From positions 1 through 33,386 of IMG/VR virus record IMGVR_UViG_3300027973_000143: 33,386 bases of DNA. The stretch is one strand, 5' to 3'. Shown piece after piece: positions 1-33,386 of the stretch (positions are counted from its first letter, which is position 1; each line of letters begins with the position of its first letter). The DNA is from a virus. The notes beneath the pieces were generated by a model. The model made no database searches. It saw only the letters and a list, made by a program, of their open reading frames with translations, and was not told the origin of the DNA. The position numbers and the translations under genes are program-made.

Positions 1-621
1 AGCTATTCCAGCACCCTTTACTACTTTTCCCTTTATACTTCCTCGGCGACCCCTTCCGCCACGTCCGCCACGTCCGCCACCACCACCACTCAAAAGTCTA
101 TCAATAATCCCTTCAGTAGCTCCGGAAACTAATGCAGAACCTATACCTGGTCCTTCCTCATTTCCACCACCCCCACCTTTACCGCCACCTTTAGAACCAA
201 GATTATTAATTGCATCTAATAATTTACTATCTCTTAATGCCTGTTCTCTAGCATTTTCTTCATCATATTGAGATTTTGTTTTAGCAGAATCTACTTGATA
301 TCTCAATAATCTAGTTTGTTCAAGAATGTTCGCATTCATCAATTGCAATTCACGAACAACAGCACTATTGAAGTTTGAACTATCAGATGGCCCACTAGAT
401 GAAGCTGATCCTCCGCCACCACCTTTTCCACCACCACTACTTCCAGCGCGAGCGTTTGCACTATTTCTCAAACTTTGAGCAAATGAATATGCCCCAGTTA
501 TACCAGGCATTTCAGATGTTGCAGACCCTCTTATCGCTGCTCCTATTCCAGTAGCTGAACCTCTTGCAGCGTTTCTAGCAGCTTCAGCTAAAGCTGCTGC
601 GTAATTTCCTATTGATGCCAT
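1..621 (-). CDS. Gly-rich, coiled-coil virion protein, N-terminal part (runs off the left edge)
   Basis: An open frame of 207 codons with no stop starts at 621 (ATG, protein begins MASIGNYAAALAEAARNAAR) and leaves the window. It overlaps the stop of the preceding gene as TAATG. Residues 1-60 are Ala/Gly/Ser-rich. Residues 76-85 and 157-166 are Gly runs with Lys. Residues 100-157 are charged and probably helical/coiled-coil (QLMNANILEQTRLLRYQ, then YDEENAREQALRD). Residues 194-200 are a GGRGGR-type basic patch. A tape-measure or baseplate-hub (T4 gp29-like) protein, or a tail-associated lytic protein, would fit a gene following a gp26-family chaperone pair, but no diagnostic domain is visible in this part. 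Being a CDS is well supported; the function is inferred from position only. Confidence 0.7.
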   Translation of the reverse strand, partial: MASIGNYAAALAEAARNAARGSATGIGAAIRGSATSEMPGITGAYSFAQSLRNSANARAGSSGGGKGGGGGSASSSGPSDSSNFNSAVVRELQLMNANILEQTRLLRYQVDSAKTKSQYDEENAREQALRDSKLLDAINNLGSKGGGKGGGGGNEEGPGIGSALVSGATEGIIDRLLSGGGGGRGGRGGRGRRGSIKGKVVKGAGIA

Positions 622-1064
622 TAGCCTCTATCCAAAACAGAATCAGGATTCGAATTAATCGTAGGCTTTTTAACTACTGGTCTTGACGGTTTAACATCAT
701 TGACTGGAGTTACTGTGTCTGTGATTTTTTCTGAACTAAAAGTAGTTTGCTGTTGAATTGGCGATGGGGAACCAATAGTTGTTGGAAATGTACTAGCACC
801 AGCAATCTTTTCTTGTCCACGACTCCAAGCAGCAACTCCAAGAACTGCACCCATTGCTAGATGATACAATCCTGCGCCTTGAAGAGTGATTGGATTCCAT
901 TGACTTGAAACATTACCATGTTGAACTGCTTGAAGCACCGACCATAAAATTGGAAAAATAACAAAATCAGCAATACAAGTTACCATGTATGACCATCCCA
1001 TCATTGGGCGCCATTTGCTATTCATCCAGTCTTCTTTTTTATGGTGATGGTGCTTAGTTGTCAT
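621..1064 (-). CDS. Holin-like small membrane protein
   Basis: 147 aa. A HHHHKK tract lies at residues 5-10. Two hydrophobic segments follow, about 21-47 (GWSYMVTCIADFVIFPILWS) and 61-81 (LQGAGLYHLAMGAVLGVAAW), then RGQEKIAG and a hydrophilic Pro/Thr-rich tail of about 58 residues. The pattern WRPMMGW...D..IFP.LW...LQGAGL.H..MG..LG..AW.RGQEK is what I know from small holins of phages and gene-transfer agents (the GTA-holin-like group). If so, it would insert in the host inner membrane and time lysis. The start at 1064 overlaps the upstream stop as ATGA and has a GAGGA Shine-Dalgarno 5 nt upstream. It lies between a chaperone-like pair and a large virion protein, so a role as a membrane-bound virion or assembly factor is the main alternative. 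Confidence 0.6.
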   Translation of the reverse strand: MTTKHHHHKKEDWMNSKWRPMMGWSYMVTCIADFVIFPILWSVLQAVQHGNVSSQWNPITLQGAGLYHLAMGAVLGVAAWSRGQEKIAGASTFPTTIGSPSPIQQQTTFSSEKITDTVTPVNDVKPSRPVVKKPTINSNPDSVLDRG

Positions 1065-1252
1065 CGATTCCTCGCCTGTTGATTTTGTGCTTCTATCTTG
1101 TTATTTTGTTCTTCAATGTGCTGAGCCAATAACATTAAATATAAATCACGTTCAAAAGGAATCATTTCTTCCAGCACTTCTAAACTGTATTTATGATGCT
1201 GGATAAGAGCAAAATTAGTTTTATAATAATTTGCTAAATTATCATTACCCAT
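1061..1252 (-). CDS. 63-aa tail-assembly chaperone-like ORF in the -1 frame of the gp26-family gene
   Basis: The independent start would be ATG at 1252, overlapping the gp26-family stop as TGATG. A GTG one codon earlier is possible. No Shine-Dalgarno is visible upstream, so translation would rely on coupling or on -1 frameshifting from the gp26-family gene. The frame is open across the slippery tract at 1261-1270. The protein is hydrophilic and largely helical: LANYYKTNFALIQHHKYSL, then a segment rich in Glu and Met (EEMIPFERDLYLMLL) and a Gln/Asn-rich end. The YY..NF...HH.YSL...E.M.P.ER..Y pattern recalls the short T-type halves of tail chaperones and small ORFs that follow gp26 in marine T4-like phages. 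By position it takes the place of T4 gene 51. Its end overlaps the holin-like gene as ATGA. Confidence 0.65.
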   Translation of the reverse strand: MGNDNLANYYKTNFALIQHHKYSLEVLEEMIPFERDLYLMLLAQHIEEQNNKIEAQNQQARNR

Positions 1253-1998
1253 CACAATACGAAAAAATTTGACATTCCTTCTAGTGTGACTTTATCGTGT
1301 GAACCGCAACCACCACAAGTCCATTCAATTTCTTTTTTGACTTTAGGCATTGAAGTGAAGAAGTTATTGATTTTCATGAACTGTTCTTGTGAAAGATTGT
1401 CAATGAACTCAATCAATTCTGTGCGTGTAATGTCTTCAGTTTTGTAAATCTCTTCTTTATCATAAATGTATTCAATACAATTTACAATAGACTCCATTGC
1501 GGCGTCCATTTGATTCTTTGATTTTTTGCTTAGATGTTTTAGACTTGCAGCATCAAGTGTTGGATATTTCATTTTGATCCCAACTTGATTCTCTTCGTCA
1601 ATGACAATATTGTCTGTGTGACCAATTTCTTGATCCACTTCAATCTCGGTTAAATTGATATTTACAAGTGTAGTGTGATCGCATTCAGCGCCCTCATCAT
1701 TGTATCCAGTACGATGACGCATACGCAATTCTACACTTTCACCAATAGACTTTGCTCGTAGATTGATGAAGAAATATTCCAAATCAAATGTTGGCATCTT
1801 TTCCACATCAACTTTATCGATTGCACAATTGTTGATGATTTGTTTGATTGCAACTAGGTTTGCATTTTGATCGTTTGATTCCATAGCCATCAAAAGAATC
1901 TTTTGTTCTTTTACTAGAAAAGGTCTATACTTGACGGTTTGTTTTGTTGACGGCAAAGTCAATTCAAAGATAGGCGAATTAATTTTCGGTAAAGGCAT
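1252..1998 (-). CDS. 26: T4 gp26-family baseplate hub / tail-assembly protein
   Basis: 248 aa from ATG at 1998. I chose this start over an upstream TTG at 2010 because GGAG lies 7 nt before it and the protein then begins MPLPKINSPIFEL. Residues 22-38 (VKYRPFLVKEQKILLMA) are the hallmark of the T4 baseplate gp26 family (PF12322). A CxxC pair at 228-231 (WTCGGCG) lies near the C-terminus, as expected in the family. In T4, gp26 (208 aa) is needed for assembly of the central baseplate hub. Length and motif order fit. The end of the gene carries the tract A AAT TTT TTC just before the stop, and the 63-aa ORF lies in the -1 frame, so a fused product of about 312 aa is possible (see findings). Confidence 0.88.
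   Translation of the reverse strand: MPLPKINSPIFELTLPSTKQTVKYRPFLVKEQKILLMAMESNDQNANLVAIKQIINNCAIDKVDVEKMPTFDLEYFFINLRAKSIGESVELRMRHRTGYNDEGAECDHTTLVNINLTEIEVDQEIGHTDNIVIDEENQVGIKMKYPTLDAASLKHLSKKSKNQMDAAMESIVNCIEYIYDKEEIYKTEDITRTELIEFIDNLSQEQFMKINNFFTSMPKVKKEIEWTCGGCGSHDKVTLEGMSNFFVL
1261..1270 (-). other. Candidate programmed -1 frameshift site (slippery tract)
   Basis: On the minus strand the zero-frame codons read TCA AAT TTT TTC GTA TTG TGA. A AAT TTT and T TTT TTC both match the canonical X XXY YYZ pattern and overlap each other. A -1 slip enters the frame CGT ATT GTG ATG GGT AAT, which is exactly the frame of the downstream 63-aa ORF and is open throughout. Such tracts are not rare in AT-rich DNA; the position, three codons before the stop, is what makes it notable. 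Confidence 0.5.
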
Positions 1999-2023
1999 AA
2001 TAATCTCCAAAAAAAGAAATAAT

Positions 2024-2650
2024 TTAAAGCACTAAAGGTAGTGTGTAATAGCGATAGTTGAGTGTAACAGAGAATCGTTGATAAGAGTTAGTTTCATCCC
2101 AAGAAGCATTCATAGGAGAAATTGCAATTGGATAAATGTCGTGCATTACAAAATTCATAATTACGTTTGCAGTTGCATTTAATTGTTTAACTGAAAGCGT
2201 TACTCCTTTTGCATAGTCTTCATAATATTGAACTAAACCTGAATTTTTATTGTAAGATGTGAAAGAATCTGTTGGTATAGCAACGTCTTTTGTTGTTGTT
2301 ATTATATCATATCCAGCTGGATTGACAATATTGTCAATCCAATTATCAAAAAATAATCTTTCTACTTTATCTTCCGAACATATAATAGACAATTGAATAT
2401 CATTATAAGTTACATCATATGGAAGTTTTAGCGTTGTTCCTCCACCACCAACATCATCATTTGTTGCAAGTGTTTTTCCTGGAAATTCAGCTTTCTCACA
2501 TCTAAATTTAAACGTGTTGTGGATATTAAATGGAAGAAATGATGGTTGTATACCGCCCAGTTCAGCAATAAAATAGTTTGGGCGAACCATAGCTTTGATT
2601 GAATTTTTAAAGTTTGATACGTTAAAAAAATTGTTTACAGTAGTTGCCAT
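2024..2650 (-). CDS. Tail-tube-family protein, probable baseplate tube initiator (gp54-like)
   Basis: 208 aa, starting at 2650 directly after the stop of the upstream gene (TAA ATG), with no strong Shine-Dalgarno. Visible signatures are F+C..AEFPG+.L in residues 45-60 (RCEKAEFPGKTL), a Gly-rich loop, LPYDVTYNDIQLSIICSED, then ERLFFDNWIDNIVNP. This is the core of the T4 gp19 tail-tube family, whose members include the tube monomer, and the fold is shared with the initiators gp48 and gp54. No tail sheath gene is adjacent and it sits with hub genes, so I favour a tube initiator or adaptor at the baseplate over the main tube protein. T4 gp19 is 163 aa and gp54 320 aa; this one is intermediate. 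Confidence 0.68.
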   Translation of the reverse strand: MATTVNNFFNVSNFKNSIKAMVRPNYFIAELGGIQPSFLPFNIHNTFKFRCEKAEFPGKTLATNDDVGGGGTTLKLPYDVTYNDIQLSIICSEDKVERLFFDNWIDNIVNPAGYDIITTTKDVAIPTDSFTSYNKNSGLVQYYEDYAKGVTLSVKQLNATANVIMNFVMHDIYPIAISPMNASWDETNSYQRFSVTLNYRYYTLPLVL

Positions 2651-3250
2651 TTATGCTCTCGATATTTTTCTAATAGAATCTTCATGCACTCTTCTTGTGT
2701 CAGCTTTTCTAAATGATTCTGTTGGAAGAAACAATGCAATATCCCATTCGTTTACGTTTATCTCTAAAAACTGTGATCTGACATGAGTTCTCAAATACTT
2801 TTTAAGTGTGGGCTTATAATATCTATACTTCGAAGCTGATTGTAAAATTGAATACGAAATCTTAACTCTTGTCGTAGCATCATAATTTTTATTTGTTAAA
2901 GTAGAATACAAAGCATCCATCAATTTAGCCCTAAGCATTAGAGGCAAATAGTGAAAGTTAATACCCAAGAATCCATCTGACTCAAACTTCACAGGAAAGA
3001 TTAATGGAAATGTGTCATAGTACGGCAATTCTTTTTTCATCTTTGGATCATAAGCAAAAGCGTACATATAACCAATTTCCATTGTTCCAACTTTTCTTGT
3101 TGGATTTGTCAATCTCTCCATTTGCGAAGCTGGAATATTTGATGCTAAATTTTTAACAGAGTTTCTATACCAAGTTCTCGCAGCCTTGCTTTTTGCAGGC
3201 ACGATTCCTTTTAACAAACCTTGTTGTATAATTTTGTCGAATATATCCAT
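2651..3250 (-). CDS. Uncharacterised conserved structural-module protein (199 aa)
   Basis: Starts at 3250. The N-terminus is basic and helical (residues 1-50). The centre has MYAFAYDPKMKKELPYYDTF, then FPLIFPV and GFLGINFHYLPLMLRAKLMD; the C-terminal third has YKPTLKKYLRTHV and NEWDIALFLPTESFRKAD. The pattern Y.YDPK.K..LPYYD.FPL..P....GF.G.N.HYLP...R..L is one I associate with marine T4-like phages, but I cannot attach a function. Because it lies next to a gp4-like gene, as gene 2 does in T4, a gp2-like DNA-end-protecting role is one possibility, resting on position only. No Shine-Dalgarno is visible, the start codon lies inside a short AT hairpin (3239-3256), and a late-promoter-like box lies just upstream. 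Confidence 0.72.
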   Translation of the reverse strand: MDIFDKIIQQGLLKGIVPAKSKAARTWYRNSVKNLASNIPASQMERLTNPTRKVGTMEIGYMYAFAYDPKMKKELPYYDTFPLIFPVKFESDGFLGINFHYLPLMLRAKLMDALYSTLTNKNYDATTRVKISYSILQSASKYRYYKPTLKKYLRTHVRSQFLEINVNEWDIALFLPTESFRKADTRRVHEDSIRKISRA

Positions 3251-3256
3251 ATATTC
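3239..3256 (-). promoter_or_regulatory. AT-rich inverted repeat spanning the start codon of the 199-aa gene
   Basis: The minus-strand sequence GAATATAT GG ATATATTC is a perfect 8-base inverted repeat, in practice about 7 bp with a 4-nt loop. It includes the ATG at 3250-3248. The stem is nearly all A-U, so stability is low and the role uncertain. Confidence 0.3.
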
Positions 3257-3264
3257 TATTTATC
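3257..3264 (-). promoter_or_regulatory. Candidate late promoter box GATAAATA before the 199-aa gene
   Basis: On the minus strand the sequence reads GATAAATAGAATATATGG, one mismatch from the T4 late box TATAAATA. The 14 bases ATAAATAGAATATA are identical to those at 3702-3715 on the plus strand. T4-type spacing would start the RNA about one base before the ATG at 3250, giving an almost leaderless mRNA, so the call is tentative. Confidence 0.3.
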
Positions 3265-3703
3265 TCAAATCTTTATCGGTAATTATTCTAAATTCCCAAT
3301 TTCTATCTTTAGCATATTCGGTTGCAGCTTCCCATTTTGCTTGATTCACACCCCAAGTCTTTACTTCATTTAGAAATCTTCTAGTAGGTCTACCAGTAGG
3401 AGTGTCTTTTCTTTTTGGTGGTTGTGTTTGAATCGCTGGTTTTATTTCAATAAGAACAGATTTTAGATTCCCTTCTCTATCTCTATATCTCATCCAAAAA
3501 TCAACAAAGTATCTATGATATCTATTGTCAACTGGAGAAACATAAGGAACGACAACTTCTTCTGAAGACCATTCAAGTATTGACGCATTCGTATCGCAAT
3601 ATACCATAAACCTACGCTCTAAAAGGCTTCGATAAATAATCTTAGTCGGATCACCCTTATACTTTTGATAGTTTTGTGGTTTAAATTTACCTTTGTATGA
3701 CAT
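3260..3703 (-). CDS. 4: Head completion nuclease, T4 gp4-like (TnsA-like fold)
   Basis: 147 aa, close to the 150 aa of T4 gp4. Starts at 3703 (MSYKGKFKPQNYQKYKGD), 29 bp from the divergent gp48 gene. The nuclease core is visible as E29 in YRSLLERRF, D68 in RYFVDFWMRY and E86/K88 in VLIEIKP, the E...D..ExK layout of restriction-enzyme-like and TnsA-N-like nucleases. In T4, gp4 (genes 50/65) acts on filled heads before the tail joins, and gp4-deficient heads fail to join tails properly. Its position next to tail genes, and next to gp53 in T4, agrees. The reading frame is intact with all candidate active-site residues. Confidence 0.88.
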   Translation of the reverse strand: MSYKGKFKPQNYQKYKGDPTKIIYRSLLERRFMVYCDTNASILEWSSEEVVVPYVSPVDNRYHRYFVDFWMRYRDREGNLKSVLIEIKPAIQTQPPKRKDTPTGRPTRRFLNEVKTWGVNQAKWEAATEYAKDRNWEFRIITDKDLR

Positions 3704-3708
3704 AAATA
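3701..3708 (+). promoter_or_regulatory. Candidate T4-type late promoter for the gp48-to-fibre gene cluster
   Basis: CATAAATA differs at one position from the T4 late box TATAAATA and is followed by GAATATA. With T4 spacing transcription would begin near 3714, leaving a leader of about 19 nt that contains the AGGAAA Shine-Dalgarno at 3724-3729 before gp48. It lies in the only divergent gap of the window and overlaps the start codon of the minus-strand gp4 gene. Confidence 0.5.
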
Positions 3709-3732
3709 GAATATAATTTAGATAGGAAAAAA

Positions 3733-4749
3733 ATGGCTACACAACTAGATACGGTAACTGTTAGGGGCGGTGGATGGAGTTATCCATCAGCCAGTCAATT
3801 GAATTTTGGAACAGATTACGCTGGCTCAGATTTTGTAATTCCTGTTGTTAGATTTCAATTTGCAGATACATTGGGCGATGATCTTGCAAATGCTCCAATT
3901 ATTTATATTAAAATGGGTGGCACATTTCAATCTGGATTATCCAATCAATGGAACGCAACAGCAAACATTTTTGGAAGTCCCTCTACAGGAGCTGATGATT
4001 CTGGTCTAGGAGTTATTAAAAGAATGGGTGGTGGATTCTATGAGGCATTACAAAAACAAATAATGAACTCGGTTGGCTCTGCTGCTGGTGCATTTGCTTC
4101 TGCTGGACAATCTGGAAAAGCAAACTTTGAATACTTGCAAAGAAAAGTGTTTAATCAATTTCAACAATTGATTTATTCTGGTCCTACTTTTAGACCGTTT
4201 TCATTTTCATTTTCAATGAAACCTACTAGTTTAGTAGAAGCGCAAGCAATGCGAGATATTATACAAACATTTAGATTGGCATCTTCTCCTAGGACAGGTC
4301 CTGCTATAGATTCTGGAGATCCAACACAAACACAAGATGGAAATACTTATGATGATGAATTATCAAGATCAAATGGTGGGTTGGGATTAAGTGGAAGCGA
4401 TTATGAATCGGGTGCAGGAGCAACTGCTGATACAACATATTCTGGAGCTGAATTTGACGCATTGATTGCTGGAAGTGGACAAAGCAAATTATTTGATTAT
4501 CCAGACATGTGTAGATTTCAATTGATGTTGTATAGTTATCAATCAGAACTAGTTACTCTATTTGAGTCTGCATTATGTGTTATAGAATCTGTTGCTGTAG
4601 ACTATGGATCTGGAAATAAGATGACATTCTTCGATTCAAGTACGAACGAATATTTTCCAACAGATGTTACTTTAAACATTGGATTAAAAGAAACCACACT
4701 TCTCACTGCAAGTTCAATAGCTGTAGATAGTCGAAACACAATTTTATAA
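3733..4749 (+). CDS. 48: Baseplate tail-tube cap, gp48-like
   Basis: 338 aa, against 364 in T4. The key stretch is residues 148-186: YSGPTFRPFSFSFSMKP followed by TSLVEAQAMRDIIQTFRLAS and SP. This f.F.f.f.P.s..Ea..i..Ii..F+....P block is typical of gp48. An Ala/Gly-rich helical region precedes it, and a Gly/Ser-rich insert (about residues 190-250) follows. In T4, gp48 sits on the hub of the baseplate and with gp54 starts tube polymerisation. ATG at 3733 has AGGAAA 3 nt upstream and is first in the plus-strand cluster. Three bases separate it from gp53. Function by motif and context; good confidence. Confidence 0.8.
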   Translation: MATQLDTVTVRGGGWSYPSASQLNFGTDYAGSDFVIPVVRFQFADTLGDDLANAPIIYIKMGGTFQSGLSNQWNATANIFGSPSTGADDSGLGVIKRMGGGFYEALQKQIMNSVGSAAGAFASAGQSGKANFEYLQRKVFNQFQQLIYSGPTFRPFSFSFSMKPTSLVEAQAMRDIIQTFRLASSPRTGPAIDSGDPTQTQDGNTYDDELSRSNGGLGLSGSDYESGAGATADTTYSGAEFDALIAGSGQSKLFDYPDMCRFQLMLYSYQSELVTLFESALCVIESVAVDYGSGNKMTFFDSSTNEYFPTDVTLNIGLKETTLLTASSIAVDSRNTIL

Positions 4750-4752
4750 ACT

Positions 4753-5283
4753 ATGAGCATATTTCAATTCTATCCAAAAGTTGCTTATAAAGTTGACAAT
4801 GTTGATTACATCAAAGCAATCGATATTACAACTTCAATAAAAATAAAAGATTTTTTCAAATCATATCGTGGAATATCTTTTACTCCTTACGCTGTAAAAG
4901 ATGGCGAACGTCCAGATTATGTTTCATTCAAAGCATACGGAACTCCAATGTATGATTGGATTGTTTTACTAGTCAATGAAATTTACAATATCTACGACGA
5001 TTGGCCCAAAAACACTCAGACATTGAATTCTTATATTGAAGAAAAATATGGAAGTATAGCAACAGCTATCAGTACAGTTCAATATTATTATAATTTAAAT
5101 AACGACATAATCGATCAAACAACTTGGCAAAGTTTACCATCAAGTCAAAGAAAATCAGAGACTCAATACGAATATGAATTTCGTAGAAACATCAATAAGT
5201 CTAAAATAAAACTAGTCAAACGCGACATGATTAATGCTGTGGACATGAGTTTAAAATCAATTATATCTAAACCAGTTCTATGA
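4753..5283 (+). CDS. 53: Baseplate wedge subunit gp53
   Basis: 176 aa, close to the 196 aa of T4 gp53. The protein begins MSIFQFYPKVAYKVDNVDYI; its middle block YGTPMYDWIVLLVNEIYNIY followed by DDWPK is the gp53 family signature (a short chain binding at wedge edges). In T4 it is the last wedge protein to join and allows wedges to associate around the hub. Its stop overlaps the start of the hub gene as ATGA, so translation is probably coupled. The location immediately after a gp4/gp48 group agrees with the T4 order 4-53-5. No domain is missing as far as can be seen. Confidence 0.85.
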   Translation: MSIFQFYPKVAYKVDNVDYIKAIDITTSIKIKDFFKSYRGISFTPYAVKDGERPDYVSFKAYGTPMYDWIVLLVNEIYNIYDDWPKNTQTLNSYIEEKYGSIATAISTVQYYYNLNNDIIDQTTWQSLPSSQRKSETQYEYEFRRNINKSKIKLVKRDMINAVDMSLKSIISKPVL

Positions 5284-6797
5284 CAATTAATCAAGAACTA
5301 TTCAATGCTTATACTGACATTGATCAAGAAGGCGAATATCGTTTAACAGATATTAAAAATACGACTGCAACTATTGCTGGAGGTACTGTAAACGTTGCGG
5401 ACGTAAGTATTGTAGTTCGAAGTGGAGAAAGAATCACACTTGCTGGCCAATATTCAAACATTTCGATTCATGAAGATATTTTTGCATCATGTATTTCTGG
5501 AACAATCACTATCATCGATTCTGTTGGGTTTTTAGAAACGTTTCGAATCAAGGGCGGAGAACAGATCAATATTAAGATTACAAAGCCAATCACAAATGAT
5601 ATTATCATTTGGAGAGAAGATTTAATCGTACATAGAATTAGCGAATCGTCAGTTGATCCAGTAACACTAGGTTCTACATTTGATTTACAATTTGTTTCCA
5701 GATCACATGTAAACTCTTTAAAGAAATCTCTATTCAAAAGTTATAAGAATATTTCATATAAAGACGCTGCTAAGTTAATTTACTCAGAAATGTCAGTAAA
5801 TGATTTAATCGTAGATGATCCAAATTTAACTCTAACTAAGCCATTCATTTCTACTGGATTGATGCCACACAAAGCAATGGAGTTTCTTTGCAATCGTGCA
5901 TGTAAAAAAGACAAGTTTTTTGTTTTCTTTGAAAGGCTAGTTCCAGTCACAGGAACATATACAGACAACAAACCATTTACAGCTTCACATTACTTCGGAA
6001 GCATAGAGTCTTTAATATACGAAGCAAATAGAAATAGAGTAGAAACAATTTACTTTAATCAAAAATTAAATTTATGGCTTGAATCTGGAGAAATCATTAG
6101 AACTCCTATGTTACAAAGAGATTCTAATTTTAATCATGTTCAAGCGATGCTTCTTGGATTCTATAATACGACAATGACAACTATAGATCCAATCTCCAGA
6201 ACTCATTCGACAAAGAAGTTTGGATATGCAACAGAAGACACAGTAACGAACGATTTCAATCCTTATAAATTGATTGATGATTATAATATTTTTAATGTAT
6301 ATAATGACGCTAAAAATGAAATCCCTGGAAGAAAATTAATTGCTTCATCTATCAATGACACCGCAAGTAGAAGCAGTTGGTTACCTGACAATATTGTTGG
6401 TCAAATTTCAAAGACTTTATTTAAGATTGACGTAGAAATACAAGGCGGGACTAACAATATCGGCATAGGAAATATTGTTAATCTATATTCTCCAAGTCAG
6501 TCTGAAAGATTATCTAATCCTACGAATTCAAATTTAATTCCAAATCGATTAGAGTCTGGAAAGTATTTGATCACTACAGTTGATCATAGAATTCGCCCAG
6601 GAGAATATGTTAAAGGTTTGACATTAAGTAGAGCATCATCACCGATAGATCACAATAAGACCGTAGCTGGAGCTGAAATTGATTTTTCGCTAGATATTGC
6701 AACAATTAGAACAAGTATTGGCGATGTTAAAAAGAAGGCAGATTTAGATAACTCATCCATAGTAGACAACTGGAGAAACAATAGGGTACCATCATGA
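5280..6797 (+). CDS. 27: Baseplate central hub protein, gp27-like
   Basis: 505 aa, against 391 in T4. It is rich in beta strands with no membrane segment. The N-terminal third has SGERITLAGQYSNISIHEDI and an ITIIDSVGFLETFRIKGGE stretch, typical of hub domains. The C-terminus has SGKYLITTVDHRI then KGLTLSRAS, the G.Y.I....H.....Y...L.L.R ending shared by gp27 and P2 gpD-type hub proteins. In T4 three gp27 chains form the torus that carries the gp5 spike. Here the spike gene follows two genes later in the same overlapping series. Overlaps gp53 (ATGA) at its start and the kinase-like gene (ATGA) at its end. Assignment rests on context plus fold-like patterns rather than on a strict motif. Confidence 0.7.
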   Translation: MTINQELFNAYTDIDQEGEYRLTDIKNTTATIAGGTVNVADVSIVVRSGERITLAGQYSNISIHEDIFASCISGTITIIDSVGFLETFRIKGGEQINIKITKPITNDIIIWREDLIVHRISESSVDPVTLGSTFDLQFVSRSHVNSLKKSLFKSYKNISYKDAAKLIYSEMSVNDLIVDDPNLTLTKPFISTGLMPHKAMEFLCNRACKKDKFFVFFERLVPVTGTYTDNKPFTASHYFGSIESLIYEANRNRVETIYFNQKLNLWLESGEIIRTPMLQRDSNFNHVQAMLLGFYNTTMTTIDPISRTHSTKKFGYATEDTVTNDFNPYKLIDDYNIFNVYNDAKNEIPGRKLIASSINDTASRSSWLPDNIVGQISKTLFKIDVEIQGGTNNIGIGNIVNLYSPSQSERLSNPTNSNLIPNRLESGKYLITTVDHRIRPGEYVKGLTLSRASSPIDHNKTVAGAEIDFSLDIATIRTSIGDVKKKADLDNSSIVDNWRNNRVPS

Positions 6798-7753
6798 ATT
6801 CAGTAAAATTATCTTTTTCAGAATTTGTTTTAATGAAAGACTTTCATGCAAATGAACTTTGCGAAAAACAGATTCTTTATAACAACGGAAAGAAATATGG
6901 TCAAATAGTGTTTCTTGCTGGAGGCGCTGGATCTGGTAAAGGATTTGCAATTAAGAACTTTATGCCGGGAAGTGATTTCAAAGTTCGTGATGTTGATGAA
7001 ATGAAACTCGCATTTCAAAAACTCGATTCTCTTCAAAAGTTTACAACTAAAGATTTGTTAGCGAAATATGGTGATAAAATCTCAGATAAAGATAGAGCAA
7101 TTATTGATAGAGAATTGACCGAGAAAGGTCTTGGTATGTCGGATCTTAATTTAAAGACGCCAACTCATGTGTATATTCTTCATGTGCTAGTTCGTGCAAC
7201 TGGTGTTAAAGATAAAACTTTAGACTTGATGCTAGATGGTGCGGAAAAAGGAACACTTCCAAATATCATCTTTGATAGCACTTTCAAAGATGTTACAGAT
7301 ATGACTGATGTTCTACCAAAACTATTTGCTGCTGGGTACCAAGAAAAAGACATTCATGTGACTTGGGTTTTGACGAATTATCAAATCGCAATCAAAAATA
7401 ATAAGTCTAGAGCAAGAGTTGTTCCAGACGATGTTCTATTAGCAACACACAAAGGTGCTGCACAAACAGTCTATGGTTTAGTCACGCATTCGATGCCTAA
7501 AGAAGTTCAAGGCGGCATTTACGTCATTCTAAATAATCCTGAAAATACAGTTGTCATTGTTGATCCTAAGACAAATAAGCCATACAAAGATGTGCATGGA
7601 AATGTTGTTGTCAAAGATTTTAAATACTTGACTTTAAAAGATCCAGGCAAGCCAGCAAAGAAAGAAATTGAAATCAAAAAGCAACTTCTTACATGGATCA
7701 AAGACAACACTCCAGAGGGAGCTGTCGACACTTCAGAATTGGATAAAATGTGA
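6794..7753 (+). CDS. P-loop kinase-like protein (zeta-toxin / polynucleotide-kinase-like) in the hub operon
   Basis: 319 aa. A P-loop lies at residues 43-50 (GGAGSGKG after QIVFLA), but the usual Ser/Thr after Lys is replaced by Gly50-Phe51. Next comes a possible substrate-binding segment VRDVDE (64-69), then a Walker B-like strand NIIFDSTFKD (157-166, Asp161), then WVLTNYQIAIKNNKSRARVVP (191-211) with paired Arg206/Arg208 that looks like a lid, and H219. This order resembles zeta-toxin and polynucleotide-kinase-type P-loop phosphotransferases. The substrate is unknown. Genes of this kind occur among structural genes in marine T4-like phages, but I know of no role. ATGA overlap with the hub gene and a GTG overlap with the next gene place it firmly in the baseplate operon. 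Confidence 0.65.
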   Translation: MNSVKLSFSEFVLMKDFHANELCEKQILYNNGKKYGQIVFLAGGAGSGKGFAIKNFMPGSDFKVRDVDEMKLAFQKLDSLQKFTTKDLLAKYGDKISDKDRAIIDRELTEKGLGMSDLNLKTPTHVYILHVLVRATGVKDKTLDLMLDGAEKGTLPNIIFDSTFKDVTDMTDVLPKLFAAGYQEKDIHVTWVLTNYQIAIKNNKSRARVVPDDVLLATHKGAAQTVYGLVTHSMPKEVQGGIYVILNNPENTVVIVDPKTNKPYKDVHGNVVVKDFKYLTLKDPGKPAKKEIEIKKQLLTWIKDNTPEGAVDTSELDKM

Positions 7754-7986
7754 AACGATATAAAGATTTAATTAAAGGCATTAGACTCTCTACAGAAGAA
7801 TGGGAAGAGCAAGTCTACGGACCAGAACTATTTGAAACACTACAACAAGTAGATGGTAGATGGGCTTTAGTTTCTAAGAAAACTGGAAGACCTTTAAGAT
7901 ATTACAAAGGTGAAGGAAAGCCATCCGATGAATGGGTTGCACAACAAGAACGTGAAATCCAATACTTTAAACATATGGGTCACTAA
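7750..7986 (+). CDS. Conserved small phage protein (78 aa), function unknown
   Basis: Starts with GTG at 7750, overlapping the kinase-like stop (ATGTGA), and ends in TAATG with the spike gene. Begins MKRYKDLIKGIRLSTEEWEE. The second half, WALVSKKTGRPLRYYKG followed by GKPSDEWVAQQEREIQYFKH, is a pattern I recognise from short domains repeated in marine phage proteins (alone or as C-terminal tails), with no known function. No signal peptide or membrane segment. Locked between the P-loop gene and the spike gene, it could act with either. The GTG start and lack of a clear Shine-Dalgarno suggest coupled, low-level translation. Confidence 0.7.
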   Translation: MKRYKDLIKGIRLSTEEWEEQVYGPELFETLQQVDGRWALVSKKTGRPLRYYKGEGKPSDEWVAQQEREIQYFKHMGH

Positions 7987-8558
7987 TGAGAAATTTTCTT
8001 GGGCATGACGGATTCATTTGGTGGATCGGAGTAGTAGAAGACATTGATGATCCTTTGACTCTTGGTCGATGCAAAGTTAGATGTTTTGGATATCATCCAG
8101 CAATTAAAGAGAATGCTGTTCCAACAGAAGACTTGCCATGGGCGCTTGCAATTCATCCATTAAACACTCCAAATCTATATGGCACGCCAAGACTTGGCGA
8201 ATGGGTGTTTGGATTTTTTCTTGATGCATTAGCAGCACAAGAGCCAGCGATTCTTGGATACATTCCGGGTATACCGCAAGCTGCATCAGAGTATTTCGGA
8301 GTCACTCCAGATCCGACTAGAAACTTTGCAACAGTAACTCAAAAAGATTCAGTTGTTCTAAACGTAAATGGAACTAAGATTGAAATTCTCAATAATGGTA
8401 ATCTAAATATAACTGCTAACTCAAACTTGACAATCTCTGGAAACTCCATTACAATTACTGGTAACACAGTCACTATTACTGACTCAAGTAAATCATTCAC
8501 ACCAACTTCTATTGATGCAGGAATTGAATTAGCTAAGACATTACCTTCACCCTCTTGA
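7986..8558 (+). CDS. 5: Central spike, gp5-like: OB-fold plus beta-helix, no lysozyme domain
   Basis: 190 aa, against 575 in T4 gp5. Residues 8-100 form the OB-fold: DGFIWWIGVVEDIDDPLTLG is the classic opening of gp5/VgrG spike OB-folds, followed by RCKVRCFGYH, LPWALAIHP and a LGEWVFGFFLDA strand. Residues 118-163 are octad-like beta-helix repeats (LNVNGTKIEI, GNLNI, NLTISG, SITITG, TVTITD) building the trimeric needle. The T4 lysozyme domain (residues about 174-342 there) is absent, and no PAAR-type tip protein follows. It starts by TAATG overlap. In T4 the spike punctures the outer membrane; here peptidoglycan digestion would have to come from another protein. Confidence 0.85.
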   Translation: MRNFLGHDGFIWWIGVVEDIDDPLTLGRCKVRCFGYHPAIKENAVPTEDLPWALAIHPLNTPNLYGTPRLGEWVFGFFLDALAAQEPAILGYIPGIPQAASEYFGVTPDPTRNFATVTQKDSVVLNVNGTKIEILNNGNLNITANSNLTISGNSITITGNTVTITDSSKSFTPTSIDAGIELAKTLPSPS

Positions 8559-8624
8559 CGGTCAACACACTGATATTAGCACTTGTCAAGCACTTTGTCA
8601 AATTAAATATAGGAATATTACCAC

Positions 8625-8810
8625 ATGACGAATCACGATAATCTATTAAGCATCTTCGAAACTTATGTATCAGAGAATCAAAAGTTTGAAGGGAAAGGAA
8701 ATAAAGCTGCTGGTACAAGAGCAAGAAAAGCACTAGCTGAATTCTCAAAATTAGCAAAAGAGCGTAGAAAAGAGATTCAAGAAGCAAAGGTTGTGGAAAA
8801 AGTAGCATAA
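8625..8810 (+). CDS. Histone H1-like (Hc1-type) small basic protein
   Basis: 61 aa. After MTNHDNLLSIFETYVSENQK the core KFEGKGNKAAGTRARKAL, then EFSKLAKERRKEIQEAK, resembles the N-terminal domain of chlamydial histone-like Hc1 (KGNKAAAQRVR... KLEKIAKVYRKE). It is Lys/Arg/Ala-rich and highly helical, with no long C-terminal basic tail. Proteins of this kind recur in marine phages; DNA binding or packing in the head is inferred from the resemblance only. It follows a 66-nt gap after the spike gene, with AGGAA 10 nt before ATG, and comes 9 nt before gp25. It is odd for a DNA-binding protein to sit between spike and wedge genes. Confidence 0.72.
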   Translation: MTNHDNLLSIFETYVSENQKFEGKGNKAAGTRARKALAEFSKLAKERRKEIQEAKVVEKVA

Positions 8811-8819
8811 ATATGTTAT

Positions 8820-9203
8820 ATGGCTACTATAACTTTTTTTAAAGATTTACCGTTAGATTTTATTCCTCATCCTGTGAGTGGAGACGTTCGCCCAATCATA
8901 AATGAGGCAGCGATTCGTAGATCATTGTTGAATCTATTATTGACAAAAAAAGGTAGTCGACCATTTTATCCGGAATACGGAAGCACGATTTTTAATTTTT
9001 TATTTGAACCAAACTCAGCATTTACAGTACATAATATAAAAGAGAGTATATCGAGCACGATTAAAAGATTTGAGCCTAGAGTTACTTTGAGAAACGTTGA
9101 TGTTAAAATTGAAGATCATGGCATCACATTGAATATGAGTTATACTATCAATAATGTTGGCTCGACTTCAACTTTAGAAACAACAATTTCAAGGTCAGCG
9201 TAA
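8820..9203 (+). CDS. 25: Baseplate wedge subunit gp25
   Basis: 127 aa (T4 gp25 is 132 aa). Family signature (GPW_gp25, PF04965): AIRRSLLNLLLTKKGSRPFY, PEYGSTIFNFLFEP, then FEPRVTLRNVDV with the conserved EPR core motif. In T4-like baseplates gp25 sits in the wedge core bundle with gp6 and is thought to help nucleate the sheath. No Shine-Dalgarno is visible before ATG 8820, but the start fits the family and the upstream Hc1-like gene ends only 9 nt away. One base separates it from gp6. Very confident. Confidence 0.93.
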   Translation: MATITFFKDLPLDFIPHPVSGDVRPIINEAAIRRSLLNLLLTKKGSRPFYPEYGSTIFNFLFEPNSAFTVHNIKESISSTIKRFEPRVTLRNVDVKIEDHGITLNMSYTINNVGSTSTLETTISRSA

Positions 9204-9204
9204 A

Positions 9205-11019
9205 ATGGCTTCAGATAATAATCTAAAAGTAGATGAATTAGATTTTAATGGAATCAAAAGTAATTTCATTAATTATCTAAGAAACCAAGACGAATTTAGA
9301 GATTACAATTTTGACGGTTCTGGAATAAGTGTTCTGCTAGACTTACTAGCATACAACACATATTACAATTCTTTCTATTTGAACATGGTTTCGTCGGAAG
9401 CATTTCTTTCGACAGCACAAAAAAGAAACTCAGTTGTCAATCTAGCTAAGTCTTTAAACTATACTCCTAGATCAACAAGTGCTGCAACAATTTCTGGAAC
9501 TGTAACATTGGGCGTAACAGGAAGTCCAGTAAGCGTAACGATTCCAACTTACACTACATTCTCTGGTTCAATTGACGGAAAGACATACACATTTTTAAAC
9601 ACAGAATCTGTAATTGTTTATTCTGCTGATGGATACTCCGGAACAATTAATCTTGTTGAAGGTAATCTACTGACAAGACGATATACTGTTAATTCTGTAG
9701 ATACACAACAAAGATTTTTAATTCCAAATTATAATGTTGACACAACAACATTGGCAGTAAGAGTTTTAAACTCTTCGACAGATAGTACATCAAGAACATT
9801 TATAAGACCAGAAAATTTAGTTGAAGTGACTTCAACATCTAGAGTTTACTTTTTAGAAGAAGTTGAGGATGGTCAATTTGAAGTTCGATTTGGTGACGGT
9901 ACATTTGGTGTTGCATTAGATAATGGAAACATTGTAGTGTTTGAGTATCTAATTACAAATGGAACTGCAGCAAATGATATTCAAACTCTTTCATACTCTG
10001 GTTCAATTTCTGGGGTTACAAGAATTGCATTTGCAGCATCAAGTCCAGCAGCTGGTGGTAACACAAGAGAATCGACAAATAGCATTAAGTTCAATGCACC
10101 AAAAGCATACGAAGCACAAAATAGAGCAATTACAGCAGACGATTATAGATCATTACTATTAAAGCAAAGTTCTGTCGATTCTGTCGTTGTATGGGGTGGA
10201 GAAGATAATGATCCGCCATACTACGGAAAAGTATTCATTGCTGTGAAGCCAGTTATCGGAAGTGTTCTAACTGCAACAGAAAAATTAAATCTAATCGATT
10301 CAATTATTGGTCCAAAGAAGATTCTTACAGTATCTACAGAAATTGTAGATCCAGAATATATCTATGTGATTCTAAGCACTACCGTAAAGTATGATTCTGA
10401 CTCTACTTCTTTAACTTCTGATGATATTAAAACAATTGTAACGACAACAATTCAAAACTATAACACAAGCGACATTAATCAATTTTCAAAGTATTTTAGA
10501 TATTCAAAATTATCAAGATTGATTGACACATGCGAAAGATCAATTTTGAGTAACATTACGACAATGAGCATTAGAAAAGAATTGAATGTTCAGCTAAACG
10601 TTGGTGCTAGATATGAAATTAGTTTTTCTAATTCGTTAGACAATACTACAGAATTGAGAACTGCAACACATCCGTACGGTGCTGGCAATAAGTTAACATC
10701 AAATGAATTCTCTTACGGTGGATATTCAAATTGTTATCTTGAAGACAATGCTGGATTGATTCGAATCTATCGTGTTTCTGGTGTAGATAATGTGGGTGTA
10801 CAAAACAATGCTGGTACAATCAATTACGTTACTGGAAAAATTGTGTTAAGCAACTTTGCACCGACTTCGTTTACAGATGGTGGAACGACATTAAAATTGA
10901 CTGCAGTCCCTGCTGATAAAGATGTTCTTCCGCTAAGAAATCAAATTGTAGCAATTAGAGATGAAGATATTTCGGTATCTATGATTGACGATAAAACAAT
11001 AAGTTTAGTCAATAGATAA
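9205..11019 (+). CDS. 6: Baseplate wedge subunit gp6 (baseplate-J family)
   Basis: 604 aa, against 660 in T4. The N-terminus FINYLRNQDEFRDYNFDGSG then LLDLLAYNTYYNSFYLNMVS is the standard gp6 opening. The middle contains FEVRFGDGTFGVAL and, at residues 313-349, DYRSLLLKQSSVDSVVVWGG then EDNDPPYYGKVFIAVKP, the baseplate-J core motif. In T4, gp6 dimers form the continuous inner ring of the baseplate and rearrange during contraction. Gene order gp25-gp6 followed by gp7- and gp8-like genes is the usual wedge order in T4-like phages. Spacing is 1 nt on both sides, so it is co-translated with its neighbours. No truncation seen. Confidence 0.93.
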   Translation: MASDNNLKVDELDFNGIKSNFINYLRNQDEFRDYNFDGSGISVLLDLLAYNTYYNSFYLNMVSSEAFLSTAQKRNSVVNLAKSLNYTPRSTSAATISGTVTLGVTGSPVSVTIPTYTTFSGSIDGKTYTFLNTESVIVYSADGYSGTINLVEGNLLTRRYTVNSVDTQQRFLIPNYNVDTTTLAVRVLNSSTDSTSRTFIRPENLVEVTSTSRVYFLEEVEDGQFEVRFGDGTFGVALDNGNIVVFEYLITNGTAANDIQTLSYSGSISGVTRIAFAASSPAAGGNTRESTNSIKFNAPKAYEAQNRAITADDYRSLLLKQSSVDSVVVWGGEDNDPPYYGKVFIAVKPVIGSVLTATEKLNLIDSIIGPKKILTVSTEIVDPEYIYVILSTTVKYDSDSTSLTSDDIKTIVTTTIQNYNTSDINQFSKYFRYSKLSRLIDTCERSILSNITTMSIRKELNVQLNVGARYEISFSNSLDNTTELRTATHPYGAGNKLTSNEFSYGGYSNCYLEDNAGLIRIYRVSGVDNVGVQNNAGTINYVTGKIVLSNFAPTSFTDGGTTLKLTAVPADKDVLPLRNQIVAIRDEDISVSMIDDKTISLVNR

Positions 11020-11020
11020 A

Positions 11021-14000
11021 ATGAACGATGTATTTTTCAAACCTTCGTTAAGCGTTAACACGCTTGTAAACGAAAATAGTTCTATTGATGCTGAAAGGTT
11101 TAAACTTTTCTTAGAAGCATATTATGAGTGGTTGCAAACTACAACAATCACATTAAACACTACAGTTGGAACATTTCAAGTTGGTGAAACTATTCTTGGT
11201 AGCGAAAGTGGCGCTACTGGAAAAGTAATTCAAGTAACATCGACAACTTTAATTGTAAGAGTTACAAGCGAAAGAAAAGTCTTTGACCAATACGAAACAA
11301 TTACTGGTCAAACATCTAACGCAACATCTTTCGTATACGGAATTAAAGATAACGTAGTAAGAGCGTCTGGTAATGTTTTAAACTATAAACAAATTGATAC
11401 ATCAATCGATAAGTATATTTCTTATTTGAAAGATGAATTGTATCCAAGTTTACCTGCTTCGTATTATGGTAACAAGAGATTAATCGCAAAACAATTTAGA
11501 GACTTCTTTCAATCTAAAGGTACTGAACAATCTTATAGATTCTTGTTTAGACTTTTATACGATCAAGAGATTGAATTTTATTATCCAGGTACAGACATTC
11601 TTCGTGTTTCTGCTGGTAACTTTGAAAAGACAGAAGTTATACGAACAACGCCAACAGCGTTTGGATATGACTTATCGAACGTTGCATACAATAAAGATAT
11701 CTTTTTATTCATTAATAAAACAGTTGTTGGTCAAACTTCTGGTTCACTTGCAAACGTTGTAGACATTAAAAAGTTTTTCGTAGGATCAATTGAAGTCGCT
11801 GAAATGACTCTCAAGTTGGTTAGCGGAACATTTAATGCTGGTGAAAGAATTGTAGCAACAGATGATGATAATCTGTTTGCAACACTTTATGGAATTGTTT
11901 CTGGGTTTACAATTGTTGATGGTGGTTCGGGATATCAAGTAAATAGTCCAGTAACAATTACTGGTGACGGATATGCTGCTGTAGCAAAAGTTTCTTCGAT
12001 TCAACAATCTCCAATTAGTGCGTTAAGAGTAAACACAATTGGACATGGCTATAGATTAAACACTACAGCTTCAATTAATAATACCGATTCTGGTGGAACT
12101 GGATTAATTGTTCGCGTCACAGGATTAGCTAATACATACACAGCTACGATTGGAGCAAACACATATACTCTTGGTGAAATCTCAAGAGTCTCAATTATCA
12201 ATCGCGGATCTGGGTATTATAAAAAGCCTACAATCACGTTACAAGATTCTGTAGTTTCTTCTGCTGGTCTTTTAACAGACAAATTAATTACAATTTCAAA
12301 TGCAGGTACAAATTACGGTGTAGGTAATACTCTAATATTTACTGGTGGCTCTGGCACAAGTGCTGCTGGTATTATTGCTTCTGTCGTTGAAAGCACGACA
12401 TTCGATCTTCTATTCGAAGATGGCTCTCAGATGAAAGCTGATGGAAGCTATTACGATATTATTAAAAATGAAGACTGGAAAGTTAAGGGACCAATTAAGA
12501 GATTAGAACTAACAAATTTTGGATCTGGATATACGTCTGCGAATTTGCCGTCGATTTCAATTTCTACGACAACTGGTTCAAGTGCAAACCTAGTCGTTAC
12601 TGGAATTCAAGGCACAAGCGCAAATGTTTCGGTAGACTCTGCAAACAACAGAACTGGTATCGGTTCTATTCGTGCTGTCGAAGTGACAAATTTTGGTGTA
12701 AACTACACAAGTGCAAATGCATCTGTCTCTTCTGTTGGTGACGGTAATGCAAATCTAATTCCAATCATTTCTGGTCTAGGTATCAAAGATGGTGTCTGGT
12801 TAAATGATGATGGAAAGATTGATTACAAAATCATTCAAGATTCTTATTACTATCAAGATTATTCTTATGTCATAAAGAGCGGATTGACATTTGCTGAATA
12901 TTCGTCTACTTTAAAGAAGATTATTCACCCAGCAGGATTGCAGCCATTTGGTGAGATTCAAATTCTCAATAATATTAACGTCGAAGCATTCATTCTATCT
13001 GGCGGCGCTAATGGTGTTGGTGAAAATGGCAATGCTGGAATTAATAAAGTCGTTGCTCAAATTCTTTATGCTCTTGCTGTTGGTGTTACTGATGCTGCAA
13101 AGCCAACATCATATAAGATTATAATTCAAACATCACCTAAAGATTTAGTCACAAGTGTTATTGGTACGAAATATACTAGAACTGTATACAATAGCGAAAC
13201 ACAATCACAATTGTCGAGTAGAACACAATTATCTGTTATAACTTCAAGTATTGCTGTAACAACTCTACAACCAGATCCTCAAGCGTATATTCGTGAAATC
13301 ACTAAAGTTATCATTGAACACACTACTGGTGCATACGGTGAAATATACATTGGTGATAGACCAATATCATTCTATTCAAGCAATACAATATCTGAATTCT
13401 CAGGAACAAGATTCTCTGACATATACTCAAGAAATGATTTTGCAGCATCTTCCAACTATGGAGTATTGACTGGCTCTAGATTGATTAGCGTTTCTGCAAA
13501 TCAAGTATCTTCTATTATCAATAAGTCTTTTGGTACTACAGGATCACTACTTGTTGAAGGAACAACATCAACTGATTCCAAGCTAACTGTATATGTTCCT
13601 CAGTCTAATGTTTCTGCACAATTCTCTTATGTTAGTAGTCAGTATATAAAGATATTGCCCAATATTGTTAATACATCATTGGCAGCGCAACAAAGCGCAA
13701 TGACTGTTGTTTCTACAAATGCTCCTTTAGATATTTCTACATCAAATCAAACAAGTTTGATAATCAAACTATCATCATCATTTGATAATAGTTCTTCATA
13801 CAATAGCGTCCAATATACTAAGATTCTATCTTCTAATGTTGATAATCAATCATCGTATAGTAGAAGCAATTTAACTGTTTCTTATCAAAGTAATAATGAT
13901 CTTCAGCTTAATTCTATAAGTTCTACTTCTATTATTGTTCCGAAGCAACCAATTGGAGTATATGGAACTGCAAAATACAAAGATGTTACAGTTGGATATA

Positions 14001-14395
14001 TAGCTGACGGGCTGATATCAGACTATTCAAGTGATACATTCTTAAATCCTAGCACACAACCTTTAACTGAACTTTTAGTTGAAAGTGAAACTAACAAATA
14101 TGTTAGAATTGCTGGAACAGTATCTTCAGCAAATATAACTTATGGTGACTTCCCAGTTAGTTCGTTTGCAAGTGTACCAATTGCCAATCTTGCAAGTGTG
14201 TCATTTGGAGATTCACAATCTGGAGTAATTGGCTCTGGAACTAACTTTGTGAGCGATTTTAGTTCTGGTAGTGTGTTCTTAGCAAACAACGAATACTTTA
14301 AAGTTTCATCAGTAGCAAATACGACCGCTATGTTTATAGATAGATTCCCGACAAATTCGTTTAGCGGCGTCGATGCATATAAAATTTCAATCTAA
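11021..14395 (+). CDS. 7: Baseplate wedge protein, gp7-like, with GSGY beta repeats
   Basis: 1124 aa (T4 gp7 is 1032). Assigned by position between gp6 and gp8, and by the N-terminal region SIDAERFKLFLEAYYEWLQ, YISYLKDELYPSLPASYYG and RDFFQSKGTEQSYRFLFRLL, which I know from marine gp7-like proteins. Residues about 295-590 carry repeated strands of the type VDGGSGYQVNSPVTITG, INRGSGYYKKPTITL, LTNFGSGYTSA and VTNFGVNYTSA. Residues 55-105 hold an ETILGSESGATGKVI-type unit. The C-terminal 67 residues match a beta module repeated in the 2043-aa protein. In T4, gp7 links the inner wedge to peripheral parts. The 99-nt gap behind it holds a promoter for gp8. Confidence 0.7.
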   Translation: MNDVFFKPSLSVNTLVNENSSIDAERFKLFLEAYYEWLQTTTITLNTTVGTFQVGETILGSESGATGKVIQVTSTTLIVRVTSERKVFDQYETITGQTSNATSFVYGIKDNVVRASGNVLNYKQIDTSIDKYISYLKDELYPSLPASYYGNKRLIAKQFRDFFQSKGTEQSYRFLFRLLYDQEIEFYYPGTDILRVSAGNFEKTEVIRTTPTAFGYDLSNVAYNKDIFLFINKTVVGQTSGSLANVVDIKKFFVGSIEVAEMTLKLVSGTFNAGERIVATDDDNLFATLYGIVSGFTIVDGGSGYQVNSPVTITGDGYAAVAKVSSIQQSPISALRVNTIGHGYRLNTTASINNTDSGGTGLIVRVTGLANTYTATIGANTYTLGEISRVSIINRGSGYYKKPTITLQDSVVSSAGLLTDKLITISNAGTNYGVGNTLIFTGGSGTSAAGIIASVVESTTFDLLFEDGSQMKADGSYYDIIKNEDWKVKGPIKRLELTNFGSGYTSANLPSISISTTTGSSANLVVTGIQGTSANVSVDSANNRTGIGSIRAVEVTNFGVNYTSANASVSSVGDGNANLIPIISGLGIKDGVWLNDDGKIDYKIIQDSYYYQDYSYVIKSGLTFAEYSSTLKKIIHPAGLQPFGEIQILNNINVEAFILSGGANGVGENGNAGINKVVAQILYALAVGVTDAAKPTSYKIIIQTSPKDLVTSVIGTKYTRTVYNSETQSQLSSRTQLSVITSSIAVTTLQPDPQAYIREITKVIIEHTTGAYGEIYIGDRPISFYSSNTISEFSGTRFSDIYSRNDFAASSNYGVLTGSRLISVSANQVSSIINKSFGTTGSLLVEGTTSTDSKLTVYVPQSNVSAQFSYVSSQYIKILPNIVNTSLAAQQSAMTVVSTNAPLDISTSNQTSLIIKLSSSFDNSSSYNSVQYTKILSSNVDNQSSYSRSNLTVSYQSNNDLQLNSISSTSIIVPKQPIGVYGTAKYKDVTVGYIADGLISDYSSDTFLNPSTQPLTELLVESETNKYVRIAGTVSSANITYGDFPVSSFASVPIANLASVSFGDSQSGVIGSGTNFVSDFSSGSVFLANNEYFKVSSVANTTAMFIDRFPTNSFSGVDAYKISI

Positions 14396-14427
14396 ATAAT
14401 GATATTCAATAATCACACAATTTTGAT

Positions 14428-14442
14428 TCTCAAGCATTGAGA
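14428..14442 (+). terminator. Small hairpin after the gp7-like gene, possible weak terminator
   Basis: TCTCAA GCA TTGAGA is a perfect 6-bp stem with a 3-nt loop in the 99-nt gap. A run of six T follows only after about 10 nt (14453-14458), so it is not a classical intrinsic terminator. It may slow or trim read-through before the gp8 promoter. Confidence 0.3.
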
Positions 14443-14457
14443 TTGTAGAACATTTTT

Positions 14458-14465
14458 TATAAATA
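14458..14465 (+). promoter_or_regulatory. T4-type late promoter box before gp8
   Basis: TATAAATA is an exact match to the T4 late promoter box, which is read by the sigma-like gp55 with the gp45 clamp in T4. It lies in the gap before gp8. With T4 spacing RNA would start near 14471, leaving a leader of about 24 nt with AGGAG at 14482-14486, 8 nt before the ATG at 14495. Exact boxes are expected by chance in AT-rich DNA, but hardly in so short a gap. Confidence 0.65.
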
Positions 14466-14494
14466 AATAAAATTATCCAACAGGAGACACTTAA

Positions 14495-15772
14495 ATGCCA
14501 TCAATCGTAACTAGCAAATTTAGAGTTCATAATGCAGAACAGTTTGTTGAAGCATTTTCCGAAACGTCGAATACAATCATGTATATGTTCGTCGGAAGAA
14601 ATTCAGCATTTCCAAATGATAACTCACCACCGACTCCAGTAAACTCTACCGCAAACGTAGAGTATACTCCATGGAGAGACATGTTTGGCGTTAAGAGAAT
14701 CACAAGTTCTGACGTTACCCATGCAATTCCAAGATATGACTGGACTTCTGGTACAGTTTACATTTATTATGATGATCAAGATACAAATCTAATTGAATCG
14801 GATAATTTCTACGTTGTTACCGATGAGTATAACGTTTATAAGTGTCTCTGGAACGTTAATGGTGCGGCATCCACAACAAAGCCAACTGGAACAAGTACAT
14901 CACCATTTACTACTGCTGACGGATACATTTGGAAATACATGTACACCGTAACAACAGCTAAAGCAATTAAATTTTTGACAACATCATATATTCCTGTTCA
15001 GACATTAACTGCCGATGGCGGAGAATCACAGTGGGCGGTTCAAGCTGCAGCAGTAGATGGTGGTATTCACGTTGTTAGAGTAACTGCTGGTGGATCTGGA
15101 TACGGATCTGCACCTTCAGTAACAATCACAGGTGACGGAACTGGAGCTACTGCTAACTCAACAATTGCTGGTGGTATTGTTACTGCAGTCACAATTACAA
15201 ACCCAGGAACTGGATATACAAGAGCAAGCGTTGCGTTTGGATCTGGTGCTGCTACTGCTACAGCAGTCATTTCACCAAAAGGTGGACACGGATCTAATGC
15301 AGTCGAAGAGTTGGGCGGAAAATATGTAATGCTAAACGTTCGTTTAGATGGAACTGAATCGAATACAATTACAACTGCTAACGAATTTAGACAAGTTGGT
15401 ATTGTTCGCGATCCATTTGCATATGGAACATCTTCCCGTGCTGTTGCATCTTCGTATAGACAGACATTTAGATATCAGCTATCTGGTGTTTCTGGAACAT
15501 TCAACTCAGATGAAACAGTCACAAGTGGATCGAACACAGCATCTCTAGTAGAATTTACTTCACCATACTTGTACACAACTCTACCAGGCAATCTAGCGTT
15601 TGCTAACGGAGCGACCGTTACTGGTGCTGGTGCGGCAACTGGTACAATCGCTGCAATCGCTACTCCAGGACTTCAGCCTTACACTGGTGACATTCTTTAT
15701 GTTGAAAATAGAGTACCTATTTCGAGAGCATCGGATCAAATCGAAGACATTAAGTTGATCATCCAGTTCTAA
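14495..15772 (+). CDS. 8: Baseplate wedge subunit gp8
   Basis: 425 aa, against 334 in T4. Opens with MPSIVTSKFRVHNAEQFVEA, typical of gp8, then SNTIMYMFVGRNSAFPN, ADGYIWKYMYTVTTA, and ends with GDILYVENRVPISRASDQ followed by IEDIKLIIQF, the end signature of the family. An extra segment at about residues 190-260 (AGGSGYGSAPSVTITGDGTG, then ITNPGTGYTRASVAFGSG) is a GSGY beta repeat like those of the gp7-like neighbour and probably accounts for most of the extra length. In T4, dimeric gp8 lies in the outer wedge next to gp7. It has its own late-promoter box and a good AGGAG site. Confidence 0.92.
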   Translation: MPSIVTSKFRVHNAEQFVEAFSETSNTIMYMFVGRNSAFPNDNSPPTPVNSTANVEYTPWRDMFGVKRITSSDVTHAIPRYDWTSGTVYIYYDDQDTNLIESDNFYVVTDEYNVYKCLWNVNGAASTTKPTGTSTSPFTTADGYIWKYMYTVTTAKAIKFLTTSYIPVQTLTADGGESQWAVQAAAVDGGIHVVRVTAGGSGYGSAPSVTITGDGTGATANSTIAGGIVTAVTITNPGTGYTRASVAFGSGAATATAVISPKGGHGSNAVEELGGKYVMLNVRLDGTESNTITTANEFRQVGIVRDPFAYGTSSRAVASSYRQTFRYQLSGVSGTFNSDETVTSGSNTASLVEFTSPYLYTTLPGNLAFANGATVTGAGAATGTIAAIATPGLQPYTGDILYVENRVPISRASDQIEDIKLIIQF

Positions 15773-15786
15773 TTTTAGAAGATTAA

Positions 15787-18700
15787 ATGGCTAATACAAA
15801 TCCTGGTGGTATTGACTTTAATACCAGTCCATATTTTGATGATTATGATGAAGATAAGAAGTTTGTAAGAGTTCTCTATAGACCTGGACGTGCAGTTCAG
15901 GCTAGAGAACTCACGCAAGCACAGACTCTTCAGCAAGTTCAAACAAAGCGTTTCGCTGAATACTTCTTCAAGCAGGGCGCTTTAATTGATGGATGCGAAC
16001 AAAACTTAGACTTAGCGATGAGTTTTGTTAAATTGCAATCCACATATAATAGTGGAACTGTAAATGTACAAAATTTCAATGGAAGCATCATCTATGGTGC
16101 GACTAGTGGTATTAAAGCATATTGTGGATTAGTATCAGACATTGAAGGAACTGATCCAAAGACATTATTCATTAGCTATGCTACATCTGGAACACAAGTT
16201 CTAACTGTCAATGCTGCATCAACATCATTGTCGCCAGGAAATACGATTACATTTTCTACTGGTAACACAGCAACTATTGAATCGTTTTATACCGATCCAA
16301 TTAGCGGTGTCAATAAAATCTTCGTTTCAAACTCTAGCGGCACATTAACCGCAACTACTGCAAGCACAAATGCAACTGGTGGTGGAGTTATATACTTAAA
16401 CGTTACTGCAGTCAATGATTATAGAGCAAATACAACTTTTGGAAACTCTGAAACAATCTTCACCTCTGCTACAACTGGTAGAGCATATGCAAGTGCTGCA
16501 ACATTAAATGCAACAAGAAACGTTGTTGACGAAGGATTAGCTACTGAAAGAGTTTATCTCTACGGTTCAAAGATTAGCGTAGCGAATGGTATTGTTTGGA
16601 TGGCAGATCATTTCGTTAAGCATACTGGTCAGACTTTAATTCTTGACAAGTATACTAATACTCCATCTTATAAAGTTGGATTAGTACCATATAAAACATT
16701 TGTTGATTACATTGGCGATTCAAGTCTAGTAGACAATGCACAAGGAACTCCAAACTATCTTGCGCCAGGTGCAGATAGATTTAAGATTGAAACAGTTCTT
16801 ACTAAAGTTGCATTGAATACGACAACAGATGAAAATGAATTCATGACAATGACAGAAATTGATGCTGGCATTGCGAGAAAGAGAAAAGAAATAACTGTTG
16901 AAAATAAATTAGAAGAAGTTCTAGCAAAAAGAACAAACGAAGAATCTGGAAACTATACAGTCTCAGATCCAATCGTTACAGTTCGCGAGCATCTATCACA
17001 ATCAAGTAATGGTGGAAGATATTCATCATCAGAAGGCGGAAACAATAGTCTATTGCTAGTTGAAGTAGATCCTTTTGTTTCATATGTTTCTGGATATCGT
17101 AATCAAATCATTACAAAGACTCCAGTTGATTTGTTAAAAGGTCTTGATACACAATATGTGCAACAGACAAAGACGCAAGTTAACTATGGACAATATGTTG
17201 AAGTAAAAGAAATGGTTGGTGCATGGGATGTTATGGAGACAACTAAGGTTGATCTTTATGACACAGCACAACAGGTTGTTACAAACTTAGTTTGCGCTAC
17301 AGCAACCGTAACGGGTACAAAGATTGGTGAAGCAAGAGTAAGATCAATTGAATATGTAAGTGGAACAAAGGGTTCTGCTGATGCAGTTTATTACTTGTAC
17401 CTATACGAAATCGTAATGTTGAATGGAAAGTCTTTTGCAGACGTTCGTTCGATTTATGACGTTGCAACTCCAAAGAGATATGCAGACGTTATTTTAACAA
17501 ATGGACAAGCGAATTTACAAGAAACATCGTTCAATTCGATGATCTTTAAACTTCCATATTCTTCAATTAAAACACTTCGCGATACTTCACAAAACGTTGA
17601 AACATCATTTAGATTTAAGAAGAAGTTTTCCGTTTCGTTTAGTTCTGGTCTTGCTACAATTGCGACAGATGTTGTTACTGAATCATTCGTTGGAACTGGA
17701 ACTTTAAATAGCGCACAAAAGAATGATTACTACATGGTAGTCATTAACAATGCTGGCGCTAACGTAGAGACAACTTCATTAAGTGGAACTGCAACAATTA
17801 GTGCTGGATCAAACATTGTTTCTGGATCAAGTACAGCATTCACTACACAGTTTAGTGTTGGCGACTTTATTAAAATCAATGGTCTAACAAGAGCGGTTGC
17901 ATCTATTGCAAACTCCACATATTTGACATTGACTGCAGTTCATCCTACTGGCGCATCTTCTGCAGCAATTACAAAACTACTTCCAACTGGAAGTGTATTG
18001 TCTCTTTCGACAAACGGTGGATCTGGAGCAGCAAGAACTGTTTCTGTTACATCACCAGGAACGGCAGTAATTGATGTAAAAGAACCAGCTACGTTCACAG
18101 CTGACGTTATCGTTTCGATGGATCGTGGTACTGCAAGAGAAAAAATTAAAACTCTTAGCTATCAAACGCAAGCAAACATTAATCCAAACACGCATATAAA
18201 CGGATTGTCTGGACCGTTCGGCTTAGGATACGGCGACATTTATAGTCTTCAAGGCGTCTATCAATCATCGTCATTCTCGATTCCTGCAACAACAAGCAAC
18301 ACAAATGTAACAGCATATTACACTCTAGACAATGGTCAAAGAGATTATGCATATGAGCATGGAACAATCAAACCAATCACTGGTTATGTTCCTACTGGAA
18401 GATTGCTTGCTGTTTTCAATAACTTCGTTCATGATACATCTCAAGGTGTTGGTTATTGCTCTGTAGATTCTTATCCAGTAAATGATGTTACTACATCAAA
18501 CACTACAATTTCTACAGCAAATATTCCATCTTTTGAAAGCCCATCAACAAAAACGATTTATAATCTTAGAGATTGTATCGACTTTAGACCAATCAAGACT
18601 GCAAACACTTCATTGAATCCTATTGATGATGCAACATATCAAATTCCAACATTTGGTCTTCGTGTTCCACAATCTGGTTCTGACTTTGGTGCTGACTTAA

Positions 18701-21700
18701 TTTTCTACAAAGGTAGAGTTTCAAAAGTCTATATCAACAATCGCGGTGTATTTGGTATCAATGATGGTGTTCCAGCAAGTTCTGGAAATCAGCTTCCATT
18801 GTCACCACCAACAAAGCCTGATACTTTAGAATTAGCAGAAATTATTGTTCCAGCTTATCCTTCGCAACCAAAAGACGTTCAAATCAAATTGTTGAAAAAC
18901 AAGAGATTTACTATGCGTGACGTTGCAAAGATTAATGAAAGATTGGAAAGACTTGAATACTTTACAGCATTAAGTTACTTAGAGAAGCAAGCATCTGATA
19001 AGACTGAACTTGACTCAGATGGAATTGATAGATTTAAGAACGGATTGATTGTTGATCCATTCTCTGGATTCTCCGTTTCAAATCCAAGATCATCTGACTG
19101 GTCAGCAGCTATCAATAAACAAGATCGTTATTTGACTTGCTATCAAGACAATGCAAACGTTGTTGGAATGCGCTACACATCAGCATCTTCTACTACGACA
19201 TTGAAGACTGGTAACAAGATTATGTTACCGTATAGTGAAATCACAAATGCTGGTCTAATTCAAGCGTATGCATCTAAGCCATTAAGTCTTGCAGAATCTT
19301 TGAATTTTGTTTGGACTGGCGAAATGTCAGTAATGCCATACGTTGATAACTTCTTCGACACAGTAAATAATCCAACTACTGCAATTGTATACAATGACAC
19401 AGGTGACGCAGATAACTGGAGAGCATTAGTTGGTGCATGGAACGCTGAAGTTTCGCCACTAACACAACATTGGGTTGGATCAAGTTTACAAACAACAGAA
19501 GCTGGTGGAGTTAAATCTGCATCATCTTCTGGTAATTTTAATATTACAACAGCTCTTCAAGAGAATACAAAACTTGCATTCAATCAATTAGCTGCTGGTA
19601 CTCAATCTACAACTTCAAAACAAGATGTTGCATTTGATCGTGTTGTAAACGTGACAACAAGTCTTTGGATGAGACAAAGACAATTTGTCATTAATGCAAC
19701 TGGCTTGAAAAACAATTCAAGAATTTATGCATTCTTTGATGGTATCAATGTAACAGCAAGCTGCATTCAAATCAAATTAAGAGCAGGAACAACTCTTCAA
19801 TCATTGAATAGTCTATATGATAACACGGGTTATTTGACTGGAAGTGGAACTTATTGGGACACCGTTGCTAATGGTGCAACAGATAGTCTTTATGTTAAAG
19901 AGAATCAAGTTTATCTATTGTTCACAGTTCCATCGAAATCATTCTATGTTGGACAAAGAGAGTTTAAAGTAACAGATAGTTCAACAAACTCTGATACTGA
20001 TGCTACAACTAGCGCAAGAAATATTATTTTCGCGCAAGGTATTCAACAAAAGACTAGTGCTGTAACAGTAAACACAAGACCTTCGAATGTTTCTTTTGCT
20101 GGTAAGAATAATCTAACAGCTTTAGGAAGAACATTAACAACAGAAGAAAGAGTAGAATCTTCACGTTCATCTGTTACTGTTGGTCAGGCTGCAAAGACTA
20201 GAGATCCAGTTTCTCAAAGTTTCTATGTTGATCCGAACACATATTCAAAAGGTTTCTATGTAACATCTATTGACTTGTACTTTAAAACAAAGTCAGCTGA
20301 TAACAATAGAAATGTGCGAGTAGAAATTCGCGAAATGATTAATGGATATCCGTCATCTGAAGTTGTTGGTCTTGGTGATGAAGCTATTGTAAACAATGCC
20401 AATATCAATGTAAGTGACACAGCAGCTACCGCTACTACATTTACATTTAAGAATCCGATCTATTTGAGTTCTGGTAATGATTACTGTTTCTCTATCAAGC
20501 CAGAGAATAATGATTCAAGCTATTCTATTTGGGTTGCAGAGACAAATGCAATTGACATTACAAATGCTGAGAACAATACAAGAATTGAATCTGCATACAA
20601 TACTGGAATGCTATTCACATCATCTAATGATAAAGTTTGGACTGCAAGACAAAATCTAGATGTTAAATTTACAATGAAAATTGCACAATTTGACACGACT
20701 GCAAAGATTGCTTACTGGACAAATATTCCAGTTACAACAGCATTCACATATGATGCATTGCAGTCAATGATTGCAGATCAAATTCTTCCTGGTACAGCTA
20801 TCACTTATGCGATTAAGACTGCTGATTCTTCGTATCTAGTAGACACAGATTATAGTGAAATCAAGAACTATGAAAGATTGGTTCTCAGCTCAAGAAAGCA
20901 GATTTCGACAACATCTGCAGAAACCGCAAGCAGCTTTAAATCTCTACAATTGAGAGCAACTCTATCGACTACAAATCAATACATCACACCATATATTGAC
21001 AATGAAAACATTCTATTTAATTTCTCAAAAAATGTTATCAACAATGACGTAAGCACAGCGGTTGCTGGAACTGTTACATACACTTCTGGAACAAACTTCG
21101 TTGTTGGTACTGGAACAACATTTACGTCAAGTGTTTTTGCTGGTGAGTATGCAGACTTTGGTGTTGATTATCGTAGAATTGCTTCTATTGCAAACAATAC
21201 ATATTTGACAGTCACTAATAACTTTGCATCATCAAACGTTGCAAATCAAACAATGACAATTCGAAATGAAGAACATCCTTCTGGAACATACACATCACAA
21301 TCGAGATATATTACAAAAGTTGTAACATTAAATGACGGCTTTGAAGCGTCTGATTTAGTAGTCTACTTGAATGTCAATCGTCCACCAGGATCTTCAATTA
21401 AAGTCTATTGTAAAGTATTGAATGAGAATGATACAGATAGTTTTGATGATAAGTTCTATACTCTTATGGAACTATCTGGAACAGAAACGTTTACATTGAA
21501 TGCTTCTGAATATAAAGAAGAAAAGTATGTTATACCAACAGCATCAAAGACTGGCGGTTCAACATTATTGACTGGTAATGTTGCGATTTCAAACGTAAGC
21601 ACAACAGTTAGTGGAACATCAACTCGTTTCATTGAAGACTTGAAGATTGGAGACACAATTGCAGTTGGAACAGCGAGAACACAAAAGGTTGTTACCACAA

Positions 21701-21918
21701 TTGCAAACAATACATCATTGACTGTCGATTCAGTATTCTCGACAGTGGCATCTTCACAAGACATTTTGAAAGTGCTAAATAATGCAGTTGCTTACACTAC
21801 ACCAGATGCAAGAACTTTCCAGGGCTTTAAATATTTTGCAATTAAGATTGTATTCCTTTCTAGTTCAGCAAGTTACTCTGCAAAAGTGAAAGATTTAAGA
21901 GGAATTGCATTAGCATGA
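15787..21918 (+). CDS. Giant structural protein, DUF4815-type (gp9/gp10-like position)
   Basis: 2043 aa. The N-terminus GGIDFNTSPYFDDYDEDKKF, then VLYRPGRAVQARELTQAQTL and FAEYFFKQGALIDGCEQNL, is what I know as the DUF4815 start of a large marine T4-like virion protein. Residues about 1035-1065 form a helix (DVAKINERLERLEYFTALSY). Most of the rest is Thr/Ser/Asn-rich beta structure. A module of about 70 residues (GSSTAFTTQFSVGDFIKING, then ASIANSTYLTLTAV) occurs three times: residues about 663-731, 1759-1827 and 1928-1997. Position after gp8 corresponds to T4 genes 9 to 11, so a peripheral baseplate role connecting fibres is likely but unproven. The stop overlaps the next start as ATGA. Confidence 0.75.
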   Translation: MANTNPGGIDFNTSPYFDDYDEDKKFVRVLYRPGRAVQARELTQAQTLQQVQTKRFAEYFFKQGALIDGCEQNLDLAMSFVKLQSTYNSGTVNVQNFNGSIIYGATSGIKAYCGLVSDIEGTDPKTLFISYATSGTQVLTVNAASTSLSPGNTITFSTGNTATIESFYTDPISGVNKIFVSNSSGTLTATTASTNATGGGVIYLNVTAVNDYRANTTFGNSETIFTSATTGRAYASAATLNATRNVVDEGLATERVYLYGSKISVANGIVWMADHFVKHTGQTLILDKYTNTPSYKVGLVPYKTFVDYIGDSSLVDNAQGTPNYLAPGADRFKIETVLTKVALNTTTDENEFMTMTEIDAGIARKRKEITVENKLEEVLAKRTNEESGNYTVSDPIVTVREHLSQSSNGGRYSSSEGGNNSLLLVEVDPFVSYVSGYRNQIITKTPVDLLKGLDTQYVQQTKTQVNYGQYVEVKEMVGAWDVMETTKVDLYDTAQQVVTNLVCATATVTGTKIGEARVRSIEYVSGTKGSADAVYYLYLYEIVMLNGKSFADVRSIYDVATPKRYADVILTNGQANLQETSFNSMIFKLPYSSIKTLRDTSQNVETSFRFKKKFSVSFSSGLATIATDVVTESFVGTGTLNSAQKNDYYMVVINNAGANVETTSLSGTATISAGSNIVSGSSTAFTTQFSVGDFIKINGLTRAVASIANSTYLTLTAVHPTGASSAAITKLLPTGSVLSLSTNGGSGAARTVSVTSPGTAVIDVKEPATFTADVIVSMDRGTAREKIKTLSYQTQANINPNTHINGLSGPFGLGYGDIYSLQGVYQSSSFSIPATTSNTNVTAYYTLDNGQRDYAYEHGTIKPITGYVPTGRLLAVFNNFVHDTSQGVGYCSVDSYPVNDVTTSNTTISTANIPSFESPSTKTIYNLRDCIDFRPIKTANTSLNPIDDATYQIPTFGLRVPQSGSDFGADLIFYKGRVSKVYINNRGVFGINDGVPASSGNQLPLSPPTKPDTLELAEIIVPAYPSQPKDVQIKLLKNKRFTMRDVAKINERLERLEYFTALSYLEKQASDKTELDSDGIDRFKNGLIVDPFSGFSVSNPRSSDWSAAINKQDRYLTCYQDNANVVGMRYTSASSTTTLKTGNKIMLPYSEITNAGLIQAYASKPLSLAESLNFVWTGEMSVMPYVDNFFDTVNNPTTAIVYNDTGDADNWRALVGAWNAEVSPLTQHWVGSSLQTTEAGGVKSASSSGNFNITTALQENTKLAFNQLAAGTQSTTSKQDVAFDRVVNVTTSLWMRQRQFVINATGLKNNSRIYAFFDGINVTASCIQIKLRAGTTLQSLNSLYDNTGYLTGSGTYWDTVANGATDSLYVKENQVYLLFTVPSKSFYVGQREFKVTDSSTNSDTDATTSARNIIFAQGIQQKTSAVTVNTRPSNVSFAGKNNLTALGRTLTTEERVESSRSSVTVGQAAKTRDPVSQSFYVDPNTYSKGFYVTSIDLYFKTKSADNNRNVRVEIREMINGYPSSEVVGLGDEAIVNNANINVSDTAATATTFTFKNPIYLSSGNDYCFSIKPENNDSSYSIWVAETNAIDITNAENNTRIESAYNTGMLFTSSNDKVWTARQNLDVKFTMKIAQFDTTAKIAYWTNIPVTTAFTYDALQSMIADQILPGTAITYAIKTADSSYLVDTDYSEIKNYERLVLSSRKQISTTSAETASSFKSLQLRATLSTTNQYITPYIDNENILFNFSKNVINNDVSTAVAGTVTYTSGTNFVVGTGTTFTSSVFAGEYADFGVDYRRIASIANNTYLTVTNNFASSNVANQTMTIRNEEHPSGTYTSQSRYITKVVTLNDGFEASDLVVYLNVNRPPGSSIKVYCKVLNENDTDSFDDKFYTLMELSGTETFTLNASEYKEEKYVIPTASKTGGSTLLTGNVAISNVSTTVSGTSTRFIEDLKIGDTIAVGTARTQKVVTTIANNTSLTVDSVFSTVASSQDILKVLNNAVAYTTPDARTFQGFKYFAIKIVFLSSSASYSAKVKDLRGIALA

Positions 21919-22160
21919 TGATATTAGAAAAAATTGCTATCATTGAACCTAGTAACGGATTTACAGAAAGAGATGCAAGTTCGAAAGCATTGTTGAACAC
22001 AGATGTGGATTCTCTTTTAAAATATAAAATTCAAAAGAGAAAACTTTCTGATATAAATAAGAGTAGAGAAGAGATTAACGAAATTCACGCTGAAGTCGAT
22101 CAAATCAGAAACGATATTCGCGAGATCAAGAATCTATTGTTAACCATAACTGGAAAATAA
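21915..22160 (+). CDS. Small coiled-coil protein following the giant wedge protein
   Basis: 81 aa. ATG at 21915 overlaps the upstream stop (ATGATG), so a start at 21918 is equally possible. Residues 10-35 have an EPSNGFTERDASSKALLNTD stretch, and residues 36-77 a Lys/Glu-rich heptad-like helix (NKSREEINEIHAEVDQIRND, IREIKNLLLTI). Such short coiled-coil ORFs follow the giant structural gene in related phages; I know no function. A trimerising or bridging piece between the baseplate periphery and fibres is conceivable. It contains an exact TATAAATA at 22052-22059. Confidence 0.65.
   Translation: MMILEKIAIIEPSNGFTERDASSKALLNTDVDSLLKYKIQKRKLSDINKSREEINEIHAEVDQIRNDIREIKNLLLTITGK
22052..22059 (+). 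promoter_or_regulatory. TATAAATA box inside the 81-aa gene, possible late promoter for the fibre genes
   Basis: Exact late-promoter box on the plus strand, about 106 nt before the first fibre gene. It lies within coding sequence, where such an 8-mer is expected by chance a few times in an AT-rich window, so support is weak. Confidence 0.25.
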
Positions 22161-22164
22161 AAAG

Positions 22165-23313
22165 ATGGCAATTTCAAATATACAGTTAAACAATACGTTT
22201 AACGATTTTAGAACAGCATTTAATACTGCTGCAAACACTATCACGGCCCTTACTGATGGTGGAAGCGGAAGTATAGTAACAAATGCAGTAACCGCGAATA
22301 CGATTACTGCAAACAATCTAACTACTGGTAGAATTCTTTCTGTCGGCGCTAATGGTTTAATTCAAGACGATTCTGGATTATTTTTCAATGGAACGACAGA
22401 CGTTTTATATGTTTCTGGTAGTACCGTAACAGCAAACGTCACAGCAAACAATTTAACATCTGGTCGCGTTGCTTTAGTTGGAACTGGTGGTCTAGTTCAA
22501 GATGATGCTGGGTTGACATATAACACAACAACGGATGTGTTAACAATTAATGGTGGAATTGTAACGGCGAACGTTACTGCAAATAATTTAACATCTGGTC
22601 GTGTCGCTATTGTTGGAACTTCAGGAATCATTCAAGACGATTCTGGAATGACATACAATCCGACAACGGACGTATTGACACTTTCTGGTGGAACTGAATC
22701 AGCGAATTCTACAAGTGGAACACTAGTAGTTTCTGGTGGTGTTGGAATTGGAAAGAATCTTCATGTTTCTGGTAACACATTTATTACTGGAAACTTGGTC
22801 GTTTTAGGTTCAAACACAGAACTTAGTACAACACATATCAACGTCAATGATTCACTAATACAATTAGCTAACAACAATACATCTGATCTAATTGACATTG
22901 GTATCTTTGGACAATACAATTCTGGTGCAGCTAATCTACATACTGGAATCTTTAGAGATGCTACAGACGGCATTTGGAAACTATTTAAGTCGTATACACA
23001 AGAAGCAACAACAGTAATAGATCCTGGAGCAAATAACTTCGCATATGCTGACTTTTCAGTTAATGCTTTAACTGCAAATAGCTATGTTTATTTGAATAGT
23101 CAAAACGTATTAAGACTTGGATCTGCAAACGCAAACTATGTTGGATTAAGATCCAGTTCAGCAGTTGGTGCAAACGTTACATGGACATTACCAGCGTCAG
23201 ACGGTTCAGCTAATCAAGCAATTTTAACAAATGGTAGTGGTGTACTTTCATTTGGAACAGCAGGTATATCAACAGGAAAATCTATCGCTATGGCGATGAT
23301 CTTTGGATTCTAA
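22165..23313 (+). CDS. Tail-fibre-type virion protein with three 45-aa repeats
   Basis: 382 aa. The N-terminus MAISNIQLNNTFNDFRTAFN resembles the attachment ends of marine phage fibres. Residues 50-184 are three consecutive 45-aa units of the form NNLTSGRVALVGTGGLVQDD followed by AGLTYNTTTDVLTINGG, matching a 135-nt period in the DNA. Next is SGTLVVSGGVGIGKNLHVSG, a beta-helix-like unit seen in many phage fibres, then an IQLANNN.SDLIDIGIFG.Y segment and a C-terminal WTLPASDGSANQAILTNGSG end with a hydrophobic tail (SIAMAMIFGF). This is a trimeric-fibre style of sequence. Only a weak AAAGA site precedes it. The receptor is unknown. Confidence 0.75.
   Translation: MAISNIQLNNTFNDFRTAFNTAANTITALTDGGSGSIVTNAVTANTITANNLTTGRILSVGANGLIQDDSGLFFNGTTDVLYVSGSTVTANVTANNLTSGRVALVGTGGLVQDDAGLTYNTTTDVLTINGGIVTANVTANNLTSGRVAIVGTSGIIQDDSGMTYNPTTDVLTLSGGTESANSTSGTLVVSGGVGIGKNLHVSGNTFITGNLVVLGSNTELSTTHINVNDSLIQLANNNTSDLIDIGIFGQYNSGAANLHTGIFRDATDGIWKLFKSYTQEATTVIDPGANNFAYADFSVNALTANSYVYLNSQNVLRLGSANANYVGLRSSSAVGANVTWTLPASDGSANQAILTNGSGVLSFGTAGISTGKSIAMAMIFGF
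22312..22716 (+). repeat. Three tandem 135-nt repeats in the fibre gene
   Basis: Units begin at 22312, 22447 and 22582, each opening with AA(C/T)AAT(C/T)TAAC followed by a TCTGGTCG-like stretch and encoding NNLT(T/S)GR....G..G..QDD(S/A)G. The third diverges toward its end. Units are in frame and 45 codons long, so copy number can change without breaking the gene. Confidence 0.75.
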
Positions 23314-23322
23314 GGAGAGAAA

Positions 23323-23694
23323 ATGGCAAACCCAAATATTGTCGGCGTATCATCTATATACGGAACAACCGTATACTTGATTCCGAGCAACACAAGTGCA
23401 ACAGCGTGGACGGCATTAACACCATCAACAGGAACTGTCAATAAGATTGATAGTATTGTTGCAACTAATGTTACTTCCAGTACAGCGACTGTTACAGTTA
23501 GTATTAACTCTGCAACAGGTGGCGGTGGAACCGCATATCGAATCTGTTTCCAGATTTCAGTACCAGCATATTCATCACTCATCGTTGTCGATAAGACTAC
23601 TTCATTCTATGTTCAAGATAATCAGAGCGTTGTAGTTACATCTGGTACAGGCTCAGCAATTGAGTACACAGCAACCTACGAAGCAATTACTTAA
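23323..23694 (+). CDS. Small beta-rich virion protein (123 aa)
   Basis: Begins MANPNIVGVSSIYGTTVYLI and continues with alternating strands: VNKIDSIVATNV, TATVTVSIN, SATGGGGTAYRICFQISVPA, LIVVDKTTSFYVQDNQSVVV. This I..I...N......v.v.in......Y.I...i.VPA..SL.V.DK....Y...dqSi.Vt pattern is familiar from short virion proteins in marine T4-like phages, generally next to fibre genes. The exact role is unknown; a fibre cap or decoration is possible. A strong AAGGAGA site overlaps the stop of the upstream fibre gene. Two nt separate it from the next gene. Confidence 0.7.
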   Translation: MANPNIVGVSSIYGTTVYLIPSNTSATAWTALTPSTGTVNKIDSIVATNVTSSTATVTVSINSATGGGGTAYRICFQISVPAYSSLIVVDKTTSFYVQDNQSVVVTSGTGSAIEYTATYEAIT

Positions 23695-23696
23695 AA

Positions 23697-24575
23697 ATGT
23701 CTCTTAGATATTCTGGTTCGTTTTTAACTAATTCTTATACTGGTATAAATCAAGCACCTCCCACTATTGAGTATTTCTTAGTAGCAGGAGGTGGAGGCGG
23801 ATTAGCTGGTAACAGTGGTGCTGGTGGTGGCGCTGGAGGAGTGTTACAAGGAACGGGATTTGTTGTAACTCCAGGAACATCATATACAGTAACTATTGGC
23901 ACTGGCGGAGCTGGTGGAGCTGCCGATAATAGTGGAGATGCTGCTGGAACAAACGGAAGTAATACTACATTTTCATCACTTACATCAGTTGGTGGTGGGC
24001 GGGCTGGTTTTATTACCGGCATTAGCGGAGGATCTGGTGGTGGTGCTGCACACACATCAGGAATTGGTGGAAGTGGAATAACGGGTCAAGGAAATGCTGG
24101 TGGTAATTCACAAACTGGATCTTCTGGCGGTGGTGGAGGAGCAGGATCAGCGGGAGAAGATGGGCCCACACAAAATTCAACCAGTGGTGGTTATATGGGT
24201 TGCGGTGGTGCAGCTCTAGTTTCTACTATTACCGGATATCCAGTTCAATATGCTGGCGGCGGCGGGGGTGCTGGCGATCATCGATATAGAGTTGGCGGCA
24301 AAGGTGGTGGCGGGGGTGCTGGAAATGGAAACACTTGGGGAGATGGAGAAAATGCTGCTTCGAATACTGGCTCTGGTGGCGCTGGTGGTGGATTCGTTTA
24401 TATCGGGGGCACAAATAGATTCTTAGCTGGAGGCAAGGGTGGCAGCGGAATTGTAGTTCTTCGTTATCCATCTTATTATGCTCAAGCAGCATCGACGGTT
24501 GGTGCACCACGAACATATATAGCTGGTGGATATCGAGTTTATATATTTACAAATTCTGGAACAATTACATTCTGA
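23697..24575 (+). CDS. Short Gly-rich fibre/adhesin protein, copy 1
   Basis: 292 aa. After a 23-aa leader, IEYFLVAGGGGG opens a Gly-rich domain (residues about 25-265) made of GGGGG/GGSGGG blocks separated by short variable segments, for example ISGGSGGGAAHTSGIGGSG and AGGGGGAGDHRYRVGGKGGG. It closes with GGSGIVVLRYPS and GGYRVYIFTNSGTITF. The same domain forms the N-terminus of the next gene, so this is the Gly-rich domain standing alone. Gly blocks with variable loops recall the adhesins of T-even gp38 type, where polyglycine II helices carry receptor-binding loops; that likeness is of style, and homology is not shown. Paralogous to the gene at 28539-29447. Confidence 0.78.
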   Translation: MSLRYSGSFLTNSYTGINQAPPTIEYFLVAGGGGGLAGNSGAGGGAGGVLQGTGFVVTPGTSYTVTIGTGGAGGAADNSGDAAGTNGSNTTFSSLTSVGGGRAGFITGISGGSGGGAAHTSGIGGSGITGQGNAGGNSQTGSSGGGGGAGSAGEDGPTQNSTSGGYMGCGGAALVSTITGYPVQYAGGGGGAGDHRYRVGGKGGGGGAGNGNTWGDGENAASNTGSGGAGGGFVYIGGTNRFLAGGKGGSGIVVLRYPSYYAQAASTVGAPRTYIAGGYRVYIFTNSGTITF

Positions 24576-24581
24576 GGTCGT

Positions 24582-27500
24582 ATGGCACAAGGTATATTTT
24601 CGCTAAAGCAAGTTGCACAATCAATCGGTCAAGGATCTTGGACTGGATATATTGTACCAAAATGGGTCGAATATCTTGTAGTCGCAGGAGGTGGTGGTGC
24701 TGAAGGTGGAATTTTCTATGGATCTGGTGGATCTGGTGCTGGAGGAGTTCTTCAAGGAATAGCATCTATAGCACTAGGAACGTCATATTCAGTAACTGTC
24801 GGTTCTGGTGGAGCAGGCACTAAAGATACTACTTCGAGTAGCGGCGGAAATAGTTCTTTTGGATCTATCGTTGCGATTGGTGGTGGTCGAGGGGGTTATG
24901 CTAGCGGCATTAGTGGAGGATCTGGTGGTGGGGGTGGAACTGCTGGACAACCATCGGGAACTATTCGTGCTGGAGCTGGAACTTTTAGTCAAGGAAATCC
25001 TGGTGGAGAAGGTATATATGTTACGGTAGCAGGTGGTGGAGGTGGTGCTGGAGCACCAGGCTCAAAAGGACTCCAATCGGTGGATTATTACACATACCAG
25101 ACTGGAGGCTTAGGTGGCGGTGGCGTTGCAAGTTCTATTACTGGATCGACAACTGCATTTGCTGGTGGTGGAGGTGGAGGAGTCACTGCTGGTGTCGATG
25201 GCGGTGTTATGGGTCGTGGTGGAATAGGTGGAGGTGGACGTGGAGGAAGACAATCGGGTTCTGCTGCAGCAACTGCAAACGGCATATCTGCTATTCAAAG
25301 CACAGGGAGTGGTGGTGGCGGAACTGGCGGATTCAATATAAATTACGGTGGCTCTGGTGGCTCCGGAATGGTAGTAATTCGCTATCTCGGAACTATTCAA
25401 TACTTCACTGGTGGAACTGTAACCTATTCTAATGGATACATTGTTCACACATTCTATTCTTCTGGAACATTTGCTCCAACAACTCCAACACCATTTACAA
25501 CTACAGAATATCAAATTTCTCGTAGTTTAAGATTTACAAGTGCTAATACCACATATCTACAAAGAACTAATACAGTTGCAGGAAATAGAAGAAAATTCAC
25601 ACTTAGTTTTTGGATTAAAAGAGTATATCTTCAAAACGCACCTTGTTTTTTTAGCGCAAGCAACAATTCTCAAAGCTATAGAGATCAATTTTTCTTCACA
25701 ACGACTGGAGAAGTTAGATTTGACATTTATAATAGCGGAACTTTAATACAGCAAATAACAAATGAAACGTTTAATGATATCCATGCTTGGTATCATATTG
25801 TTATCGCGCTTGATACTACACAAGCATCAAACACCAATGGCGTTAAAATATATAAAAATGGTGTACTTTGCACACTACAAAATAATAATTATACACAAAA
25901 TGCTGAAGCACAAGTTAATAATACCGTAGAACAAACTTGGGGTTGGTTACCGACATATACTCCCCAAAGATCAGATATGTATCTTGCTGATGCTTATATG
26001 ATTGATGGTCAACAACTTGATCCAACATATTTTGCAGAAACTAATCCAAACACTGGACAGTGGCAACCAAAAGCATATACTGGATCATATGGAACTAACG
26101 GATACTTTTTAAATTTTTCAGAGTATGCAACAACATCTCAATTGGGTAAAGACTTCTCTGGAAATAACAATAATTTTAGATCATTTAATTTTAGATTGGC
26201 TGCAGATGTCACTAATGATTCGCTCGTAGATGTTCCAACAAGTTGGGGTGTAGACACGGGTCGTGGTGGAGAAGTTCGTGGAAATTATGCTGTACTCAAT
26301 AACTCCGTAGAATATGTCGCTGGCGGTATTAATAATATTCCTTATTTTTATGCTTTAACTAATGGAAATTTAACTTATACAGATACAGATGTTGCTAATA
26401 GCGGGTTAGGTCCACAAACAACAATAATGCCATATTCTGGCAAATGGTATGCTGAATTTACTATTGGTCCAGATACCACTCAATACCCTAGTGCACCTTT
26501 TCCTGGAGCGATTTTTGCTAATATTGCAGTAGCTAGATTGCATCCAATAGGCGCAACTGGAAACACAGGTAGTGCGCCAGCTGTTGTTAGTTATCAAGCG
26601 TCCGACGGACTTATTGTAGATCGAGTCTATAGCACCATTTATTCGGGATTAACCTATACCATAGGTGATACAATATCAATTGCTCTTGATTTAGACAATG
26701 GAAAAGTGTGGTTTGGCAAAAATGGAACTTGGCTAAACAGTGGAAATCCTTCAGCTGGAACAAATCAAATAACTACTATTACTACAGGAGAACCGTGGGG
26801 ATTTGAAGTAGGTTGTGGTGCAAGTGGATATCATGTTCAAATTGATTGTAACTTTGGACAACTTCCTTGGAAATATCAAGCACCAACAGGATTCAAAGCA
26901 CTATGCGTACAAAACCTACCCACACCAACAATAGGTGCGACTAGCGCAACACAAGCTAGTAAGTATTTTAATACTGTACTATATACAGGTAATGGCGGTA
27001 CAAATACAATCACTAATGTAGGATTTCAACCAGATTTTGTTTGGACTAAATCAAGATCAGCAGAGGGATATAATATTCTCAGAGACAGTCTTAGAGGGTC
27101 AACAAAACGTTTGATAAGTGATGGTACTTTTGCTGAATTGACTGATGCGACTTATGGAACTTTTACATCTAGTGGATTTAGTCTCGGGAATAACGTCAAT
27201 CATAATAGTAGTGGAGTTTCTTACATTGCACGAAATTGGTACATTGGTGGAAGCGCAGTAACAAACACTCAAGGTAGCATGAGCGCACAAGTTCTTGCAA
27301 ATCAAACATCAGGAATTAGTATCGTAACATTAACTATTCCAAATAGTAGTGGTAGTCAAACATATGGTCATGGCTTGGGCGCTTCTCCAGGATTTATTTT
27401 TGCTAAAAACCTTGGCAGCACTAGTGATTGGTTTGTTTGGCATAAATCTCTTGGAAACGCAGATATAAGATTAAATAATACTGATGGAGATATTGCATCT

Positions 27501-27944
27501 GGATTCACTTTTAATTCCGTAACTTCGACACTCGTAACTATTGGTGGATCAGATGTTCGCGCATACTGGGGTGGTAACACTAATTGGGTATTTTATAATT
27601 TTGCAGAAATTCCAGGCTTTAGTAGATTTGGCGACTATACTGGAATTGCTAATGCTTTAGGGCCATTTGTATATTGCGGATTCAAACCAAAATTTATAAT
27701 GATAAAAAGATCAACATCCAGCAGTGACGGACCAAACTGGAATATATTTGAAGCTGATAGACCAGATACTCCCAATTGGGGCAATCTTCGCGCAAACTTA
27801 CCGAACACGGAAAGTAATGGTTGGCCTATAGATTTTCTATCAAATGGATTTAAAATAGGATATGCTGGAGAAACAAATTACGCAACAAAACACATTTTCA
27901 TGGCCTTTGCTGAAATGCCATTTAAATATTCAACTGCTCGTTAA
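24582..27944 (+). CDS. Long receptor-binding fibre, Gly-rich + LamG-like + SPRY domains, copy 1
   Basis: 1120 aa. Residues 1-33 form a leader (MAQGIFSLKQVAQSIGQGSW). Gly-rich domain about 34-266, opening VEYLVVAGGGG and closing GGSGMVVIRY, then GGTVTYSNGYIVHTFYSSGT. LamG/concanavalin-like domain about 310-510 (FTLSFWIKR, AWYHIVIALDTTQ, KIYKNG, YMIDGQQLDPTYF). SPRY-like domain about 615-775 (GKWYAEFTI, ISIALDLDNGKVWFGKNGTW, FGQLPWKYQAPTGFKAL). C-terminal region with repeats of P.FVW.K and PGFIFAKN type, ending FAEMPFKYSTAR. LamG and SPRY domains bind sugars or proteins, so a host-recognition role is likely. GAGG 4 nt before ATG overlaps the upstream stop. Paralogue of the gene at 29832-33239. 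Confidence 0.8.
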   Translation: MAQGIFSLKQVAQSIGQGSWTGYIVPKWVEYLVVAGGGGAEGGIFYGSGGSGAGGVLQGIASIALGTSYSVTVGSGGAGTKDTTSSSGGNSSFGSIVAIGGGRGGYASGISGGSGGGGGTAGQPSGTIRAGAGTFSQGNPGGEGIYVTVAGGGGGAGAPGSKGLQSVDYYTYQTGGLGGGGVASSITGSTTAFAGGGGGGVTAGVDGGVMGRGGIGGGGRGGRQSGSAAATANGISAIQSTGSGGGGTGGFNINYGGSGGSGMVVIRYLGTIQYFTGGTVTYSNGYIVHTFYSSGTFAPTTPTPFTTTEYQISRSLRFTSANTTYLQRTNTVAGNRRKFTLSFWIKRVYLQNAPCFFSASNNSQSYRDQFFFTTTGEVRFDIYNSGTLIQQITNETFNDIHAWYHIVIALDTTQASNTNGVKIYKNGVLCTLQNNNYTQNAEAQVNNTVEQTWGWLPTYTPQRSDMYLADAYMIDGQQLDPTYFAETNPNTGQWQPKAYTGSYGTNGYFLNFSEYATTSQLGKDFSGNNNNFRSFNFRLAADVTNDSLVDVPTSWGVDTGRGGEVRGNYAVLNNSVEYVAGGINNIPYFYALTNGNLTYTDTDVANSGLGPQTTIMPYSGKWYAEFTIGPDTTQYPSAPFPGAIFANIAVARLHPIGATGNTGSAPAVVSYQASDGLIVDRVYSTIYSGLTYTIGDTISIALDLDNGKVWFGKNGTWLNSGNPSAGTNQITTITTGEPWGFEVGCGASGYHVQIDCNFGQLPWKYQAPTGFKALCVQNLPTPTIGATSATQASKYFNTVLYTGNGGTNTITNVGFQPDFVWTKSRSAEGYNILRDSLRGSTKRLISDGTFAELTDATYGTFTSSGFSLGNNVNHNSSGVSYIARNWYIGGSAVTNTQGSMSAQVLANQTSGISIVTLTIPNSSGSQTYGHGLGASPGFIFAKNLGSTSDWFVWHKSLGNADIRLNNTDGDIASGFTFNSVTSTLVTIGGSDVRAYWGGNTNWVFYNFAEIPGFSRFGDYTGIANALGPFVYCGFKPKFIMIKRSTSSSDGPNWNIFEADRPDTPNWGNLRANLPNTESNGWPIDFLSNGFKIGYAGETNYATKHIFMAFAEMPFKYSTAR

Positions 27945-27959
27945 AAGGAAACAAGAATC

Positions 27960-28532
27960 ATGTATGCACTAATTCAAAATAATCAAATTACGGAAGTTGG
28001 TGAATTAAGAACATTATTTCCGGGTGAACTTCAACCAAATCATCTGTTTGCAATTCAACGTGGCGCTCTTCCTGTCGTAGACGGAGAGAGAAAAGACGAA
28101 AGATTTTATTGGGTCGCATTTGAGCAATTTGTTATTGAATCTGATAGAGTTCTTAGAGTCTATTCTAATATACCAAAGCAATTAGAAGATATAGAAGCTG
28201 TTGATGTTGATGGTAATCCAGTATATGTTCAAGTTTGGAGTGCATCTGCAAATAAAGGCAAAGGCGCAATGGTGAATAGTACTGAGCGTGCCATTAAAAC
28301 TGGATTGAAAACTCAATACATTTCTCAGTTCAAAGAATCTGCCAATTTACATTTGTCTCCAACCGATTGGATGGTAATTCGTAAAGCTGAACGCAATGTT
28401 GATATTCCTAGCGAAGTTGTTGCTAAAAGAGCAGCTATTTTAGCTGAGTGCGATAGATTGATCGCTGCAGTAACAGCAGCACAAGACATGACAACATTCA
28501 TTGCGGCGGTTCAGTCTTCTAATTGGAATTAA
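27960..28532 (+). CDS. Tail-fibre assembly chaperone-like protein
   Basis: 190 aa. N-terminus MYALIQNNQITEVGELRTLF, then a WVAFEQFVIESDRVLRVYSN beta part. C-terminus LSPTDWMVIRKAERNVDIPS, then EVVAKRAAILAECDRLIAAV. The end TDW.viR..E....+P..v...R..I..........I......W is common in tail-fibre chaperones and in C-terminal domains of fibre-associated proteins (DUF4376-like). Its place directly after a long fibre gene, as T4 gp38 follows gp37, supports a chaperone or trimerisation role. AAAGGA lies 9 nt before ATG. It could alternatively be a minor fibre component. Confidence 0.65.
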   Translation: MYALIQNNQITEVGELRTLFPGELQPNHLFAIQRGALPVVDGERKDERFYWVAFEQFVIESDRVLRVYSNIPKQLEDIEAVDVDGNPVYVQVWSASANKGKGAMVNSTERAIKTGLKTQYISQFKESANLHLSPTDWMVIRKAERNVDIPSEVVAKRAAILAECDRLIAAVTAAQDMTTFIAAVQSSNWN

Positions 28533-28538
28533 TTTGAA

Positions 28539-29447
28539 ATGAGTCAATATCTGGGCGGATTTTTAAGCGCGACATTCAATCCATTCACGGATCAAAAACC
28601 CGCTTCTGTTGAATATCTTATAGTCGGTGGTGGTGGCGGTGGTGCTGGAGGCTATAATGATACCGTAATCGGTAATGGTGGTGGAGGTGGTGGAGGCTTT
28701 TTGACGGGTACTGGATATTTGATCGTTCCAGGAGTAGCTATTGCTATTAGCATTGGCGCTGGAGGTGCATACGGATCACCATCATCAACAGGCTCTTCAT
28801 CTAAAGGTACTCAAGGAAGCGAATCTATTTTTGGCGGACTCATTGCATACGGTGGCGGCTATGGTGGTGGATCTGGTTCTGCTGGAGGTCCGGGCGGATC
28901 TGGTGGTGGATCTGGCGGAAACACAGCTCAAGCCGCAGCAGCAGCAGTAACTGGTCAAGGTAATGTTGGTGGAATATCTTATTTCGGTAATGGATCTGGC
29001 GGCGGCGGTGCTGGTAGCACAGGGAAATCTGGATCAAAGCCTGGTCACGCATATGGCGGAAGTGGAATGGCTTCTTCTATAACTGGATCAAGAGTGTTTT
29101 ATTCTGGCGGTGGCGGTGGAGGAAATTATAATCACGTTTCTACTGATGCTGGAATTCCATATGGTGGAGTCGGTGGCGGCGGTACAGGAGCGTATTGGGG
29201 AGTTGGACTTGGAGTTGGACAAAGATTTGGAACACAAAACCCAAAAGAAGGTGAAGGTAATAGTGGCGGAGGCGGTGGTGGCGGATCAAACACTTCTTAC
29301 GGAGCAAATGGTGGATCTGGTATCGTAGTCATTCGATACTCTCAGAATTTAGCACCAGCAGCATCAACTACTGGCGGTCCTCAGATACTATATAATAACG
29401 GATATCGAGTATATATTTGGACCAGTAGTGGTTCAATTACTTTCTAA
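28539..29447 (+). CDS. Short Gly-rich fibre/adhesin protein, copy 2
   Basis: 302 aa. Begins MSQYLGGFLSATFNPFTDQK; VEYLIVGGGGGGAGG opens the Gly-rich domain (about residues 27-265), with blocks such as SGSAGGPGGSGGGSGG, an Ala run (AQAAAAAV) and GEGNSGGGGGGGSN. It closes GGSGIVVIRYSQ and NNGYRVYIWTSSGSITF, nearly the same ending as copy 1 (GGYRVYIFTNSGTITF), whereas the variable segments between Gly blocks differ. This fits a shared scaffold with diverged loops. Weak ribosome site; 6 nt follow the chaperone-like gene. The role is inferred as a host-binding tip or stand-alone adhesin. Confidence 0.78.
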   Translation: MSQYLGGFLSATFNPFTDQKPASVEYLIVGGGGGGAGGYNDTVIGNGGGGGGGFLTGTGYLIVPGVAIAISIGAGGAYGSPSSTGSSSKGTQGSESIFGGLIAYGGGYGGGSGSAGGPGGSGGGSGGNTAQAAAAAVTGQGNVGGISYFGNGSGGGGAGSTGKSGSKPGHAYGGSGMASSITGSRVFYSGGGGGGNYNHVSTDAGIPYGGVGGGGTGAYWGVGLGVGQRFGTQNPKEGEGNSGGGGGGGSNTSYGANGGSGIVVIRYSQNLAPAASTTGGPQILYNNGYRVYIWTSSGSITF

Positions 29448-29465
29448 AAAGAGGGAGACTTTAAC

Positions 29466-29825
29466 ATGGCGCATTTTGCAAAAGTAGAAAACGGTGTAGT
29501 CACACAGGTGATCGTGATTGACCAAGAGACACTCAACACAGGGCATTGGGGAGACCCATCATCTTGGATTCAAACCAGCTACAACACACAAGCTGGACAA
29601 CATCCGGAAGGAAGACCTCTTCGTAAAAATTATGCTGGTATAGGATTTACTTATGACAGCGTAAGAGATGCTTTTATTCCACCAAAACCACATGCTTCTT
29701 GGTTGCTTGATGAAGCAACTTGTTTATGGAATCCTCCAGTAGCAAGACCGCAAGACGGAAAAATGTATGTATGGGATGAAGAAACAACTTCTTGGATTGA
29801 ACCAGAAACGACAGTATCGGAGTAA
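29466..29825 (+). CDS. MAHFAK-family small phage protein (fibre-region accessory)
   Basis: 119 aa. MAHFAKVENGVVTQVIVIDQ, then RKNYAGIGFTYDSVRDAFIP, PKPHASWLLDEATCLWNPP and DGKMYVWDEETTSWIE. I recognise this family from many marine phages of T4-like and T7-like type, where it lies in virion or fibre regions; its function is unknown to me. Trp-rich repeats of the kind W.LDE.....W.PP and Y.WDE.T..W suggest a small structural or chaperone-like domain. A strong GAGGGAGA site at 29452-29459 suggests high expression. It lies between the second short Gly-rich gene and the second long fibre gene, and there is no counterpart at the same position in the first cassette. Confidence 0.72.
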   Translation: MAHFAKVENGVVTQVIVIDQETLNTGHWGDPSSWIQTSYNTQAGQHPEGRPLRKNYAGIGFTYDSVRDAFIPPKPHASWLLDEATCLWNPPVARPQDGKMYVWDEETTSWIEPETTVSE

Positions 29826-29831
29826 ATAGAT

Positions 29832-32800
29832 ATGCCTCAATATGGTGGAATTTGGACGCTGAGTCAAGTCGCTCAAGCAGTAAAAAATAATACTTGGGAA
29901 GGTGTTCCTCCAACCAGCATTGAGTATCTTGTAGTCGCTGGTGGTGGGGGCAGCGGTGCAGGTATTGATACTGGTGGTAATGGTGGTGGTGGAGCTGGAG
30001 GCTTTCGTCAAGATTTCACAAGCGTATCACCAGGAGTTTCTTATTATATTACAGTGGGTGGCGGAGGCGCTGGTTCATCGACTAACGGTGTCGCTGGAAC
30101 AACTGGAACAAATTCTAGTTTTGGAGAATTTGGTGCAGGATCAGCAGCAATCATCTCACTTGGTGGTGGGGGAGGCGGATCAGCTGCATCTTCTTATGCT
30201 GGAGTTCCTGGAATTGGTGGATCTGGTGGCGGTGGTTGGGGATTAGATAGTTCTAGCTATCCACAATATTCTGGCTCAGCCGGAACAAACGAACAGGGAA
30301 ATCGAGGCGGCGACGGATATAAAAATAACAATGGATATGGTGCAGGTGGAGGCGGTGGAGGTGCTGGATCTCCAGGAGGACATGCAAATGCATATGTTGC
30401 TGGCGGCAACGGCGGAATGGGTGCAGCTTCAGACATTACTGGTGTTCGAACAATGTACGCCGGTGGTGGCGGAGGCGGAGTTGATTCTCGCAATAGTGTA
30501 GGATATCAAGATATTAGTTCTACTATCATATATACGCCAGCAGGTGGCTTAGGCGGTGGTGGTAATGGTGCGTACGGCGGCACTACTGCGCCAACGGCAG
30601 GATCACCAAACACTGGAGGTGGAGCTGGTGGAGGCGCTATTGGATATTTGGGATCTAAATCTGGAGGAAGCGGTATTGTAGTAGTTCGCTATCCTGGAAA
30701 CATCCAATACTACACTGGTGGAACTGTTGCATACAATAACGGATACATTTCGCACACGTTCTATTCATCTGGAACATTAGCTTCTACTACACCAACACTC
30801 TTTACAAATCCAGATTATCAGATTTCACGTTCTTTGAGGTTTAACAGTGCTGATGGCCCTATTCTAGAACGTGCAGGTAGTGCTGGTGGAAATCGCCAAA
30901 CTTGGACTTGGAGCGGTTGGGTAAAACGCTCAAAACTTAACTCTAGTAATACTAATCCCCCTGTTTTTTTTGGTGCTAGTGATAGATCAGCTGGATCAGC
31001 ACTCTTACAGTTTGGACTATATGGTTCTGACAGTGGTATAGATTGTATAAATTTTAATGAACAATCGGGCGGAAGTTATAATATAACTACTATAGCCAAG
31101 TTTAGGGATATGTCTGCATGGTATCACATAGTTTGTGCTTATGATACTACACAATCTACGGCTAGTGATAGAGTAAAAATTTATGTAAATGGTGTTCTAC
31201 AAGCAATTACTAGTGGATCAACATATCCAACACAAAATACTAATGGATATGTTAACTATTCTGCATTCCCTTACTTTATAGGTGCGTATGATACCGGCAC
31301 TACCAACTACACTACCAATGGCTACATAACTGAGGTAAATTTTATAGATGGTCAACAACTAGGTCCAGGTAGTTTTGGATATGTTGATCCAAATACTGGA
31401 GTTTGGTCGCCATCAAGATATGTTGGTAGTTACGGGACTAGGGGATTCTATCTAAACTTTGCTGATAATTCAAATATTACTGCTGGTACTCTAGGCAAAG
31501 ACTTGTCTGGTAATGCAAATAATTTTACACCAACTAACCTTAGTGTCACGGCTGGTGTAGGCAATGATAGTTTTGTAGACTCACCAACAAACTACGGTAC
31601 AGACACTGGTGCTGGTGGTGAAGTGCGTGGTAATTATGCTACTTTGAATAGATTAGATCTACCGGGAAGCAATAACACTCTTGCTAATGGAAATTTAGAC
31701 AACTCAATGTCTGTAGGCGGACAATACGGAACTGCCGTGTCATCCATTTCAGTAAGTTCTGGAAAATGGTATGCAGAATTTACAATGGCTGGAACTACAG
31801 GTTTCATTGGAGTTTCTACTTCTGCCTATCAAAATACCATAGCTAATAACGAAGGTTACAATGGAAAGTTTTGGTATACTACAAACGGATATGCATATTA
31901 TTCCGGTGATGGAAACAAATACAGATCAAATACCAATGCTGCATATGGCGCTACATATACAACAGGTGACATAATTGGCGTAGCATTAGATTTAGATGCA
32001 GGAACACTTGTATTTTATAAAAATGGAGCAAGTCAGGGAACTGCATATACAGGATTAAGTGGTACATTCACTATAAATGCAACTTCCGTCAGTGGCGTAA
32101 CAATTTCAGCCAATTTTGGTCAACGTCCATTTGCATATACTGCGCCTAGTGGCTACAAAGCACTATGCACACAGAATTTACCAACCCCAACTATCGGATC
32201 AACTAGTGCGACATTAGCTACTAAGTTTATGGGAGTTGACTCTTGGTCTGCTACGGATAGTACAGCTCGTTCAATTAATACTGGTGTTGATATGGCCACT
32301 TATGGTGGTCTTTTGTGGATTAAAAATAGACCCATTACTCTCGATCACTATTTAGTAGATACGGTTCGAGGTTTCACAAAATATTTTGCAACTAATAAGA
32401 CCGATGCTGAAAACACAGGCGACATTCAATTAGTTTCAACTCCTTATGGTGTTACTTTTAATACTGGTTCAGCATCACTTAATCAAGCAGCACAGGGGTA
32501 TACCTGGGTCGGTTGGAATTGGGCTGCAGGTGGTGCTGCAGTAACTAATACTACTGGATCAATCTCAGCACAAGTTAGTGCTAACCCTTTGTCTGGATTT
32601 AGTATTGTAACTTATACTGGTACAGGTTCTAATGCTACTGTGGGACATGGGTTAGGTGTTGCGCCAAGTATGTTTATTGTCAAGAGGAGAAGTGATAGTG
32701 AAAACTGGTGTACTTATCATCAATCACTTGGGGCGACAAAGGCTTTATTTTTTAACCTTACGGATGCAGAAACAACAAATTCCGTGTTTTTTAATAATAC

Positions 32801-33239
32801 AGCCCCAACTTCTAGTGTATTTTCAATCGGAACAAACCCTTCTATAAACTCAAATACTAGCACTTATGTTGCCTACTGTTGGGCAGAAGTTCCAGGATTT
32901 AGTAGAATTAGTAGTTATACTGGTAACGGTAGTACGGATGGTCCGTTTGTATACTGTGGATTTAGACCACGCTGGATAATGTTTAAACGTACAACTGCAA
33001 CAGAAAATTGGACAATTTTTGACACTGTTCGTGATCCCTATAATATTGCTGGACGTAGAATACATCCTAGTTTAAATTCTGCAGAAACTGATGATACTGC
33101 CGGTACAACTATTATTGCTGATATTTTATCTAATGGATTTAAAATAAAGGGTACTGGAGTAAATATTAATGGTAGTGGAGATACATATATTTTTGCAGCT
33201 TTTGCTGAATCACCATTCAAATACTCAAGAGCACGATAA
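29832..33239 (+). CDS. Long receptor-binding fibre, Gly-rich + LamG-like + SPRY domains, copy 2
   Basis: 1135 aa, same layout as the gene at 24582-27944. Leader MPQYGGIWTLSQVAQAVKNN; Gly-rich domain about 34-287 (IEYLVVAGGGGSGAG to GGSGIVVVRY), then GGTVAYNNGYISHTFYSSGT. LamG-like domain about 325-545 (WTWSGWVKRS, AWYHIVCAYDTTQ, IDGQQLGPG). SPRY-like domain about 640-778 (GKWYAEFTMAG, GVALDLDAGTLVFYKNG, FGQRPFAYTAPSGYKAL). C-terminal region with GVAPSMFIVKRRS and FRPRWIMFKRT, ending FAESPFKYSRAR. It differs from copy 1 mainly in loops and in the region between the LamG and SPRY domains. CGGAG lies 9 nt before ATG. Confidence 0.8.
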   Translation: MPQYGGIWTLSQVAQAVKNNTWEGVPPTSIEYLVVAGGGGSGAGIDTGGNGGGGAGGFRQDFTSVSPGVSYYITVGGGGAGSSTNGVAGTTGTNSSFGEFGAGSAAIISLGGGGGGSAASSYAGVPGIGGSGGGGWGLDSSSYPQYSGSAGTNEQGNRGGDGYKNNNGYGAGGGGGGAGSPGGHANAYVAGGNGGMGAASDITGVRTMYAGGGGGGVDSRNSVGYQDISSTIIYTPAGGLGGGGNGAYGGTTAPTAGSPNTGGGAGGGAIGYLGSKSGGSGIVVVRYPGNIQYYTGGTVAYNNGYISHTFYSSGTLASTTPTLFTNPDYQISRSLRFNSADGPILERAGSAGGNRQTWTWSGWVKRSKLNSSNTNPPVFFGASDRSAGSALLQFGLYGSDSGIDCINFNEQSGGSYNITTIAKFRDMSAWYHIVCAYDTTQSTASDRVKIYVNGVLQAITSGSTYPTQNTNGYVNYSAFPYFIGAYDTGTTNYTTNGYITEVNFIDGQQLGPGSFGYVDPNTGVWSPSRYVGSYGTRGFYLNFADNSNITAGTLGKDLSGNANNFTPTNLSVTAGVGNDSFVDSPTNYGTDTGAGGEVRGNYATLNRLDLPGSNNTLANGNLDNSMSVGGQYGTAVSSISVSSGKWYAEFTMAGTTGFIGVSTSAYQNTIANNEGYNGKFWYTTNGYAYYSGDGNKYRSNTNAAYGATYTTGDIIGVALDLDAGTLVFYKNGASQGTAYTGLSGTFTINATSVSGVTISANFGQRPFAYTAPSGYKALCTQNLPTPTIGSTSATLATKFMGVDSWSATDSTARSINTGVDMATYGGLLWIKNRPITLDHYLVDTVRGFTKYFATNKTDAENTGDIQLVSTPYGVTFNTGSASLNQAAQGYTWVGWNWAAGGAAVTNTTGSISAQVSANPLSGFSIVTYTGTGSNATVGHGLGVAPSMFIVKRRSDSENWCTYHQSLGATKALFFNLTDAETTNSVFFNNTAPTSSVFSIGTNPSINSNTSTYVAYCWAEVPGFSRISSYTGNGSTDGPFVYCGFRPRWIMFKRTTATENWTIFDTVRDPYNIAGRRIHPSLNSAETDDTAGTTIIADILSNGFKIKGTGVNINGSGDTYIFAAFAESPFKYSRAR

Positions 33240-33258
33240 ATCCATAAAATAAGAAATA

Positions 33259-33298
33259 CTTCCCCTTATAAATAGAACATGAAATTTATAAGGGGAAG
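33259..33298 (+). promoter_or_regulatory. Perfect 15-bp hairpin masking the gp13-like ribosome-binding site
   Basis: CTTCCCCTTATAAAT (33259-33273) and ATTTATAAGGGGAAG (33284-33298) are exact reverse complements around a 10-nt loop. The right arm contains the whole Shine-Dalgarno AAGGGGAAG, 2 nt before the ATG at 33301. No T run follows, so it is not an intrinsic terminator. In T4, genes e, soc and others use such hairpins to block translation from read-through RNA. Confidence 0.75.
33267..33274 (+). promoter_or_regulatory. T4-type late promoter box within the hairpin, before gp13
   Basis: TATAAATA is an exact T4 late box. With T4 spacing the RNA would start near 33280, inside the loop, so it lacks the left arm and its ribosome-binding site stays free. 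The box continues as GAACAT, like the boxes at 3701 (plus) and 3264 (minus). Confidence 0.7.
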
Positions 33299-33300
33299 AA

Positions 33301-33386
33301 ATGAGTACCAGCAAACCAGCATCAAGGGAAGAATTAAAGCAATTCTGTCTTAGACGATTGGGCGCACCTCTATTAGAAATTAACGT
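33301..33386 (+). CDS. Neck protein gp13-like, N-terminus (runs off the right edge)
   Basis: 28 codons to the window end: MSTSKPASREELKQFCLRRL, then GAPLLEIN. The opening T...+.EFK.YCLR+LG.PV.EINV is what I remember from neck/structural proteins of marine T4-like phages, and T4 gene 13 also follows the fibre genes (12, wac, 13). Expected partners gp14 and gp15 would lie beyond the window. Too short for a firm call. Start supported by AAGGGGAAG just upstream and by its own late promoter. Confidence 0.55.
   Translation, partial: MSTSKPASREELKQFCLRRLGAPLLEIN

Follow-up and report, generated by a model that had tools for sequence, protein, structure and literature searches.

The window analysed here, the whole 33,386-nt stretch of the viral record IMGVR_UViG_3300027973_000143, carries on its minus strand a gp26-family gene whose stop codon overlaps the start of a 63-aa ORF in another frame, and the question raised by this locus is whether these are two genes or a single gene that is read across the stop by a -1 ribosomal frameshift. 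A sequence-only reading had proposed the latter, with the products acting as a chaperone pair like G and GT of lambda. The comparisons of sequences reported below indicate that the locus very probably encodes a tail-assembly-chaperone pair by means of a -1 slip at T TTT TTC, probably helped by an internal Shine–Dalgarno (SD)-like sequence.

Organization of the gp26 junction

The gp26-family gene (positions 1255..1998, minus strand), regarded here as the short chaperone form (TAC-N, lambda G-like), starts with ATG, encodes 248 aa and ends at a TGA stop codon (1254-1252). Its product matched PF12322 (T4_baseplate) over residues 9-246 (1.2e-63, 215 bits against a curated cut-off of 24.5) and the profile phrog_150 (1.5e-69). 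The 3' end of the gene reads ...GGA ATG TCA AAT TTT TTC GTA TTG TGA and holds the two overlapping heptamers on which the sequence-only reading was built, A AAT TTT (1264..1270, minus strand) and T TTT TTC (1261..1267, minus strand), both in the gp26 frame. As slip sites the two fared differently among relatives: T TTT TTC was conserved, whereas A AAT TTT was not and is probably incidental.

The small ORF (1061..1252, minus strand; 63 aa plus stop) runs from its only ATG (1252-1250) to a last codon at 1066-1064 and a stop codon at 1063-1061, in frame -1 relative to gp26. This frame is open from a point 37 nt before the gp26 stop and across the slip site, and the ATG overlaps the gp26 stop as TGATG, with a GTG one codon upstream of it, so that the layout of the second ORF was as originally described. 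The statement that the ORF has no SD sequence held for its ATG, but a single SD-like stretch, AGAAGGA (1276..1282, minus strand), is present 23 nt upstream of the ATG and 8 nt 5' of T TTT TTC.

Were the ribosome to slip after the second Phe, gp26 residues 1-246 would be joined to RIV and the 63 aa, and the computed product of 312 aa agrees with the length of about 312 aa first suggested. The segment read in frame -1 after the slip (FFRIV plus 63 aa; 1064..1267, minus strand), termed here the T domain, appears by profile comparison to be a homologue of the T4 gp51 C-terminus. The small ORF matched phrog_634 ('baseplate hub assembly catalyst', gp51; 3.6e-24) at profile positions 60-120 of 121, covering the second half of the profile only. 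A further match, to the final 43 positions of phrog_150 (the gp26 profile), suggests that this family includes some fusions. Judged by these matches, the 63-aa ORF is the short gp51 of cyanophages and the C-terminal (T) domain of a predicted gp26-gp51 fusion.

Conservation of the slip site among relatives

A single heptamer at this position proves nothing, because the genes of the window contain 45 in-frame heptamers of the X XXY YYZ type. Related loci were therefore collected by three IMG/VR scans, which used search motifs outside the junction, and from phage records; this gave 250 loci with both gp26 and a T domain, from which a non-redundant set of 160 representatives (<80 % identical) was drawn. 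The T domain was in frame -1 with an in-frame T TTT TTN within the overlap in 249 of the 250 loci, so that the slippery tract and the -1 overlap are conserved among related T4-like phages. No sequence-level contradiction of the proposed frameshift appeared among these relatives; the only exception, locus L123, carries an indel elsewhere in gp26 (at about 1330) with its junction intact, and this indel is probably an assembly or sequencing error in a metagenomic contig.

All 160 representatives had NNT TTT TTN at the junction. The first Phe codon was TTT in every one of them (background 71 %), as was a T in the base before it (160/160, background 77 %); under an assumption of independence, counts like these two would arise with probabilities near 1e-24 and 4e-19, values that are optimistic given shared ancestry. 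The codon preceding the slip Phe pair varied (AAT, AGT, GAT, TCT, GCT, GGT or TTT), with the third-position T alone constant, and the heptamer was T TTT TTY nearly everywhere, with a TTA ending in a few cases. The residue following the Phe pair was Arg in frame -1 in 119 of the 160 representatives; in frame 0 it was variable (Gly, Val, Ala, Glu, stop and others). In several phages, namely Aeromonas phage 65 (L085), Cronobacter LPCS28 (L091), Atu_ph04 (L090) and ORM_20 (L110), the -1 T domain is present in the DNA but appears in the public records either without annotation as a gene or as a wrong fragment only.

A different type of junction was found in Ackermannviridae and a related Vibrio phage (L087, L088 and L111), in which a T-like domain follows gp26 in frame -1 with no canonical heptamer, the junctions reading ATT TTC ATT TAA or CTT TTC AAG TAA. 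In SeF6a there is no ATG, GTG or TTG near the junction. Any slippage in the Ackermannviridae would have to rely on a weaker site or on some other mechanism, because the full heptamer is absent (ATT TTC/CTT TTC).

An SD-like element upstream of the heptamer

At the position of AGAAGGA many relatives carry GGAGGG (codons GAG GGN), ending 8-9 nt before the heptamer, and the spacing falls inside the window of 6-17 nt that was used in a search for SD stimulators (PMC4066793). Among the 125 representatives having Glu at this site, 79 used GAG, compared with 22 % elsewhere in the same genes. Pairing with the anti-SD was stronger than under synonymous resampling (z about -19, 160 representatives), whereas three control windows treated in the same way gave z between -3 and +3; about a third of representatives reached -9 kcal/mol or better, against 4 % expected. 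Across the relatives, the SD-like element thus appears to be selected beyond codon usage and is a probable frameshift stimulator, acting via pairing with 16S rRNA. The pairing in the window itself (-5.7) is not above the prediction from its codon usage, and a stimulator in this particular phage is for that reason plausible rather than shown.

When the 60 nt that follow the heptamer were folded for 38 representatives, no common downstream structure emerged (mean z -0.64), and a downstream stimulatory hairpin, considered as a candidate, was rejected on these figures and on the lack of a shared fold.

Collinearity with gp51 and lineages with a separate gene 51

The predicted 312-aa product aligned in a single piece with full-length gp51 from Aeromonas phages Riv-10 and ZHF and from Escherichia phage EcS1. 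In hhalign comparisons the gp26 profile matched the N-terminal part of T4-type gp51 (E=3e-9) and the T profile matched its C-terminal part (E=2e-9); on the basis of these alignments, T4 gp51 is a gp26-like domain followed by a T domain. Genes 26 and 51 of T4 are separate and divergently transcribed. The heptamer was absent from gene 26 in all seven phages examined that have a separate long gp51 (T4, FL31, ABTNLPp2, EnC07, Henu6, ZHF and Thanatos-1), with Phe-Phe kept as TTC TTT or TTC TTC in T4, FL31, ABTNLPp2 and EnC07. No T ORF was found after gene 26 in the six of these phages with downstream sequence, the next gene being gp25; the ABTNLPp2 record stops at the gp26 stop and was checked for the heptamer alone. 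The Phe pair therefore survives without a slip, and the slip site survives only alongside a -1 T domain.

Both states are held within the Straboviridae, where the -1 layout occurs in Schizotequatrovirus-type Vibrio phages, in Aeromonas phage 65 and in Cronobacter LPCS28. A frameshift at T TTT TTY, aided by an SD-like element in many lineages, was probably the ancestral route to the chaperone pair across T4-like phages. T4 would then be derived, its long form having become a gene of its own (gp51) and its gene 26 having lost the slippery codons.

Alternative explanations for the junction

The same arrangement could arise by translational coupling, in which ribosomes reinitiate at the ATG overlapping TGA and release a free 63-aa protein with no fusion. 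The TGATG overlap is present in the window and in its near relatives, and the -1 frame alone cannot decide the matter, because a stop/start overlap of the TGATG or TAATG type always sets the second ORF in that frame. Start codons are more informative: 89 of the 160 representatives had no ATG, GTG or TTG in the -1 ORF as far as residue 10 of the T domain, and independent initiation at the usual codons is thus impossible in about half of the representatives, where no such codon exists. Coupling also leaves unexplained why the -1 peptide FFR is conserved upstream of any start, why the codons are kept as TTT rather than TTC and why the homologous gp51 of other phages is a full fusion, and the SD-like element, about 23 nt from the ATG, is too far away to serve it. 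As the sole explanation coupling is accordingly improbable, although in the window reinitiation at the overlapping ATG could yield a free 63-aa protein in addition.

An almost identical product would be expected from transcriptional slippage, in which RNA polymerase would insert an extra base at the T run, leaving the ribosome to read the second ORF in its normal frame; a homopolymer of six T, or of seven as in some relatives, is in principle able to slip. The run is, however, not longer than this and is mostly bounded by C (122 of 160 representatives end in TTC), its phase relative to the codons is fixed, and the element upstream is of a kind that acts on ribosomes; slippage of the polymerase is rated as less probable even than coupling. 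The least credible reading, with hardly any weight left to it, is that Phe-Phe reflects a constraint on the gp26 protein only, the heptamer and the frame of the T domain being incidental. The pair is strongly conserved in frame 0, but it is encoded by the non-slippery TTC TTT or TTC TTC where gp51 is separate, and Phe-Phe pairs elsewhere in the same genes read NNT TTT TTY in only 9 of 50 cases (38 representatives), so that this reading was already refuted by the codon-level comparison. By comparison, a programmed -1 frameshift that fuses the small ORF to gp26 is strongly supported by the conserved heptamer, the missing starts and the collinearity with gp51.

Predicted fold of gp26

The AlphaFold model of gp26 (pLDDT 86) was compared with solved structures using VIA-align, which gave 3fgx (7.8), 3klu (7.5), 2ob9 (7.4) and 5ir0 (5.5) as the top four, the next value being 2.6. 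These fold matches span gp26 residues ~1-95 and are modest (Z <8). Of these structures, 3klu is YqbN and 2ob9 is the HK97 tail assembly chaperone, and 3fgx, 3klu and 2ob9 are all treated as tail assembly chaperones in PMC9603447. Foldseek alone gave no significant match of the gp26 model to the PDB, and a profile search of PDB sequences found nothing relevant. The modelled gp26 nevertheless resembles the tail-assembly-chaperone fold, the gap between the top four Z values and the next one being telling, and this chaperone-like fold, together with the collinearity with gp51, supports the proposal that gp26 and the small ORF form a G/GT-like pair.

Neighbouring genes and the tape-measure question

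Directly upstream of gp26 is the tail tube gene (2024..2650, minus strand; phrog_45, 2.2e-31), whose product is, by analogy with lambda gpV, a candidate partner of the T domain. Downstream, a gene for a small holin-like membrane protein (621..1064, minus strand; phrog_3427 holin, 7.7e-07; PF11351 GTA_holin_3TM, 2.6e-06, above cut-off) stands between the T domain and a large Gly-rich gene. A small ORF occupies the same place in Melnitz-3 and phiM19.

The Gly-rich gene, which the sequence-only reading had put forward as the tape-measure-like client of the chaperones, is cut by the window edge, with its first 207 codons at 1..621 (minus strand). In near relatives it has ~1,500 codons, the full gene encoding 1,504 aa in L098 (1809-6323) and 1,523 aa in L099. 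The gene of the window matched phrog_6922 (unknown function) only, and searches against PHROGs, Pfam and NCBIfam returned no named tape-measure family; the genes in the corresponding downstream position in S-SM2 and phiM19 gave weak matches to tape-measure families (2.2e-05 and 1.8e-05, respectively). The product has two hydrophobic stretches, which are not decisive for tape-measure identity. That this gene encodes the tape measure is a reasonable guess, and it is a guess because the window's gene matches only a family of unknown function, its equivalents in S-SM2 and phiM19 match weakly and the holin-like gene sets it apart from the chaperone gene.

The length of the Gly/Ala-rich gene differs among close relatives (open frames of 1,415-1,793 aa), and a middle part of the protein, around residues 380-510, resembles a lysozyme-type domain by eye, with no profile match. 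Elsewhere in the window, the gene at 6794-7753 (plus strand), inside the run of baseplate genes, has a P-loop-like motif (FLAGGAGSGKG) and looks kinase/zeta-toxin-like by eye. In the region 23697-33239 (plus strand) lie the genes of four Gly-rich tail proteins, two of them long (about 1,120-1,135 aa) and two shorter (about 300 aa), alternating with small genes. The glycine-rich repeats at the N-termini of the four are similar, and the region looks like a tandem duplication of adhesin-type tail genes.

Proposed mechanism

One reading start would serve both chaperone forms. The majority of ribosomes would read gp26 to its TGA and make the short form (248 aa), and a minority would move back one base on T TTT TTC and pass the stop in frame -1, making a long form of 312 aa that carries the gp51-type T domain. 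The slip would probably be aided by 16S rRNA pairing with the SD-like sequence that ends 8-9 nt before the heptamer. If lambda is a guide, the short form would coat the tape-measure protein, the T domain would recruit tail tube subunits and the ratio of short to long form would matter.

Comparison with known systems

The -1 frameshift of tail chaperones is textbook knowledge for lambda-like phages. The lambda slip site is G GGA AAG, and the long form of the lambda type makes up a few per cent of the product, binds the tape measure and the tube and is absent from virions. Xu, Hendrix & Duda reportedly described the lambda G/GT chaperone pair and many analogues in 2004. The locus studied here shares with lambda G/GT a short form and a predicted -1-extended long form with the slip a few codons before the stop, a second ORF without a reliable start of its own, a chaperone-like fold of the short form as modelled, and a location that follows directly on the tail tube gene and precedes a large gene downstream. 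Unlike lambda, it has T TTT TTC as the slip site, with an SD-like element upstream in gp26, and gp26 is about twice the length of typical chaperone N domains. The SD-like element recalls E. coli dnaX, whose slippery heptamer is preceded at about 10 nt by an internal SD-like sequence. Upstream SD stimulators have been described as a class (PMC4066793); dnaX differs in having A AAA AAG and a downstream hairpin, whereas the gp26 junction is without a conserved downstream structure.

A parallel is provided by the tail chaperone of the Vandenendeviridae/Andersonviridae, for which the relevant part of PMC12846349 likewise describes a conserved -1 shift, placed where the short gene ends and using the T-rich motif GTTTTT. 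That chaperone belongs to another family and another phage group, and no SD-like element is reported in that part of the article. The same source refers to poly-T slip signals as known for the TAC-N genes of T4-like phages, and separate short and long chaperone genes in some T4-like phages are mentioned in PMC10885494. Both articles cite Vladimirov, Gautam & Davidson 2022 (Virology 566:9) for T4 gp26/gp51 as the T4-like chaperones TAC-N/TAC-NC, and, going by these citations, priority for the T4-like frameshift itself probably belongs to that work. The present analysis adds its scale and a test at the level of codons, and it brings in the missing start codons, the internal SD and the finding that T4-type phages have lost the heptamer and the T ORF together.

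A review (PMC5009743) described the G-T frameshift as widely conserved 'except T4', whereas the frameshift was conserved in most of the T4-like lineages sampled here. A pair of genes now annotated as 'baseplate hub' and 'baseplate hub assembly catalyst' (or left as an unannotated gap) would become a single recoded gene, in T4-like phages of marine, freshwater and enteric origin that number at least in the hundreds. The gp51 of cyanophages has been reported to be ~20 % of the T4 length, and that of cyanophages and vibriophages to be missing the first ~200 residues, in a study that makes no mention of frameshifting (Sullivan et al., 2010; PMC3037559); the apparent truncation in cyanophages can be explained if the missing N-terminal part is supplied by gp26 via the frameshift. 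The T4 proteins gp26 and gp51, puzzling in hub assembly, would thereby be linked directly to the tail-length machinery of lambda. T4 shares with the locus described here the two protein forms, its gp26 being homologous to the short form and its gp51 collinear with the predicted fusion, but differs in having two divergently transcribed genes, no heptamer and no T ORF after gene 26. Slippage in most lineages and two separate genes in T4 offer a natural comparison of the ways in which the ratio of short to long form is set.
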